DNA of 64,000 nt from the NCBI GenBank assembly GCA_001798075.1, contig MGRG01000010.1, positions 1 to 64,000 of the forward strand. The letters run 5' to 3'. How positions within the stretch are numbered: the first letter of the stretch is position 1; every line of letters starts with the position of its first letter. Below the pieces are notes generated by a model that was not told the origin of the DNA, did not search any database, and saw only the letters and a list, made by a program, of their open reading frames with translations. Shown here piece after piece: positions 1-64,000 of the stretch. Both the position numbers and the translations under genes were made by a program. Source of the DNA: Deltaproteobacteria bacterium RIFCSPHIGHO2_01_FULL_43_49 (GTDB lineage: Bacteria > UBA10199 > SPLOWO2-01-44-7).

Positions 1-88
1 CGATCTCTTCATGCCTTCCTCCTTGACCACCCTTTTAGGCGATCATTTTGGAAGTTTCAACCTCTCCAGTTTTTGGGGCCAAGACCGA
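1..88 (-). mobile_element. IS3-type element, left end and start of orfA, cut by the window edge
   Basis: On the minus strand a GGAGG ribosome binding site precedes an ATG at position 12 that opens M-K-R-S before the window ends, which is how IS3-family OrfA proteins begin. Further out, about 60-85, lies a stretch reading GGCCCCAAAAACTGGA on the minus strand, similar to IS3-family left ends and to the end of the remnant at 4345-4492. The element starts just past the stop codon of the GNAT gene. Whether a complete transposase follows outside the window cannot be seen. Confidence 0.55.
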
Positions 89-89
89 T

Positions 90-1142
90 TTACACTGTAT
101 CATCATCGGCATAACTAATATGCCATCCTTGTTGGTCCCCCAATATTGAATGAAATTGGGTGTCATGTGCTACATAACCCGGGTAAACCTCTGTTGGGCG
201 AATCCACTTAGGCAGCGGAAAAAAGCACTGTTTAATAAACAAGTGATAAAAGGGGTGATTTTTTTCGATTCTGGTGGCCATCATTTCTGCTTTTTCAAGG
301 AGTGCTCTTTTCATCATAAAATGTAATAGTTCTGACATCGCCCTCTTATTATTTTTATCAGACATAAATTCCATGATATAAGCAACGCGCCCCTCTACCT
401 TATCCATAATTCGCATTATTCCAATTCCTTCTAATTCATCCTTGAGCGTTCTGACTTCAAAATAACTATAATCTGTCTTTGGCCTCCTTTCAAATCGCCA
501 ACGTAAATAAACCTCATCCCGGATAACTCCAATGTTAAATGACTCCCTAAAGTTTTGCCAAAGCGTATTTAGTCCATCCGATAATTTGCTAACCTGCTTT
601 ACACGGTATTTCGGCTTCCAACTAACCCTAGTAGGCAAAATAGGCATTGGCAAAGAAAATCTGAATGGCAATTTTACTTTTCTAGCGACACAAGATGTGT
701 TTAAAACCCTCACTAGAAAACGACACGGATCCAGTAAAGTCCAATTTAGATATTTTACAAATCCATGTTTCGAATTTTGATTAGGGAACCCATAAGTAAA
801 TTTTACCGATCCTTCATGAATTAAATCGTCATATGTTTGAATAGCTAATTTCTTAAATAAACCCTTTTTTTGAGCACAGGGAAGAGTTAAAGTATCCATG
901 CTCTGTGCTCCAAAAACAATTTTCTCGCCAACTTGAAAACGTACCGGAGAAACAACGTAGATCGCAACCAGTTTTTCATCTAAAAATGCTCCAAATCCCC
1001 TAATGGAACCGGCAGGGTTGTCCACATATTGCCAATTAAAATCGGACTCGTCCTTGTGGCAAGAAGGGATTCCTTCATTGAGACATTCGAGAAACTTCTC
1101 CCGATCATCCCTTGTAAGTTTCCTGATTTGATATTCTTCCAT
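90..1142 (-). CDS. GNAT-like acetyltransferase family protein of a polysaccharide locus
   Basis: A protein of about 350 residues. Its first half has the look of an N-acetyltransferase fold: an opening EEYQIRKLTRDDREKF strand-helix, then GAFLDEKLVAIYVVSPV and a loop with QKKGLFKKLA that resembles an acyl-CoA-binding segment. The second half (RWRFERRPKTDYSYFEVR and onward) resembles a second GNAT-like half, as in acyltransferases found in exopolysaccharide clusters. The frame stays open to an ATG at 1262, but that start would overlap the glycosyltransferase by 118 bases. The ATG at 1142 lies 2 bases after the glycosyltransferase stop and is preferred. No strong ribosome binding site is visible, so translational coupling is likely. 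The substrate is unknown. Confidence 0.65.
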   Translation of the reverse strand: MEEYQIRKLTRDDREKFLECLNEGIPSCHKDESDFNWQYVDNPAGSIRGFGAFLDEKLVAIYVVSPVRFQVGEKIVFGAQSMDTLTLPCAQKKGLFKKLAIQTYDDLIHEGSVKFTYGFPNQNSKHGFVKYLNWTLLDPCRFLVRVLNTSCVARKVKLPFRFSLPMPILPTRVSWKPKYRVKQVSKLSDGLNTLWQNFRESFNIGVIRDEVYLRWRFERRPKTDYSYFEVRTLKDELEGIGIMRIMDKVEGRVAYIMEFMSDKNNKRAMSELLHFMMKRALLEKAEMMATRIEKNHPFYHLFIKQCFFPLPKWIRPTEVYPGYVAHDTQFHSILGDQQGWHISYADDDTV

Positions 1143-1144
1143 AA

Positions 1145-1972
1145 CTAAAACAGGGCTAATATCTGATTCAACAGGATTTTGCCTCTCCGTTTCATTAATT
1201 TCAGGGGATCCCACCATTTTCGCAATGGTCGATTGGAATAGTGTCTTCGCACAACATTCCATTCATTTCGAAGCATCAGAAGCTTATCATGGGAGCAATT
1301 ATTTTCATGCACAATATATTCGCCTAAAATCTCTTTCAAAAGATAAAATTTCAGGCCTAGGCGTGTTGCCCGAAGCCAATAATCATAATCCTCGCTTAAA
1401 AAAATCTGCTTTCTATCTTCGGAAAAATAGCCTACCGTATCCAAAACATTTCTTCTAAAACTCATAGATGCGCAGCATAATCGGTTCCCTTTATATAATA
1501 ATTTATCAAATATATTCTTCTCCATAAAGCCGCATTTTATAAAACCACAGCACAATTCATCTTGAATTTTACCTCCGACATGTCGATAGAGATGGTGTGT
1601 TACAAAAGAAGCCTCAGGGTATTGTTCAAAAGTCATTAAAAGTGTTTCCAATTTTTCTGGATACCAAATATCATCCTGATCCAAAATAACCATAAACCGT
1701 CCACTTGCATTTCTTAGTCCGGTATTTCTAGCTCCTCCCAGTCCCTTGTTTTCTTGACTGAAGTATTGGACTGAAATGTCCGGATATTTCCTAATGAAAT
1801 TTTGAATAACATCTCCTGAACCATCTTTTGAACCATCATTGACTAGAATGATTTCAAAGTCCTGATATTGTTGAAACCTAAGGCATTCAAGCGTTTTGAG
1901 GAGTGTCTTTTCTCCATTATATACGGCAATAATAATGGAGAAAACGGGGTCCCTCTTATGAGACGACTTCAT
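1145..1972 (-). CDS. Family 2 glycosyltransferase (GT-A fold)
   Basis: A 275-residue cytoplasmic or membrane-associated glycosyltransferase. The N-terminus shows the GT2 signature FSIIIAVYNGEKTLLKTLECL, followed by ILVNDGSKDGS (nucleotide-sugar binding) and MVILDQDDIWYPEKL (a DxD-like metal site). FLSEDYDYWLRA provides the ED motif expected of the catalytic base. The ATG at 1972 overlaps the TGA of the upstream deacetylase as ATGA; the longer frame would begin with TTG at 1990. It sits between a deacetylase and a GNAT protein, so it probably adds a sugar to an exopolysaccharide repeat unit. Donor and acceptor cannot be predicted. Confidence 0.88.
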   Translation of the reverse strand: MKSSHKRDPVFSIIIAVYNGEKTLLKTLECLRFQQYQDFEIILVNDGSKDGSGDVIQNFIRKYPDISVQYFSQENKGLGGARNTGLRNASGRFMVILDQDDIWYPEKLETLLMTFEQYPEASFVTHHLYRHVGGKIQDELCCGFIKCGFMEKNIFDKLLYKGNRLCCASMSFRRNVLDTVGYFSEDRKQIFLSEDYDYWLRATRLGLKFYLLKEILGEYIVHENNCSHDKLLMLRNEWNVVRRHYSNRPLRKWWDPLKLMKRRGKILLNQILALF

Positions 1973-2976
1973 AATGATGACTGTTTCCAATTTTTTTTGG
2001 CAAAATAATTTTTTATATTCTTCATTGCAATAAAAGGAGAAATATCTGCACGTAACCTCTGACTCTCCTTTGCTATTTTACTACCACTGGAAAAATAAAA
2101 TCTATTCAGTGTCAAAAGGCGGTCTTCCCCAAAATCATTGGATAAATAATTTTTTCTAAAATTGGAACTCATTCCCATATGAAAACCAAGGTCCTTTAAT
2201 ATTTGAGTTGTTTCCTCTGTATATCTGCCGTCTGGATATGCAAAAGTTGATGGTAAGATTCCTGTCATTTCATATATAGCTTTTTGAGCCTCTTCTATTT
2301 GTAATTTAATCTCATCTTTAGAATAATTAGTAAGAATCGCATGGTCGCAGGTGTGATTTCCTACAAAAACGTACTTTTCATTTGAAAAATCTTTTAACTC
2401 TGAAGGGGAAAATGGTCTGTCGATATCCGACACAGGTATTAAAATTGTGTCTCCAAATTGTTCCTTTAGATATAATTCAATTGCCGTAGTTTTTTTAGTT
2501 TTTAAGGACTTGCCCTCTGCATAGATTTCTTTTTTGTTATAACCCTGTTTTTTTCTTCCTCGGTAGAGAGCATCCCACCAAAAACTCTTATTATCCCTAA
2601 CATGATTCGCAGAAATAAAGAAAAGAGCTGGTATCTTATACTCCCTTAAAGAAGGCAGGACATGAATATTATTAAAATAGCCATCATCAAAAGTTAGCAG
2701 TACATATTTTTTAGTTCTGTTAAGACTCGAGATAATTTTATCTGGTGAGATAAATCCATAACCAAGTTCTAAGTAATACTCTATAAACCGTCTGAAATGA
2801 TCCAGAGTTACTTCCTGTTGTGGGTCCATTACTTCTGAAGCTATTTCTTTTTGATTTCTAAAGATATTATGGAAGACAAATATCAACAAGGCATTTTTCT
2901 CAACAAAAAATCGAAGATAATTTCTGACAAAAACATCGTCTATATGATCTAATATAGATAATAAACGCTCTTTCAT
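1969..2976 (-). CDS. Polysaccharide deacetylase (NodB homology domain)
   Basis: A 335-residue protein with the NodB metal-dependent deacetylase motifs: LLTFDDGYFNN (motif 1, with the catalytic Asp and a metal-ligand Asp), VGNHTCDHAILT (motif 2, the two His ligands) and FAYPDGRYTEE (motif 3). Such enzymes remove N- or O-acetyl groups from surface polysaccharides. The start chosen is the ATG at 2976 with AAAGG 7 bases upstream; the longer frame starts with TTG. The gene is coupled by ATGA to the glycosyltransferase. No signal peptide is obvious, so it may act in the cytoplasm or be exported by another route. Confidence 0.88.
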   Translation of the reverse strand: MKERLLSILDHIDDVFVRNYLRFFVEKNALLIFVFHNIFRNQKEIASEVMDPQQEVTLDHFRRFIEYYLELGYGFISPDKIISSLNRTKKYVLLTFDDGYFNNIHVLPSLREYKIPALFFISANHVRDNKSFWWDALYRGRKKQGYNKKEIYAEGKSLKTKKTTAIELYLKEQFGDTILIPVSDIDRPFSPSELKDFSNEKYVFVGNHTCDHAILTNYSKDEIKLQIEEAQKAIYEMTGILPSTFAYPDGRYTEETTQILKDLGFHMGMSSNFRKNYLSNDFGEDRLLTLNRFYFSSGSKIAKESQRLRADISPFIAMKNIKNYFAKKNWKQSSL

Positions 2977-3062
2977 GCCAACCTTTAACAAGACCGGGTC
3001 TCCTTAAAATCAACAGTTGCCCTAGTATGCGCAATTAATACTAAAATCAAGCATTGTATTAC

Positions 3063-3088
3063 TGACCTGCCCCCAATCTCTAGCACAA
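3063..3088. mobile_element. Possible solo IS3-type terminal sequence
   Basis: TGACCTGCCCCCA followed by TCTCTAGCAC resembles IS3-family element ends. The 12-base core TGACCTGCCCCC also forms one end of the remnant at 4345-4492, in the same orientation. No transposase frame is attached. The two copies bracket the SLBB gene. Confidence 0.35.
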
Positions 3089-3122
3089 TTGCAAGTTAGC
3101 TGACGAGGCCAATGACCAATGA

Positions 3123-4247
3123 TCAATCTAATTTGTCAATAACCTGTTGAAAAGCAAAAACAGAGAAAAAGGTATTTAGAATCGTATTATACCAAGCCAT
3201 GGTATTATTGAAGGTAACCTTCTGTTCTGGAACAATAATGGTATCCCCTGGACTCAATTGGATGTCTTTTTTCCCTCTTAGGTTTCTTATTGTTTTGCCG
3301 TCAGCTGTCATAATATAGGCCGACTTTGGTTTAGAAAGCCTCGTAGGTCCTGCTTGGTTTATAAAATCACGGATAGAATAAGTTGGAACAAAATTATATG
3401 GCCCTGGTTTGGCAACACCACCAATTACAAAAATATTATCGTTTTGAGTTGGATAAAATACATTATCTGCCGGCAATTCAGTAATGTTATAATCAAAGCG
3501 TCTGTTATCATTGAACATATGTGGAACAACAACAACATCTCCTTCAAGTAACTCAAAAGTTTTTAGTTCCTGCTGTACGTTAGGAACTTTCAGTAGCGTT
3601 TTTTTACTATGTTCATAGCGAATGATTGTCACTGGCTCTTTTTCAGAAACCCCTACAGTATACCCTCCTGCCAATTCAATAAGGCCCCAGAGAGATTTAT
3701 CGTCAATCAACTCATAGACACCATTACTTTTTACAGCTCCTTCTATAGATACACTGTTTGTTGAATAGGGAACAAAAATAATGTCGTTATCAAGAAGGAA
3801 CGGATTTTGACTTAGATCGCCCAATCTTTGAAATTTAAATAAATCATAACGCACAACCTTTCCTTCCCGTCTCAGTTCCACAAACCTTTTAGAACCACTC
3901 TTCCGCAAAACATCTCCTGCCAACCCAATTGCCTCCATTAAACGCGTGGAAATTGAAACATGATAAGTCGCGGGGTTTTCTATCTGACCTAATATATGCA
4001 CTTGATAAAGCGAGCCTTCGGCACCAGCACCCCCTCCACCGCCAGCGACACCACCTGATTTTTGTTCTTTTTCAGAGGAGCTTGTAGAGAAACTTTGTCC
4101 CCCACCCTTTGTTCCATTAGATTTTGGCGTTAATCCTCCAAAGCCAGCGGGAATATTCGGTTGTCCAAATCCCTGAGCAAACGCAGTTGCCATAGATGAG
4201 GCAAAAAGACTAAAACACAAAAATAAAGCAAAAAATTGTCGAAGCAT
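3123..4247 (-). CDS. SLBB-domain polysaccharide export protein
   Basis: A 374-residue secreted protein. The start is the ATG at 4247 (an upstream TTG would add 8 residues) and opens a signal peptide, MLRQFFALFLCFSLFASS, cleaved near AFAQ. A Ser/Gly-rich linker with a run of glycines follows at about residues 50-80. Then come repeated beta-grasp SLBB-like units, recognisable as VHILGQIENPATYHV, VSIEGAVKSNGVYEL and IFVIGGVAKPGPYNF, each ending in a D(N/T)IIFVP- or GDTIIVP-like strand. This is the arrangement of Wza/GumB-type outer-membrane export proteins or of accessory SLBB proteins. An N-terminal poly_export domain is not evident, so it may be an accessory protein. It precedes the deacetylase, glycosyltransferase and GNAT genes on the same strand. 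Confidence 0.8.
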   Translation of the reverse strand: MLRQFFALFLCFSLFASSMATAFAQGFGQPNIPAGFGGLTPKSNGTKGGGQSFSTSSSEKEQKSGGVAGGGGGAGAEGSLYQVHILGQIENPATYHVSISTRLMEAIGLAGDVLRKSGSKRFVELRREGKVVRYDLFKFQRLGDLSQNPFLLDNDIIFVPYSTNSVSIEGAVKSNGVYELIDDKSLWGLIELAGGYTVGVSEKEPVTIIRYEHSKKTLLKVPNVQQELKTFELLEGDVVVVPHMFNDNRRFDYNITELPADNVFYPTQNDNIFVIGGVAKPGPYNFVPTYSIRDFINQAGPTRLSKPKSAYIMTADGKTIRNLRGKKDIQLSPGDTIIVPEQKVTFNNTMAWYNTILNTFFSVFAFQQVIDKLD

Positions 4248-4344
4248 TTTTTTAGCCACATAACATAACAAGAAAAATGCGGCAGTGGACCCTAGAAAAT
4301 CTACTTTTAAATTGCAAGAGAAATTATAAAATCGACCATCCAGG

Positions 4345-4492
4345 TGACCTGCCCCCTTCGGCTTGCTTCAGGGCATAGGCAATCTGCTCTTCCGTAAACC
4401 GGGACTTCTTCATGACCGCCTCCTTTTCCAGAAGTCGCCACTTTAGCAAATTATTAATCTTATTTTTGGTCTAATTTCTGGGGAGGACGTCA
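4345..4492 (-). mobile_element. Internally deleted IS3-type remnant (MITE-like)
   Basis: Read on the minus strand, this 148-base segment starts with an IS3-like left end (TGACGTCCTCCCCAG), then has GGAGG and an ATG opening MKKSRFTEEQIAYALKQAEG, the classical N-terminus of IS3 OrfA. After about 21 codons the frame meets GGGGGCAGGTCA, which is roughly the inverted complement of the left end. Nearly the whole transposase is therefore missing and the two ends are joined. No 3-bp target duplication is visible. Confidence 0.65.
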
Positions 4493-4502
4493 AATTGGCA
4501 AC

Positions 4503-7500
4503 TTAATGTGCATTAAACAAATCAACAATTACATTGGAAGACAATTCCACGTTATAAACATTCGCCTCGTCATACGCCCCCCAAAAATTTCCTGAGCTAT
4601 AGCCCCCTATAAAACTACTCCCAGCATAGTTCCCAAAAACAAATGATTGATTTACTACAAGAGAAGATAAAACACCGTTAATGAAAATTTTCAACCCATT
4701 AGGACCAAATGTACACACCAGATGATTCCACTGATTGAGCTGAAGGGGTTGTATACTACTCAAAGTAAAATTTGTACTGCTTTCAAGGCTAGTATTGAGT
4801 CTGAAATGAACAAGGCTCGAATCTCCGTCATATAATATTTCAATCCTTTTGAGATTATTATTAACAATACCACCTGCATCTGGATGCTCGCTGTAAAAAA
4901 TAGAATGTTGAACCCCAGGTTCTTGTCGAACAGGATATAACCAAAATTCAAAACTCTCTTGACTGGTATTACTAACGACAAAACTGCTTGTCATATAATG
5001 ATGCATTTGAAAACCCAAAGCCCTTCCCAAAATACCACCAAATGACTGGCCTAAAAAAGAATCACCATTCTGTAACCAAACCAATGCCAAACGGTCGGAA
5101 ATAATTCCATTCCACCCATACCCACTCTGATCACAAACCCTTATTCCCCTTAAACTTGGGTCATCTCCCGGACATAGCCCATTCGGACCATCGTCAAAGC
5201 TCCAGCGGGCTAAGACACTATTATCTGTTTGAATGCCGCGGACAGCACTAGAAAGAGAAGGCCTCACTTCATTGCTTGAGTCGCGCACAGCGACACGCCA
5301 ATAGTGATTATTATTCGGCAAAAACTGGTCCACGACACATTTTGTTTGTGAAATTCCGTTGCAATTTGAAAAAATTGTTGTCGGTGGGTTCTGCGTTCCA
5401 AAATAAACATCATAAACTAACCGGTCCCCATCGGTTGCCACATCTGGGTCTTGGCTGGCTTGCCAAGTCAAAGCCGCTCTGGAAGGTGGCAGTAAAATTC
5501 CATCATTTGGAGTTAGCAAAACCGGCGCCGTTGGCCGGTGGTTCACATAATTCACGGTGATCACCAAGTCTTGGCTGGCGGTATTATTTCTTAAACCTTG
5601 GTCACTTACCGTTAAACGAATCGTAATAGTTATCGATCCTCGCGCCTTGCTGACATCGGGAACCAAGAATGAAAATTCCACACTATTATTTGTGGAGACC
5701 CCCTCAATTGCTGTGCCTGTGGTAGCACCAATTTGCTCCCAAAAATAACCGGACACGGAGCCGGGAGGTGTCTCTCCATCATTTGATTGAATACCACTCA
5801 ATGTCAGTCTGGTTCTTGGCCAAGAAGGAGTCCCAGTAACGGAATCAATGACAGGATCAATGACCGATTCATCTACTGTCAATGTTGTAATCGCACCACC
5901 CCCTCCGCCAACCCTTGTAACGTTTACGATGGGCCTATTGTTAAGCGGATGAACGACAATCGTCTTTGTAGTTGGATCCGATGACAACCCTAAGGAATCA
6001 AAAACTTTTAACTCAATAACAATATTTTGATTCACCGTTACTGAGGGAGCCGTAAAAGCGGCCTGACTATTGGTATCACCAATCAAATTAATAGTGGGGC
6101 CCGATACTTGTCTCCATTGGTAAGTTAAAGCCCCTCCTTCAGGATCATTGCTAAATGTTGCCGAAAGGGTTACTCCGTCTCCGGATACAACTGCTGCAGG
6201 ATCTTCTGAATGTCCAATCACTTCAATCCGAGCAATCGGTTTTTCATTAGCAGGTTGCGGTTTAACCACAATGGTTTTCGTTACAGGATTAGATGACAAA
6301 CCCCTTGCATCTCTCACACGCAACTCAATCACAACATTTTGCTCTGAGGTCACGGTGGGAGCAACAAAACTTGTGGAGACACTGGAATTACCATTTAAAG
6401 TAACATTCGGTCCTGAGACCTGTCTCCAAGCATAAGTTAAACTTTCTAAATCAGGATCTCTGCTTTGCGCGCCCGACAGGTTGACAGTTTCTCCTGAAAG
6501 AACTTGTGCCGGATCTTCTGAATGACCCGTCACTTCAATCACCGCCACCGGTTGTTGATTCTGTGGGGGTCTAGGTTTTACCACAATGGTCTTGGTGACA
6601 GGGTTGGATGACAAACCCCTTGCATCAGTCACCTTTAATTCAATAACGATATTTTGATCGGTGGTGACTGTTGGAGTAACAAAACTCGTTGTGGGCCCTC
6701 CACTACTATTAAACGTAATAGAGGGTCCTGAAACTTGTCTCCAGGCATATGTTAAACTCTCTCCCTCGGGATCAGAGCTTTGTGTTCCAGACAAATCGAC
6801 TGTCTCACCGGAAAGGACTTGGGCCGGATCCTCATTATGACCAGCAACACTTATTCTCGCCACCGGCTTTTGGTTTTGAACGGGTTTTGGCTTCACAACA
6901 ATCATTTTTGTCACCGCATCCGAAGATAACCCTTGTGCGTCAGTCACCTTCAACTCAAAAACAAGATTCTGGTTCGCTGTAACTTCTGGCGCTGTAAATG
7001 TTATTCTGCTTGTGACCGGCGTTCCTAAATTAACAGAAGGGCCAGATAGCTGACGCCAAGCATAACTGAGAGCACTTCCTTCTGGATCTCGGCTTTGTTC
7101 TCCAGACAAAATCACCACATCGCCAGATGTCACTTGAGGCGGGTTCTCTGCATGACCGACAACTTCAATTTGTGCGGAAGGTTTTTGATTAGAAGGAGTT
7201 GAAAGAGTGATAATAGAGGCCAGGATGCGACTCTCGCTCCCTTGCTCACCACTCCAAACGGTCAATGCTTTTCCACCAGCAGAAGCCAAAACAGGAAACA
7301 AATTCACATTGAAGCCAGCGCCTAAGACGACTCTCTGAACAGCGGGAATTAGATTTTCGTTAAAAGAAACGACATTTATTTTTGATTCGCGAACTCCATT
7401 TTCAGGAGACCACGATTCATAACCAATCACATATTCCAGAGGACTCGTACCGGTCTCTTCTTCTCCAATGACTCTGTTGAGGGCAATTGCCGGTTTTAAA

Positions 7501-9077
7501 GGTTTTCTTCCGTCACCCGTCGTAAAATTACTTGAGTCTCCAGCCGTTATATTGCCCCTCACAACAGTCACGGGCGTTAATTTTAAATTTTCATTTCCAA
7601 CTTGATTCACCACCACGAAACGATCTGCTGCGGCGACTACGTCAGGGTCAAAACTCCCTTCGTGCATCTGAGCGGAAACCGTATCAGAGAGAAAATGATT
7701 TGTAACACCTTGGCTTAAATCATCGCCAACGGTTATTAATTTTCCACTCACAGAAGGGATCGCATCGGCAACATTTTTGGAAGTCTCGAAAACAGTTAAA
7801 AATTGTTTCGAAGTTTTAAGCAACGCCACTTTCGGTTTTGATCCCTTGCTGACATCGGCATTCGGGGCACATTCGGGCCTTGCAGTGGAAGAGTCAGTGA
7901 AAATTGCGAAAACATCTCGGTTACCACCTCTGGGATTAAAATTGGTTGGGATCACTCTTCCATAAACACTCGTTGCTGTTCGCCTACTCGCATCCAGACA
8001 ATTGATGTAATCTTTGTTTGTATCCCAAACTAACAAAAAAGCCCCTTGAAAAACACCGGCACCAAAATAGGGCGAGAGGTCAGAATGTTCGTTCAGACTC
8101 CATGCTTGAATTTCGCTATCTTTTTTTGCTGGTTTTGAAGGATCTGAGGAAGCAAAAGAAATTTTTGAAAGCAAAATTCCTTCACTCCAATCGGAATGGG
8201 CTGGCTCTAAATTCTGAGCCAAAACAAGTTTTCCAAAAACTCCGCTAAATTTCTGTCCTGCTGGAGCTGGAACAACACCCCGTTTTGTCCAAGTGATGAG
8301 AAAATTCACACCATTGTAGGCTACAGAGGGCTCAACATTTTCTTTGCAGTCCGTTGGGCTCGTTAAACCTGTATCCTGTGAAAAATTCGCAAAAAGACAA
8401 CCTTGAGTGGGTCTTGCCACACTGATTATTTTTTCATCGACAACAACAGTTGAACCATCTTGATCCAAAAGCTTGGCAAAGATATCACTGCCCCCTGTCG
8501 AGGTTTTCTCAGACCAGACAATAATGTAGTGTTTATTAATGGGATCATAGGCCGTAGCTGGGCGATAACCATCTTGCGCGATTTCTACGGGGGGAGTACT
8601 TTCACCAGTGAGGGCTTGCTTTGAAGAACCAAAGGCTCTGCTCTCAATGATTTTGCAAATCTTGCATTTCGTCGCGAACCAGGGATCAATCCCAATTTTA
8701 GGCAAAAGATTGAACCAATCCAATTGTTGGATTTCACTCAACGACAAAACGGAATCCAAAAGGGACTGGCTGTAAACCTGATTCAATTCATACGTGGAAA
8801 ATTGAATATTTTCTTTTAGTACTTCCTGCCAAAGGAGAGTCAAAGGTGAAGAATATAAAAGCCCCTCACTCGGTTTTCGTCTTAAAGACTCAAATTCCTT
8901 TAAAGCGATGCTTGTTTGTTGGATATTTTCCGGTTCTAACTCATCGTTTCCACCATCACTTGTATCAAGAGCGGGAACGGCATCCGCAGACCCGGGTAAA
9001 ATTGATTGCGAGTGACCACAACCGACTAAAACAAGACTCACCAATAAAATTTTGAAAATAAAAAAATGTTTTTTCAT
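4503..9077 (-). CDS. Giant PKD-repeat lipoprotein with C-terminal LamG-like domain
   Basis: A 1524-residue predicted lipoprotein. The signal peptide ends in the lipobox LVLVGC. About residues 150-630 form a repetitive beta region with motifs such as YDPINKHYIIVWSE and GVNFLITWTKRG, suggesting a propeller-like fold. Four tandem ~105-residue PKD/Ig-like domains follow, each with NQKPxAxIxVxGH, SGxxVxLSGxQSxDPE, LxYAWRQxSGP and GLSSxxVTKxIVVKP. A fifth, divergent Ig-like domain and a fibronectin-like segment (HRPTAPVLLTPNDG) come next. The last ~240 residues (ARWSFDDG, SFEFWLYPVRQ, NQWNHLVCTFGPNGLKIFING) match a LamG/concanavalin-like lectin domain. It is probably an outer-membrane-anchored adhesin or carbohydrate binder. 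Its ATG overlaps the TGA of the upstream gene. Confidence 0.8.
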   Translation of the reverse strand: MKKHFFIFKILLVSLVLVGCGHSQSILPGSADAVPALDTSDGGNDELEPENIQQTSIALKEFESLRRKPSEGLLYSSPLTLLWQEVLKENIQFSTYELNQVYSQSLLDSVLSLSEIQQLDWFNLLPKIGIDPWFATKCKICKIIESRAFGSSKQALTGESTPPVEIAQDGYRPATAYDPINKHYIIVWSEKTSTGGSDIFAKLLDQDGSTVVVDEKIISVARPTQGCLFANFSQDTGLTSPTDCKENVEPSVAYNGVNFLITWTKRGVVPAPAGQKFSGVFGKLVLAQNLEPAHSDWSEGILLSKISFASSDPSKPAKKDSEIQAWSLNEHSDLSPYFGAGVFQGAFLLVWDTNKDYINCLDASRRTATSVYGRVIPTNFNPRGGNRDVFAIFTDSSTARPECAPNADVSKGSKPKVALLKTSKQFLTVFETSKNVADAIPSVSGKLITVGDDLSQGVTNHFLSDTVSAQMHEGSFDPDVVAAADRFVVVNQVGNENLKLTPVTVVRGNITAGDSSNFTTGDGRKPLKPAIALNRVIGEEETGTSPLEYVIGYESWSPENGVRESKINVVSFNENLIPAVQRVVLGAGFNVNLFPVLASAGGKALTVWSGEQGSESRILASIITLSTPSNQKPSAQIEVVGHAENPPQVTSGDVVILSGEQSRDPEGSALSYAWRQLSGPSVNLGTPVTSRITFTAPEVTANQNLVFELKVTDAQGLSSDAVTKMIVVKPKPVQNQKPVARISVAGHNEDPAQVLSGETVDLSGTQSSDPEGESLTYAWRQVSGPSITFNSSGGPTTSFVTPTVTTDQNIVIELKVTDARGLSSNPVTKTIVVKPRPPQNQQPVAVIEVTGHSEDPAQVLSGETVNLSGAQSRDPDLESLTYAWRQVSGPNVTLNGNSSVSTSFVAPTVTSEQNVVIELRVRDARGLSSNPVTKTIVVKPQPANEKPIARIEVIGHSEDPAAVVSGDGVTLSATFSNDPEGGALTYQWRQVSGPTINLIGDTNSQAAFTAPSVTVNQNIVIELKVFDSLGLSSDPTTKTIVVHPLNNRPIVNVTRVGGGGGAITTLTVDESVIDPVIDSVTGTPSWPRTRLTLSGIQSNDGETPPGSVSGYFWEQIGATTGTAIEGVSTNNSVEFSFLVPDVSKARGSITITIRLTVSDQGLRNNTASQDLVITVNYVNHRPTAPVLLTPNDGILLPPSRAALTWQASQDPDVATDGDRLVYDVYFGTQNPPTTIFSNCNGISQTKCVVDQFLPNNNHYWRVAVRDSSNEVRPSLSSAVRGIQTDNSVLARWSFDDGPNGLCPGDDPSLRGIRVCDQSGYGWNGIISDRLALVWLQNGDSFLGQSFGGILGRALGFQMHHYMTSSFVVSNTSQESFEFWLYPVRQEPGVQHSIFYSEHPDAGGIVNNNLKRIEILYDGDSSLVHFRLNTSLESSTNFTLSSIQPLQLNQWNHLVCTFGPNGLKIFINGVLSSLVVNQSFVFGNYAGSSFIGGYSSGNFWGAYDEANVYNVELSSNVIVDLFNAH
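5935..7190 (-). repeat. Four tandem ~320-bp repeats encoding PKD-like domains
   Basis: Four successive units inside the 1524-residue lipoprotein gene share near-identical protein blocks (YAWRQxSGP, VTKTIVVKP). Their DNA is recognisably related, which indicates expansion by unit duplication. The unit boundaries are approximate. Confidence 0.75.
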
Positions 9078-10981
9078 GGCCCAGTCGTTGTTGTTGTTCC
9101 TCTCTTATTGGAGTCGTCAGGTGGTGGCGGGGGCGGATTCGGTTCAGACCCATTCGCAAATAAGACTACACCACCGACTGTCAGAACTGTTCCTCCAGCA
9201 ATCGCCCACACCCACCACTTTTTGTAAATCGGTTCTTCTTCCTTCTTTTCTTCTGATTTCAAGTCGGGTGGCTCTTCGGGCAAAACTGAAAAAGCAGATG
9301 GAGGGATTGAGGCTTCACTTCTTTCTATTTTCTCTGCCAAGGCAAAATCTTCAGCAGCCAATTGCAAAGCAATTTTCGCTTCGAAATCCAATTCTAAAAA
9401 ATCACCTTCAGAGGCTTTTAATAAAGACCTTAAAGCAGAATTTGCAAAACCAACGCTCATGCCCTGCTTGACAAGGCTCTTGAACTGCTGAACGATTTCT
9501 ATTGCTCCTGGGGTTGTTAAAAAATAAGGTTTTTCAACTTCCGGATCGGAAATGATTTTTTCCCCAACAATTTTTAAAGCCGCCTCTTCTGTGAGACTCC
9601 CTTTGGTTGGTCTAGTCTGAGCAAGCTTTTCCGGTGTTGGCGCAAAAGCGATATTCAATTGCCTCCAGCCAATAGGCAACTTTACTTTTTTCAAATGATC
9701 CTTATTGAAAGCCTCCCCAGAGGGAACCTGAAGCAACGTAACAACTCTTCCCAAAGGAATTGTCTTCCCCTCCTTCGACAAAACATTTTGCTGATTCAAA
9801 ATTGTTTCGAATGTCGGCAGGCTCACAAAACGATCGAAACCATTTCTTACTCCGTCGGCCTGGCCGGGAAACAACTGAAAAGTAACCAGGGTTGTTTCCT
9901 GTTCCTTCAACCTGATGGGCCAAACAACTGCTTGATAAGCCATTTGCATTCGATGGATATCCTTTACCGAGGTTTGAGGATCCATCAACGCTTGCAACAA
10001 AGCATCCCTGAATTCCTTTGCTAACCCCTCCTCAATGGAAGATGCTTGTGGGTCGAAATTTAACTCAATATCCAGTTCTAAATTTCCAGCAATCTCTTGA
10101 AGTTTTGCTAACGCACCCGCCTGAAACAATAAACGTCGTAACAACCATGCTGTTACAACTTTGACAGCCTCTTCTAACTCACCCTCCGGCATAAAGGGAT
10201 ATGTTGAGTTGATGATATTTCTCACCTCTTCTACCAAGGCCCTTTGGTTGGCCGGGATAAATGTCTTGGTAAGAAGTGTGTTCATGTGACCAAGAGGAGG
10301 CTTGATCGTGGAATCTTGAAAAAGTTTTGCAAAAAGCTTTCCTGATTCTTGAAGGGCCTGTTGTTTAACTTCCTTTTCAACAATATCTCCCAATCGGTCT
10401 TCCATGGGGCCCAAGAAAACTGCAAAAGCGCGCCAAGCAGAAAAATCTTGTGGGGAAGGAAAGTCAATCCCCTCCATTTTTTTTACAACACCTTCAAAAA
10501 CTTTTCTTGAAAGGGGATCTTGTTTTGGAAAAGCCCATAGTTTTCTTAAAGGATCTATTTTCGGATTTGCAAAAGACCACATCATTTCACTACTGGAAAA
10601 CCCCTTGACGGTTTCTTTGGCGATTCCCCATGAACTGGGCGCTTTGGGAGAGGCTTTCACATCAAAAATAAGGGGACTTTGGAGTTGAAACCATTTGGCT
10701 GAATTGCCAGTTTGTTGCACAACCTCTGTGCGTCTTTCTTTTGTTATAAAACCAGGACAGAACTCTTTTTGAATAGAGATCGCATCTCCGCCCCTTTGCA
10801 ACGCATAGTGATCAACACAAGTGCCTGGCAAAAAGTCGAGAGAATGTTCAATCACTAATTCAACAGATTCATCCCCTAGTTGGCCTGGCTGGACAGACAA
10901 CCTCTCAACTTTGCTTAAATTAAGGGTAGAAACAAGACGTGACTGCTCGCGAGAGCTTAAAAAATAAACCGTATCAGCCAT
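9074..10981 (-). CDS. Unknown protein with C-terminal membrane anchor
   Basis: A 635-residue protein not recognised as a member of a named family. It has no N-terminal signal peptide. The body is mixed alpha/beta with long helical stretches (residues about 170-330). Near the C-terminus an acidic linker (PPDLKSEEKKEEEPIYKKW) leads into one hydrophobic segment (WWVWAIAGGTVLTVGGVVLF), a Pro-rich stretch and a Thr-rich tail. The end is therefore a single-pass tail or PEGA-protein-like anchor with the bulk on one side of the membrane. It starts 12 bases after the DPM1-like gene and overlaps the giant lipoprotein by ATGA, so the three are probably co-transcribed. It may help assemble or display the lipoprotein; that is inferred from position only. 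Confidence 0.6.
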   Translation of the reverse strand: MADTVYFLSSREQSRLVSTLNLSKVERLSVQPGQLGDESVELVIEHSLDFLPGTCVDHYALQRGGDAISIQKEFCPGFITKERRTEVVQQTGNSAKWFQLQSPLIFDVKASPKAPSSWGIAKETVKGFSSSEMMWSFANPKIDPLRKLWAFPKQDPLSRKVFEGVVKKMEGIDFPSPQDFSAWRAFAVFLGPMEDRLGDIVEKEVKQQALQESGKLFAKLFQDSTIKPPLGHMNTLLTKTFIPANQRALVEEVRNIINSTYPFMPEGELEEAVKVVTAWLLRRLLFQAGALAKLQEIAGNLELDIELNFDPQASSIEEGLAKEFRDALLQALMDPQTSVKDIHRMQMAYQAVVWPIRLKEQETTLVTFQLFPGQADGVRNGFDRFVSLPTFETILNQQNVLSKEGKTIPLGRVVTLLQVPSGEAFNKDHLKKVKLPIGWRQLNIAFAPTPEKLAQTRPTKGSLTEEAALKIVGEKIISDPEVEKPYFLTTPGAIEIVQQFKSLVKQGMSVGFANSALRSLLKASEGDFLELDFEAKIALQLAAEDFALAEKIERSEASIPPSAFSVLPEEPPDLKSEEKKEEEPIYKKWWVWAIAGGTVLTVGGVVLFANGSEPNPPPPPPDDSNKRGTTTTTGP

Positions 10982-10993
10982 AGATTGGCTGTG

Positions 10994-11728
10994 TCATATA
11001 ATATGAAGGGTTAAGAAAAGCAATAAAAACCGGAGTTTCCAAACTAGCCAAAGTGCTTCAGCAATGATTTTGCGGTTCATTTTGGATTGACCAATTCTTC
11101 TTTCAGTAAACATTATAGGGACCTCTTTGATTCTAAAAGCAGATTTCCAAGTTCTAAAAGTAGCCTCAATTTGAAAGCCATACCCATTGGCATTAACAGT
11201 TTCTAGTTGGATTGCCTTCAAACACCTACTTTTCCAAGCTTTGAAACCGGCTGTTAAATCGGCTATTGGTGCACCGGTCACAAAACGGGCATAGATATTC
11301 CCCCATTTGCTTAAGGCGATGCGATGAAAAGGCCAATTTTTTGTCCCCCCTCCTTTGGTATAACGAGAACCGATGGCCAAATCGGTGTCTTTGAGGCCTT
11401 CAATTAACCTAGGAACATCTTGAGGATCATGGGAAAAATCGGAATCCATCTGAACAATGCAATCGGCCCCTTGGCCCAGAACTTCTTTAAAACCAGCAAC
11501 ATAGGCCCTCCCTAAACCCTCTTTTTTGGGTCTGTTTAAAATGGAAAGGGCTGGGTATCGAGGCTGGAGATTTATGACAAACTGCTTCGTTCCGTCTGGC
11601 GACGAGTCGTCAACAACCAGTACCTGTAAATTTGGGATTCTAAGAGAAAAGAGGGTGGGTATTAATCGCTCTAAATTCTCCCGTTCGTTATAGGTCGGTA
11701 AAACAATGTAGGGTTTCTCAAAAGTCAT
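10994..11728 (-). CDS. DPM1-like polyprenyl-phosphate glycosyltransferase (GT2)
   Basis: A 244-residue GT2 enzyme close to dolichol/polyprenol-phosphate mannosyltransferases. Key blocks are IVLPTYNERENLERLIPTL, VLVVDDSSPDGT, ADCIVQMDSDFSHDPQ (DxD), IGSRYTKGG and the family-typical DLTAGFKAWKSRCL and ERRIGQSKMN. The C-terminus is short and has one hydrophobic segment, so this is the soluble single-domain form without the GtrA-like membrane domain. It would make a polyprenyl-phosphate sugar for later transfer on the periplasmic side. It heads the three-gene run whose last member is the PKD lipoprotein, which could mean glycosylation of that protein (inference). Confidence 0.85.
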   Translation of the reverse strand: MTFEKPYIVLPTYNERENLERLIPTLFSLRIPNLQVLVVDDSSPDGTKQFVINLQPRYPALSILNRPKKEGLGRAYVAGFKEVLGQGADCIVQMDSDFSHDPQDVPRLIEGLKDTDLAIGSRYTKGGGTKNWPFHRIALSKWGNIYARFVTGAPIADLTAGFKAWKSRCLKAIQLETVNANGYGFQIEATFRTWKSAFRIKEVPIMFTERRIGQSKMNRKIIAEALWLVWKLRFLLLFLTLHII

Positions 11729-11890
11729 TGGGTTGCCATATCAGCTTTTTTTCATATTGAGAATAAAAATGGCGGGAAGGGGTGATAATTCACTCATCTG
11801 TCAAAAATTTGGCAATTTAATCTAATAATTTCAAATAGTTATATAGTGGGTATCTGGCATGTAGATTGCACGTTCATGGTGGTGGTCTTT

Positions 11891-14800
11891 ATGGATAAGT
11901 GTCAAAACATATTATCGCATTGCTTGGTGTCCGCCCTTTTCGCCTGTACTCTATTGTTAGGTTCCACGCTGTACGCTCAGCTTGAAAGTACAACCCCAAA
12001 TCCAGGCGCGACGGGTACTTGTACTACTGGCCAAACCCTTTCTTGTACCGGTTCCAATCCATGCAAGACTTATCGGCATATCTGTATAGGAGGATTCTGG
12101 AGTCCCTGCACAGGATTTGCCAAAACGAATGATACACCCTGTAATGACGGCAATCTGTGCACAACGGGTGACACTTGCCAAAACGGAAGCTGCACCGCAG
12201 GTTCACCTTATTGTGGTGCCGGTGACGGCAACCCCTGCACACAAGATTGCGTCATCACCACAAACATCTTTGGTTTCCCGGCGGCGAGTTGTCCCACCCC
12301 CCCTCCTGCTGATCCCAATATGATTGGCCAACCGTGTACACTTGATGGCTGCGGTACTTGCAGTAAAAAAGGAGATGGAAGTTGCTTACTCAGCAATAGC
12401 TTTTGCGCGGACACCAATATTTGCACTACCGATACCTGTAACTTTCCAAAAGGTTGTAACTCAATTAACAACAGTGCCACTCAATCTTGTTACACTGGGC
12501 TAGCAGGAACTCAAAATGTTGGTGTTTGCATAGGAGGAACTCAAACTTGCTCTGGTGGAAGTCTTGGTGCATGTATAGGTCAAGTTCTTCCCTCAACCGA
12601 AATCTGCGGTAATTCAAGTGATGAAAATTGTGACGGCAGTTTAATAAATGGATGTTGCGGTGATGCAACAGTACAAACTCCCAACAATGCAGGAGTTAAT
12701 GAACAATGCGACGACGGTAATGCAAGCAACACGGATACCTGCACGACTTCCTGTCTCAATGCGCGTTGCGGCGACACCTATATTCAAACAGGTGAACAGT
12801 GTGACGATGGAAACACAAGTAATATAGATGCATGTACCAATGCCTGTTTGAATGCACGTTGCGGCGACACCTATATTCAAATAGGTGAACAGTGTGATGA
12901 TAGCAACACAGTCAGCACCGATGCATGTACCGCTACTTGTCAAAACGCTATTTGCGGAGATGGTATCATTAGAGCTGGTGTTGAACAGTGTGATGATAGC
13001 AACACAGTCAGCACCGATGCATGTACCGCTACTTGTCAAAACGCTATTTGCGGAGATAGCATCGTTAGAGCTGGTGTCGAACAGTGCGATGACGGTGCTC
13101 AAAATGGCCAACCCAATCAATGTAATTCAACTTGCTCTGCGATAACGGTTCCTGTTTGTGGCAACGGTGCCATTGAAAGTGGCGAACAATGCGATGACGG
13201 TAATACCGCCAATACAGATGCCTGTACCACTACCTGTCAAAACGCTATTTGCGGAGATAGCATCGTTAGAGCTGGTGTCGAACAGTGCGATGATGGAAAC
13301 ACAAGTGATACAGATGCTTGTCTTAGTTGCCAAAACGCCGCTTGTGGAGATGGGCAAGTACAAGCCGGTGTCGAACAATGCGACGACAACAATGCAGATA
13401 ATAATGATGGGTGTTCCTCTTCTTGTTTCTTTGAACCTAAATGTCCAACTCTCGAGTGCCTTCCAAAAGACCCCATTCTTGATGCTAATAACAGAGCCGC
13501 GCTTGACTGCACGGTGAGCGGTGGAACCAACTGGACTGAATGTACCATTACAAATTGTGTTGAGGATCCCGATCCTCGTGTTTCTCCCAAATCTCTAAGT
13601 GTTACCTGTACAATTGAAGGAACCTCTCCTCCTCCTATTGGCCTTTCTTGCACTGGTGCTGGGGGAGGCTGTAGCGGTGGTGGTGTCCCGATCACGCCTC
13701 TTGTTTGTGATCCTAAAGGACCTCCTCAAAGTTGTCCGTTATTAGGCACAACATCAGGCACAATCGTTAACGCTGCTTGCAGCAGTGGTACACAAACTTG
13801 CAAAACAGATGGGAGTGGTTGGAATGCATGTCAGGCCGACACAACTCAATCTTGCGAAGATGGCAATCTCTGCACGACAGGAGAACAATGCAACAGTAAT
13901 GGTTCTTGCGGAGGAGGTTCTCCAGTTGTTTGTGTTGATGACAATCCTTGCGACGGATCCAACAGTTGCGATCTGGCCGATGGACAATGCAAGCTACAAG
14001 GCAGTATTCCTTCTAACAATGATGTGGTTAATATCAGTGGCTTTAATCAACTTTGCTTTGATCTTCGTTTAATCCCTTGCCTTGCTCTCGAAATTTGTGG
14101 TGATGGCATTGACAATGATTGTAATTTATCCATCGATGATAGCTGCCCTGTTTGTGGCAACGGTACTCGTGAAAGTGGCGAGCAATGTGATGATAACAAT
14201 ACAAATGCCGGCGATGGCTGCTCCGCAACATGCCAAAATGAAATTTGCGGCAACGGCATCGTTGATCCGAGAGAAGCCTGTGACGACGCAAATACAAGTA
14301 ATACTGATGCTTGTACAAGTAGCTGCCAAAATGCGCGTTGTGGTGATGGCAATCTACAAACCGGCGTTGAAATTTGTGATGATGGCAACTCTATCGACAC
14401 GGATTCCTGCCGCAATAACTGCACGCTTCAAAGTTGTGGAGACGGCTTCAGAAGTGCCACGGAGGCCTGCGATGATGGAAATACCGTGGATACCGATGCT
14501 TGCCGTGACAACTGCACGCTGCAACGTTGCGGTGACAGCTTCAAGAGCGATGCGGAAGCCTGCGACGATGGAAACTTGGTCGACAATGACGCTTGCCGCA
14601 ATGATTGCACTTTACCCAGCTGTGGGGATGGTCTGGTCAGCTCCGGTGAATTCTGCGATGACGGCACCGCCAATAGCAACGCAACATACAACGCTTGCAA
14701 AACAGATTGTTCCGGTAGAGTGGAGGCGACTTGTGGAAACAATATTCGTGAAGGAACAGAACAATGTGACGGATCTTCAAGTGACCCCAATAAAAACTGC

Positions 14801-17800
14801 GTTAATTGCCAGCTTGTCGACAAAACCAAATGTGGAGACGGCATTGTTCAAAAAACTAATGATTTTGGTGTGAACGAGCTTTGCGATGATGGCAATCAAA
14901 TAGACACAGATTCGTGTCGCAACAATTGTACATCGCAAATCTGCGGAGATGGATTCAAGAGCGATGTAGAAACTTGCGATGAAGGTTTAAAACTCAACGG
15001 AATGCCTGGTCACTGCACAACTCTTTGTACAGCACCCAATTGCGATGACGGTGATCAATGCAATGGCATGGAAATCTATGAAATCAATTTGGGATGCAAG
15101 AGAGGGATACCACTTGATACCGAAGACAACAACGCTTGCACAACAGACGCTTGTAATTCTCAATCAGGTGAAGTGACTCACATAGCCATTTTTGCCTCTC
15201 CTCCTGATGGCTGTCAGGTTGCCGACCAATGCGATCCTGTATCTGGCTGGTTATACAAAGCTGATCCAAGCATTGGACAAAGCTGTGACACAGCAATTGA
15301 CACTTGCCCTGTGAAGGGAACTTATACTTGTACCGCTATACCCACTGCAACATTTGTAATCAAACAAGTAACTTGTGTCCCCAACGCTTCAGAAACAGTC
15401 GATGCCAATGGCAATGGAATTCCGGATAAATGTGATGCACCACCTCCTCCCGCCCCTGTTTGTGGCAACGGTACTGTAGAAACTGGGGAATTTTGCGATG
15501 ACGGCGCAGTAAACGGTCAGCCCACTAAATGTAATACCTTTTGTACTGCCATTACTGCACCTGTTTGTGGCAACGGTTTTAAAGAAGGACGTGAAGAATG
15601 TGATGATGGCAACTTGTTAAACGGTGATGGCTGCACGTGGGGCTGTCGACGGGAATTCTATATGTACATCCCTCCAACACCTGTATGTGGAGACGGCACT
15701 TTGGACTGGAACGAAGCGTGTGACGATAACAACATAAACAATGGAGATGGTTGTTCTGAATATTGCCAATTCGAACCCCGTTGTGGCGATGGAAATCCAG
15801 ATCCAGGTGAAACTTGCGATCAAGGCCTTGCCAACAGCGATACACAAGAGGGTGCTTGCAAAACCGATTGTTCTGGTCTTGTTCAACCGCCAAAAATTGT
15901 TATGCCAGCACAACCATGCAGTTCTAAAATCTTTGATTGCACCAAAGTGGCAGCTGAATTGTCACCTAACGATGAGGTATTTGACGCCACAACTATCTTC
16001 CCCGATGTTTTTGACAAACAGATTCTTATCTTCACCGGCACCAGTGGCGGCAAACCAGGACTTGTCTACAATGCGGCAAAAAAGATGGCTGAGGATGGAA
16101 AATTTAAATTCAGTTATTGCGACCTAGAAAAAAGTGACCCTCTGCGTCACCTCTCACCAGGCAAAATCAATGGTCCAGACATCAATGATTTGGCTGGGGC
16201 ATCCGATAACAAATATTATTATTTATTAGACTTCGAAAATCTCATTCAGAGAGACGCCTCTCAAACTTGCAGTATTGAACCCAAAATTATTTTTGAGGAT
16301 GCGCAAAGGAGCATGACAAGTGAAAGAAACTGCAACATTGCCAAAATTCATGATCTAAAAACATTGCGCGATGCGAACGGCAAGGCAAATGTTGTTGGAG
16401 CCATTGAATGTGCCATCGAACAACCGATCCAAGAAAAGGGCATTGGTCTAGATTTCTTTAGCTATGACGAAGCCCAGCAAAAATTCAGTCATCAATTTGT
16501 CAGTTTCGTCAAAACCTATCCAGCAGATAGCGAAATTGTGCAGTTAAAAGTTAATCCGGCGCTAGAGAACACAACCCAGGTACCAAAAATTTCTGTCGCT
16601 CTTGCCATCAAAATAGGCGAAAAAATCAACACCATTCTTGTCGACTGCGGAAAGATTGAAGAAAAATGGGATTGCCCTCATAGTCAAGAAATAAAAGAGC
16701 CCTTACTTGCCATGATGGATGTTGATTTGGAAAAAATTTCTGAGACACCGACACAGGAAAAAGAACATCTCTTGCTCAGCCAGTCTGGACAAGTCATGAG
16801 CGAGGCCCCACCACCTCCAGCTGAAACTGGGGCTGAGGGTCAACAAACTCGAACTGTTTCCAAAACGATTTACGAAGAAAAGGGAACTGTCATTCGGCAA
16901 GATGCACAAGCCGATACCAATTTTAATCCTCTTGGTGCACCGGCCCAAGCAGTTAATGCCTGGTATGGACCAAATGCGTGGAATATTTATGTGACGGAAA
17001 AGGCATCACTCAAGGGCTATGGCATCATCACCAAGGAGAATGGTGAGCTAACAGTTATTAAATTAGATGATGAGGTCTTAACTCCTGATTCGGTGATTAG
17101 CGATGTTCATAGCAACGAAACCATCCAATATCTCAATCCACATCATCCAACTCGGGTAATGAGCGATAACTATGGTGGGGCTGACATGGTGGTATTTTAT
17201 GATATGTTTGACATGACAGATCCTAAAAACCCTGTGAAAGTCGGGACAATGCCGTTCGGTTATCCCAATCTCAATGAAACACCTGAGATTAAACTGGAAT
17301 CTCAATCAGACGGAAAGAAAGTAATAATTAGTCTATCGCCTTCCGATAAGATGGATGATGACTTGATCTGCGAAACCCATCTCAAGGATCAAAACGGGCA
17401 GAATATGGATCATCTGATTATAAAACAGGATTGCACCAGTGTTGAAATCAATCTTGAAGAAGCTCTAAAATCTTTTGAACACGTTAGTGTTCCAACACCA
17501 AACACTGGTATCAGTGTTGGGTTGTCGGCCAAGGGTGTCTCCAAATCCAGTGACAATGTCAGTATCAGCAATGTCGCTTGGCCATTACTAGGCACGAGTT
17601 GCGCAGAAGATGCTGAACCTGCAAGAGGTTGTGCTGACTTCTCCGTTAGCAAATCGGGAAGTGCCCAGATCGTTGAAGCACCTGCAAGAGTAGAAGGTGG
17701 CGATACTGTTACCGACGCAATCCCTCAAACAGGAGGATGGATGGTTTCTGGAAAAGGATGTAGTTTGAACCCTGCAGACAACAACGGCCGTGATTACAGC

Positions 17801-17908
17801 ATCTATGTTTTGTTTATTCTCTTGGGCCTGCTCTTAGCTTCCTTCAGAATCCAAATCGCTAAAAACTGGCGGGGCCGACGGGATTCGAACCCGCGATCCT
17901 CTGCGTGA
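11891..17908 (+). CDS. Giant cysteine-rich repeat surface protein (DUF4215 type)
   Basis: About 2005 residues. The frame opens with GTG at 11846, but the ATG at 11891 gives a clean signal peptide (MDKCQNILSHCLVSALFACT..., cleavage after YAQ). The first ~1300 residues contain roughly twenty Cys-rich units of the form CGDGxxxxGEQCDDGNxxxxDxCxxxC, the DUF4215/Myxococcus cysteine-rich repeat, interleaved with other Cys-rich modules (NLCTTGDTCQNGSC). The rest (about 1350-1950) is a mixed region with fewer Cys. The end has GKGCSLNP, a spacer, the hydrophobic segment YSIYVLFILLGLLLASF and a basic tail, like a MYXO-CTERM sorting signal. The last codons (NWRGRRDSNPRSSA) are antisense to tRNA-Asp and the stop lies inside that tRNA. 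Confidence 0.85.
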   Translation: MDKCQNILSHCLVSALFACTLLLGSTLYAQLESTTPNPGATGTCTTGQTLSCTGSNPCKTYRHICIGGFWSPCTGFAKTNDTPCNDGNLCTTGDTCQNGSCTAGSPYCGAGDGNPCTQDCVITTNIFGFPAASCPTPPPADPNMIGQPCTLDGCGTCSKKGDGSCLLSNSFCADTNICTTDTCNFPKGCNSINNSATQSCYTGLAGTQNVGVCIGGTQTCSGGSLGACIGQVLPSTEICGNSSDENCDGSLINGCCGDATVQTPNNAGVNEQCDDGNASNTDTCTTSCLNARCGDTYIQTGEQCDDGNTSNIDACTNACLNARCGDTYIQIGEQCDDSNTVSTDACTATCQNAICGDGIIRAGVEQCDDSNTVSTDACTATCQNAICGDSIVRAGVEQCDDGAQNGQPNQCNSTCSAITVPVCGNGAIESGEQCDDGNTANTDACTTTCQNAICGDSIVRAGVEQCDDGNTSDTDACLSCQNAACGDGQVQAGVEQCDDNNADNNDGCSSSCFFEPKCPTLECLPKDPILDANNRAALDCTVSGGTNWTECTITNCVEDPDPRVSPKSLSVTCTIEGTSPPPIGLSCTGAGGGCSGGGVPITPLVCDPKGPPQSCPLLGTTSGTIVNAACSSGTQTCKTDGSGWNACQADTTQSCEDGNLCTTGEQCNSNGSCGGGSPVVCVDDNPCDGSNSCDLADGQCKLQGSIPSNNDVVNISGFNQLCFDLRLIPCLALEICGDGIDNDCNLSIDDSCPVCGNGTRESGEQCDDNNTNAGDGCSATCQNEICGNGIVDPREACDDANTSNTDACTSSCQNARCGDGNLQTGVEICDDGNSIDTDSCRNNCTLQSCGDGFRSATEACDDGNTVDTDACRDNCTLQRCGDSFKSDAEACDDGNLVDNDACRNDCTLPSCGDGLVSSGEFCDDGTANSNATYNACKTDCSGRVEATCGNNIREGTEQCDGSSSDPNKNCVNCQLVDKTKCGDGIVQKTNDFGVNELCDDGNQIDTDSCRNNCTSQICGDGFKSDVETCDEGLKLNGMPGHCTTLCTAPNCDDGDQCNGMEIYEINLGCKRGIPLDTEDNNACTTDACNSQSGEVTHIAIFASPPDGCQVADQCDPVSGWLYKADPSIGQSCDTAIDTCPVKGTYTCTAIPTATFVIKQVTCVPNASETVDANGNGIPDKCDAPPPPAPVCGNGTVETGEFCDDGAVNGQPTKCNTFCTAITAPVCGNGFKEGREECDDGNLLNGDGCTWGCRREFYMYIPPTPVCGDGTLDWNEACDDNNINNGDGCSEYCQFEPRCGDGNPDPGETCDQGLANSDTQEGACKTDCSGLVQPPKIVMPAQPCSSKIFDCTKVAAELSPNDEVFDATTIFPDVFDKQILIFTGTSGGKPGLVYNAAKKMAEDGKFKFSYCDLEKSDPLRHLSPGKINGPDINDLAGASDNKYYYLLDFENLIQRDASQTCSIEPKIIFEDAQRSMTSERNCNIAKIHDLKTLRDANGKANVVGAIECAIEQPIQEKGIGLDFFSYDEAQQKFSHQFVSFVKTYPADSEIVQLKVNPALENTTQVPKISVALAIKIGEKINTILVDCGKIEEKWDCPHSQEIKEPLLAMMDVDLEKISETPTQEKEHLLLSQSGQVMSEAPPPPAETGAEGQQTRTVSKTIYEEKGTVIRQDAQADTNFNPLGAPAQAVNAWYGPNAWNIYVTEKASLKGYGIITKENGELTVIKLDDEVLTPDSVISDVHSNETIQYLNPHHPTRVMSDNYGGADMVVFYDMFDMTDPKNPVKVGTMPFGYPNLNETPEIKLESQSDGKKVIISLSPSDKMDDDLICETHLKDQNGQNMDHLIIKQDCTSVEINLEEALKSFEHVSVPTPNTGISVGLSAKGVSKSSDNVSISNVAWPLLGTSCAEDAEPARGCADFSVSKSGSAQIVEAPARVEGGDTVTDAIPQTGGWMVSGKGCSLNPADNNGRDYSIYVLFILLGLLLASFRIQIAKNWRGRRDSNPRSSA
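12691..13400 (+). repeat. Recent tandem duplications within the Cys-rich repeats
   Basis: Successive units are nearly identical in DNA as well as protein. For example, the 75 bases from 12887 recur at 12983 (period 96 bp), and the ~59 bases from 13034 recur at 13239. The identity includes synonymous positions, so these units were copied recently. The array is prone to length variation and to assembly collapse. Confidence 0.8.
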
Positions 17909-17944
17909 CAGGCAGATGTGTTAGGCCAGCTACACCACAGCCCC
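17867..17944 (-). tRNA. tRNA-Asp (anticodon GTC)
   Basis: On the minus strand it reads GGGGCTGTGGTGTAGCTGG... with a 7-bp acceptor stem pairing to CGGCCCC, an anticodon loop CTGTCAC (anticodon GTC), T-arm GGTTCGAATCC and an encoded CCA end. Both ends overlap protein frames: the antisense Cys-rich gene ends inside it, and the LAGLIDADG frame on the same strand ends 15 bases into its 5' end. Confidence 0.95.
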
Positions 17945-18604
17945 AAAATGTCGAGCCCCCCTTCTAAAAGTTTTATACTTTCTTGACAACCGTAATCTTT
18001 TGTCCAGATCTTTGTAAAAGAAATCAAATAGTTTTAGCCCATCTCTCTGACAAAATGACAATCGATAACACCTTGTTCCATTGTGAATACTTCCCCCTTT
18101 AAGATACGCCTCTTTTATCAGAATAGTCCAAAGCTGTTGCAAAAACTGGCGATATCTTGAGATAAAAATAACCTGAAAATAATCCTGTCTCTTTTGTCTC
18201 TGAGTTCTGAAAAAATTCGAAAACATCACACACCCGTCTCCATCAAAAAATCCTCTAATGAAGTCTCGATAATACCTCTTAGGGATACGAGGCATAGCGC
18301 TTTTCCTTGATAAACCCATTTTCGACAATCGGGATAACATATATTTATTTCCAATCTGAATTCTATATGCTGGTTTTCCTGGTTCTGATGGCGACCTCCT
18401 CTTCAATGAAATTTTATGATTGGAGTTCAATAAAGAACGAATGAGATCCACTAATTCTCTATCCGTAGAAAGAAACTCAACATATTGTGATCCTCTAGGA
18501 TTTGTCGTTAAAGTCCCATCGGACATTAAAAGTCCCAAAATATAAGCACTTTCTGGAGACCAGGAATCAAAAAATTTTTCATCCACTAATTTTTGTATCG
18601 GCAT
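17930..18604 (-). CDS. Free-standing LAGLIDADG homing endonuclease
   Basis: A 224-residue protein with two LAGLIDADG motifs, AYILGLLMSDGTL (about residues 20-32) and FIRGFFDGDGCV (about 114-125). Both have the acidic residue that binds the catalytic metal. Such enzymes make site-specific double-strand breaks and usually live in introns or inteins. No intein or intron boundary is visible here, so it is free-standing. Its stop codon lies inside the 5' end of tRNA-Asp on the same strand. No clear ribosome binding site precedes the ATG. It follows the BtuF-like gene by 8 bases. Its recognition site is unknown; the adjacent tRNA gene is one candidate. Confidence 0.8.
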   Translation of the reverse strand: MPIQKLVDEKFFDSWSPESAYILGLLMSDGTLTTNPRGSQYVEFLSTDRELVDLIRSLLNSNHKISLKRRSPSEPGKPAYRIQIGNKYMLSRLSKMGLSRKSAMPRIPKRYYRDFIRGFFDGDGCVMFSNFFRTQRQKRQDYFQVIFISRYRQFLQQLWTILIKEAYLKGGSIHNGTRCYRLSFCQRDGLKLFDFFYKDLDKRLRLSRKYKTFRRGARHFGAVV

Positions 18605-18612
18605 AAACTAAC

Positions 18613-19500
18613 TCAAACAAAAGAGCTCACTGCACCACTTGGAATTTTTTCTTCAAACAAATCTGGGTGAAAAAGGCCAGCTAAAATGGTGAGGCTTTCC
18701 AAAATTCTGGGCCCGGGACGGTTCATATACGTATTGCCATCCACAATAAAAATTTTGCCGGGTAAATTTTCCAAATCGGCTTTATTTTCTAAGGTTTGCT
18801 GAATGGTAAAACCGCACGGCATGACAACAACCATATCGGGATTATATTCTTTGACCTGTTCTGGAGTCACCACAATCGTGTGGTCTCCTTTTTTCGTTAT
18901 TCCATTAATTCCTCCTGCCATCTCCACCATTTCGGGAATCCAGTTGCCCGCAATCATAATGGGGTTGAGCCACTCCACACAAAGCACACGAGGTTTTTTT
19001 TGAAGTTTCTGAGTCTGTTTTTGAATTTCAGACATCTTGCCTCGAATTTCCTTGACTAACTTTTCGGCTTTCCCTTTTACTTTCAGGGCCTCCCCTACCT
19101 TCAAAATATCTGTGAAAATATCATCTAACGAATCGGGATGAAGCGTGACAATCTGAGCATTTGCACTGAGGCAGGTTTGAGTTGCTTTCACCACATCGTC
19201 ATACGTCACCGCGCAAACTTCGCATTGATCTTGCGTGACGATGATGTCGGGGTTAGCTTTCTGCAAAGCGGCAACATCGATGTTGTAGACAGAAAGTCCT
19301 TGGCTCACAATTTTTTGAACATCCTCGTGAATCTCCAAACTTCGTTTTTTCACATCCATTTTGGGTGAAGTAAGAATCGGCTTTCCTCGAACAGCCTCAG
19401 GCGGATAATCACACTCATGAGAGACACCAACCAATTGATCAGCAAAACCTAAGGCGGCAACAATTTCCGTTGCCGAGGCAATTAAAGAGGCGATGCGCAT
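18613..19500 (-). CDS. BtuF-like cobalamin/metal-chelate binding protein
   Basis: A 295-residue protein of the class III periplasmic binding fold (helical backbone type, COG0614). Seen are RIASLIASATEIVAALG, LVGVSHECDYPPE, NPDIIVTQDQCEVCAV and the GPRILESLTILAGLFHP end typical of stand-alone BtuF-like proteins. The start is the ATG at 19500; the longer frame begins with TTG at 19530. It has no signal peptide and no adjacent BtuC/BtuD genes, as in many orphan members, so a cytoplasmic or non-transport role is possible. It is divergent from the permease at 19567. Confidence 0.75.
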   Translation of the reverse strand: MRIASLIASATEIVAALGFADQLVGVSHECDYPPEAVRGKPILTSPKMDVKKRSLEIHEDVQKIVSQGLSVYNIDVAALQKANPDIIVTQDQCEVCAVTYDDVVKATQTCLSANAQIVTLHPDSLDDIFTDILKVGEALKVKGKAEKLVKEIRGKMSEIQKQTQKLQKKPRVLCVEWLNPIMIAGNWIPEMVEMAGGINGITKKGDHTIVVTPEQVKEYNPDMVVVMPCGFTIQQTLENKADLENLPGKIFIVDGNTYMNRPGPRILESLTILAGLFHPDLFEEKIPSGAVSSFV

Positions 19501-19566
19501 GTTAGAAACTATGCACAATCCCTTTGCCAATAAAAGTGGAAAGTGATAGTCATTTCAGACACTTCT

Positions 19567-21735
19567 ATGCCCAAAACCAAATCTGGCCAAATCGCAGTCG
19601 CCACCACGGTGATGCTCACTTTCATCTCTTTTTGGAGGGCAGCTGCAATTGTTCTTAATGACATGGGTTCTTCGGCTTACTACGTCGCCGGCATCGCGGA
19701 ACAAGCCATTGGCAAATCAGCCCCCTGGTTCATTTTGGGCATCATGCTTTTTTCATATGCCGTAAGACTCGTCTATCTCGAATCGACAATGATGTTTATT
19801 CGAGGCGGTTTGTATCGCGTTGTCAAATCGGCGCTGGGTGGCACACTGGCCAAGCTTTCTGTTGCCGCTCTCATGTTCGATTTCATTTTGACAGGCCCGA
19901 TCAGCGGCGTTTCAGCAGGACAATATCTCATGGGTTTGATCAATCAACTCCTCGCCCATTTTGGAAAACCGCTGTTGCCACAAAATTTGGGTGCCATTGT
20001 TTTTGCCTGTGTAATCATTCTTTATTTTTGGCGGCAAAACATCCGAGGGATTGAAGAAAGCAGCTCTAAAGCGTTGCGAATCATGCAAATCACCACTGTC
20101 ATGGTGATCCTTCTCATCCTTTGGGGTATCTATACGCTTTTGCATATCGAATGGAGCCTTCCTCCTTTTGATATCCAGCTACAACCCCACGCACTCGGTT
20201 GGCTTAAAGATTCAACGATCCCTTTTGACTTTGCAATCGTTGCGATTGCGATTGGGTTGGGTCACTCCCTTTTGGCAATGAGCGGTCAAGAAACGTTTGC
20301 ACAGGTGAGCCGGGAAATTGCCCATCCCAAACTTAAAAATTTAAAAAGGGCCGGCCTCATTATTTTTGTTTTCTGTTTCGTTTTTATGACCGCCGTTTCC
20401 TTTTTTGCGGTCACCATTATTCCGGATGAAGTCCGCCCTCAATATTTTGAAAATATCATCACCGGCGTGGTGGCACACATGATTGGGCCCGAACTATTAA
20501 AGATTGGTTTTCAAGCCTTTGTCGTGATTGTCGGATTCTTGATTCTCTCCGGAGCGGCCAATACGGCACTCATCGGCTCTAACGCACTAATGAATAGACT
20601 TTCCGAAGATGGGGTCCTAACCGATTGGTTTCGAAAACCACATAAACAATATGGAACAAGCCATCGGATATTAAATTTCATTGCCATTCTTCAGGTTATA
20701 ACAATCCTCCTCAGCAGAGGAGATGTCTATCTGCTCGGCGAAGCCTATGCCTTTGGTGTGTTATGGAGTTTCTTTTTTCAAGCTCTTGCTGTGACTGTCT
20801 TAAGATATAAAGACCCTTCCCCAAGAGAATGGAAATTTCCGCTCAACTTGCACATAGGAAAGATTGAAATACCGATCGGTTTACTCACCGTTCTTTTTAT
20901 CCTGTTTACTTTGGCCGTAGCAAATTTATTGACAAAACAGGTCGCTACAATTTCTGGGTTTTCATTCACTATTTTTCTTTTCATTGTATTTGTTATTTCG
21001 GAAAGGTGGCGTAAAAAGAAAGTAGAAGCACAACCGATCGGCTTGGATCCATTTAGGTTGGTCGCAGAACCGCAGATCACAAGGGCAACTGTCGGATCCA
21101 GACCACACAGTGTTTTAGTTCCAGTGATTGAATCTAAAGATTTATCGCACTTAAATGCTGTCTTGGAACAAACGGATACGAAAAAACAAGATGTGGTTGT
21201 GATGACCACCCGCTTGTTAAAGGGTCCCACAGTTGGTCAGGGGGAAGAAGAAATTTTTTCGGATCTGGAACAAGATTTATTCACGCGTGCCGTGAAACTT
21301 GCTGAAAAACACGGCAAAAGTGTGCGATTAGTGGTTGCGGCATCCAATGATACTTTTTTCTCGATTGCCCAAACCGCTCTCAAGCTCGATTGCGAAAGCA
21401 TTGTCTTGAGGGTTTCTGCAAAATTGACACCCACTCAACAAACAAGGGCCGTCAGCGAAGCGTGGGATAAATTGCCTAACCCCAACAAAAAAGATGTTTT
21501 GATAAAAATTTGGAGAGACGGACAATATATTCTTTTGTGGCATGCACTTCCTCCGTTACCTGACATTCCTAGAGAGACATTGCGAACGATCAATTATCTT
21601 TACCGCGAGTTAAATCCAGACGGTGTTGAAAAAGTCTCCAGGGCTCAGATCATTGAAATGGCGGTCGAAAAACTTCTTAAGGAACACCAATCGGGTCAGA
21701 ATCAACCAGAATCCAAAGAAAAAACTCATTTATAA
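19567..21735 (+). CDS. APC-superfamily permease with C-terminal cytoplasmic domain
   Basis: A 722-residue transporter. Residues 1 to about 490 contain some 12 hydrophobic segments with APC-type features (AVATTVMLTFISFWRAAAIV at the first helix, AMSGQETFAQVSREI around helix 6). The last ~200 residues are soluble, with SRPHSVLVPVIESKDLSHL and VVMTTRLLKGP, resembling a universal stress protein-like fold. It probably moves amino acids or another small organic solute across the inner membrane. An earlier GTG at 19543 would add 8 residues; neither start has a strong ribosome binding site. The 3' end overlaps the convergent gene by 10 bases. Confidence 0.8.
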   Translation: MPKTKSGQIAVATTVMLTFISFWRAAAIVLNDMGSSAYYVAGIAEQAIGKSAPWFILGIMLFSYAVRLVYLESTMMFIRGGLYRVVKSALGGTLAKLSVAALMFDFILTGPISGVSAGQYLMGLINQLLAHFGKPLLPQNLGAIVFACVIILYFWRQNIRGIEESSSKALRIMQITTVMVILLILWGIYTLLHIEWSLPPFDIQLQPHALGWLKDSTIPFDFAIVAIAIGLGHSLLAMSGQETFAQVSREIAHPKLKNLKRAGLIIFVFCFVFMTAVSFFAVTIIPDEVRPQYFENIITGVVAHMIGPELLKIGFQAFVVIVGFLILSGAANTALIGSNALMNRLSEDGVLTDWFRKPHKQYGTSHRILNFIAILQVITILLSRGDVYLLGEAYAFGVLWSFFFQALAVTVLRYKDPSPREWKFPLNLHIGKIEIPIGLLTVLFILFTLAVANLLTKQVATISGFSFTIFLFIVFVISERWRKKKVEAQPIGLDPFRLVAEPQITRATVGSRPHSVLVPVIESKDLSHLNAVLEQTDTKKQDVVVMTTRLLKGPTVGQGEEEIFSDLEQDLFTRAVKLAEKHGKSVRLVVAASNDTFFSIAQTALKLDCESIVLRVSAKLTPTQQTRAVSEAWDKLPNPNKKDVLIKIWRDGQYILLWHALPPLPDIPRETLRTINYLYRELNPDGVEKVSRAQIIEMAVEKLLKEHQSGQNQPESKEKTHL

Positions 21736-23021
21736 ACCACAAAATGGAATGGGGTTATACCTGGTCCCCTAGTTCCACCCTCTACTGCTACCTGAAAAGA
21801 AGAGGAGCTTAAATTTTGAACATATAAACTAGGAAAAGAGGAATAGGAGCCATCACTGCTTTGTGAGGGGGTGACCTGAACAATATAGGGTGGTGAGACA
21901 CTGCTCCCCAAAGATATTGTAATAGGTCCTCCAATTACATTTCCTACACTAATTCCACTGACTTGATAACCGCCGACTAGTTGAAACCCACTCCCCCCTT
22001 TATCAACAATGCCTGCTGCGACAACTACTGGTGCTGAACTGGTTGGCGGGTCTGGAGTAATGTTTCCAGATACTTTGTTATCAATATACGTTTTTGTAGT
22101 ACTAATTTCTTGATCAACGTACGCTTTGGTGGCCACATCTCCATTATCAGAAGGAGTTCCTACACTGACAATTTTGTTCCCCCCCATATTCAAAACCCCA
22201 GACATCACATCGCCTGCTTTGGAGACTTTATTGTTCACCTGATTTTCTAAATCCGATCTGAGTGTGGTGATTGTCTTGTCCAAGGCTTCTAAAGCCCCCT
22301 GTACATCTGGAGGAGAACCAACCGCTGGAGAAAAATTACCTGTTGCAATGCCAACTGTTCCAGCACCTGTTGAGTCACTCAATTGTTCCGAATAAACAAC
22401 ATTTTGGGGCAAAACATCGGCGGTAATTTTTGACAAAATATCTTGAGTCACAGAATCAGCCACTGTGAGCGCTTGCTCCGCATACATCGAATAGGGAACG
22501 GAGACAATCTCCATCAACGTCTCTGGAGTGCTCCCTTCCGGTTTGACACCTAAAAATTTAGCCTGATCGGGGGCAAAGAGTTCCAAATCGATATAATCTT
22601 GGGCACCCACCATGGCAGAGACCACGCCCCCAACCGATTCCAGATTCTGTGTTTCGGTGTAGATCGGTTCTTTGTTCACATCCAAAAGGCGAAACTGAAC
22701 ATTATGAAAACCATCAACCAGTGGGACCCCACCAATATCAGTTAAAACCGATTGAAAATTGATAAGGCGGGGAACCGAGGATATTGGTACCGTGGATGCT
22801 TGCGCCTTGGCAAAAACACCCCACAAAAGAGCAAGAGTTAATGCAGCAAGCCCGGCGGCCAATTTTATTTTCGATTTTTTGTTAAGCTTCTTTTGGTTCT
22901 TTCCATTTTTTTGCGGCTTCACTGTTTCAACGAGCAGTGTCAAGCCTAGCCCAGGTATTAAGGCAGGGGGTTCCGTATCACCCTTTTTTTCAGCCTCTAA
23001 AAATCGAAACGGTTTTTTCAT
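21726..23021 (-). CDS. Secreted tail-fibre-like surface protein
   Basis: About 431 residues. The ATG at 23021 is preceded by GGAGGATTT, which settles the start although the frame is open to 23132. The N-terminus has ~75 mostly charged residues and then one hydrophobic segment (KLAAGLAALTLALLWGVFA), either an unusually long signal peptide or an anchor. The following block PRLINFQSVLTDIGG...PLVDG...VQFRLLD is a module common in secreted proteins of uncultured bacteria. A middle region of helical phage-fibre character (DKTITTLRSDLENQVNNKVSKAGDVMSGVLNMGG) suggests trimeric coiled coil. It is the last gene of the 25491-21726 operon. Function unknown. Confidence 0.65.
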   Translation of the reverse strand: MKKPFRFLEAEKKGDTEPPALIPGLGLTLLVETVKPQKNGKNQKKLNKKSKIKLAAGLAALTLALLWGVFAKAQASTVPISSVPRLINFQSVLTDIGGVPLVDGFHNVQFRLLDVNKEPIYTETQNLESVGGVVSAMVGAQDYIDLELFAPDQAKFLGVKPEGSTPETLMEIVSVPYSMYAEQALTVADSVTQDILSKITADVLPQNVVYSEQLSDSTGAGTVGIATGNFSPAVGSPPDVQGALEALDKTITTLRSDLENQVNNKVSKAGDVMSGVLNMGGNKIVSVGTPSDNGDVATKAYVDQEISTTKTYIDNKVSGNITPDPPTSSAPVVVAAGIVDKGGSGFQLVGGYQVSGISVGNVIGGPITISLGSSVSPPYIVQVTPSQSSDGSYSSFPSLYVQNLSSSSFQVAVEGGTRGPGITPFHFVVYK

Positions 23022-23049
23022 AAATCCTCCATGCCTCGCGAAGGCGGGC

Positions 23050-23433
23050 TTAACGTAAAACAAATTCCACACGGCGATTGACCGCCCAGGCTTGTGTGTT
23101 ATGCCGTTGGTCCAGCGGCATCTTTTCACCAAAACTGACCACCATGATGATTCGTTCTGGATTGATTCCCTTTTCGATCAAATAGGCCTTGATCTCTCTG
23201 GCTCTTCTGTCACCCAACTCCATATTGTAAGAATCTTTTCCCCATTCATCACAGTGCCCCTCTAAAATAATGACGGAACCAGGATTGTCTTTGAGCCAGA
23301 CAATGTTTTCGTTCAAAATTTCTGTTTGGTTTTCTTCGAGCACAAAACTGTCGGACGAAAAATGGACAGGCTTGAAAGCCATTGAAAAAATAGCCAACAC
23401 CCCAAGGACCATCCCTCTCAATATTTTTTTCAT
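23050..23433 (-). CDS. OmpA/Pal-like peptidoglycan-binding protein
   Basis: About 127 residues with an N-terminal hydrophobic signal and an OmpA C-terminal domain. The motif EGHCDEWGKDSYNMELGDRR and following RAREIKAYLIEKGI match the peptidoglycan-binding region of Pal. Pal itself is lipidated, but no lipobox Cys is present here, so the protein is probably periplasmic. The ATG at 23433 overlaps the upstream TGA as ATGA; an ATG at 23445 is the alternative. No tolB or other tol gene is nearby, so the name pal is not assigned. Confidence 0.8.
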   Translation of the reverse strand: MKKILRGMVLGVLAIFSMAFKPVHFSSDSFVLEENQTEILNENIVWLKDNPGSVIILEGHCDEWGKDSYNMELGDRRAREIKAYLIEKGINPERIIMVVSFGEKMPLDQRHNTQAWAVNRRVEFVLR

Positions 23434-24239
23434 CGGTTGTTCCATAAAATTTGCGCAATGTTGGGGAAAAATTCCCCTCCTTGTTCTCCGGAACCCCCCT
23501 GCCTGGCCACAGATTGTCCCACACGATCCGACTCCGGCCGGCTAGCGCTAAACAAAGGAGCCGGGCCAATTCCAGCCCCCTCCCAAAGGCGAATCACGGC
23601 ACTCGAAGATTTTTCTGAATTGAGATCTCTAAAGGTAAAATGATAAGTTCCCTCTGCAAGAATACCTGGATAAAATTTTGCAATTCCCTTTTCATCGGCT
23701 TTAATTTCCCTCTGCCCGGTTACTGCATCTGTGAGCTGCTCTTTTTCTTCCACGGTGATCGTATGGCCTGGGTCGCTCAAAATTTTAAAATGCAAGCGCC
23801 GGTTGCTTGTGGCATCTTCTTCGGCAAAATTGAGTACGTAGGGCGTCGGCTCAAGACGAATGGAAAGTGTCAGCGTTTTTCCACCTTCAATCGTAATATC
23901 TTTAACCAAACCTTCGCGAATGGTTTTTCCAGAGCGACTCAAAGCCAACACATGGATCTGCCGGCTTTTTCCCTTCGGAATCCCCTGGATCACAATCCCT
24001 TCAGCTTCTTTTTCGACGAGATATTCAATCGGTGCTAAATCCTCTCCTTCAATAATGATTTTGAATTTTTCGATTTGAACCGATTCTAAAATGGAAGGTT
24101 TTTTGGCATTTTCCACATTGAGCTGAACGTAGCCCACATCTCCTTTGCTGACAGACAAAGAAAGTGGACCATCGGGGCTGATACCACCGCCACACCCAAC
24201 AAGTATTAACAAACCGACTGCTAAAATTTTTATTTTCAT
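23430..24239 (-). CDS. Lipoprotein of unknown function
   Basis: A 269-residue protein starting MKIKILAVGLLILVGCGGG, with lipobox LVGC. The mature part is predominantly beta with a Cna-B/carboxypeptidase-regulatory-like look (VSKGDVGYVQLNVENAKK; GKTLTLSIRLEPTPYVLNF; GTYHFTFRDL). It follows the PEGA gene by 7 bases and overlaps the Pal-like gene by 4 bases, so the group is one operon. No specific family is recognised. Confidence 0.65.
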   Translation of the reverse strand: MKIKILAVGLLILVGCGGGISPDGPLSLSVSKGDVGYVQLNVENAKKPSILESVQIEKFKIIIEGEDLAPIEYLVEKEAEGIVIQGIPKGKSRQIHVLALSRSGKTIREGLVKDITIEGGKTLTLSIRLEPTPYVLNFAEEDATSNRRLHFKILSDPGHTITVEEKEQLTDAVTGQREIKADEKGIAKFYPGILAEGTYHFTFRDLNSEKSSSAVIRLWEGAGIGPAPLFSASRPESDRVGQSVARQGGSGEQGGEFFPNIAQILWNNR

Positions 24240-24246
24240 AACATTC

Positions 24247-25491
24247 CTATTTAAAACTCAGTGCAACTGAACCGGTTTGTGGAGGCTTGGAACCGCCGGA
24301 GAGCAAAATGGCCAACACTCCCCCCACGCCCAAGGCCCCAATGGAGCCAAACAAAACAGCCTTTGAAATTTTTCTCCCACGTTTACCCAACAAAATTGGG
24401 TCGCTCGTTCCATCTGGATCCAACTCTGTGTTGGCATGTTGAAGCAAATTCAGTTTTGTCTGCGCGGTGATGAAACGAACCAACTGATTCACATTTTCTT
24501 CTAGACCACCCTGATTTTTAGAAAGATTGATGATGATGGGCCGATGACTGGCGCGATAGCGAGAATCAACTAAACGTGCCGCAATAGAATTGGCATCGAC
24601 ATCCACCATCAACACTTTGTCGACTTTTAAAAGCTTTGCGATTCTTAAACCCTCTTCAATTTCATGACGGGCTTTTGCTTGATTATTTTGCGCAACTTTT
24701 TTTGTCGAACCGGTCCAATAAAGTCTAGGGTGAAGTGCTAATTTTTGGTCCGATTTGACAGAAATTTTTTGATGAACAGGATTGTAATTATTGGCCTTGA
24801 AGCTCAAATGATATTCACCCTCTGGCATTGAGGGAAAATTTAAAGGACTAACCCCTTGATAAATACCGTTGAGATAAATTTCGGCCACCTTGGGGTTGGT
24901 CGTGATAGAAACAGGCCCTGTCGCCTCCTGGCTCAAAGCCTCTTTAGCATTAGCAAAAAGTTTTAGAATCGAAGGGGCAAATGCTTTGCGATCTAATTCA
25001 TAAAGGGGATTGATTTTTAAAACCTGCCTAAAATCATTTGCGACTTCTTCTTTTTGGTTCAACGCTGAATGAACCAAGGCCAAGGTAATCCAACTATCCA
25101 AAAAAGTTTGGCCATCGCTCAAAGCCAAATCGAGATTTTCTCCAAAAATTTGAATAATTCTTTGAAGTTCAGCCTTGGATTCTAAGTAAGCAAATTGAAA
25201 ATAGTGATCTCTTGCCCGAACGAGCAAATTTTTAATTTCTTCGAGGTTCTGATTCTCGCTGGATACCCCATAGTTGGGATAGTAACTAAGAACGGCCTCG
25301 ACCTTTTGTGGATCAACAATATAAAGAGAATGGATTTCACTCAATTTCTGGCGTAAAACATCTGCGGTTTTGTCGCTGGCTTCATTATTAGAAGCATCAT
25401 GAAGGGCCTTTACAACAATTGTCGTTGGGTCAGACGCTTCTATGAAAGAAGGTGAAATAAGTAGAATGAAAAATAAAAGAAAAAATGGCAT
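24247..25491 (-). CDS. PEGA-domain envelope protein
   Basis: About 414 residues. The ATG at 25491 opens a signal peptide (MPFFLLFFILLISPSFIEA); the longer frame begins with TTG. Residues about 80-190 look like TPR-like helices (LVRARDHYFQFAYLESKAELQRI; LVHSALNQKEEVANDFRQVL). A PEGA domain follows at about 195-260 (VSITTNPKVAEIYLNGIYQG, SMPEGEYHLSFKANNY). Near the end is a hydrophobic stretch (ISKAVLFGSIGALGVGGVLAILL) that may anchor it. First gene of the four-gene envelope operon. Confidence 0.7.
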   Translation of the reverse strand: MPFFLLFFILLISPSFIEASDPTTIVVKALHDASNNEASDKTADVLRQKLSEIHSLYIVDPQKVEAVLSYYPNYGVSSENQNLEEIKNLLVRARDHYFQFAYLESKAELQRIIQIFGENLDLALSDGQTFLDSWITLALVHSALNQKEEVANDFRQVLKINPLYELDRKAFAPSILKLFANAKEALSQEATGPVSITTNPKVAEIYLNGIYQGVSPLNFPSMPEGEYHLSFKANNYNPVHQKISVKSDQKLALHPRLYWTGSTKKVAQNNQAKARHEIEEGLRIAKLLKVDKVLMVDVDANSIAARLVDSRYRASHRPIIINLSKNQGGLEENVNQLVRFITAQTKLNLLQHANTELDPDGTSDPILLGKRGRKISKAVLFGSIGALGVGGVLAILLSGGSKPPQTGSVALSFK

Positions 25492-25631
25492 ACGCCAACA
25501 GCACAATGCAGGTTGTGTGCCAACGGCTCAGAAATGTAAGTAATGGGAATTCTTGAAAAAATTATTTTAGGGATTTTTGAAGCTGCAGTGAATCCGTACA
25601 CGCTGCCTCAAATCGGTCACATTAAGGTAGT

Positions 25632-25725
25632 GGCGAAAAAGTAGTAGGGCCTGCCCCTCCGTATTCTGTGGGGGCCCCTAACTAAACCCCACAGAACACT
25701 ACGGGCCACCCACTACTTTTTCACC
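25632..25725 (+). repeat. Palindromic element, copy 1
   Basis: A 94-bp near-palindrome with ends GGCGAAAAAGTAGT and ACTACTTTTTCACC and an inner stem CTGTGGGG/CCCCACAG. It belongs to the family also found at 36867, 41277 and 43240. It lies between the envelope operon start and rnpB; nothing else is seen in 25507-25737. Confidence 0.9.
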
Positions 25726-25737
25726 ATCAAAAAAAAG

Positions 25738-26091
25738 AAAATGTGAGGCTCGTAAGCCGGGTTCTGTTTCTAGACGGTCATTTCTCTAGCCCCGCCATTA
25801 CTGACGGGGTCAAGCAGCCTACCCGTTCTGCTATCTTCCAGTGCTTAAGCTTAAAGGAAGCATTCGCCGGAACCAGCTCAAAGCAGAATCTATTTGGCCT
25901 TGCTCCGCGTGGAGTTTACCCTCCGCGCTTCTCGCGCTCCGGGTACTTCGTACCCGCTGCGCGCGCGGACGTAGCACTAGTCCTACCCCCGCCAAAGGCG
26001 GGGGTGGTGGGCGTTACCCACCACGCTGTCCTTGGAGCCCGGACTTTCCTCCCCCGCCAAAGGCGGGAGCGACCATCCGACCTCACATTTT
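25738..26091 (-). ncRNA. rnpB: RNase P RNA (type A)
   Basis: The catalytic RNA of ribonuclease P, which matures tRNA 5' ends. On the minus strand the 5' end shows GGAGGAAAGTCCGGGCTCC (the universally conserved P4 region). The middle has conserved GGTAAACTCCA and GGTAGGCTGCTTG blocks, and the 3' end has CAGAACCCGGCTTACGAG. An extended P1 pairs AAATGTGAGG with CCTCACATTT at the two ends. Two variable helices contain the hairpin CCCGCCTTTGGCGGG, near 26060 and 25990. It lies 15 bases downstream of the RNase HI-like gene on the same strand. Confidence 0.93.
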
Positions 26092-26106
26092 CAAAAATTC
26101 AAAGAG

Positions 26107-26514
26107 CTATCCAAAATACTCATCAATCGCTTCGTTTGCTAATTTGTCCGCTTCTTCATTTTTTTCGCGGGGGATGTGTTTTACAGTATATCCTTGAAAT
26201 TTAGAAAGGGTCAAGACCGCCTTTTGAAACAGGGGTTTTAAGCCCTCGTTTTTGACCTTATACTCCCCTTTTAGTTGGCGAACCATTAGCTCTGAATCAG
26301 CATGTAAATTCAATTTGGCTGCCGAAGGTTTTTCAATCTCTTCAAGGGCTAACAACAAAGCCTGGTATTCGGCTTGATTGTTGGTCAACTCTCCTAGGTA
26401 TTTTTTATTTTTAAAAAGGGTTTCGCCGTGAGAATCAAGAATCACCCAACCTGCCCCGGCGGGACCTGGGTTTCCCCTAGCAGCACCATCTGTATAGATT
26501 GTAAAAACGCTCAC
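26107..26514 (-). CDS. RNase HI-like ribonuclease
   Basis: A 135-residue RNase H fold protein. The carboxylate set is visible: YTDGAARGNPG (first Asp), NNQAEYQALLLAL (Glu), LHADSELMVRQLKG (Asp) and EEADKLANEA (last Asp). It belongs to the compact branch lacking the E. coli basic protrusion, like Bacillus YpdQ and archaeal RNase HI. It degrades RNA in RNA:DNA hybrids. Its ATG overlaps the TGA of the 106-residue gene upstream. Confidence 0.88.
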   Translation of the reverse strand: MSVFTIYTDGAARGNPGPAGAGWVILDSHGETLFKNKKYLGELTNNQAEYQALLLALEEIEKPSAAKLNLHADSELMVRQLKGEYKVKNEGLKPLFQKAVLTLSKFQGYTVKHIPREKNEEADKLANEAIDEYFG

Positions 26515-26831
26515 TGTTTCTGGAGGGTTTTGGTCTTTTCAATCAAACCAAAGGCAGTTAGCAATGTTTTTTCTTCACCAGGTGAGAGATAAGAAATGAT
26601 TTCTTTGGCCTCTGCGCTTAACCGATTATCCTTTTGAGCATTGTATTGATTAGCAACTTCAGCAGCCACTTCTTTGTGCAAACCTTCTGCCAGTTCTCTG
26701 AAACTTCCACGCACCTCTTCCACCGTCACTCCTTCACCGAGTAATTTATGGACGGATGCGAATTCCTCATTTTCCGCCAAGAAAAAAAGGAGTTCCGCTA
26801 ACGTCTCTTTTGGCATTGTTTTAATATCCAT
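26511..26831 (-). CDS. Small helical protein of unknown function
   Basis: A 106-residue, probably all-helical acidic protein (ETLAELLFFLAENEEFASVHKLL; EEVRGSFRELAEGLHKEVAA). No motif is recognised. It is coupled to the RNase HI-like gene by ATGA and lies 47 bases downstream of the zinc-ribbon gene. Confidence 0.6.
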   Translation of the reverse strand: MDIKTMPKETLAELLFFLAENEEFASVHKLLGEGVTVEEVRGSFRELAEGLHKEVAAEVANQYNAQKDNRLSAEAKEIISYLSPGEEKTLLTAFGLIEKTKTLQKQ

Positions 26832-26878
26832 ATGCGTATCTTAAAACTTATCGTTATAAAATCAAGCGCTTTTCACTT

Positions 26879-27595
26879 TCACACCTCTTCGGGGTAAATA
26901 AGCCGATGGCAATTTGGGCAGTTTCGCAAATCGGCAGCCCTTAACATCTCATTATAAAACTGGGCCGGAATGTTCATATTGCATCCCTGACAAATCCCTT
27001 TTTTGACACTGGCCAACGCATCGGCAAAGCGCTTTTTAATAAACTCATATTTCTTCAAAATCTCAGGGGGCAACTCCTTTAATAAAGCAGGCCTTCTTTC
27101 AGTTATACGAGCCTTTTCAGTCTCCACCTCTTCCTGCCTCTTTTTAAGCTCCCCTTCAATTTGTCTATACCCACCTTCCTTATCGGCAGCCTGCGATTTT
27201 AGTTGCGTGATTTCTTGAGTTAATTTTTCACCCTCTTCCAGGAGCTTTAAAACCCTCTCTTCTCTGTCTTTGGTCTCCTTTTTCATCTGTGCGATCTCTT
27301 TGAGGGTTGCTTGATACTCCTTTTGCGTCTTGATGGCATAAAGTCTCTTTTCACGCTCTTGAACCTGGATAGTTTGTTCTTTAATGAGGGTTTCTAGAGA
27401 TTGTCTTTCTTTATTCATTGTACTCAGTGTGGTCTCTTTTTCCTGAAGGGCACGAGCTACAACTAAATATTCAGCACCAGAGGTTTCTAATTGTTCAGGG
27501 ATGGCTGCTAATTCAAATTCTACTTGGCGAAGGCGGCGGTCTATTTCCTGTAATTCTTTGAGTTGGGGAAGGTAATCTTTAAAGTTGACGGCCAT
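26879..27595 (-). CDS. Coiled-coil zinc-ribbon protein (COG1579)
   Basis: A 238-residue protein: a long coiled coil (about residues 5-180) followed by a four-Cys zinc ribbon, CQGCNMNIP ... CPNCHRLIYPEE. This is the COG1579/zf-RING_7 arrangement, of which Chlamydia CdsZ and Helicobacter HP0958 are examples. The biochemical role is unsettled; some members support flagellar or secretion functions or bind RNA. The start is the internal ATG at 27595 because the upstream part of the frame is made of the inverted-repeat element at 27605-27785. Confidence 0.82.
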   Translation of the reverse strand: MAVNFKDYLPQLKELQEIDRRLRQVEFELAAIPEQLETSGAEYLVVARALQEKETTLSTMNKERQSLETLIKEQTIQVQEREKRLYAIKTQKEYQATLKEIAQMKKETKDREERVLKLLEEGEKLTQEITQLKSQAADKEGGYRQIEGELKKRQEEVETEKARITERRPALLKELPPEILKKYEFIKKRFADALASVKKGICQGCNMNIPAQFYNEMLRAADLRNCPNCHRLIYPEEV

Positions 27596-27604
27596 AAATT
27601 TATG

Positions 27605-27785
27605 GAGCCTCTGAAAAATTCGCTTCCGCTCGCTATTTTCGAAAAGACGGTGGTCATTTTGGAGAGGCCCCCAAAATACCACCTCCGCTCTCGTCCCACC
27701 GAATTTTATAACCCCCATAAGGTTCGGCGGAACTCCGAGAGGCTTTTCTCAAACAGCTCGCTCACGCGAATTTTTCAGAGAATCC
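27605..27785. repeat. Large imperfect inverted repeat with inner hairpins
   Basis: CTCTGAAAAATTCGC at 27608 is the exact complement of GCGAATTTTTCAGAG at 27768, and similarity continues inwards for about 38 bases (GCTCGCT, AAAAG). Inside is a second hairpin, GGTGGTCATTTTGG with CCAAAATACCACC. Protein frames crossing it look like repeat translations. It could be a MITE or a structured RNA. The rest of 27596-27897 holds no recognisable gene. Confidence 0.7.
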
Positions 27786-27897
27786 TTATTAAAAAGAACT
27801 TAAAGCGGGGCCTGTTTAAGCCCTTTGTCATAAGAAGTCAATAAGAATGGACTATTGACTGTGGACTATGGACTAAAAACTGTGTTACTGAAATTAT

Positions 27898-28710
27898 ATG
27901 AAAAAAATATTGGCGGTCTTGGTCTTATTGTTTGCCATCAGCACTAACGCTCAGGCGGAATTTTCCCGCTATTTTTTTTCTGGGGATGGAAAGCTCTCTC
28001 TCAAAGCAGAAGGGAAAGGGATGGATAAAGTTTCGCCGAGATTGATTGCCATTCTCGACTATCTTCAAGACCAACTCGGCGGAGGAAAAGCGAAAATCGA
28101 AATTCAGTCGGGTTATCGCAGTCCGGAATATAATGAAAGCCTTCGCCAAAAAGGAAAGCTAGCCGGAAAGGCAAGCCTTCATATCGATGGGATGGCTGTT
28201 GACTTTGTGATGTTGGGAATCCCCGCCAAAAAAATTTGGGAATATGTGAGAGGGCTTAATTGCTGTGGTATTGGCTATTATCATGGCGATGGAGTCCACT
28301 TAGACACAGGTCCTGCCAGATTCTGGGATGAAAAAACAACCAAAGTCTTTACCGATATTTCTTTGCACAACAAACAAATTTATGTAACGACAGAATATGA
28401 TATTTATCAGCCCGGTGAAACACTACAATTTCGTTTGGCAAGAATTACGGAGGTCCCCTTTGGAATGGAAAGTGAAGTGGCGTTACTCAAAAATAAAAAA
28501 GAATGGAAGAAAGTGAAGGTCGAAGGAGACAAAGGTTGTATCACAATTAAAAACAGAGAAGGTGCAAAAGCATTTTTTGTGAAACTTCCTACGGAGGTGA
28601 CATCATCAAATGAAAAATTGGGGCTTAAAATTTCTTTTTGCTCAAAACCGGCCCCCGAAATGCCAGAGACCGCAACCTCGAATACCTTTATAATTGCCTC
28701 TCCACAATAA
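27898..28710 (+). CDS. DUF882/M15-like murein peptidase
   Basis: A 270-residue secreted protein. The signal peptide is MKKILAVLVLLFAISTNAQA. Residues about 25-140 carry the DUF882/peptidase M15 zinc-site pattern: SGYRSPEYNESL, then SLHIDGMAVDF (His and Asp ligands) and GIGYYHGDGVHLDTG (last His ligand). This family (E. coli MepK/YcbK) cleaves peptidoglycan cross-links. The ~120 residues after it form a beta domain of unknown role (YQPGETLQFRLARITEVP). Confidence 0.8.
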   Translation: MKKILAVLVLLFAISTNAQAEFSRYFFSGDGKLSLKAEGKGMDKVSPRLIAILDYLQDQLGGGKAKIEIQSGYRSPEYNESLRQKGKLAGKASLHIDGMAVDFVMLGIPAKKIWEYVRGLNCCGIGYYHGDGVHLDTGPARFWDEKTTKVFTDISLHNKQIYVTTEYDIYQPGETLQFRLARITEVPFGMESEVALLKNKKEWKKVKVEGDKGCITIKNREGAKAFFVKLPTEVTSSNEKLGLKISFCSKPAPEMPETATSNTFIIASPQ

Positions 28711-28717
28711 GAATGTT

Positions 28718-28771
28718 ACCAAAAGGTAGTGACTACCTTATGGTAAAATTTACCAAAGGGTGGCGGCTACG
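28718..28771. repeat. Short palindromic repeat, two units
   Basis: ACCAAAAGGTAGT-GACTACCTTATGGT (28718-28744) is a near-perfect hairpin followed by a decayed unit, ACCAAAGGGTGGCGGCTAC. The same element occurs twice at 33460-33521. It lies between the DUF882 gene and tRNA-Met. Confidence 0.85.
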
Positions 28772-28780
28772 TTCTACAAC

Positions 28781-28856
28781 GGGCCCTTAGCTCAGCGGTT
28801 AGAGCCGCCGGCTCATAACCGGACGGTCCCAGGTTCAAATCCTGGAGGGCCCACCA
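28781..28856 (+). tRNA. tRNA-Met (anticodon CAT)
   Basis: A 76-base cloverleaf: acceptor GGGCCCT/AGGGCCC, anticodon loop CTCATAA (CAT), T-arm GGTTCAAATCC and encoded CCA. An Ile2 tRNA, which also carries a CAT anticodon before lysidine modification, cannot be excluded by eye; the perfect acceptor pairing rules out initiator tRNA. Confidence 0.93.
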
Positions 28857-28865
28857 AAATTTTTA

Positions 28866-28885
28866 AAGCCTGCCGGTAGGCAGGC
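28866..28885. repeat. Short hairpin repeat
   Basis: GCCTGCCGGTAGGCAGGC is a perfect short hairpin directly between tRNA-Met and the ribosome binding site of the next small gene. Confidence 0.6.
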
Positions 28886-28896
28886 AGGGAGGGTTT

Positions 28897-29088
28897 ATGC
28901 CAAAGAGAGCACTCAGAGTAGCAGGTCTTGTTTTTTCAGTCGTCTCGCTTCTCCATTTGGCGAGATTAGTACTCAAGTTTCCAGTCATGGTGGGGAGCCA
29001 TTACATACCACTGCGGCTCAATGGCGTGGGCTTTGCAGTCGCATCGATACTGGCACTCTGGATGTTTAGTGCATCCAAAAAAGCATAA
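28897..29088 (+). CDS. Small two-helix membrane protein
   Basis: 63 residues with a good ribosome binding site (GGGAGGGTTTATG). It has two hydrophobic segments, VAGLVFSVVSLLHLARLV and VGFAVASILALWMFSA, separated by a short loop. The arrangement suggests an inner-membrane protein with both ends inside. Function unknown. Confidence 0.65.
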   Translation: MPKRALRVAGLVFSVVSLLHLARLVLKFPVMVGSHYIPLRLNGVGFAVASILALWMFSASKKA

Positions 29089-29102
29089 ACGAAAAAATAT
29101 CC

Positions 29103-29131
29103 TTGCCAAGACTTTTAAGTTTTTCTATACC
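29103..29131 (+). promoter_or_regulatory. Candidate sigma-70 promoter of the cold shock gene
   Basis: TTGCCA, a 17-base spacer and TATACC lie 24 bases before the cspA-like ATG. The resulting leader would be about 17 bases, far shorter than the long regulatory leader of E. coli cspA. Confidence 0.5.
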
Positions 29132-29154
29132 GCAAAAAGCAAAGGAGGACTTCA

Positions 29155-29367
29155 ATGTCCAAGCAAAAAGGAACCGTCAAGTGGTTCAATGACAGCAAGG
29201 GATTCGGATTCATCACCCCAGAAAACGGTGGAAAGGACCTTTTCGTCCATTACTCCAATATCTCAGGCGATGGTGGTTACAAATCCTTAGCCGAAGGTCA
29301 AACTGTTGAATTTAGCATCGGCCAAGGCCCCAAAGGTGAGTACGCGACAGAAGTTGCAAAAGTCTAA
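29155..29367 (+). CDS. Cold shock protein, CspA family
   Basis: A 70-residue single-domain nucleic-acid chaperone. The RNP1-type motif [10 protein letters not shown] and the RNP2-type motif DLFVHYSNI are both intact, and the opening KGTVKWFND is canonical. AAAGGAGG precedes the ATG. It melts RNA secondary structure. A strong hairpin terminator follows. Confidence 0.95.
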
Positions 29368-29385
29368 CCGTCGATCTTAAAAAAG

Positions 29386-29432
29386 AAAACCATCTTGTAC
29401 TTTCGAAAGTAAAGTGCGGGATGGTTTTTTTA
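29386..29432 (+). terminator. Intrinsic terminator after the cold shock gene
   Basis: AAACCATC pairs with GGATGGTTT, with an inner TACTTTCGAAAGTA stem, followed by a T-tract. Confidence 0.8.
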
Positions 29433-29539
29433 TTGACGTTGGATCAGCCTGTGATAAGGGCTTGCTAGTGATCAGAATTTTTCTTGTCACGCTTTTCATC
29501 ATAACAACAACTAATTTCGCACATTCAAAAGGAGTCAAA

Positions 29540-31483
29540 ATGACAGAAAAAATAACCCCTCAAACATTTAACGATGCGGCATGGAATATGGGAATCACCA
29601 TTCGTTGGAATGATTCCAACCAAAATGGAACGGTAGAAAGTAGCGAAGTAACTTGTTACGGTAACGCATCCGATTTCTATAATGATGAAACAGCTGACAA
29701 AATTATTGCTGCCGTAAAAAAAGGAGCTACGGAAAAACATTTGAAGGTAACTCGAACCCCAAATTACATCGATGGTTTGGATAAAAAAGTAGCCGCCTTA
29801 AAATTTGATCGCACAAGACCAAGAGAAGAGCTACGCCAAGCCTTACGCGACCGCGACTTAGCTTTCAGAAGCTGGGCATCACACACAATCGATTTCAGCA
29901 ATCTTCCTGAAGCCGAGCAAAAAGCGGCTTGGATTTTAATCTATGAAGTGCTTCCCGCCGTTGAAGCTGTTAACGCGTTACAATCGGATCCCAATAATTT
30001 AAAATACTTTGGGCGCATTGCCGCTTCCGGAAATTTTGAGGATATTGCACATGCTTGGTATAGTGGCGGGCCTTGGTGTCAAGAAATCCAAAATGAACTT
30101 TGCTTATCGGATTCGTTATTTACCGCCCAGAAAACTCCCAATGCAGGCCTTTGGCCAACTTCCTTTGGGAAAGAAGAGGTCACAAAAATCGAACAAGACC
30201 CAGACAAAAAAGGGACCAAGGATTTGTTGAGTGACTTTGTCTATCGCACTTTTGATGAAAAGGGTGAAACACTCAAATGGAAATCGATCAATGCTTATCC
30301 TCCATTGAAACCTTATCTAGCAGCGATCAGTGCCGGTTTAAGAAAAGCAGCTAGCATCTCTGGTATTGATACCAGTTTGAGAAAATTCTTTTTGAAACGT
30401 GCTGCTGAATTTGAAAACAAAGATAGCGCTTATCCCTTCTTCGATGGAGATGTCGCTTGGGTGGCTGTAAAAAGCGGTCTCGATGTGACATTAGGGTTTT
30501 ATGAATCTTATAAGAGTCCTTTTGAACACAATGCGATGATGGAGGCCTTCGTCGGCCCAGTTGACCAACGAAAAGAGGCTTTGGGAAAAAGCTTTCAAGG
30601 GCTAGTTTCCGATATGGAAAAGGGAGTTGCTACCTCGCTTGGCAAAGAATATGAAGCACGTGATTTTTCAAAAGGCCTACCCCCCCTCAAATTTGCAAAC
30701 CTGATTTCATCGGGAGATGGACGCATTAAATATGTGGCCGCAGCTTATTATTTGCCAAATGTGGCACCGCACGGTGATGATTCCATTTCAAAGAAGGTTT
30801 TTGCTTCCAATAATATTCTTGCACGTTTTTCTGGTGTGATGAGACCGATGGGTGATGTTGCTATCCATCCTTCACAACACTATGTTGATGAAAATGATAT
30901 GGCGGTTTTCGCCATCGCCCACGAAAATGCGCATGGTGTTGCACCAGATCGTTCAACAACAAAAGGACTTGGTGAATTCAGCTCTGCACTCGAAGAAGCA
31001 AAGGCCGATTTAGAAGGGATTGCCTCTCTACCACTTGCCGTAAAAAAAGAAATTATTACTCAAGAACAAGCAGATAAAGCCTGTGTTACAATGCTTTATA
31101 GCTACTTGAGAGGGCTGGCTTACGGAATCGATGACGCCCATGGTACTGGCAATATTATTGAATTCACCGCCTTGTTCAAAGAAGGTGGGATCGTCGAAAA
31201 AGATAGCTACTACATGATCAATTTTAAAGATGGTGCTATTTACACTGTAGCCACGAAAATTGCCAGACGGATGGAAGCCATCCAGTTAAAAAGCAAAACA
31301 AAACCAGAAGAGGCAAAAGCAGAAGTGGCAACTTGGTTAGAAACTTCGAAAAAAGAGATGCCGGCTAAAATGAAAACTTATGTTGGCAAGTTAGAAAAGA
31401 TGCCCAAGGATGTTTTGCCTTGGTATCACTTCAAATTCTCAGAGGGTGTTACCAAACAAATGCTGGCGTTGAGGCAGAGCTAA
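29540..31483 (+). CDS. M49-like zinc hydrolase (dipeptidyl peptidase III-related)
   Basis: About 647 residues. The zinc site is HENAHG (His461, Glu462, His465) with a second motif EEAKAD (485-490). These correspond to HExxGH and EECRAE of dipeptidyl peptidase III, but in the five-residue HExxH form found in bacterial M49-like proteins. The start chosen is the ATG at 29540 with AGGAG 6 bases upstream. An in-frame GTG at 29468 would add a plausible signal peptide (IRIFLVTLFIITTTNFAHSKG), so export is possible. It probably removes dipeptides from small peptides. It is followed after 12 bases by aroA, with no clear functional link. Confidence 0.7.
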   Translation: MTEKITPQTFNDAAWNMGITIRWNDSNQNGTVESSEVTCYGNASDFYNDETADKIIAAVKKGATEKHLKVTRTPNYIDGLDKKVAALKFDRTRPREELRQALRDRDLAFRSWASHTIDFSNLPEAEQKAAWILIYEVLPAVEAVNALQSDPNNLKYFGRIAASGNFEDIAHAWYSGGPWCQEIQNELCLSDSLFTAQKTPNAGLWPTSFGKEEVTKIEQDPDKKGTKDLLSDFVYRTFDEKGETLKWKSINAYPPLKPYLAAISAGLRKAASISGIDTSLRKFFLKRAAEFENKDSAYPFFDGDVAWVAVKSGLDVTLGFYESYKSPFEHNAMMEAFVGPVDQRKEALGKSFQGLVSDMEKGVATSLGKEYEARDFSKGLPPLKFANLISSGDGRIKYVAAAYYLPNVAPHGDDSISKKVFASNNILARFSGVMRPMGDVAIHPSQHYVDENDMAVFAIAHENAHGVAPDRSTTKGLGEFSSALEEAKADLEGIASLPLAVKKEIITQEQADKACVTMLYSYLRGLAYGIDDAHGTGNIIEFTALFKEGGIVEKDSYYMINFKDGAIYTVATKIARRMEAIQLKSKTKPEEAKAEVATWLETSKKEMPAKMKTYVGKLEKMPKDVLPWYHFKFSEGVTKQMLALRQS

Positions 31484-31495
31484 CCCCATCTTAAA

Positions 31496-32452
31496 ATGAA
31501 AATTGCTTATAGAGTATCTGGCTCTAAAAGCATTACCCACAGGGCCCTGTTTTGTGCGGCGCTGGCACGAGGAAAAAATATCTTGATCAACCCGCTCGTG
31601 TGTGACGACACCTTCGCAAGTGTCAATGTGCTGCGAAGATTGGGTATGCGCATTTCAATGGAAACAAGTCAGTGGATTGTTGAAGGGAGTCCGCTCCAAA
31701 ATCCAAAAGAACCACTTGATTGCAATGAATCGGGTACAACTTTTCGTTTTATCACTGCACTAACCGACGCATTCAAAATTCCTTGTGAGATTACTGGTAA
31801 ACCTTCACTGATCCAAAGAGGGGCAACCCCACCCAGTAATATTAGCTCTCAATATATATCCGGCATGTTGCTCGCCAAACCTCAAAGTAAAAAAGAGGTG
31901 GAAGTTTCCAAACCATATGTAGAATTAACGCTCGCCGTACAAAAAGCATTTGGTGTGGATGTTGAGGCAGGTCATCTAACATATCAGCCAACTATTTTTA
32001 CGATTGAGGGTGATTGGTCATCGGCTGCTTTTTTACTCGCAGCCAACTTTTTGACGGGAAAAGAAATTAAGATTGAAGGGTTAAATCCCAATAGCCTTCA
32101 ACCCGATCGAGAAATTGTTTCTATTTTGAATGCCATGAAATCAAGACAAGCCATTGAGTGGGATTTAACCAATTGTCCTGACTTGTACCCGATCGTCGCC
32201 GTATTGTGTTCTACATTGAAAGGGAAAAGTGTCTTAAAAGGGATCGAAAGATTAAAATACAAGGAGTCCGACCGATCAAAAGAAATGGAAAGGGTGTTGA
32301 AAACAAACGTGGTTGACTCCAAAGACCACCGGATTATCATGGCCGCAGCCGTTTTGGGATTAGTGGCTGAAGAAAAAATGATTTTTAAGAACCCTGAGTG
32401 TGTGAAAAAATCGTTTCCCGATTTCTGGAACGCTTTAAAGTTATACCAATGA
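31496..32452 (+). CDS. aroA: Short 3-phosphoshikimate 1-carboxyvinyltransferase
   Basis: EPSP synthase joins shikimate-3-phosphate and phosphoenolpyruvate in the pathway to chorismate. It is only 318 residues; the family is usually ~430. Conserved sites are present: VSGSKSITHRAL (catalytic Lys), NESGTTFRF, the SSQYISGMLL substrate site, the NCPDLYP Asp, YKESDR (Glu), DHRIIMAAAV (Arg) and the KSFPDFW end. Two blocks are missing: about 45 residues between LIQRGATPP and SSQYISG, and about 35 between ERVLK and DHRIIM. The frame is otherwise intact. Its stop overlaps the start of aroC (ATGA). Confidence 0.88.
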   Translation: MKIAYRVSGSKSITHRALFCAALARGKNILINPLVCDDTFASVNVLRRLGMRISMETSQWIVEGSPLQNPKEPLDCNESGTTFRFITALTDAFKIPCEITGKPSLIQRGATPPSNISSQYISGMLLAKPQSKKEVEVSKPYVELTLAVQKAFGVDVEAGHLTYQPTIFTIEGDWSSAAFLLAANFLTGKEIKIEGLNPNSLQPDREIVSILNAMKSRQAIEWDLTNCPDLYPIVAVLCSTLKGKSVLKGIERLKYKESDRSKEMERVLKTNVVDSKDHRIIMAAAVLGLVAEEKMIFKNPECVKKSFPDFWNALKLYQ

Positions 32453-33471
32453 GCAACACATTAGGAAAGATTTTCCAGATAACCAGCTTTGGCGAAAGCC
32501 ATGGGCCTTGTATTGGTGTGGTGATTGATGGATGCCCCTCTGGACTAAAGATCGATCAGCAAAAAATTGCAGAAGACCTTGCTAGAAGGCGTCCTGGCCA
32601 ATCATTAACAACCCCCAGACAAGAAAAAGATGAATTCAAAATTCTTTCGGGTGTTTTAAACGAAACGACAACCGGCGCACCGATTTGCATGATGATTCAT
32701 AATGAAGATATTCAATCAAAAGATTACGAGGAACGCCGCTTCACTCCAAGACCGGGACATGCGGACTACACCGCCTTCGTAAAATATGGTGGGCTTGAAG
32801 ATTATCGTGGTGGTGGGAGATTTTCTGCGAGGATCACAGCTGGTTTTGTAATGGCAGGAAGCGTTGCCAAACAACTTTTGAAAACAATCGGTGTGAAAGT
32901 TTCTGCGCGGATCATCGAACTGGGTGGAGTTTGCCAAGAACAAGAAATCATTCGCAGGCTCAATGAAGTTCAAGAAAAAGGGAATAGTGTGGGTGGTATT
33001 ATTGAGGGAACTGCTTTGAATCTACCTGTCGGGCTTGGTGAACCTGTCTTTGACAACTTGGATGGAGAACTGGCGAAGGCTTTGTTTGCACTCCCCGCGG
33101 TCAAAGGGGTTGAGTTTGGAACTGGTTTTAAGGCTGCAAAGATGTTGGGATCTGAGCATAACGATATTTTCGAGATGAAAGATGGAAAAATTCAAACCAA
33201 AACAAACAACGCCGGAGGCATTTTAGGTGGATTATCGAATGGCATGCCCCTTGTTGTGCGTGTTGGTTTCAAGCCAGTTTCTTCGATTGCCAAAGAACAA
33301 CAAACGGTCAATTTAGAAACAAAAGAAACCCTTCAACTCCAAACAAAAGGCCGTTTCGACCCCTGCCCGATCCCCAGAGCCCTTCCTTTAGTCGAAGCCA
33401 TGATCGCCATTGTCTTGACCGATTTTTCTCTTCGCAGCCAAGTATTGCCACGTGCATTGACCAAAAGGTAG
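32449..33471 (+). CDS. aroC: Chorismate synthase
   Basis: 340 residues, slightly short for the family. It makes chorismate from EPSP using reduced FMN. Signatures: TLGKIFQITSFGESHG at the start, RRPGQSLTT, RPGHADYTAFVKYG with GGGRFSAR, and RFDPCPIPRALPLVEAM near the end. The ATG at 32449 overlaps the aroA stop; the longer frame would start inside aroA. The last codons and the stop (TKR-stop) are part of the palindromic repeat at 33460. Confidence 0.95.
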   Translation: MSNTLGKIFQITSFGESHGPCIGVVIDGCPSGLKIDQQKIAEDLARRRPGQSLTTPRQEKDEFKILSGVLNETTTGAPICMMIHNEDIQSKDYEERRFTPRPGHADYTAFVKYGGLEDYRGGGRFSARITAGFVMAGSVAKQLLKTIGVKVSARIIELGGVCQEQEIIRRLNEVQEKGNSVGGIIEGTALNLPVGLGEPVFDNLDGELAKALFALPAVKGVEFGTGFKAAKMLGSEHNDIFEMKDGKIQTKTNNAGGILGGLSNGMPLVVRVGFKPVSSIAKEQQTVNLETKETLQLQTKGRFDPCPIPRALPLVEAMIAIVLTDFSLRSQVLPRALTKR

Positions 33472-33521
33472 TCACTACCTTTTGGTAAAAATAACAGAAA
33501 GGTAGCGACTACCTTTTGACC
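33460..33521. repeat. Two palindromic repeats between aroC and kbl
   Basis: Unit 1 (33460-33486) is ACCAAAAGGTAGT/CACTACCTTTTGGT; unit 2 (33495-33521) is the related CAGAAAGGTAGC/GACTACCTTTTGACC. They form hairpins between the convergent genes and may terminate both transcripts. Each also provides the final AAA-AGG-TAG codons of the neighbouring gene. Confidence 0.88.
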
Positions 33522-34684
33522 TTTGCAAACGCTTGTAGGGCTTTATCTAAGTGTGATCTAGTGTGGGCGGCGGAGATTTGGACGCGGATTCTGGCTTTAC
33601 CTTGGGGAACAACGGGATAAGAAAAACCGATTACATAAATTCCTTCTTTGAGGAGATCGCGAGCCATATTTTGGGCAAGTTTTGCATCGCCCAGCATTAC
33701 AGGGACAATGGGGTGAGTCCCTTCCAAAATATTAAAACCCAACTCTTTTATTTTCTGACGGAAGTAACGTGTGTTTTCGTGCAAACGATCACGCAACTCT
33801 GAGGATTTCTCCAACAACTCAAAGACTTTCAAAGAAGCAGCGACAACAACGGGCGCCACGGTATTGGAAAAAAGGTAGGGACGGGAGCGTTGGCGTAAAT
33901 ATTCAATAATTTCTTTTCGTCCCACTGTAAATCCTCCGGTCGCTCCCCCAAGGGCTTTTCCAAGTGTTGAGGTCAAAATATCAATACGCCCCTCAACCCC
34001 ACAGTGCTCCGGTGTTCCCCTGCCGTGTTTCCCCATAAAACCAGTCGCATGCGAATCATCCACCATGACTAAAGCCTCATATTTTTCTGCCAAATCACAA
34101 ATGGCTCCGAGTTTTGCAATATATCCATCCATTGAAAAGACACCGTCGGTCGCAATCATTTTAAGCCTTGCCCCTTTGTCTTTGGCCTCTTTTAATTTTG
34201 TCTCCAGATCGTTCATGTCTGAATTCTTGTAGCGATAGCGCTGTGCTTTACAAAGCCTTACCCCATCAATAATCGAGGCATGATTGAGTTCATCGCTGAT
34301 GATCGCATCTTCTTCGTTAAGGAGTGTCTCAAAGAGCCCCCCATTCGCATCAAAACAAGAGGAATACAAAATGGCATCATCCATCTTTAAGAAATGGGCG
34401 ATGGTTTGCTCTAATTTTTTATGAAGGTCCGTTGTGCCACAGATAAATCGAACGGAAGACATTCCAAACCCACGCTCGTCCAAAGATTTTTTGGCCGCGG
34501 CAATCAATTCCTTATTATCAGCCAGCCCCAAATAATTATTGGCGCAAAAATTAAGGACTTCTCCTTGAGAAACTTTGATATCGGCACGTTGAGGGGATAA
34601 AATGAGACGCTCTTCTTTATAAAGCCCACCTTCCCGAATTTCTTTGAGTTGCTGATTTAAAATCTCTTTAAGTTTCGAATACAT
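33509..34684 (-). CDS. kbl: 2-amino-3-ketobutyrate CoA ligase (glycine C-acetyltransferase)
   Basis: A 391-residue PLP enzyme of the alpha-oxoamine synthase family. It cleaves 2-amino-3-ketobutyrate with CoA to glycine and acetyl-CoA in threonine breakdown. Visible are [25 protein letters not shown] (PLP-stacking and Asp residues) and [15 protein letters not shown] (Schiff-base Lys). Length and N-terminus ([11 protein letters not shown]) match Kbl rather than AONS or KBL-like serine palmitoyltransferases. No tdh is adjacent. A terminator-like hairpin ends 5 bases before the ATG and there is no ribosome binding site. Confidence 0.92.
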
Positions 34685-34686
34685 AT

Positions 34687-34712
34687 AAAAAAGGCGTCGG
34701 ACGCCTTTTATG
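34687..34712 (-). terminator. Terminator-like hairpin abutting kbl start
   Basis: AAAAGGCGTCCGACGCCTTTTTT on the minus strand is a symmetrical hairpin with a T-tract ending about 5 bases before the kbl ATG. It could terminate readthrough from the metalloprotease gene or control kbl. Confidence 0.6.
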
Positions 34713-34764
34713 TCGGTTCGACTTCCTGAGTCAACTTTAATATCTGTTTTTTATTCTGTGGGTG

Positions 34765-34789
34765 GTGGGTGGCCCGGGACAGGACCTAC
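34765..34789 (-). repeat. Internally deleted relic of the palindromic element
   Basis: GTGGGTGGCCCG joined directly to GGACAGGACCTAC: the outer arms of the 95-bp element (orientation of copy 3) with the central ~45 bases missing. Confidence 0.7.
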
Positions 34790-34826
34790 CACAAGGCCCA
34801 TCATTTTCAATCTCCTTTAAATAAAA

Positions 34827-34862
34827 ACAGCCTCGAGGACCCGATCGAGGCTGTTTTGTACT
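34827..34862 (-). terminator. Intrinsic terminator of the metalloprotease gene
   Basis: On the minus strand AACAGCCTCGA pairs with TCGAGGCTGTT around a short loop and is followed by TTTTATTT, starting 14 bases after the stop codon. Confidence 0.85.
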
Positions 34863-34875
34863 GCTGCGAGGGAAA

Positions 34876-36570
34876 CTATTTTGTACGGATCAAAACTCCA
34901 TATCCTTCGGCACCGGAGCCACTGAAGCTTAATTTGCCGTTAACACCGCTCAACTTATAAAACCTGGCGGCTGAAGGGCCAGTGGTCGCACTTTGAAAAG
35001 TTGCATAACTTTTGATGGCTGGACCACTGAGCACAGTTCCTCTTCCATCCTCTGCACTGCAACGAAGACAAGCACCAGACCAGTTGCCAGTGGAGCTATC
35101 TTTGACACGCGGCTGATAGGTAAAGCGACGATCTTGGCTGATACCGGCGTCACTCATGGCCAACACCGCGGTCCATCTCAAGAAGAATTCGCCGAATTGG
35201 TCGAAGTCGTTAGTTCTTCCACCAAAAGAGGCTTCAACATTGCGCACCCCACTCTGAGCGGTTTGAACCATTTTGCTCGCAAATTGACTGGCGTTATCTG
35301 CTTGCTCATAAAGAAATCTTAAAAAGAGATAGGCGGCACCTCTTGCGGCAAGTCCCGGGGAACGGCTGCTCACCAAAGAATAGGCGGAAGGATTTTTCAA
35401 AAAGATTGCATAACGAGAAGGGTTTTCTTGGTTTTGACCAAAAAGGTCTTCAGCCAAGTGGGACATCCCCTCGTTGAGCCAAGGTTCTTCCGCAGTCCCC
35501 TTGCTAACAAAAACATGCTGGTTGAAGCTGATGGCGTGTTGCAATTCATGGGGCATCACAGCGGGTAATAGATTGGAAAGCGCAAACTCTTTGGAAACAG
35601 GAGTTCCATAGACACCCGATGGGTCTGGCACCATGATGTAGAGAATTTCCATGAAATTGCTTGCGGAGTTTGATGAAGAAGAAGGGTACAAATCGCTGGC
35701 GCTGAAAAAACCAGTTACAATACCACCACCCAAAGCACCCAGGGCGTTGACTTGGGGAGTTAATAAAACAATCACTTTGCCGTCACCATTCACATCGGAG
35801 AGAGACCCAAGAAGATTTTGCTCTTTGGCTGCGGTGCTATCAAACGAATTGCAAAGAGTTCTGACTTCAGAATCAGCAAGCATGCTGGCACTGACCCTTT
35901 CATCGACATAAAAAGCGACATTGGAACCGACACACTCCGCAACGGCCCTCACCTCTACGGAACTAGTTGAAGAAGTAAGGCTGGCCAAAACTTTAAAACT
36001 TCTGGCATCTCCTTCGGAAAGGGCTGGGCTGACATCAGCTATAACCGCCTTGGCAGCAGACATAGAATAGATTGGGTGATCTTCATTTTCCAATGCATGT
36101 TCTCTTCCTCTCAACGCATCATGAAATTGTTCTGTGATGTCATTGATGGCTTGTTCATCTTGAGGTTCATTCATCTCATCGGCTGCTTTGGACAAATCGA
36201 ATTCGACATCGGAGATATCTCCACTGATTTGAACTGAAAAATTGGACTTGTCGGAATAAGAAGTGTTAGCGACTGTCAGGATGAATTCAGAACCATCTGC
36301 AATACCACCAAAATCTAGAGAACTTTGAGAACCATTGTAATCTACATAAAGGATATCCCCCACACTCAATTCTTTGGGTTGGGAATAAATGTTAGTAACG
36401 GTAACACCGCCACTGCTTCCACCTGTTGTTTGTCCCCCTGTAGTACCTGACCCAATGGCTGATTTGGCCTCTGAAATGCCTCCTGAACCTGAACCACATG
36501 CAACCGATAAAAGGGCTAAAAGGCCTAGGATGATCCCTGTTAAGGCCTTTTTAATTTGATTGGCTAACAT
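34876..36570 (-). CDS. M30-like zinc metalloprotease lipoprotein
   Basis: A 564-residue lipoprotein with signal sequence ending LLSVACGSGSGG. After a Gly/Thr linker and a beta domain, the zinc site PHELQHAISF appears (His341, Glu342, His345), followed by EEPWLNEGMSHLAEDLFG, whose Glu is the likely third ligand. HExxH plus NEGxSH is the hyicolysin (M30) pattern of gluzincins. It also has VNGDGKVIVLLTPQV, a short acidic loop. It probably digests proteins at the cell surface. It is transcribed alone, from the AT-rich region to the right to its own terminator. Confidence 0.8.
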   Translation of the reverse strand: MLANQIKKALTGIILGLLALLSVACGSGSGGISEAKSAIGSGTTGGQTTGGSSGGVTVTNIYSQPKELSVGDILYVDYNGSQSSLDFGGIADGSEFILTVANTSYSDKSNFSVQISGDISDVEFDLSKAADEMNEPQDEQAINDITEQFHDALRGREHALENEDHPIYSMSAAKAVIADVSPALSEGDARSFKVLASLTSSTSSVEVRAVAECVGSNVAFYVDERVSASMLADSEVRTLCNSFDSTAAKEQNLLGSLSDVNGDGKVIVLLTPQVNALGALGGGIVTGFFSASDLYPSSSSNSASNFMEILYIMVPDPSGVYGTPVSKEFALSNLLPAVMPHELQHAISFNQHVFVSKGTAEEPWLNEGMSHLAEDLFGQNQENPSRYAIFLKNPSAYSLVSSRSPGLAARGAAYLFLRFLYEQADNASQFASKMVQTAQSGVRNVEASFGGRTNDFDQFGEFFLRWTAVLAMSDAGISQDRRFTYQPRVKDSSTGNWSGACLRCSAEDGRGTVLSGPAIKSYATFQSATTGPSAARFYKLSGVNGKLSFSGSGAEGYGVLIRTK

Positions 36571-37010
36571 CTCTTTTCCCTCGCTTTTCCGGACCCAAGC
36601 CCTTTAAAAGCAAGTGATGTGCCAATCAGATCATTTTGATAAATATAGTCTAATTATCTTTATTTATCATATAGTTATTATGTGTCTAAGTTTTATAAAT
36701 TTATACATTGATGGGTTAATATTTACACATCTATAAATACTGTAAATTCTCTATTTGATAAAATAGCCACTGATAAGGCTATTAATCATATAATTAGGTA
36801 TTAAATTATAGATTTTAGTTGGGGGTAAAATATACCCATTGCTAGATATCGCATACTAATGAGGACGGTGAAAAAGTAGTAGGTCCTGTCCCTCCGTGTT
36901 TCTGTGGGGGCCCCTAACTAAACCCCACGGCAAACACTCCGGGCCACCCACTACTTTTTCACCAGCATTCCTCATGGACGCTGGAGATACCGTAGAGTAT
37001 GTGACACCGA
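36571..37010. other. Gene-free AT-rich spacer
   Basis: 36600-36840 is very AT-rich, with many TATAAT-like words, and probably holds the promoter of the metalloprotease gene. I see no gene in it. The palindromic element copy 2 occupies 36867-36963. Confidence 0.6.
36867..36963 (+). repeat. Palindromic element, copy 2
   Basis: A 97-bp copy with perfect ends GGTGAAAAAGTAGT and ACTACTTTTTCACC, in the same orientation as copies 1 and 4. Confidence 0.92.
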
Positions 37011-37955
37011 ATGAAACGGTATAATGACCTGTCCGCGTGGCTTAAAAATAAGTTTGGGTGCAGAGTTTTTAAGGTGAGTCTTTCTGCAGCTACCACCTGT
37101 CCTAATATAGATGGAACTCTGGCAACGGGGGGTTGTACCTTTTGTAACGATGCCTCTTATGCTCCCTTAAGCACCAACCGAAGAACCAAACCGATCAAGC
37201 AACAATTGGTTGAGGGCATAGAATATATTAAGAGAAGGCATCGAACCTCCAAGTTCATTTCCTATTTTCAAAGTTTCACCAGCACCTATGGGAATATGGA
37301 AACTCTTTTGGACAAGTTTAGGGAAAGTCTAGACCATCCTGAGGTGGTTGGGTTTGCCCTTTCAACCAGACCAGATTGTATTGATGAAAAATGGGCAAAG
37401 GCCTTGTCTCAATTAGCCAATGGAAAACTTTGCTGGATAGAATTGGGATTACAATCATCCAATAATGAAACGCTTAGGAGAATTAATCGTTGGCACACTA
37501 AAGAACAATTTAGTGAAGCGGTAAAAATGCTCAAAACAAACTCCGACCTGCCGATTTGTGCTCATGCAGTACTGGGATTACCCGGTGAAACTAAAAAGGA
37601 TGTTCTAGAGACTGCTGATTATTTGGCAAACCAACTCATTGATGGTGTTAAGATTCACAATCTACATGTTGTGAAAGGAACCGCTCTGGCCAAAGATTAT
37701 CTGGAAGGAAATTATAAACCACTTACACTCGAGGAGTATGTCGACTGGACCATCGATTTTTTAGAGCGAACGCCGCCTAACTTTTTAATCCACCGCCTCA
37801 ACGCCCACGCCCCACGTCAACTCACACTCGCCCCCGATTGGTCAATCAATAAGCTTGCGATTTTTAATGCAGTGGAAAAAGAGATGGAAAAACGCGACAC
37901 CTGGCAGGGGAAGGGGTTGGGGGTTGGGGTTCATGAAGTATCGGGTTCTTTGTGA
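37011..37955 (+). CDS. TIGR01212/YhcC family radical SAM protein
   Basis: A 314-residue radical SAM enzyme. The cluster loop is CPNIDGTLATGGCTFCN (CxxxxxxxxxxxCxxC spacing of the YhcC family), followed by FISYFQSFTSTYG, VGFALSTRPDCID, WIELGLQSSNNETLRRINR and HAVLGLPGE. The conserved C-terminal signature EKRDTWQGK is present but followed by extra residues (GLGVGVHEVSGSL). The substrate of the family is not established. It resembles Elp3-like enzymes without the acetyltransferase domain. A fragment of a second copy lies at 39261. Confidence 0.88.
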   Translation: MKRYNDLSAWLKNKFGCRVFKVSLSAATTCPNIDGTLATGGCTFCNDASYAPLSTNRRTKPIKQQLVEGIEYIKRRHRTSKFISYFQSFTSTYGNMETLLDKFRESLDHPEVVGFALSTRPDCIDEKWAKALSQLANGKLCWIELGLQSSNNETLRRINRWHTKEQFSEAVKMLKTNSDLPICAHAVLGLPGETKKDVLETADYLANQLIDGVKIHNLHVVKGTALAKDYLEGNYKPLTLEEYVDWTIDFLERTPPNFLIHRLNAHAPRQLTLAPDWSINKLAIFNAVEKEMEKRDTWQGKGLGVGVHEVSGSL

Positions 37956-37956
37956 A

Positions 37957-39099
37957 TTAGCTGGAAATCGTTACGCCACTATGGACAGGAGCAACGGCTA
38001 ATGCTTCTTGCCGAATCTTTGCGTCCAGACGGACTTTTTCATCTATTGCGCCTTCCACTTTACGAAGATAAGACACTACATCATCACCACTATCAATATC
38101 TCCTCTATCTTTAATTGTGAGCCGGTGTCTTACTGTAAAAATATAGGGGTTTCTAGCTGCTGTATCTAACACCCTTTCAGCAGCCAATATGTCGCCTTTA
38201 ACAGCTTCTTGTATCAATTGAGTAAGCGCAGCTTTTGCTAAATGGGATACTCTTTCTCTTCTTTCCACCATCTTGATAGCATAGCAATATAGTTCATTAA
38301 TAAAAAACCTACGTCTATGAGAAATATCCATTCCTTCTAGATAAAAAATCCTGTCTCCAAAAATCAAATCTCCTTTTTCCCATCTTTTGACTGCTTCTTC
38401 AGCCTCTTCAGCATATATTCTTGGATTTTTCGCCGCATATCTATCGATGGCATCATGAACACTTTGAAGAGAAGCTCCAAGTTCCTCTTCAAAAATAGGA
38501 ACCCCTGGATTAGCCCGTCGAGGGAAAGTTATTATAGTTCGTCTCAATTCAATAAGATGCCTACCCGAAAAACGCTCTGGAGTGACACTGGCGAGTTGCA
38601 ACAAATTAGCCGCCAGTCCATCATATCGCTCAGCTACTTCTGTAATAAGCTGTGAAATAGCGCCATGAGCTAATTTCATATCCTTCGAATAAGCGGCAAT
38701 TTGATAAAGTTCGTGTACGATTTTGCTCGATATCTCGTCCAAATATCTTCTAGCCGTTTCAGAAAATCTCGATATACTTCCGGACCAAGGCCCTTTTTCT
38801 TCGAAATATGCCGCTCTAACTACTATTCCAGCATATTGATCAAGTGGAACTCGAGCTAAACGCCCTGAAAATTCTAAGACGTTCTGTAAGGATGGACAAT
38901 TAAAAGGATCATTTTCATTGCTTAGCCGAGCGTATTTTTCAACTAACCTGTCATCATAAGCAGACGCTCCAGTTAGAACCTTACGTGACCGACTGTCATT
39001 CCACGCAAAAATACCGACACCGGCACTCGCTGCCTCAGCAAGAACCGTAGGCCCCATGGAAAGGAGTGCCCAGGCGGACATTGCACCATTAACAATCAT
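37957..39099 (-). CDS. Helical-repeat protein of unknown family (paralogue A)
   Basis: 380 residues, all-helical apart from its first ~30, with AGAGGT before the ATG. Repeating units of about 40 residues follow the pattern L-x2-L-x5-D-x2-A-x3-L-x2-A-x3-P-x2-F-x3-H. Examples are LITEVAERYDGLAANLLQLASVTPERFSGRHLIELRR and ALTQLIQEAVKGDILAAERVLDTAARNPYIF, given here in segments. The same units occur in the genes at 53417 and 57449. The N-terminus (ALLSMGPTVLAEAASAGVGIFAW) is hydrophobic and could be a signal or anchor. It resembles HEAT/ARM-like scaffolds but I do not recognise a named family. Confidence 0.6.
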   Translation of the reverse strand: MIVNGAMSAWALLSMGPTVLAEAASAGVGIFAWNDSRSRKVLTGASAYDDRLVEKYARLSNENDPFNCPSLQNVLEFSGRLARVPLDQYAGIVVRAAYFEEKGPWSGSISRFSETARRYLDEISSKIVHELYQIAAYSKDMKLAHGAISQLITEVAERYDGLAANLLQLASVTPERFSGRHLIELRRTIITFPRRANPGVPIFEEELGASLQSVHDAIDRYAAKNPRIYAEEAEEAVKRWEKGDLIFGDRIFYLEGMDISHRRRFFINELYCYAIKMVERRERVSHLAKAALTQLIQEAVKGDILAAERVLDTAARNPYIFTVRHRLTIKDRGDIDSGDDVVSYLRKVEGAIDEKVRLDAKIRQEALAVAPVHSGVTISS

Positions 39100-39192
39100 T
39101 GATTTACCTCTATATTAGTTTTCGTCAAAAAGCTAAAAAAGTTGCGTGGTTTTTGAAGATTTTTTTCCTTCTTTCCTTCCCCCACTTCCGAC

Positions 39193-39264
39193 GGTACCTG
39201 GTCGCGGCTCTGTCCTATTTCCCAAATAAATTCAGTTAGTTATTATGGTACCTGGTCGCGGCTT
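39193..39264. repeat. 17-bp direct repeat pair
   Basis: GGTACCTGGTCGCGGCT occurs twice about 55 bases apart, the second copy abutting the YhcC fragment. No other feature is seen in 39100-39260. Confidence 0.7.
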
Positions 39265-39326
39265 TCTTTAATGCTGTCGAGGCTGAACTTGAACATAGAG
39301 ACACCTGGCAGGGAAAGCTTATATAG
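39261..39326 (+). pseudogene. C-terminal fragment of a second YhcC-like gene
   Basis: The frame from 39264 reads FFNAVEAELEHRDTWQGKLI and a stop, matching the C-terminal signature of the TIGR01212 family (IFNAVEKEMEKRDTWQGK in the intact gene at 37011). Nothing related to the rest of the protein precedes it. The DNA differs at many positions from the intact copy, so it is a relic of a distinct homologue. It overlaps the 3' end of oppF on the other strand. Confidence 0.7.
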
Positions 39327-40284
39327 GAATTTCCTTGGGGACTTTGTGGGTGAGGTGGCAGGAGGCGAGGTCATTGGGGCCGTGGGATTCAAGTTGGGGC
39401 TCCACGTTGACACAAACCTCTTCACGATAAGGACAGCGGGGGTGAAAAAGACAGCCAGTGGGAAGTTGAACGGGTGAGGGAACATCTCCACCCAATGGTT
39501 TGTATTCCTTTTTTCTCTTTGGATCGGGCAGGGGAACAGAAGTTAGAAGTGCTTGTGTGTAGGGGTGTCGCGCGAAACTAAGTTTTTCGGCAGGAAACAG
39601 TTCTACAATTTTTCCCAAATACATCACGGCGATTCGGTCACTGATTTGTGAGACCACTTTCAAATCATGCGAAATAAAAATATAAGTTAAATTAAATTTT
39701 TTCTGAAGATTTTTGAGTAAATTAATAATTTCCCCTTGAATCGAAACATCCAGAGCGGAGACCGGTTCATCGGCAATAATCAGATCGGGTTTTAAAGCGA
39801 TCGCCCTTGCAATGCCAATGCGTTGACGTTGCCCCCCGCTAAATTCATGTGGATACTTGTTATAATCATTTGGACTCAAGCCCACTAAATCCAAAAGTTC
39901 CATCACCTGATCGTGGCGCTGATGTGTGTTACCTCGCTTATGAATAATGAGAGGTTCTTCAATAATTTCTCCGGCCCGCATTCTGGGGTTTAATGATGCA
40001 TAAGGGTCTTGAAAGATCATTTGGATTTTGGCCCGCAGTGGTCTTAAAGTTCTTTGAGAAAGATGAGTAATATCGTTTCCTTCAAAAACAATGTCGCCAC
40101 TATCGGATTTGACAAGGCGAGTAATCAACAAACCCAAAGTCGTCTTGCCACAACCTGACTCACCAACCACTCCCAACACCTCTCCTTTAGTTAACTCCAA
40201 GGAAACACCATTGACCGCGTGGACTCTAGATTTTCCAGAGCGATAATGTTTCACCAGATTTTTGACTTCTAATAGCGTTGCCAT
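39319..40284 (-). CDS. oppF: Peptide ABC transporter ATP-binding protein
   Basis: A 321-residue ATPase. Walker A GESGCGKTTLG, signature FSGGQRQRIGIARA and Walker B LIIADEPVSALD are intact. The C-terminal oligopeptide-transporter domain (CLFHPRCPYREEVC) carries the cysteines seen in Opp/Dpp ATPases. It starts 2 bases after the oppD stop. It drives uptake of peptides together with OppD. Dipeptide or nickel specificity cannot be separated by eye. Confidence 0.9.
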   Translation of the reverse strand: MATLLEVKNLVKHYRSGKSRVHAVNGVSLELTKGEVLGVVGESGCGKTTLGLLITRLVKSDSGDIVFEGNDITHLSQRTLRPLRAKIQMIFQDPYASLNPRMRAGEIIEEPLIIHKRGNTHQRHDQVMELLDLVGLSPNDYNKYPHEFSGGQRQRIGIARAIALKPDLIIADEPVSALDVSIQGEIINLLKNLQKKFNLTYIFISHDLKVVSQISDRIAVMYLGKIVELFPAEKLSFARHPYTQALLTSVPLPDPKRKKEYKPLGGDVPSPVQLPTGCLFHPRCPYREEVCVNVEPQLESHGPNDLASCHLTHKVPKEIPI

Positions 40285-40286
40285 AT

Positions 40287-41255
40287 TTATCCTGGAAAAA
40301 AGCAGCGGGCCTTCTGGCCCGGCAATTTTTCTTCCATCAACGGTTTTTCCTCACGACACCTTGGTTGCACTTTGGGACAGCGATCTTGAAAATAGCAAGC
40401 CTTTGGCAAATCAATTAAAGAGGGAACATCTCCTTTGATCGTTGCCAAACTTTGACCCTTCGGCATTTTTTGCAAAGGAGGGATGGCCTTCAACAAACCT
40501 TGAGTATAAGGATGCTGCGGTTTTGAAAAAATGGCTTCACAAGAAGTCTCTTCAACAAGCTCTCCTGCATACATCACCATGACCCTCTGAGCAATTTCGG
40601 CAACCACTCCAAAGTCATGCGTGATGAAGAGCAGCGCCATCCCCAATTCTCTCTGGAGTTTTTTGAGAAGATCTAAAATCTGGGCTTGAATCGTCACATC
40701 GAGAGCCGTGGTTGGCTCATCGGCAATTAAAAGGTCTGGCTTGCAAGCCAGTGCCATTGCAATCATCACTCTTTGGCGCATCCCACCAGAGAGTTGGTGG
40801 GGATAGTCTTCAACTCTTTCTGCAGGAGAAGGAAGCCCTACCATTTGCAACATTTCAATGACCCGCGAGCGAACCTGTTTTGGATTTCCACCCTCATGCA
40901 AAATAATCGCCTCCGCAATTTGATCCCCAATGGTGAAAACCGGATTGAGAGAAGTCATCGGCTCTTGAAAAATCATAGCGATTTTTTTGCCACGAACTTC
41001 CCTGATTTGTTCTTTGGAAAATGAAAGGAGATTTTTACCTTCCAACAAAATTTCTCCCCCCATAATTTTTCCTGGTTGCGGTACTAAGCGAAGCAGAGAG
41101 AGTGAAAGCACGCTTTTGCCACACCCCGACTCCCCCACCAAACCAACAGACTCTCCCTGTTTGATTTCAAAAGAGACATCATCAACCGCCTTCACAATTC
41201 CAGAGGGAGTGTGAAAGTAGGTTTTCAAATTTTTAACTGCTAACAAAGGCATCAT
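40287..41255 (-). CDS. oppD: Peptide ABC transporter ATP-binding protein
   Basis: 322 residues with Walker [12 protein letters not shown], signature [14 protein letters not shown], Walker [13 protein letters not shown] and the C-terminal [14 protein letters not shown] cluster. Two adjacent ATG codons (41255, 41252) may start it; no ribosome binding site is visible. Palindromic element copy 3 sits just upstream and separates it from oppC. Confidence 0.9.
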
Positions 41256-41276
41256 AATGATATTGAAAATGTGGGT

Positions 41277-41371
41277 GGTGAAAAAGTAGTGGGTGGCCCG
41301 TAGTGTTGCTGTGGGGTTTTGTTAGGGGCCCCCACAGAACACGGAGGGACAGGACCTACTATTTTTTCACC
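41277..41371 (-). repeat. Palindromic element, copy 3, between oppC and oppD
   Basis: A 95-bp copy in the opposite orientation to copies 1, 2 and 4. It fills the gap between the oppC stop and the oppD start inside one operon. Confidence 0.92.
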
Positions 41372-41375
41372 ACTT

Positions 41376-42230
41376 TCATAAAACATTCTTTAACCTCGGA
41401 TCGATCGCATCCCTCAACCCTTCACCCACCAAATTGTACGCGGTGATCGTAACGAAAATGGCAAAACCGGGGGCGAGTGTTAACCACCAGGCCACATCCA
41501 TGTAGCTTTGCGCCTGTGACAAAATGGAGCCCCAGCTGGGAACTTGTGGAGGGACACCAAACCCTAAAAAAGAAAGTGCGCTTTCTGTCAAAATAGCCCC
41601 CGCAACGCCAAAACTGGCAGAAACCAAAACGGGTGCCAAGGCGTTGGGTAAAATATGTTTGAAAATAATTCTTAAGTTGGATGCCCCCATCTGTCTTGCT
41701 GATAAAACAAATTCTCTTTCCCTAAATCGAAAAAATTCTCCCCGAACCAATCTCGCAATGCCGGTCCACTGCGTTACACCAATCACAATCATGATGTTGT
41801 AAATGCTGGGACCGACAAAAGCCAAAACCGCCAAAATTAAAAAGAAGGTAGGAAAGCAAAGCATCACTTCAATGGCACGTGAAATCACGATATCGATCCA
41901 GCCCCCGTAGTAGCCGGCCAACGCCCCCAGAAAAATACCAATCGCCACATAGATGCTGACCGCCACAAAACCGACACTCAAAGAAACCCTGGAGCCGTAA
42001 ATCATGCGGGATAAAACATCGCGGCCTAAATCATCGGTTCCAAACCAATGCTGAATGGATGGCGCTTCTAAAATTTTGTCCAAATTATAAGTGTCGGGAG
42101 AGTAAGAAGAAAGCCAGGGTGCTAGGAGTGCTAACAAAAATAAAACGACCACAAATCCAAGCGCAACCAACGCTAACTTAGAGCGTTTATATTGTTGCCA
42201 AACAAGACTCCAGTAAGATTGTCTCTTCAT
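41376..42230 (-). CDS. oppC: Peptide ABC transporter permease
   Basis: A 284-residue inner-membrane permease of the OppC type, with an N-terminal helix (LALVALGFVVVLFLLALLAP), a periplasmic loop, and the EAA motif region (REFVLSARQMGASNLRIIFKHILPN). About six membrane segments. ATGA overlap with oppB. Confidence 0.92.
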   Translation of the reverse strand: MKRQSYWSLVWQQYKRSKLALVALGFVVVLFLLALLAPWLSSYSPDTYNLDKILEAPSIQHWFGTDDLGRDVLSRMIYGSRVSLSVGFVAVSIYVAIGIFLGALAGYYGGWIDIVISRAIEVMLCFPTFFLILAVLAFVGPSIYNIMIVIGVTQWTGIARLVRGEFFRFREREFVLSARQMGASNLRIIFKHILPNALAPVLVSASFGVAGAILTESALSFLGFGVPPQVPSWGSILSQAQSYMDVAWWLTLAPGFAIFVTITAYNLVGEGLRDAIDPRLKNVL

Positions 42231-43231
42231 GTTTTAGCCTCGAAGGTGACTCGGGGATCGACCACCACATAAAGCAAATCGCTAATCAAAAGACTCACCA
42301 ATGTTAAAAAGGCATCAATGGTTGCGATGGCCATGATGACGGGGTAATCGTAATTCAAAACCGCTTCGAAACCCAATCTTCCCATTCCTGGAATTGCAAA
42401 AATTTGTTCGATGATGACGGAACCACCCAACAGCGCTGGCAAAAGGGTTCCCATCAAAGTGAGCTGCGGAATGAGTGCATTGCGAAATCCATGTTTGAAA
42501 ATGACTTTCCATTCACTCAACCCTTTTGCCCTAGCCGTGCGAATATAGTCTTGATGAATAACCTCGAGCATGGTTGCCCGACTCAATCTTGCCAGAAAAG
42601 CAAAGCCACCATAGGTGAGACAGACAACCGGTAAGACCAGGTGCCAAACGACGTTAGTCAATTTTTGTAATAAGGAAAGGTTCTCGACCCCATCGGAAAT
42701 GAAACCGGCAATCGGAAATAAATTAAGATAGTCACCCCCTGCCACAAAGACCATCAACAACATCGCCACCCAAAAAGAAGGGAGTGAATACAAGACAAAT
42801 AAAATCACAGCGCTGACGTGATCAAAAAGACCGGTCGGCCTGGCTGACGAAACAACCCCCCACGGAATGGAAATCAGATAAATAATAAAAATGGTGAGTA
42901 TATTCAGAGTAAGCGTGATAGGAAGTGCAGCCCCAATTTTTTTTAAGACCGATTGTTGATCTTTATAGGATTTGCCAAAATCGAAAGTGGCCACCCTCTT
43001 ACACCAAAGCAAAAACTGAATGTGAATCGGTTTATCCAGACCATAGAGTTTTCTGGTTTCTTCTACAATCGATTGCGCGGCCTTGTCTTGCACCATTCCC
43101 TGGGCAGAGGCCCTAAGCTTCATCTCCGCCGGATCTCCAGGCGCTAACCGAATAACAAGAAAGGTAATGACAATGATTCCCAAGAGTGTGGGCAAAATCA
43201 ATAAAAGGCGTTTGAAAAGATAACTTACCAT
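42227..43231 (-). CDS. oppB: Peptide ABC transporter permease
   Basis: A 334-residue OppB/DppB permease. The N-terminus YLFKRLLLILPTLLGIIVITF and the EAA loop DYIRTARAKGLSEWKVIFKHGFRNALIP are typical. It starts directly downstream of palindromic element copy 4 and pairs with OppC to form the membrane channel. Confidence 0.92.
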   Translation of the reverse strand: MVSYLFKRLLLILPTLLGIIVITFLVIRLAPGDPAEMKLRASAQGMVQDKAAQSIVEETRKLYGLDKPIHIQFLLWCKRVATFDFGKSYKDQQSVLKKIGAALPITLTLNILTIFIIYLISIPWGVVSSARPTGLFDHVSAVILFVLYSLPSFWVAMLLMVFVAGGDYLNLFPIAGFISDGVENLSLLQKLTNVVWHLVLPVVCLTYGGFAFLARLSRATMLEVIHQDYIRTARAKGLSEWKVIFKHGFRNALIPQLTLMGTLLPALLGGSVIIEQIFAIPGMGRLGFEAVLNYDYPVIMAIATIDAFLTLVSLLISDLLYVVVDPRVTFEAKT

Positions 43232-43239
43232 AAATATTT

Positions 43240-43333
43240 TGAAAAAGTTCGGGGTCCTGTCCCTCCGTGTTTCTGTGGGGGCCCCTAACTAAACCCCACA
43301 GCAAACACTCCGGGCCACCCCTCACTTTTTCAC
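43240..43333 (+). repeat. Palindromic element, copy 4, between oppA and oppB
   Basis: A ~94-bp copy with slightly worn ends (GAAAAAGTTC / CTCACTTTTTCAC). It fills the gap between the oppA stop and the oppB start. Confidence 0.9.
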
Positions 43334-43341
43334 AACCTTTT

Positions 43342-44988
43342 TCATTCTACAATCCATTCACGCATATCTAGGCCAACCGGATATTCTTTTACGTTTTTAA
43401 AGCGCAAATGTCTTGCCACCAAATCGGGCCTTGCAAACATAAAAAGATAGGGTTGTTCATCATACAAGATCCGATGAACTTTTTTATACATGGTTTGCCT
43501 TTTTGCTTCATTGAATTCTCGCCTTCCCTCTTCCAAAAGGCGATCAACCTCTGGATTGGCATAGCTAATATAGTTGGAACCCTCTTCAGACTGTGAAGAA
43601 TGCCAAATTTGATACAAATCTTCTCCACCCGCCCCTCTTCCCCAACCAGCCATGATGGCGTCAAAGTCGTGCTCTTGCATTTTTTTAAACAAAGTGACGG
43701 CTTCTAATCTTCTCAAATCCAGTTCAATGCCAGCCCTCAAAAAATTACTGCGCAAAATGGGGGTCAGCTGCTCATAAAACTGAATGCCGGTTGAAAACAT
43801 CAAGGTGAATCGGAAAGGAATTCCATCTTTTTCCAAAATTCCATCGCCGTCTTGATCTTTCCAACCTGCCTCTTTAAGAAATTGTTTTGCCTTCTCTAAA
43901 TCATACCCAATGGGTGCAAGATCTTTATCACAGTTTGGCCCCAAAGGGTAATAAGGCCCTGTGATGGGATAAAACAAACCAAAATGGAGTTTTTTGTTGA
44001 GCTCTTCTTTGTCAACCAGATGGGCTAGTGCCCAACGGACACGTTTATCCTTAAAATAGGGTTTTTTCGAATTCCAGCCGATATAATTATAGACACCAAA
44101 GGGTGTGAAAAATTGATGTTTAGCAAATTGGTTGAGGAATTTTTTGCTGCTGGTCTGCTTTGCCCATTGGAGAGGACTAATATCAATTAAATCGAGGTCT
44201 CCCTTTTTTAAAAGTTGAAACGTAGTCAGCTCGGAAGGAATGATTTTGAAAACGATTTGTCTGATATCCCAAAGCTTGCTCCAGTAACCTTCAAAGCGCT
44301 TTAAAACAATTTTGTTGCCCGTGTGCCATTCCACAAATTGAAAAGGGCCTGTGCCGACGGGATTACGATTACGGGGGTGAGAGTTAAAATCTTGTCCATC
44401 ATTGAAAACATGCTTTGGAACAACGGTCATCAAACCCAACATATACAAAGCCCTGAAGTAGGGCTGCCTGTAAGTAAAGCGAACGGTATATTTGTCCAGT
44501 TTTTCTGCCTTGATGACATCGCGATAGTAACTACGCAAAGGGGCAGCATCCACTTTTGGATCTTGAATTCTGTCGTAAGTATAAATGATATCGTCTACGG
44601 TAAACGGTTTTCCATCTTGCCATTTCACATCGTCCCTTAAATAAAAAGTATATTGCAATCCGTTTGGAGAAATTTCCCAGCGCTTGGCTAATTTGGGTTT
44701 TGGCAAAAGAGTTTCGTTATCCAATTCAAAGAGTTGTTCATAGATATAACCAGAAACTGAAGAGGCATAAGCGCTGTTGGCAGTGACCGGATTCAGTGTT
44801 TCCGGATCGGTCGGAAGATTTTGAACTAATGTATAAGGATCTTTAGGGACTTGAAAGTTGCAGCCAATCAAAAGAGAGAAAACAGAAATCAGAAGATAGA
44901 AAAGAGAAACACCTGACCTCTGATTTCTGACTTCTGACTTCTCACTTTGTAAGTTCTTGAAGCTTCTCCTCAACCCGTTTGATTTCAT
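43342..44988 (-). CDS. oppA: Peptide ABC transporter substrate-binding lipoprotein
   Basis: A 548-residue SBP_bac_5 protein with lipobox LLIGC and the family blocks DPETLNPVT, KRWEISPNGLQYTFYLRDDVKWQDGKPF (in part) and GTGPFQFVEWHTGNKIVLKR. It captures peptides in the periplasm for OppBCDF. The ATG at 44988 lies inside the 3' end of the TPR gene and gives a long charged n-region partly encoded by a simple TCTGACTT-type repeat. An alternative GTG at 44910 would start just before the hydrophobic core. Confidence 0.88.
   Translation of the reverse strand: MKSNGLRRSFKNLQSEKSEVRNQRSGVSLFYLLISVFSLLIGCNFQVPKDPYTLVQNLPTDPETLNPVTANSAYASSVSGYIYEQLFELDNETLLPKPKLAKRWEISPNGLQYTFYLRDDVKWQDGKPFTVDDIIYTYDRIQDPKVDAAPLRSYYRDVIKAEKLDKYTVRFTYRQPYFRALYMLGLMTVVPKHVFNDGQDFNSHPRNRNPVGTGPFQFVEWHTGNKIVLKRFEGYWSKLWDIRQIVFKIIPSELTTFQLLKKGDLDLIDISPLQWAKQTSSKKFLNQFAKHQFFTPFGVYNYIGWNSKKPYFKDKRVRWALAHLVDKEELNKKLHFGLFYPITGPYYPLGPNCDKDLAPIGYDLEKAKQFLKEAGWKDQDGDGILEKDGIPFRFTLMFSTGIQFYEQLTPILRSNFLRAGIELDLRRLEAVTLFKKMQEHDFDAIMAGWGRGAGGEDLYQIWHSSQSEEGSNYISYANPEVDRLLEEGRREFNEAKRQTMYKKVHRILYDEQPYLFMFARPDLVARHLRFKNVKEYPVGLDMREWIVE
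44916..44945. repeat. Simple sequence repeat at the oppA start
   Basis: Three imperfect units of TCTGATTTC/TCTGACTTC at the junction of oppA and the TPR gene. It encodes the Arg/Ser-rich part of the oppA n-region. Confidence 0.6.
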
Positions 44989-46540
44989 CTAAATTGGGTT
45001 CTTCCCTGGCTTTGTTGTATTCTAAGGCTTTTCTAAAATATTTGAGCGCTTCTTGTTTGTTCCCTTTTTTTAAAAAAATATCGCCAATATGTTCGACAAT
45101 GGTCGGCTCTTTGGGCAAAACGCGAAAGGCCTTTTGAATATATTGATAAGCCTTATCCAAATCCCCTTTTTGAAAATAGACCCAACCCAAACTGTCCAAA
45201 ATATAACCATCGCCTGGTTTGATTTTGAGGGCTTTGCGGATGAGGTTTTCTGCCTCTTCCAAATTATTTTTTTCTTCCGCAAAGGTATATCCAATATAGT
45301 TAAGCGCCGAAGCGTTACTAGGGTTCAAGGTAAGCACTTTTCGCATCATGGCGACACTCTCGGTTTTGTTTTGCGCCCTGTCGTAGAGCGTTCCAAGATT
45401 AAAATAAAATTGCTCACTTTCTGGAAAAGATTTGACTCCCTGTTTTAAAACATTGATTGCCTCGTTAAACTCCTTTTTTTCTTCATACAAAAAAGAAAGG
45501 TAAAAATAAAATTCCGATATTTTTTCGCTTTTGCTGACTCCTTGCTTTACAACTTTGATCGCGTCATCGTTTTTCTTGAGATCTCGATAAATACTCGCGC
45601 GTCTTAAGACAGCATCTTTAAACAAGCTGGAGGCCGGCGGGACAGCAGCGTAATGTTCAATCGACTCAGGAATGTTTTTTGTCTTTTCCAAAATCAAGCC
45701 TAAATAATAATGAATTCGGTCGGCTTTGGGGTTAATCTTCAAAATATTCTGCAATCTAGTGATCGCCTCCACTGGGTTTCCTAAATCATAATAGATAGAG
45801 GCAATTTGGAGTTGCACGCCGAGGTCATGGCTATAGCGATGTTCTACCTCTAAAAGCTGCTCCAAGGCCTCTTTCAATTTGTCTTTGTCCAAATAAATTT
45901 GAGCGACGATTTGACGAACACGGAGATTGTCCGGCTCCACCTTCAAAATTCTTTGATAGGTTTTTAGTGCCAGATCTGGATTTCTAAGAAATGTATTTTG
46001 GATGCCGGCAATATAAAAATAGGCTGAGGTTGATTCCGGTTTTCTTGCAATCCATTTTTGCAATACTTGGATCGCCTGATTGTATTTTTTTTGATCGACC
46101 AGACTTTGGGCAAGCCTTAAATAACTCTCTTCGCTTTCCGGGTTGGCACGAATTGCCTCTTCGAACATTCTTGCCGCTTTTTGCGATTCTCCTTTGGCAT
46201 CCAAAATTCTCCCTAGCAACATTTTGGCATTGTCCCAGGCCGGTTTTGACTTCAAAGCAGCTTCAACATTTTTGGAGGCTTCATCCCATTGCCTATTCTC
46301 TGCATAGCGTTCGGCAACTAAAAACCTCAAATAAGGATCACTAGGATATTTCTTGAGAGCTTTTTCCAAATCTTCTATCGCTTGGGGTAGATCTCCTTTA
46401 TAAGCCTCCAAATTAGAACGAATCAGGTAATAATAGGAATCGCCTTCCAGTTCTTTTTGAGTTTTGACTTTGCGTTCCTGGTGGGCACAACCGACAAAAA
46501 AAATACAAAAAATGGCTAAGTAGGCGAATCGAAATAGCAT
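44942..46540 (-). CDS. TPR-repeat lipoprotein
   Basis: A 532-residue protein starting MLFRFAYLAIFCIFFVGC with lipobox FVGC. Nearly all the rest is tetratricopeptide repeats, roughly thirteen, each with the W/L-G-Y-A-x-P spacing (for example GDLPQAIEDLEKALKKYPSD and PESEESYLRLAQSLVDQKKYNQAIQVL, quoted in part). Such outer-membrane TPR lipoproteins act as scaffolds in envelope assembly. It lies 18 bases after tlyA and overlaps oppA. Confidence 0.82.
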   Translation of the reverse strand: MLFRFAYLAIFCIFFVGCAHQERKVKTQKELEGDSYYYLIRSNLEAYKGDLPQAIEDLEKALKKYPSDPYLRFLVAERYAENRQWDEASKNVEAALKSKPAWDNAKMLLGRILDAKGESQKAARMFEEAIRANPESEESYLRLAQSLVDQKKYNQAIQVLQKWIARKPESTSAYFYIAGIQNTFLRNPDLALKTYQRILKVEPDNLRVRQIVAQIYLDKDKLKEALEQLLEVEHRYSHDLGVQLQIASIYYDLGNPVEAITRLQNILKINPKADRIHYYLGLILEKTKNIPESIEHYAAVPPASSLFKDAVLRRASIYRDLKKNDDAIKVVKQGVSKSEKISEFYFYLSFLYEEKKEFNEAINVLKQGVKSFPESEQFYFNLGTLYDRAQNKTESVAMMRKVLTLNPSNASALNYIGYTFAEEKNNLEEAENLIRKALKIKPGDGYILDSLGWVYFQKGDLDKAYQYIQKAFRVLPKEPTIVEHIGDIFLKKGNKQEALKYFRKALEYNKAREEPNLDEIKRVEEKLQELTK

Positions 46541-46558
46541 TATAACCCCTTAAAATCA

Positions 46559-47173
46559 CTATAACATTTGTTGCGTCTCGAAGAAAATAAGAAATTCTTG
46601 GTTTCCTTCAGCTCCCAAAATAGGGGAAGGGCTCAATCCTTTGAAAACCCAGCCAACATTTTGGCCTGCGAGTTTAATGGTTTCAACAACCTCTTGGTGA
46701 AGTTTGGAATCCTTCACCACACCCTTTTTCCCAACCAAACCTTTGTCTACTTCGAACTGTGGTTTGATGAGAGCAATGATTTGCGCTTTTTGAGACAAAA
46801 AAGGTTGCACAGAGGGAAAAACAAGTTTTAAAGAAATGAAGGCAACATCGATGATACAAAGATCAATCGGCTCAAGAACCATTTCTTTAGATAAATGACG
46901 GATGTTTTGTCTCTCAAGTAGAACCACTCGGGGATCTTGGCGAAGCTTCCAGGCAAATTGTCCATAACCGACATCAACCGCATAGACTTTTTTGACACCC
47001 TGTTGTAAGAGACAATCGGTAAAGCCACCCGTGGAGGCCCCCACATCGAGACAAATTTTTCCGCTCACATTGATTTGAAATTCTTTGAGGGCATGCTCCA
47101 ACTTCAGGCCACCACGGCTGACATATTTTGGACTAACATGCTTAAGATGGACGTTTCCCTGGGGCTTCTTCAA
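46559..47173 (-). CDS. tlyA: TlyA-family rRNA 2'-O-methyltransferase lacking the S4 domain
   Basis: 204 residues. The SAM-dependent FtsJ-like fold is clear: YVSRGGLKLEHAL, CLDVGASTGGFTDCLLQ (motif I), VYAVDVGYGQFAWKLR, DLCIIDVAFISLKLV, IALIKPQFEV and the catalytic-region GVVKD. TlyA enzymes methylate cytidine 2'-O positions in 16S and 23S rRNA. They normally have an N-terminal S4 RNA-binding domain of ~60 residues, absent here: the frame starts with TTG immediately after the lon stop codon, in the same reading frame, and begins in the linker. No ribosome binding site is visible. Confidence 0.82.
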   Translation of the reverse strand: MKKPQGNVHLKHVSPKYVSRGGLKLEHALKEFQINVSGKICLDVGASTGGFTDCLLQQGVKKVYAVDVGYGQFAWKLRQDPRVVLLERQNIRHLSKEMVLEPIDLCIIDVAFISLKLVFPSVQPFLSQKAQIIALIKPQFEVDKGLVGKKGVVKDSKLHQEVVETIKLAGQNVGWVFKGLSPSPILGAEGNQEFLIFFETQQML

Positions 47174-49618
47174 TTAATGCTTCATCACAATGGGTACTTC
47201 GGGAGAAGCACCCCTTTTTGTACCCGGAGGTGGAACAACCCTTGGAGGAACACCGCGAAACAGCTTGGAAGGATCATCCAATGCCAAGGCCTTTTGTAAA
47301 ACCTCGTCCATATGCTCTACTGTCTCGATTTTTACATCCTTCAAAATCTTTTTTGGGATTTCTTTGAGATCTTTTTCATTTTCTTTCGGAATCAATACAG
47401 TCCGGATCTGTCCACGATGTGCTGCAAAGATTTTTTCTTTCAAACCACCGATGGGTAATACGCGACCTCTCAAAGTAATCTCGCCCGTCATCGCGAGATC
47501 CTTTCTTACAGGAATTTTAAGGAGGGCGGAAACCAGTGCTGTTGCCATCGTGATACCTGCGGAAGGTCCATCTTTAGGGATAGCCCCTTCTGGCAAGTGA
47601 ATATGAATATCGAGTTTTTGATAAAATTCGCGGCCCAAACCTAGAGCATCAGCCCGTGAGCGAATATAACTGACTGCGGCCTGGGCGGACTCTTGCATCA
47701 CATCACCCAATTTCCCGGTCACAATCAATTTGCCTTTGCCGGGCATCACTGTTACCTCCGTAGTCAGTAATTCACCACCAAACTCTGTCCAAGCCAAACC
47801 GGTTGCAATCCCAATCTGGTCTTCCTCTTCCACCAAACCATAACGAAATTTGGGGACCCCAAGGTACTCGGTAACCTTGGCCGGTGTAACTTTGATCGCT
47901 TTGCCATTGGTTTTCACCGCTTTTATCACCACATCTCTGGCCAATTTTCTAAAAATAGAAGCAATTTCACGCTCCATGTTACGCACTCCCGCTTCCCTAG
48001 TATAATGTTGGATAATCGACCTGAGTGCCGAATCGGTAAACTGAACATCTTTTTCTTTGAGTCCGTTCGCCTCAGACTGTTTTTTGATCAGATATTTTCT
48101 GGCGATATGGAGTTTTTCATCCTCCGTGTAGCCAGGAAGGCGGATGATTTCCATACGATCTTGCAACGGCCATGGAATAGCAGGCAACGTATTGGCTGTG
48201 GTAAGAAACATCACGTGCGACAAATCATAATCCATATCGAGATAATGATCGCTGAAAGCGAAATTTTGTTCCGGATCCAAAACTTCTAAAAGAGCGGCGG
48301 AAGGATCTCCCCTGAAATCCATGCTCATCTTGTCGACTTCATCCAACAAGAAAAGGGGATTGTTAGACCCTGCTTTTCTAAGAGACTGGATGACTTTTCC
48401 AGGGAGTGCCCCAATATAGGTTCTTCTGTGGCCTCTGATTTCTGCTTCATCGCGCACGCCACCCAATGAGAGGCGGACAAATTTTCTTCCCATCGCCCTG
48501 GCGATAGAACGACCCAACGACGTCTTACCAACTCCCGGAGGTCCCACAAAACAAAGGATCGGACCTTTGACTTTTCCCATGAGCTGACAGACAGCCAAAT
48601 ATTCCAAAATACGCTCTTTGGGTTGTTTCAAACCATAATGATCTTCTTCCAAAATTTTTTCCGCTTCTTTGAGATCCAACTTGTCTTGGGTCAACTCACC
48701 CCAAGGGAGCGACAAAATCCAATCGAGATAATTCCTCACCACCGTGGCTTCCGCCGACATGGGGGACATCATCTTGAGTTTTTTCAGTTCTTGTTTGCAG
48801 CGTGTTTGTGCTTCAGCGGAAAGTTTCTTCTTTTTTATCTTTTCTTCGAGTTCTTGGATTTCGTTTTTAAATTCATCTCTTTCCCCTAATTCTTTTTGAA
48901 TGGCCTGCATCTGTTCATTCAAATAATATTCGCGCTGGGTCTTTTCCATCTGCTTTTTCACACGGGTACGGATTCGCTTTTCGACCTGCAAAATCTCAAT
49001 TTCTGATTGCATCATCCCCAAAAGCTTTTCCAAACGCTCGGTGGGAGAGATAATCTCCAAAATCTTCTGCTTGTCGGATAGTTTGAGCGATAAATGGGCG
49101 ACAATGGTATCTGCCAAACGGGCCGGATCATCAATAGTTGCCACGCTAGCCAGCATTTCGGGAGGAATTCTTTTATTCAATTTAACATATTGTTCAAAAG
49201 TGGTTTTCACACCTCGCATGAGGGCTTCGAGTTCAATGGTTTTTTCGAGTGTTTCATCAATAATCTCTATCTCAATCATGAAGAAATTCGTATTTGGCAA
49301 AAACTGTTGGATTCTGGCTCTTCTTTTCCCTTCGATCAAAACTTTGACCGTCCCATCAGGAAGCTTTAACAGTTGAATGATGGAGGCTAGTGTTCCTACT
49401 TTATAGATGTCATCTGGTTTTGGATCGTTGGTCTTGGCATTCACCTGGGCGGCTAACAAAATATCTTTTTCTTTGTTCATCGCTTCTTCAAGAGCTGCAA
49501 TCGATTTTTCTCTGCCAACAAAGAGGGGAACCACCATGTGGGGAAAAACAACAATGTCTCTTAAAGGCAACAGAGGCACTACAATCGGCTCTTTTTTTGG
49601 AACAAGATCTCCCGCCAT
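47174..49618 (-). CDS. lon: ATP-dependent protease Lon
   Basis: 814 residues in the usual order: N-terminal substrate domain ([23 protein letters not shown]), coiled coil, AAA+ domain with Walker [12 protein letters not shown] and Walker [10 protein letters not shown], and the protease domain with [10 protein letters not shown] (catalytic Ser) and the downstream Lys in [22 protein letters not shown]. It degrades misfolded and regulatory proteins. A Pro-rich ~35-residue tail follows the normal end. It lies 12 bases after clpX. Confidence 0.96.
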
Positions 49619-49630
49619 AGATTCTCCTTA

Positions 49631-50887
49631 TTATGCTGTCTGTGCCCGCTTTTCGTAAACGAGCACCGGTTTTGCACGTTTCACAATCACATCTTCACTG
49701 ACCAACACCTCTCTCACCCCTTCTTGCGACGGAATATCATACATCACATCCAACATTACCGACTCCAGAATAGCCCTTAGTCCTCTTGCCCCCGATTTGC
49801 GTCGAATGGCCTCTCTTGCGATAGCCTCCAAACTGCCGGAGGTAAACTGGAGTTTGACCTTCTCAAACTCAAAGAGCCTTTGATACTGCTTTACCAGGGC
49901 GTTTCTAGGCTCTGTCAGTATTTTAACCAGGGCGTGATCATCCAACTCATCGAGTGAGGTAATCACGGGGAGTCTTCCTATGAATTCTGGTATCAAACCA
50001 AATTTAATCAAGTCCTCTGTTTGAATTTCTTTTAACAACTCGGAAAGTTTTTTCTGAGTGCGGCCCCTTACGTCGATCCCAAACCCAAGTTTTTTATCCC
50101 CTATGCGGCGTTCCACAACATCTTCAAGCCCCACAAAAGTCCCGCCGCAGATAAATAGAATATTGGTTGTATCAATGGGAATATATTCTTGTTGCGGATG
50201 TTTGCGCCCTCCTTTAGGAGGAACATTAGCAACGGTTCCTTCCAAAATTTTCAAGAGGGCTTGTTGAACTCCTTCGCCGGAAACATCGCGGGTAATGGAA
50301 GGGTTTTCCGATTTTCTAGAAATTTTATCGATTTCGTCAATGTAGACAATCCCTCGCTCACATTTGGCCTTGTCATAATCCGACACTTGCAACAAATTCA
50401 GAATGATATTTTCAACATCCTCCCCCACATAACCCGCCTCCGTTAAACAAGTGGCATCGGCTATTGTGAAAGGGACATTGAGCATCTTGGCTAATGTCTG
50501 TGCCAACAACGTTTTCCCGACACCTGTCGGGCCAATCAGCAAAATATTACTTTTTTGGAGTTCCACATCATCTCTTCCGTGAGCACGTGACTCAATTCTT
50601 TTGTAATGATTGTGGACAGCGACAGACAAAACGCGCTTCGCGTGTTCTTGGCCAATGACATATTCGTCTAAAAAGGCTTTGATCTCTGAGGGCTTGGGAA
50701 CCCCCATGTTAGTTCCTACCTGACGGGATCGGGAATTTTCTTCAGCGATAATGTCATTACAAAGCTCAATACATTCATCGCAGATATAAACGGTGGGGCC
50801 GGCAATTAACTTTCTGACTTCTCGTTGATTCTTTCCGCAAAAAGAACAACTAAGACTCGTTGGGTCCTCAATGCTATCTTTAACCAT
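49631..50887 (-). CDS. clpX: ATP-dependent unfoldase ClpX
   Basis: 418 residues. The N-terminal zinc finger is CSFCGKNQ...CDECIELC; the AAA+ module has [15 protein letters not shown] (Walker A), IVYIDEIDK (Walker B) and the LGF-type loop GFGIDV that docks to ClpP. It feeds substrates to ClpP. The ATG at 50887 with GGAGG upstream overlaps the clpP 3' end by 8 bases; the longer frame to 50977 lies inside clpP. Confidence 0.97.
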
Positions 50888-51509
50888 GAGAGCCTCCGAT
50901 GGCTTGAATCTTCCCCTTTTCTTTATCAGTTCGATAAGACAGCACGTCGTCCACAATGCCATAAGCCTTTGCCTCATGGCAACTCATGAAAAAATCACGA
51001 TCGGTATCGTTTTGAATTTTGTCGAGCGGTTGGCCTGTATGCTTTGCCAAAATGTCGTTGATTTTTTCACGCATTCTCAAAATTTCTTTGGCTTGAATGT
51101 CGATGTCAGAGGCCTGTCCTTGAAACCCGCCCAAAGGCTGGTGGATCATAATTCGTGAGTGGGGAAGGGAAAACCGTTTTCCAGGAGAGCCGGCTGCCAA
51201 CAAAATGGCCCCCATGGAGGCTGCTTGCCCCATGCACAAAGTTGAAATTTTTGGTTTTACATATTGCATCGTATCGTAGATTGCCAAACCGGCAGTCACC
51301 AAGCCCCCTGGACAATTAATATAAAGGTGAATATCTTTTTCGGGATCTTCAGATTCCAAAAAGAGAAGCTGGGCAATCACTAGGCTCGATATTTCATCAT
51401 TAATAGGAGAGCCGACAAAGACGATTCTTTCTTTGAGAAGCCTGGAATAGATATCGTAAGCCCTTTCACCACGTCCGGTCTGCTCGATCACCATGGGGAT
51501 AAGATTCAT
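50880..51509 (-). CDS. clpP: Clp protease proteolytic subunit
   Basis: 209 residues. The catalytic triad is visible: Ser in [14 protein letters not shown], His in [11 protein letters not shown] and Asp in [10 protein letters not shown]. It forms the tetradecameric chamber of ClpXP. The ATG at 51509 has GAGGTG upstream; the longer frame starts with GTG at 51515. Confidence 0.97.
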
Positions 51510-51558
51510 AAACACCTCATTTCGTTGATATTTTTAACTAAAATCACCCAAATTTTGA

Positions 51559-52857
51559 CTATTTCTTCTCTTTTTTGGGCTTCACTACTTTGATTTTAGC
51601 CTCATTTAGGACAAATTCAAGGGCTTTTTCATGTAAAATTCGAGTTTGTAGGGAACCAACCATCTTATTTTTCTCGTAATAGGCTTTAATTTCAGCTGGA
51701 GGCTTTTTTAGGCCCTTGGCAATGGCTGCCAGGCGATTTTCCATCTCCTGTTCGGTGACTTCCAGCTTGGCGTCTTCGGCCACCTGATCCAAAACTAAAA
51801 AACTTCTGACTCGAAACTCGGCGTCTGGTTTTAATTCTTTGATAGCCTCTTCGACATTTAAGTCCTCAACCTTTTGGCCCCGACGCTTCATCTCCTGCGC
51901 AATGTCATTCAACATATAAGCCAGTTCTGACTGAACGAGCGATTCTGGAAGATCAAATTTATTCTGATCGACTAGCTGTTTCAAGATTTGGTTATAAAGC
52001 TCTCCTTTTTGTTGGTTTTCTTTGGTTGTGGCGATTTGTTTGTTCACATCATCGCGCACTTCGTTTAAATTTTTATAATTGCCCAAGTCTTTAGCAAAAT
52101 CATCATTGAGTTCTGGGACATTTTTCTTACGAATTTGTTTTACTGTCACATCAAACTTAGCCTCTTTTCCCGCAAGTTCTTTGTTAAAATAATCTTTTGG
52201 ATATTCGAAACGAAGTTCTTTTTTTTCACCTGCCTTGGCCCCTTTGAGACCTGCTTCAAAATCGGCCAACATATTACCAGTTCCCATTTCAATGACATAA
52301 TCTTTTGCTTCTCCACCCTGAAACCTCTTTCCATCCGCTAAACCTTTGAAATCGATGATTGCCACATGACCTATGGCCAATGCTGTTTCTGTTGGGGTTG
52401 GTTCCAGCTGCGTCATGGTCGCTTGTAAACGTTTTAATTCCTCTTCTATTTCCTTTGATTCGACTTTTACTTCAGTCTTTTCTAGTTTCAAACCTTTGTA
52501 ATCTTTGAGTGTCATTTCCGGAAGAACCTCAAATGTCGCCGTGTAAGAAAAATTACCCACTGCAGACCACATGCCAGGGTTAATTTCTGGCTTGGAAATA
52601 GGCCTGAGCTTTGCTTGTTCAAAAGCAAGACCCAATGTCTGGTCAACAACCTTTTCAATCGTCATCTGTTGGAGTTCATGACCGAATTTCTTTTCAATAA
52701 TTTGTGGGGGGATATGGCCTGGCCTGAAACCTTCGACCTTCGCTTTTTTACCCAACTCGGAAACGGCTTGAGCACGGGCCTGAGTTACAAGATCAGAAGG
52801 AACCTCTACCTTAAGGCGCTTCTTGACGGAGCTGACTGCTTCCAATTCTGTTTTCAT
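51559..52857 (-). CDS. tig: Trigger factor
   Basis: A 432-residue ribosome-associated chaperone. The ribosome-binding loop is GFRPGHIPPQIIEKKFG; the PPIase domain follows (VAIIDFKGLADGKRF), then the helical C-terminal arms. It binds nascent chains at the exit tunnel. Order tig-clpP-clpX-lon is widely conserved. The start overlaps the upstream stop as TAATG. Confidence 0.95.
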   Translation of the reverse strand: MKTELEAVSSVKKRLKVEVPSDLVTQARAQAVSELGKKAKVEGFRPGHIPPQIIEKKFGHELQQMTIEKVVDQTLGLAFEQAKLRPISKPEINPGMWSAVGNFSYTATFEVLPEMTLKDYKGLKLEKTEVKVESKEIEEELKRLQATMTQLEPTPTETALAIGHVAIIDFKGLADGKRFQGGEAKDYVIEMGTGNMLADFEAGLKGAKAGEKKELRFEYPKDYFNKELAGKEAKFDVTVKQIRKKNVPELNDDFAKDLGNYKNLNEVRDDVNKQIATTKENQQKGELYNQILKQLVDQNKFDLPESLVQSELAYMLNDIAQEMKRRGQKVEDLNVEEAIKELKPDAEFRVRSFLVLDQVAEDAKLEVTEQEMENRLAAIAKGLKKPPAEIKAYYEKNKMVGSLQTRILHEKALEFVLNEAKIKVVKPKKEKK

Positions 52858-53369
52858 TAAGATTTATTCTGACAGAACAAAGCCCTTGCCACAACAATAA
52901 GCACTCCAAAGGTAAGTCCAAAGGTTGCATGCAAGATCAAAGAAATACCTTTGGGGAGTAAAAAGCCCATCGGCTCATTGAAAGAAGGCATAAACATGGT
53001 GGCCCAAAAAAGCCAAACCGCCAGTCCACCCAAAAGACCCATAAGAAAAAGAACTCGTTTGCGACTCCACTCAGCAACAAACTGGGCAAAGACAAGACCA
53101 AAAAAACTGGCAAGCCCAAAATGAATGAGAAGACCTGTGAAAGCACCGCCCCCAAACTGACCTATTTGCATGGCTTGGGCACCCAATACTGCGGCGCCAA
53201 TCAATTTTAAAGGAAAGGTCAATTCTTGGTGGATTTTAAGAGACAAAAACGAGGCCAAAAGAAGCATCGATAACCCTGCTCCAACTCCAGAAATAAGGCC
53301 GCTCAACAGCCAGCGACGGTTTAGCCTGGTCCATATATAAGAAATATCATTTTGCGTTTGAGTTTCCAT
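52857..53369 (-). CDS. Five-helix inner membrane protein of unknown function
   Basis: 170 residues with about five hydrophobic segments, such as LISGVGAGLSMLLLASFL, TGLLIHFGLASFFGLVFAQF and LFLMGLLGGLAVWLFWATMF, and Gly-rich helices. It is coupled to tig by TAATG. It resembles uncharacterised proteins of the DUF1440/DUF6789 kind in general appearance only. Confidence 0.65.
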   Translation of the reverse strand: METQTQNDISYIWTRLNRRWLLSGLISGVGAGLSMLLLASFLSLKIHQELTFPLKLIGAAVLGAQAMQIGQFGGGAFTGLLIHFGLASFFGLVFAQFVAEWSRKRVLFLMGLLGGLAVWLFWATMFMPSFNEPMGFLLPKGISLILHATFGLTFGVLIVVARALFCQNKS

Positions 53370-53416
53370 AATTCGCCGCTACAGACCATATCTAGAAGGC
53401 TGTTACAAGCGAAATT

Positions 53417-54265
53417 TTAGGCGGTTTCAGGAGAGGGTTTTTCTGGTTTTTGATACTCTGGAAACAGTTCTGGTCTATACCAATGCATTTCGGACAAAAT
53501 GTGGTTAATCCAAGCGATCACTGCATATTTTTTCCTTGCCTCTAATGTCTTTTTAACATTCCCTAGTTCAATAATATGGCCGGTCGTGAATAAAAATCGG
53601 TGAGTGTCAAAGATAATTGAAATTTTCTGCACGGCTGATTCATTTTCTAATTCCGCTAATTCAATCAGTTGAAAAAATGCCCTCTCTGCGACTCGTTTAT
53701 CTTGGCTAGTAATGGCAATGTGATGGAGGATGACAGGTATCCTTTTTTCATTTTCTTCTGCTTTCTCAGCGCACTGGAGTTGGTTGGCATCGATCAAGAG
53801 TGTCACAAATTTAGGATGTCTTCGAACGAGGTGAGGATATTTTTCTGAAAGCTCTGGCATACTTTTTTTCAAAAAATCGGTAATCCTTCTTCGCGCTGCT
53901 TGGGTGGCAGCAAATTTTGCAGATTGTCTCCGTAAAGCAGCGCTGACTGAAGAAACCGCTTTTTCATAATGAGGTTTAGGCACCTGCTTAAAAACATCCC
54001 CTACAACTCCCAATTCACGAAGAACATCTGCTTCAACTGCTTTGCGCCCTTCCAACATCTCTTGCAGTCGCCTCAAAGCACCATCCATAGCTGTTCGATC
54101 GGCTGAAGCAAAACTCTCTGGGGGAAGGCTAGCTGCAACATGGTCGACCATCCCTAAAGCCCCTATAAGGGCACCTTCATCTATTGTAGGAGTTTCACAA
54201 ACGGCGTTAAAAAGGCCAAAAGGACCCCTTGCAAGGGCACTGGCTACATTTAAACTACCAGACAT
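53417..54265 (-). CDS. Helical-repeat protein of unknown family (paralogue B)
   Basis: About 282 residues. The ATG at 54265 follows GGGGGAG and is preferred to the open frame to 54367. It is all-helical, with the same ~40-residue units as the genes at 37957 and 57449: IPVILHHIAITSQDKRVAERAFFQLIELAELENESAV... followed by FLFTTGHIIELGNVKKTLE (quoted in part). It has no signal peptide. Function unknown. Confidence 0.55.
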   Translation of the reverse strand: MSGSLNVASALARGPFGLFNAVCETPTIDEGALIGALGMVDHVAASLPPESFASADRTAMDGALRRLQEMLEGRKAVEADVLRELGVVGDVFKQVPKPHYEKAVSSVSAALRRQSAKFAATQAARRRITDFLKKSMPELSEKYPHLVRRHPKFVTLLIDANQLQCAEKAEENEKRIPVILHHIAITSQDKRVAERAFFQLIELAELENESAVQKISIIFDTHRFLFTTGHIIELGNVKKTLEARKKYAVIAWINHILSEMHWYRPELFPEYQKPEKPSPETA

Positions 54266-54388
54266 ATTCAAGTCTTTCTCCCCCTTTAACTGGCTCTGCT
54301 CTGGCTCTATTATTGTTATCGGCAATCTTCCAAAAAAGTTGCTTGGGAGAATTTTTCGGCGTGTCAAAAATTTGACGGGTGTATGGTG

Positions 54389-54430
54389 TAGGTGTCGGAC
54401 ACCTAGACACTGTAGGTGTCCGACACCTTA
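54389..54430. repeat. Tandem palindromic repeat
   Basis: TAGGTGTCGGACACCTA and TAGGTGTCCGACACCTTA are two copies of a self-complementary 15-mer 24 bases apart. They lie directly after the phytase-like gene and may serve as its terminator. Confidence 0.75.
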
Positions 54431-54431
54431 T

Positions 54432-55529
54432 TCAAAAACCCTTTGGCCGTTTGAAAATAAACAGACGTGAGCGAGTGTCCTTTGGATCTCTTTTGGTCGG
54501 CTTGCTGTTGTTGTCGGTTGCAAGATAGAGATGAGCACCATCCATTGTTAACCCTTCGGCCAGACCAAAAGGCTCTCCGGTATCATAAAGATTATCCACA
54601 TTGTTGCGGGCGTAGGAGACAAAATCGACCAATTGAGGGGTTTCTTTTGAAAGATCGATTTTGAGAATCGAGGCTGATTCACGCTCAAGCAGATAAAGAA
54701 AATGGCTTTCGACATAAGCATCGGCTGCAGTTGGACCGTAGGTCCACGGTTTTCCCTGGGGGTTTGTATTCGGAATCATGATGGGCGATCCGTCTGGATT
54801 GCCGATGGGAGAAGGGATATCAAAGGCACGTAAAAGTTTGCCAGAGGCAAGATCATATTCATAAATTTTTCTTGGCGCCCTCTCTTTGACAAGATAAAGA
54901 CGGTTCGTTACAGGGTCCAATGCAACAGCCTCAAAACCATTTCCCACGGTGGGAATTTGTTCTTCAAGATAATCAAGTTTGACAAGAGAGGGTGTTCCAT
55001 CATTCGCAACTTTTATTGCTTTGGAGCAAGCCTCATTGATGACAATGAAGCCCTTCTTTCCATCGGGAACAAGACCCTCCAAATCCAGGGGTTTCCCATC
55101 GCAAGTGATTTCGGGACTGAGAGGTTTTATTTCAGAAACTCGTTCTGCAGCGCTTTGACTGCCGCGCGTCGCAATGCGATAAAGAAATGGATCATTTTTA
55201 TCATTAACCCCAAATAATTGGCCGTTTCGAACGGCAAGTCCAGAGAGTTCGAATTTTTGGTCGCCAGCGACTTGAACATCCACAGGTAAAGTCTGCTTCA
55301 AATGGAGATTACGACTGGCACATACAGAAGGGCTAAACTTTAATGTGTCACAATATTTTTGTTTAAACAGATTGAGATCGGGTTTTGAAGTTTTTGGCGA
55401 AGGTATCTCTTCATTTTTTTTCTCCAATACCGGTTTTAGCTCATCCTTAGCAATCGCAGGCATTATTTGAAGCAGAACAATTCCTATTCCCATAAAAAAT
55501 CCTTTCCAATACGCAATGTTCTTAACCAT
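54432..55529 (-). CDS. Secreted phytase-like/SdiA-regulated-like beta-propeller protein
   Basis: A 365-residue exported protein (signal MGIGIVLLQIMPAIAKDEL). The propeller has DLEGLVPDGKKGFIVINE, GFEAVALDPVTNRLYLVKE, and EPFGLAEGLTMDGAHLYLATDNN, the arrangement of the esterase-like activity of phytase domain. That activity is not established for most members. It stands alone between the repeat at 54389 and tRNA-Leu. Confidence 0.7.
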   Translation of the reverse strand: MVKNIAYWKGFFMGIGIVLLQIMPAIAKDELKPVLEKKNEEIPSPKTSKPDLNLFKQKYCDTLKFSPSVCASRNLHLKQTLPVDVQVAGDQKFELSGLAVRNGQLFGVNDKNDPFLYRIATRGSQSAAERVSEIKPLSPEITCDGKPLDLEGLVPDGKKGFIVINEACSKAIKVANDGTPSLVKLDYLEEQIPTVGNGFEAVALDPVTNRLYLVKERAPRKIYEYDLASGKLLRAFDIPSPIGNPDGSPIMIPNTNPQGKPWTYGPTAADAYVESHFLYLLERESASILKIDLSKETPQLVDFVSYARNNVDNLYDTGEPFGLAEGLTMDGAHLYLATDNNSKPTKRDPKDTRSRLFIFKRPKGF

Positions 55530-55571
55530 TATCGTCCCCCGTCAAAAAAAGTTGCTTACGGGATGTGGCTT

Positions 55572-55815
55572 ATAATTTTTTGGTGCGACGGAAGGGATTT
55601 GAACCCCCACGGGTTTCCCCACTGGCTCCTAAGGCCAGCGCGTCTGCCGTTCCGCCACCGTCGCACAAAAAATTATGCCGCATCGGGATTTGCTCCCGAC
55701 CTAACATAATTTTTTACTATTGGCAAAAAATTATACGTTAGGTCGAGGATCCTCGGCGCCGCAAACGATTTTTTGAAAAAAAATCGTGCAGGCGCCGGGA
55801 CAGTTCCGCCACAGG
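55572..55815. repeat. Hairpin-rich region around tRNA-Leu
   Basis: ATAATTTTTT lies next to each tRNA end in opposite orientation (55572 and 55668), extending the acceptor palindrome. Further right are two long hairpins: CGACCTAAC with GTTAGGTCG enclosing AATTTTTT/AAAAAATT (about 55695-55745), and GGCGCC enclosing ACGATTTTTT/AAAAAATCGT (about 55757-55799). 55803-55813 repeats GTTCCGCCAC from the tRNA. 55816-55951 is AT-rich simple sequence with nothing else seen. Confidence 0.75.
55581..55664 (-). tRNA. tRNA-Leu (anticodon TAG)
   Basis: An 84-base class II tRNA. The acceptor is GCGACGG/CCGTCGC, the D-arm region is TGGCGGAAC, the anticodon loop CTTAGGA (TAG), a long variable arm follows, then GGTTCAAATCC and an encoded CCA. 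Confidence 0.94.
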
Positions 55816-55951
55816 AGCATAGTATATTAAATTCTAAATTCTAATATCTAAATCCTAAACAAATCAATTTTCTAAATTCCAAACAGTTTGGGACATTTGA
55901 ATTTTGATCATTGGAATTTGTTTAGAATTTCGGATTTAGTGCTTAGAATTT

Positions 55952-57331
55952 TCACTCCTGAGATTTTTCTGCTAATGCTTGATATGCCAGGACGGCCCCT
56001 TTGATACCACCAAAAAAATTCGACAAAGTTATTTTTTCATTGGGAGAGTGTAAGCGATCATCGGGAAGTCCCACCCCAACCAACACTACCGGCACTTTTA
56101 ATACCTGCTGAAAATAGGTGGTTACCGGAATCGAGGCACCTTGCATTTGAAAAATCATCTTTTTGCCAAAACCTTGTTCATAGGCCTTCGCTGTTTGCTT
56201 CATGAAAAAATTATCCTTATTAATATAAACAGGAGGTGTGGCAGATAAAACATCCACAGTTAAAGTGACTTCCTTTGGACAAAGACTTTTTACATAATCA
56301 CAAAATTGTTTGGCGACTTTTTTGGGGTCTTGATTCGCTGTGACGCGGATACTGACTTTGGCCCCCGCTTCTGCAGGAATAATGGTTTTAGACCCTGCCC
56401 CTTGATAGCCGCCCCACATGCCGCAAATATCGAGAGTGGGGCGTGTCCAGTTCGTTTCCATCGGATTAAAATTTTGTTCGCCGACTAACCGCGACGTTCC
56501 GGCATCGTCATTAACCGCCTTTGCATTAAAAGGAATAGAGGTTATTTCTTTTTTTTCAGATGCCGTCATTTCTCTGACGTCGTCATAAAAATTGGGAATC
56601 AAAATTCTTTCTTTGTCATCTTTGAGTTTTGCCAAAATCCAGCTCAGCGTTTGCAAAGGGTTGCGCACCATCCCCCCATAAAGACCAGAGTGCAAATCGT
56701 GAGAAGGCCCTTTAACCTTCACTTCAAAATAGCAAAGTCCTTTCAAAGAATAGGTAATGGATGGGTGTTCAAAATCAAACCAGGGAGTATCCGAAACCAA
56801 AACAGCATCGCAGGATAAAAACTTTGCATTTTCCTGAACGTATTTTTCGATTCCCTTCGAGCCAATCTCTTCCTCCCCCTCTAAAATAACTTTGATGTTG
56901 ATGGGGAGTTTGCCGACGGTTTTTAAATAGGCTTCAATCGCGCAAAGATAGGTGAAGTGTTGCGCCTTGTTATCGGAAGTACCCCTGGCGTAGAGATTGC
57001 CGTCTTTGATGGTCGGTTCAAAAGGAGGCGTTTTCCATTCGTCCAAAGGGTCGGGGGGTTGAACATCGTAGTGGCCATAAATTAGAATAGTCGGTTTGCC
57101 GGGGGCATGGAGCCAGTCGCCATAGACCAAGGGGTTTCCCTTTGTGGCAATGAGTTGGACATTTTCCAAACCACTTTCCTTAAAGTTTTTGACTTCTAAT
57201 TCCGCACAGCGCAGGCTTTCCTGTTTTTTTGAAGGGTTTGCGGAAACACTCTCTATCTTAATGAGATCACACAGGTTTTTCAAAAACCGATCTTTGTTTT
57301 TCTCAATATATTCGAGTACTTGATTTGCCAT
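55952..57331 (-). CDS. M20 family dipeptidase/metallopeptidase
   Basis: A 459-residue cytosolic peptidase with the co-catalytic zinc motifs ILIYGHYDVQPPD, YARGTSDNKAQ, ILEGEEEIGSKG and VSDTPWF, the dimerisation domain inserted at VKGPSHDLHSGLYGG and the last ligand region VGLPDDRLHSPNE. It matches the M20 dipeptidase group related to carnosinase. It probably hydrolyses peptides taken up by the cell. Confidence 0.9.
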   Translation of the reverse strand: MANQVLEYIEKNKDRFLKNLCDLIKIESVSANPSKKQESLRCAELEVKNFKESGLENVQLIATKGNPLVYGDWLHAPGKPTILIYGHYDVQPPDPLDEWKTPPFEPTIKDGNLYARGTSDNKAQHFTYLCAIEAYLKTVGKLPINIKVILEGEEEIGSKGIEKYVQENAKFLSCDAVLVSDTPWFDFEHPSITYSLKGLCYFEVKVKGPSHDLHSGLYGGMVRNPLQTLSWILAKLKDDKERILIPNFYDDVREMTASEKKEITSIPFNAKAVNDDAGTSRLVGEQNFNPMETNWTRPTLDICGMWGGYQGAGSKTIIPAEAGAKVSIRVTANQDPKKVAKQFCDYVKSLCPKEVTLTVDVLSATPPVYINKDNFFMKQTAKAYEQGFGKKMIFQMQGASIPVTTYFQQVLKVPVVLVGVGLPDDRLHSPNEKITLSNFFGGIKGAVLAYQALAEKSQE

Positions 57332-57448
57332 AGCTTCTCTCTATGCCAAGTCACTAACTTTTCAAGCGGAAAATTTTTCTGAAGGGTTGAGAATTTAGAT
57401 TGCACAAATAAGCAACTTTCTCTAGAAGGCCGCGATAACCAACTAGCT

Positions 57449-58303
57449 ATGTACACTGGCACAGACATCATTTGGACTTCCATGGCCGCCGGCCAACGGG
57501 TTTTTGCTGAAACTCTTGTTACAAGAGACGCGCTGAATGGCGCAAACTGCGCAGAAATAGCCGATGTTTTTGCGTTAATGGCTGAAGAGCTTTCATCCAA
57601 TACGCTTGGCACTTGTGCCGGTGAACTCAGAGCCCTGCAAGATGGAAGCCCACACGAAGGAAAGGGGAAACGAAAAGTTGCTGAGTTTGCAATCCTGGTA
57701 AAGACTTCCCCCAATGAAGGTCGTTTCAAAGAGGCTGCCGCACATCTCGATGCTTTAAGAAGAATGGGGGCACTCCAATTTGCAACAATAGAAGTGGTTC
57801 AAGGAAGACCACAAGTTGGTCTACAAGATCCAAAAGGGGATGTTCCCCTTCGAGAACTTGTCAATCTCGGCAAAAAAAGTTCTGTGGCAGCAAAGTTAGT
57901 ATTCCAAATTGCCGTTAAGGCCCCCAAAAAATTCAGTGGAGAGTTTATCCCCGATATTGTTGAGATAGGATGTACCTTTGAAGATGGGGTTTTTGTCCTA
58001 CATAAGTTAGCTTCTAAAAGAAGTGATTTAGCAAAAAGGGCTATCCTGGGACTCATTACTTTGACAAGCATGGAGGATCAAGAAACTCATAAATTAGCCC
58101 AATGGGCGCTTCACAATCTTGCACAACGCCGCTCGGATCTTTTTGAAAAAGAACATGTCGATGAAATGCGAAAGCTCAATAAGATCTGCGACGGGTTTGA
58201 TAAAACGCTGGAAACGCTCGAAAAAAACAAGTCTGAATTATTTGTTAAATGGTATCAACGGTTATTTTCATTCTTGTTTTTCTGGAAGACGAGACAAGTT
58301 TGA
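57449..58303 (+). CDS. Helical-repeat protein of unknown family (paralogue C)
   Basis: 284 residues. Helical units as in the genes at 37957 and 53417: LRELVNLGKKSSVAAKLVFQIAVKAPKKFSGEF and ILGLITLTSMEDQETHKLAQWALHNLAQRRSDLFEKEHVDEMRKL (quoted in part). It ends with a short aromatic-rich segment (WYQRLFSFLFFWKTRQV). No ribosome binding site is evident. Its 3' end overlaps the convergent TPR gene by 49 bases. Confidence 0.55.
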   Translation: MYTGTDIIWTSMAAGQRVFAETLVTRDALNGANCAEIADVFALMAEELSSNTLGTCAGELRALQDGSPHEGKGKRKVAEFAILVKTSPNEGRFKEAAAHLDALRRMGALQFATIEVVQGRPQVGLQDPKGDVPLRELVNLGKKSSVAAKLVFQIAVKAPKKFSGEFIPDIVEIGCTFEDGVFVLHKLASKRSDLAKRAILGLITLTSMEDQETHKLAQWALHNLAQRRSDLFEKEHVDEMRKLNKICDGFDKTLETLEKNKSELFVKWYQRLFSFLFFWKTRQV

Positions 58304-59424
58304 AGATTTCTATTCGCTTCTTGCCACGCTTCAACCTCCTGAAAAATAGCAATTTCTTTGACACTTGCAAACGGATCCATAGAAGCGACGCATCCCTCTA
58401 GCTCTTGAAGTGTATTGGCCTCCATCAGTTGAGGCAATGCCAACTGATTTAATTTTGAATAGAGTTTTGCAAGGAGCTCTTGTGCTTGTGTTGAGGGTGG
58501 ATATTGTTCAACAACTTTCTTTAACTTGACTCCAATCTCTTTCAAACCATTGCCAGGATCATCGAGTGTTTGTTTCCATTTAGTAAGAAGTGGCTCTAAT
58601 TCCTTTTTTAGCAAAGTCTCAATGTCATTTTGTTGTGCTAATAACTGATTATAAAATGGCGGTTTCAAATCATTTTCCGCAAAAAGAGAAACTCCCTCTT
58701 TATATTTTTTATAGGCCTGCAACGCATTTTTATTTTTCTCTAATTCTTTAGCCTCCTCGAAGATTTTTTGTGCCTTTGTGAATTTTGAATTAATTGTCTC
58801 CGATAAATCTTCAGTGGCAACTTGTTTTACTTGAGCTTTTTCTAATCGCCCCAAAACATCTTGAGCCCTTTCATCTTTTGGATTTTCATACAGAGCCTCT
58901 TTGAGAGTGAGCATCGCCTGGGCCATGTTCCCCGATTCTAAAAAACTTTTTACAACAGCCATTTTCCCGCGTGCATTATTTTGATTCATCTTTTGTTCTG
59001 TTTGCAACCGAATGGGTGTGTATTCAAAAGCGCCAGAGAGGGCCTTGGTGATTTTTTGATGAAAAGGATCACTCTCATCTAAAATAACGTGCAAGGCCTT
59101 TTGCCAGAAGAGCTTTGCTTCAGCCGGTCTTGAAGCGGCATGAGCCCGTAGGCCCTCAGTATAATAATGCTTAGCTCTATCTTGTAAAAACAATTCCAGA
59201 TTTTTTTGTTTAACAAACGCTCCTTCAAAGGAAGGATTTAAAAAATGTGCAATTTGAAAATTTTGGTGGGCATTTTTGAATTCCCCTGTTTCTGTTTGCA
59301 TTGTTGCACGCCGATAGAGCCGCTCAGATATTACTACAGCTGCCTGGTTAGCACTGTAGCTAATTTCAGCAGACAAAAAGGGAATGCTAGTTGCTAGCCA
59401 AAAGATAATGTTTTTTGCCGTCAT
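58255..59424 (-). CDS. Secreted TPR-like protein of unknown function
   Basis: About 389 residues. The ATG at 59424 opens a signal peptide (MTAKNIIFWLATSIPFLSAEI); an ATG at 59454 is an alternative. Helical TPR-like units include LYRRATMQTETGEFKNAHQNF, EGLRAHAASRPAEAKLFWQKAL and GNMAQAMLTLKEALYENPKD. It overlaps the membrane gene upstream by 38 bases, so the two are coupled. Confidence 0.65.
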   Translation of the reverse strand: MTAKNIIFWLATSIPFLSAEISYSANQAAVVISERLYRRATMQTETGEFKNAHQNFQIAHFLNPSFEGAFVKQKNLELFLQDRAKHYYTEGLRAHAASRPAEAKLFWQKALHVILDESDPFHQKITKALSGAFEYTPIRLQTEQKMNQNNARGKMAVVKSFLESGNMAQAMLTLKEALYENPKDERAQDVLGRLEKAQVKQVATEDLSETINSKFTKAQKIFEEAKELEKNKNALQAYKKYKEGVSLFAENDLKPPFYNQLLAQQNDIETLLKKELEPLLTKWKQTLDDPGNGLKEIGVKLKKVVEQYPPSTQAQELLAKLYSKLNQLALPQLMEANTLQELEGCVASMDPFASVKEIAIFQEVEAWQEANRNLQTCLVFQKNKNENNR

Positions 59425-60184
59425 TTGCGTCAAGACTCCCGATAAGTATTTCATCCACTCCTTGTTCCAATGTTGTTTGCGTGCCGCTCAATTTTAAGCG
59501 TTGTACCAAACTCAAAACCTTTTGCGCTTGAAGGGTTTGGGGAAAAAGATCCAGAAGATGACTGGGTGTCGTCGGTGTGGATGCAGCGACAATGTTTCCT
59601 TCTTCATCAAAAATATAGAGGCTGCTTTTCAGCCACGATGCCAACACCGGCAGCCATGAGTAGGAGGAAGTCTGCGCACACACTGTTGGAGAAATCTCTT
59701 TTGTTTTAATCTTTTTTTCCCAAAGCAAGTAGAGCGCACTGAGTAGAAAAAGAGGGATTAAAAAGAGGACCCATAAAGAATAAAAGTTCGGCTTAACAGG
59801 GGAAAAAAGAAGAATAGCTTCTCCTAAAAATTCTTTGTTTGGCCCTAAAATCGGGTTTCTAATCAAAAGAGTTTTTTTATTCTCAGCAGATAAAAATTTT
59901 TCTCCATAATGAGCCAAGGGAACCAAAATATTTCCTTGATGATCTGTAATGAAGGCTTTGACAACCCCTGGCGATTGATCCACGCCATTGAGCGATAACA
60001 TTGATTCAAACCGGGTTTGAAGGGCTATCGAATTTTGGGAGGCCAGCAATTCGGCGATTCGTTCTCCTCTTTGTCGCTCTTTTTCTAACTCTTCGTTTCT
60101 TTGCGAATAAGCCCAACTCCAGAGGCAAAAGGCACTCAAGAGCATATAACAACCAAAAAATAAATATATCTTATTAAAAGTCAT
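59387..60184 (-). CDS. Two-helix membrane sensor-like protein
   Basis: About 265 residues. An N-terminal membrane segment (IYLFFGCYMLLSAFCLWSWAY), a periplasmic domain of ~100 residues (residues about 35-135; GVVKAFITDHQGNILVPLAHYG looks sensor/PAS-like) and a second segment (SLWVLFLIPLFLLSALYLLW). A cytoplasmic region with SSLYIFDEEGNIVAAS, PAS-like, follows. No kinase or diguanylate cyclase domain is present. It probably senses envelope signals for the Tad-linked genes (inference from position). Confidence 0.55.
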   Translation of the reverse strand: MTFNKIYLFFGCYMLLSAFCLWSWAYSQRNEELEKERQRGERIAELLASQNSIALQTRFESMLSLNGVDQSPGVVKAFITDHQGNILVPLAHYGEKFLSAENKKTLLIRNPILGPNKEFLGEAILLFSPVKPNFYSLWVLFLIPLFLLSALYLLWEKKIKTKEISPTVCAQTSSYSWLPVLASWLKSSLYIFDEEGNIVAASTPTTPSHLLDLFPQTLQAQKVLSLVQRLKLSGTQTTLEQGVDEILIGSLDANDGKKHYLLASN

Positions 60185-60189
60185 TTTAA

Positions 60190-60690
60190 CCTCTGAATCA
60201 CCAATAACCAAATGCCAAGTTCCAAATAATTAACAAATACCGAATTCCAATAACCAAACATAATTCTAAATTGCATATTAATGCGTTTTATTAACAATAG
60301 CAGACAAAATTTTCTTTAACTCTAAAGCTTCTTGTAGGACTTCTTTCACTTTGTTTTTTAAGGCAGGGTTAGTTTCCTCCAAAAGCTGTAACCAATAGTG
60401 TGTTTCCTTAGCTTCCTTACGGGCAATTTTCATACGATGAGTAAAATCCTTTTTACTGACAGCGTCATTTGCCTCGCGGTAGTTAGCACCAACGGAACCA
60501 CTTGAGCGAACTACCTGACTAATAATTTCTTTATTAATAATATTTTGGACTACTTGCCCACAAAGATTGAAAACCTGTTTTGCAAATTTCAACGTCCTTT
60601 CTTCTAGATCGAAACTTTGTTTGATAATTGGTGATTTAATCATTGGTTATTATTTGGTGTTTGTAATTTGGTTATTGGTTATTCTCAGTA
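60190..60690. repeat. Inverted AT-rich simple repeats flanking the four-helix gene
   Basis: 60190-60265 has AATAACCAA, CCAAGTTCCAAATAA and similar words; 60640-60690 has their complement (TTGGTTATT, TTATTTGGTG, TTGGTTATTGG). The two blocks face each other across the gene at 60278-60643. Confidence 0.6.
60278..60643 (-). CDS. Four-helix bundle protein (S23/IVP family)
   Basis: 121 residues. Signature elements are LEERTLKFAKQVFNLC, QVVRSSGSVGANYREANDAVSKKDF and RKEAKETHYWLQLLEE. The family includes the protein of 23S rRNA intervening sequences and many stand-alone copies. Family function remains unclear. It lies between inverted simple repeats and interrupts the Tad and sensor genes. Confidence 0.85.
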   Translation of the reverse strand: MIKSPIIKQSFDLEERTLKFAKQVFNLCGQVVQNIINKEIISQVVRSSGSVGANYREANDAVSKKDFTHRMKIARKEAKETHYWLQLLEETNPALKNKVKEVLQEALELKKILSAIVNKTH

Positions 60691-60693
60691 TAT

Positions 60694-61548
60694 TCATAAG
60701 AAACTTTCAATCCCTCCTTGAAAAAAACGAATAAAAAGAGGCGCAAAAATGGTTAAAAACACGGAGGGCATGATACAAAAAATAAGAGGGAAAAGAATTT
60801 TTTGCGAAGCGACTACCCCAAGACGCTCTACATCCAAGAATCTTTTGACACGCATCTGTTCTGCATTGGCCAACAAAACGGGTGCCAGGGGAGAGCCAAG
60901 TTGCATGGCTTGCAAAAGTATCGAAACGAAACTCTTCATCTCAGAAACGGAGATTCTATCCTTGAGCGCCGAAAGGGCTTCTTGTCTGCTGCGGCCCATT
61001 TTCAAATCCTCCAGTGTTTTCTCTAGTTCAATAATCAACTCGGCTCGAGGCAAATTCTTGGCAATTCTTTGAATGGCCTGCATAATATCTAGGCCCGCAG
61101 AGACAGAAATAGCGAGCAAATCCATAAAAAGGGGCAAATCGCGGCGAATTTTTCTTTCCCTTTCCCGTTTTTTTAAAAAGAGCCATAAACAAGGATAAAA
61201 AAAGCCCATCAAAAAACCTAAAAAACCGTTCCAAAAGGAAAAACCAAAAAAGAAAAGAAATAAAAGACTCCCCTCCAGCGAAAGACAAAAACTCCAGGAA
61301 AGAAAATCGCTAAGGTTCAAAAAAGAATCCAATTTTATTTTTAGTTTTAAAAAGAGGGGTTTTTTAAAAAATGGAGAAAAAACAGAAATCAATCTTCTGT
61401 TAAATGTCAGCAAAAAATCTTCCTTTTTTAGCTCCTGGGAAGTGGCAAACCATTTGAGTCGCCACTCTTCTTGTTCCAATCTTTTTTCAAAAAGAAAGAA
61501 AAGCCAACCGGCTGATAACCCAAGCAATGTCGATAAACAAAAAATCAT
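60694..61548 (-). CDS. tadC: Tad secretion system membrane protein TadC
   Basis: 284 residues with a T2SSF domain: RRDLPLFMDLLAISVSAGLDI (residues about 135-155), ELEKTLEDLKMGRSRQEALSAL and VASQKILFPLIFCIMPSVFL. It has hydrophobic segments at the N-terminus and around residue 90-125. It forms part of the inner-membrane platform of a type IVc pilus. ATGA overlap with the upstream gene. Confidence 0.85.
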   Translation of the reverse strand: MIFCLSTLLGLSAGWLFFLFEKRLEQEEWRLKWFATSQELKKEDFLLTFNRRLISVFSPFFKKPLFLKLKIKLDSFLNLSDFLSWSFCLSLEGSLLFLFFFGFSFWNGFLGFLMGFFYPCLWLFLKKRERERKIRRDLPLFMDLLAISVSAGLDIMQAIQRIAKNLPRAELIIELEKTLEDLKMGRSRQEALSALKDRISVSEMKSFVSILLQAMQLGSPLAPVLLANAEQMRVKRFLDVERLGVVASQKILFPLIFCIMPSVFLTIFAPLFIRFFQGGIESFL

Positions 61549-62033
61549 TTTTGAACTCCCAGGGCATACTCAATCGTCCAACGGTGTTTATCTTCGCCCT
61601 TCAAAACTTCTCCTGAAAGATTAAACTGTTCTGCGACGAGGGTCTTTTTCCCCTCGGTAATCCAGGCCTCGCCTGCTCCCACAAATTTCAATTCCTGGAT
61701 GCCGAAAGGTTTGAGCCAGACCGTTTGGCCGGCTTCTGTTTCATCGAGAGGGATTATCTGTTCTTTGGCCAAAAGAGATAGATCGTAGTTATAGTGGACC
61801 ACATTTTCGCCCCCCATTTGAACCGCATCGACTTCAGGTTTGAGCAGTTTTTTCAAAACGAGAGAAGGGAGTCCTTCTAAATCAAGTGTGATGACTTCTT
61901 CGAAAATCTTTTCCTTTTGAATTGTAGATGTTGACTGATGAACCACCCCGTCTTTTCTTTCAATGGTGGAAATATGATAGGTTGGCACCAAAGTAGGGCT
62001 GAACAATAAAAGCAGCAAAAAGTTTTTCTTCAT
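61545..62033 (-). CDS. Secreted unknown protein between tadB and tadC
   Basis: About 162 residues with a signal peptide (MKKNFLLLLLFSPTLVPTYH) and a beta-rich body (ITLDLEGLPSLVLKKLLKPEVDAV; WLKPFGIQELKFVGAGEAWI). It has no motif I recognise. It is linked by ATGA on both sides to tadB and tadC, so it is clearly part of the pilus operon. Confidence 0.65.
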   Translation of the reverse strand: MKKNFLLLLLFSPTLVPTYHISTIERKDGVVHQSTSTIQKEKIFEEVITLDLEGLPSLVLKKLLKPEVDAVQMGGENVVHYNYDLSLLAKEQIIPLDETEAGQTVWLKPFGIQELKFVGAGEAWITEGKKTLVAEQFNLSGEVLKGEDKHRWTIEYALGVQK

Positions 62034-62596
62034 ATTTCGATTTTGCTCAGCTGATTGATCCACAAAAAACCAATGCCATCCAAAATTAAGACTAAAAAAA
62101 TTGTGAGCCAACCAAGAGGGGTTTCAAAAAGCGGCGAGACAAACTCAGGAGATAAAAAATAAAGAATCAGCGAAAGACCGAACGGCATCAACCCCAGAAT
62201 AGTCGCTTGAGTGGTTCCTTGAGTGGTCAAAAGACGAATTTTTGCCGAAACCCTTTCCCTCTCCCGCAAAATTCTGGCTAAATTTTCAAAGTGAACGACA
62301 AAATTGCCGCCAATTTGGCGCAAAGTGACAATCGAATGAACCATCAAAGAAAAATCGGGGATTTTAAGCCTCCCCTCACTCAAAAGAAGCGCTTCATCGA
62401 GAGAGCGTCCCAATGAAACCTTTTCTAAAATTTCTTGAAGCTCTTTTGCCAAGGGAGGGTGGGCCTCTCTACTTGCGATCTGAAGAGATTGTATGAGGGG
62501 AAGGCCCGCCTTCATTGCATTTGCGATGATGGTAAAGCAATGAGGCAGGGCTTCTTCTATTGCGATGTTATAGCGCTTCTTTTTTAAAAGTTCCAT
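62030..62596 (-). CDS. tadB: Tad secretion system membrane protein TadB, short form
   Basis: About 188 residues with the T2SSF domain (CFTIIANAMKAGLPLIQSLQIA; KVSLGRSLDEALLLL-like; QIGGNFVVHFENLARILRER) and two C-terminal membrane segments. The usual N-terminal ~120 residues with two membrane helices are missing. It overlaps the tadA 3' end by 29 bases. Frame and motifs are otherwise intact. Confidence 0.82.
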   Translation of the reverse strand: MELLKKKRYNIAIEEALPHCFTIIANAMKAGLPLIQSLQIASREAHPPLAKELQEILEKVSLGRSLDEALLLSEGRLKIPDFSLMVHSIVTLRQIGGNFVVHFENLARILRERERVSAKIRLLTTQGTTQATILGLMPFGLSLILYFLSPEFVSPLFETPLGWLTIFLVLILDGIGFLWINQLSKIEI

Positions 62597-64000
62597 TTTC
62601 ATAAACAAAAAGATTTTGGAGCGTGAATGTCTCTTGCTCCATCCCCTCTAATTTCATGATCGAGACAATCTTTCTGCAGCCACCATCGAGTCTCGCAACT
62701 TGAACAATTAAATCGATAGCAGAGACAATTTGCTCTCGAATTGCCTTTGAAGGGAGCTCCATTCCCGCAAACATGACGAGCGTTTCAAGCCTTGTCAGCG
62801 CATCTCTGGGACTGTTTGCGTGCAAAGTGGTTAGCGAGCCATCATGACCGGTGTTCATGGCTTGGAGCATGTCGAGCGCTTCTGCCCCACGACACTCTCC
62901 AACAACAATCCGGTCAGGTCGCATGCGAAGAGCATTGCGCACCAAATCCCTAATCGTCACTGCCCCCTTTCCTTCTATATTGGGGGGCCTTGACTCCAAA
63001 CGCACGACATGAGGTTGATTCAAAGAAAGCTCTGCCGCATCTTCTATCGTGATGATTCTCTGGTCCTCCGGAATAAAAGACGAAAGAACATTTAACAAAG
63101 TTGTTTTTCCAGATCCGGTGCCGCCTGCCACCAAAATGTTGAGTTTGCTGGCCACAGACGTTTCCAAAAATTGAACCATCTCGGAACTTAAGGAACCTAA
63201 CCCCACTAAATCTTGCGGATTAAATATTTTTTTGGAAAACCGGCGAATACTAATGATGGGACCGTCAAGTGCCAACGGGGGAATAATCATGTTGATCCTA
63301 GAACCGCATTGAAGCCTTGCATCCACCATGGGTGAGGATTCGTCGATTCTTCTCCCTGTCGGAAGGAGGATTCTCTCGATTGTTTTTTGAAGTGAATCTC
63401 TGCTTAAAAATTGAAAAGGTGTTTTTTGTAACTGTCCTTTTTCCTCGATATATATTGTATTCGTTCCATTCACTAAAATTTCCCCGGAATTTTCGTTGCC
63501 AAGAAGTTTTTCAAGCGGGCCAAGCCCTAGCAACTCGTCGAGCAATTCCTCCAATAGATAAGAGCGATCAATTTCAGAGGGGATCAAATCACTTTTGTCA
63601 TTAAAAACTTCCAAAATGATTTTTGAAACTTTGGAGCGCACCCCCTCTTCTTCCTTGATTCCTTTGCTTTCCATCCTCTCCTGAATTTCCTTAAGAAGTT
63701 GAATTTTTAATTCTTTAATTTCATTTCGATCATTAAGATTAGGGGAAGGGTTGCTCAAAAAAGATTTATTATTTTTTTCATCGACAACCGAATACAAAAG
63801 GTCGGGTAAAAAGGCTTGCATTCCCTCCACCGCCCAATCAGCCTTTTGTAATTTGAGGAGGGATTCAGTCGCGGTCGTACCAAAACAGGAAATTTTCAAA
63901 AGTTCTTCAACAGAAGCAATACTTAAAAAAGAATCAAAATCCCATTTGAGCGCTAGCCATCCAACTTTTTTTAAAGGAAAATAGCTAATGGTTAGCTCTT
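62568..64000 (-). CDS. tadA: Tad/CpaF secretion ATPase, 5'-partial
   Basis: The GSPE-type ATPase that powers the pilus. Walker A is [12 protein letters not shown], the Asp box [11 protein letters not shown], Walker B-like [16 protein letters not shown] and the His box [13 protein letters not shown]. The frame has no stop up to the window edge, so the 443 residues from the TTG at 63899 are not the full protein. The upstream residues ([21 protein letters not shown]) continue the same frame. Confidence 0.92.

Follow-up and report, generated by a model that had tools for sequence, protein, structure and literature searches.

Why should a free-standing endonuclease gene lie against a tRNA gene and end inside it? 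The question is raised by a 64,000-nucleotide stretch of deltaproteobacterial DNA (referred to as the window), in which a two-motif, free-standing LAGLIDADG homing endonuclease gene (HEG; 17930..18604, minus strand; 224 aa, ATG start, TAG stop) is followed by tRNA-Asp(GTC) (17867..17944, minus strand). As the first-pass annotation had noted, the two share a strand and overlap by 15 nt (GGGGCTGTGGTGTAG, 17930..17944, minus strand), so that the 3' end of the HEG frame (ORF 18604..17930) is nt 1–15 of the tRNA and the stop codon TAG (17932..17930, minus strand) is tRNA nt 13–15. Its view that the endonuclease is in place without an intron also stands: the tRNA is intact (64 bits, Rfam), an Rfam search found no group I intron at the locus, and the HEG is neither intron- nor intein-encoded. 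This tRNA-Asp, the sole one detected in the window's genome by a pattern search, is the proposed target gene of the endonuclease, in a version read as uncuttable.

Directly upstream of the HEG lies bp, a periplasmic-binding-protein-like gene (18613..19530, minus strand), and on the other side a convergent gene for a cysteine-rich-repeat (DUF4215) protein (11846..17908, plus strand) has its ORF end within the 3' part of tRNA-Asp on the opposite strand. The product of this ORF is 2020 aa long (DUF4215/myxo_disulf_rpt), and at its C terminus a hydrophobic tail precedes basic residues. Because the HEG and tRNA-Asp overlap and no terminator-like site is present between them, the two are likely to be co-transcribed.

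By motifs, acidic residues and predicted fold, the window protein is a monomeric two-motif LAGLIDADG homing endonuclease, for which DNA cleavage is predicted. Two stretches of the protein match Pfam LAGLIDADG_3 (PF14528, E=1.1e-12), and the final acidic residue of each motif (D29 and D123) is invariant in 11 relatives. An AlphaFold2 model (pLDDT 85) has its best PDB match in I-Tsp061I, with further matches to I-DmoI and I-AniI. The protein matches only LAGLIDADG-type and related models, and a GIY-YIG nuclease domain is absent from it. Among the window HEG and two relatives, pN/pS is 0.24–0.30, indicating purifying selection.

Relatives in genome contigs were found with an alignment as the query, a single-protein query giving none. 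All 12 matches among near relatives adjoin a same-strand tRNA, and of the HEGs in 80 named genomes, chiefly of Patescibacteria and Omnitrophota, nearly all have tRNA-Asp or tRNA-Cys immediately downstream. Within one Patescibacteria class, 142 genomes were drawn evenly; the gene is present in 31 of them, and 30 loci were read; a same-strand tRNA (Asp, Leu, Cys or Phe) adjoins 29 of these HEGs and the thirtieth adjoins a tRNA-Leu 3' remnant. Since only 1 of 80 distant viral relatives lies within 400 nt of a tRNA, against 29 of 30 in the evenly drawn set, the association is beyond chance. Phage and plasmid collections contained only distant relatives, with less than 60% identity.

The protein tree sorts by tRNA, requiring 6 label changes compared with a shuffled mean of ~33; the Cys HEGs are a single clade and no more than 3 changes are needed for the Asp group, so that each HEG lineage keeps to one tRNA. 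Relatives in other phyla occupy the same position on tRNA-Asp, and sister lineages are located at tRNA-Leu, -Cys and -Phe. A second relative in the window's own genome (G000:C8:151035-151754, L002) is directly downstream of tRNA-Leu(CAA), an arrangement also seen in the family genome G003 (L011) and in a Patescibacteria genome (L217). More distant LAGLIDADG proteins from genomes in the same class (L012, L022, L028 and L030) adjoin tRNA-Ser, and are possibly a further tRNA-specific lineage.

The gene order in the window's family is permease, bp, HEG where present, tRNA-Asp and the convergent DUF4215 gene, which is kept on the same side of tRNA-Asp across the family. Comparison of tRNA-Asp neighbourhoods, which the first-pass annotation had proposed, reveals that the HEG is missing at tRNA-Asp in 3 of the 6 family genomes. 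One of them, G003, which belongs to the same genus as the carrier G005, has a precise empty site, with bp running straight into tRNA-Asp; presence of the gene at this locus thus varies among relatives. The annotation's idea that a homing gene has settled next to a tRNA that is its conserved target gains support from this empty site, by the same position in other phyla and by the isotype-specific sister lineages. Adjacency, tree and empty site are the firmest part of an analysis whose evidence consists entirely of sequence from draft genomes, and they are independent of the target proposed below.

The overlap itself deserves less weight. The bp ORF in G003 enters tRNA-Asp and its stop codon TAG is tRNA nt 8–10; because this ORF and the convergent ORF at 11846..17908 both end inside the tRNA, ending there is not special to the HEG, and is a compaction effect and a habit of the site rather than of the endonuclease. 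Across relatives, the ORF end lies inside the downstream tRNA at 77 of the 111 loci that have one.

At several other loci the HEG is flanked by displaced pieces of tRNA, which we read as insertion scars of a former tRNA. In L092 and L231, nt 1–27 of a displaced tRNA-Asp lie just before the HEG (26/27 identical) and end at the predicted site centre, and in L005 nt 1–22 of a displaced tRNA-Cys lie beside it (22/22 identical). Displaced tRNA-Leu 5' halves flank the HEGs of L213 and L222. The HEG of L217 follows its tRNA, and a displaced 3' part of tRNA-Leu lies beyond the HEG. Several HEG copies are interrupted. No clear tRNA remnant lies beside the window HEG. A 'Cys' match upstream of it is weak (13 versus a shuffled maximum of 11), falls within the coding end of bp and was rejected, as were upstream matches at L083, L038 and L071, which are other tRNA genes (one N-masked).

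The divergence of the window HEG from two close relatives is about that of the neighbouring gene; therefore the recent history of this copy looks vertical. With no clear remnant and a pN/pS of 0.24–0.30, the copy is old. A HEG-intron-tRNA-Asp unit is 84% identical between L062 (Nomurabacteria) and L073 (a Daviesbacteria bin), with no similarity past the tRNA end. The pair, which reflects either transfer or a misplaced contig, was not counted as evidence for horizontal transfer, since the Daviesbacteria bin contains a second tRNA-Asp HEG (L106) and L073 is possibly a contaminant contig.

What the enzyme may recognise is suggested by the DNA upstream of its own gene. Many Asp HEGs are preceded by 24 nt that mimic tRNA-Asp, TGGTTAG-N9-CTGTCACG, in many cases with GTGATATAAT next, and the two blocks are spaced as the D loop and anticodon loop are in tRNA-Asp. 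With up to 2 mismatches, the motif is present within 150 nt upstream of 19 of 84 Asp HEGs, compared with 1 of 8400 shuffles and 0 of 27 non-Asp HEGs; the spacing of 9 found in tRNA-Asp gives these 19 matches and other spacings give 0–2. Leu HEGs carry tRNA-Leu mimics upstream, and of 24 significant upstream tRNA-like stretches in general, 20 match the adjacent tRNA in isotype. In many relatives the mimic adjoins an extended −10 element, and no promoter mimic was found upstream of the window HEG (L001) or of L003 and L004. We read the two conserved blocks as putative half-sites of the enzyme, deduced in this way from the promoter mimic, and the mimic as a recognition site probably reused as an operator; a displaced tRNA half may be its origin.

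If TGGTTAG-N9-CTGTCACG is the target, then carriers must be protected from their own enzyme. In 20 of the 20 intron-bearing carriers measured, the right half is interrupted by a group I intron (CTGT^CACG), and the HEG lies outside the intron. Leaving the intron aside, the site is perfect in 17 of 20 intron-split tRNA-Asp genes of carriers versus 5 of 60 intronless ones (L050, L064, L069, L091 and L108; p=2e-10). Introns in tRNA-Asp are found in 23 of 81 carriers and in 0 of 50 non-carriers of the same class, and the intron state changes 18 times on the tree. Altered sites are common in any case among Patescibacteria lacking the HEG, of which only 24 of 99 have a perfect tRNA-Asp site, and the contrast in perfect sites between carriers and all non-carriers is weaker (p=0.01); it is sharp against intron-bearing carriers and against non-carriers of the window's class, 14 of 21 of which have perfect sites. 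A contrast between canonical and deviant D-arms was discarded: the first set of non-carriers, picked by a D-arm pattern, was biased, and an unbiased set found by the 3' half gave 50 canonical and 49 other D-arms. The comparisons above use exact matches to the motif, which had been identified independently.

In the window's family, the site has 4–5 mismatches in carriers (L001, L003 and L004) and none in non-carriers (L330, L331 and L333). The equivalent of the inferred 24-bp target in the window's tRNA-Asp is at 17904..17927 (minus strand), where the right half-site CTGTCACG (17911..17904, minus strand) is intact and the left half (17927..17921, minus strand) is broken, reading GGCCTAA, with 4 mismatches to TGGTTAG. 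The damage in L003 and L004 is a +1 insertion, and as these two share one allele, the family provides two independent cases at most.

Other insertions in tRNA genes were seen along the way. In L010 (2152-2495) a group I intron (Rfam, 74.5 bits) interrupts a tRNA-Leu(UAA); the Leu-lineage HEG immediately upstream of this tRNA is outside the intron. The anticodon loop of tRNA-Asn is interrupted by inserts of 250–572 nt in the Patescibacteria loci L252, L256 and L257, with no HEG relative upstream. In L041, L085, L102 and L236, an exact repeat of the last 18–22 nt of tRNA-Asp lies 120–170 nt downstream of it (~150 nt), with an inverted partial copy in between, an arrangement resembling a small element located at the 3' end of the tRNA.

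The explanation that we consider probable, with good confidence, is that the window gene is a free-standing homing endonuclease from the tRNA-Asp branch of a large lineage in which each member specialises in a single tRNA gene, and that it would cut tRNA genes and travel with a tRNA copy that it cannot cut. In an uninvaded tRNA-Asp gene, the enzyme would recognise a stretch of ~24 bp running from TGGTTAG in the D loop to CTGTCACG in the anticodon loop, with the cut predicted to fall in the variable anticodon-stem stretch between the half-sites. Repair of the break from the donor allele would then replace the resident gene with the HEG plus the tRNA-Asp copy next to it. The carried tRNA-Asp would be uncuttable either by an altered site, as in the window, or by a group I intron splitting the right half-site, as in other bacteria. 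In the many relatives where the HEG promoter overlaps the tRNA-like copy of the site, the enzyme could also repress its own gene.

Other explanations account for parts of these observations. A domesticated LAGLIDADG protein that has lost homing and, in a maturase-like or regulatory role, helps the adjacent tRNA to be expressed, processed or spliced would fit the sustained purifying selection (pN/pS 0.24–0.30), a HEG that is always on the tRNA's strand, the apparently vertical inheritance in the window's family and the group I introns held by some neighbouring tRNAs. However, both catalytic acidic residues are conserved, 58 of the 81 neighbouring tRNA-Asp genes lack an intron that could be spliced, the gene is missing from close relatives whose tRNA-Asp looks normal, and the insertion scars and broken copies fit a mobile gene, all of which make domestication unlikely. 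That a LAGLIDADG gene simply landed by a tRNA, with the overlap as a by-product of a compact genome, is hardly credible: bp at the empty site and the convergent ORF do show that ending inside the tRNA comes from compaction, but chance would not produce adjacency in nearly all relatives, isotype-specific lineages and tRNA mimics upstream.

It could also be that the endonuclease was the partner of a group I intron in collaborative homing, and that the window's lineage lost the intron and left the endonuclease stranded. The restriction of introns at exactly this tRNA-Asp site to genes beside HEGs and their repeated changes of state on the tree favour such a past, whereas an intron was found neither in the family's three carriers nor in 21 class members lacking the HEG (a partial count, the class pattern finding intronless genes only), and the recognition site is altered, not restored, in 3 of 3 family carriers. 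As an account of the window this seems quite improbable, and it is compatible with the tRNA-hunting endonuclease favoured here, as the history of it.

A broader proposal, on which we are evenly divided, is that a widespread lineage of tRNA-hunting HEGs spreads as a cassette of a self-regulating endonuclease and an uncuttable tRNA across Patescibacteria, Omnitrophota and some deltaproteobacteria. It would have repeatedly replaced or reshaped essential tRNA genes, leaving odd D-arms, the +1 insertion TGGTTAG-T-AGC and anticodon-loop introns, with tRNA introns persisting as alternative shields. If true, this would provide a selfish-element explanation for the group I introns in tRNA-Asp and the deviant tRNA D-arms of small-genome bacteria. 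It would also supply a series of natural LAGLIDADG enzymes already grouped by the tRNA they target, with recognition sites readable from their own promoters, so that target prediction, specificity evolution and collaborative homing would become directly testable.

The separate elements of this scheme have counterparts in known systems. Fungal mitochondrial HEGs, such as those of Allomyces atp6 and rps3, carry a replacement for the end of the gene they invade, and the old part is left as a remnant. The likeness is that a HEG inserted in a gene brings a substitute for the part it displaces; here, however, the gene is a bacterial tRNA gene and the whole adjoining tRNA is apparently replaced. An endonuclease directed at the anticodon region of a tRNA gene is also known, although it is intron-encoded and of another nuclease family, whereas the HEGs of the window's lineage are LAGLIDADG genes outside introns. 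The shared feature is recognition of the anticodon region, which is proposed here for the window's lineage; the known endonuclease is cited in PMC3984707. Among the open-licence papers searched, none describes a LAGLIDADG lineage on chromosomes whose members specialise by tRNA gene.

In phages there is established precedent for intronless homing, for collaborative homing and for endonucleases that repress their own genes (PMC2988022, PMC3984707). SegB of phage T4 is free-standing, located between tRNA genes, and cuts the tRNA intergenic region (PMC2988022). Like it, the window HEG is free-standing, lies in a tRNA region and would promote the inheritance of its own locus, but SegB is a GIY-YIG enzyme of a phage, whereas the window HEG is LAGLIDADG and chromosomal, its inferred site is within the tRNA gene and its relatives form lineages by isotype. 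I-TevI has an operator that is similar to its homing site and overlaps the promoter of its gene (PMC2988022); many relatives of the window HEG likewise have a target-site copy directly upstream of the endonuclease gene, by the extended −10, although autorepression is here proposed from sequence and for a free-standing LAGLIDADG lineage, and the mimic is absent in the window. Collaborative (trans) homing is exemplified by mobE and F-CphI (PMC3984707, PMC6083498), with which the lineage shares a free-standing endonuclease beside a gene whose presumed target holds an ORF-less group I intron. Such an intron-interrupted target is absent from the window and present in 23 of 81 Asp relatives, and in contrast to mobE and F-CphI the lineage involves a tRNA gene and bacterial hosts, and its introns alternate with altered recognition sites.
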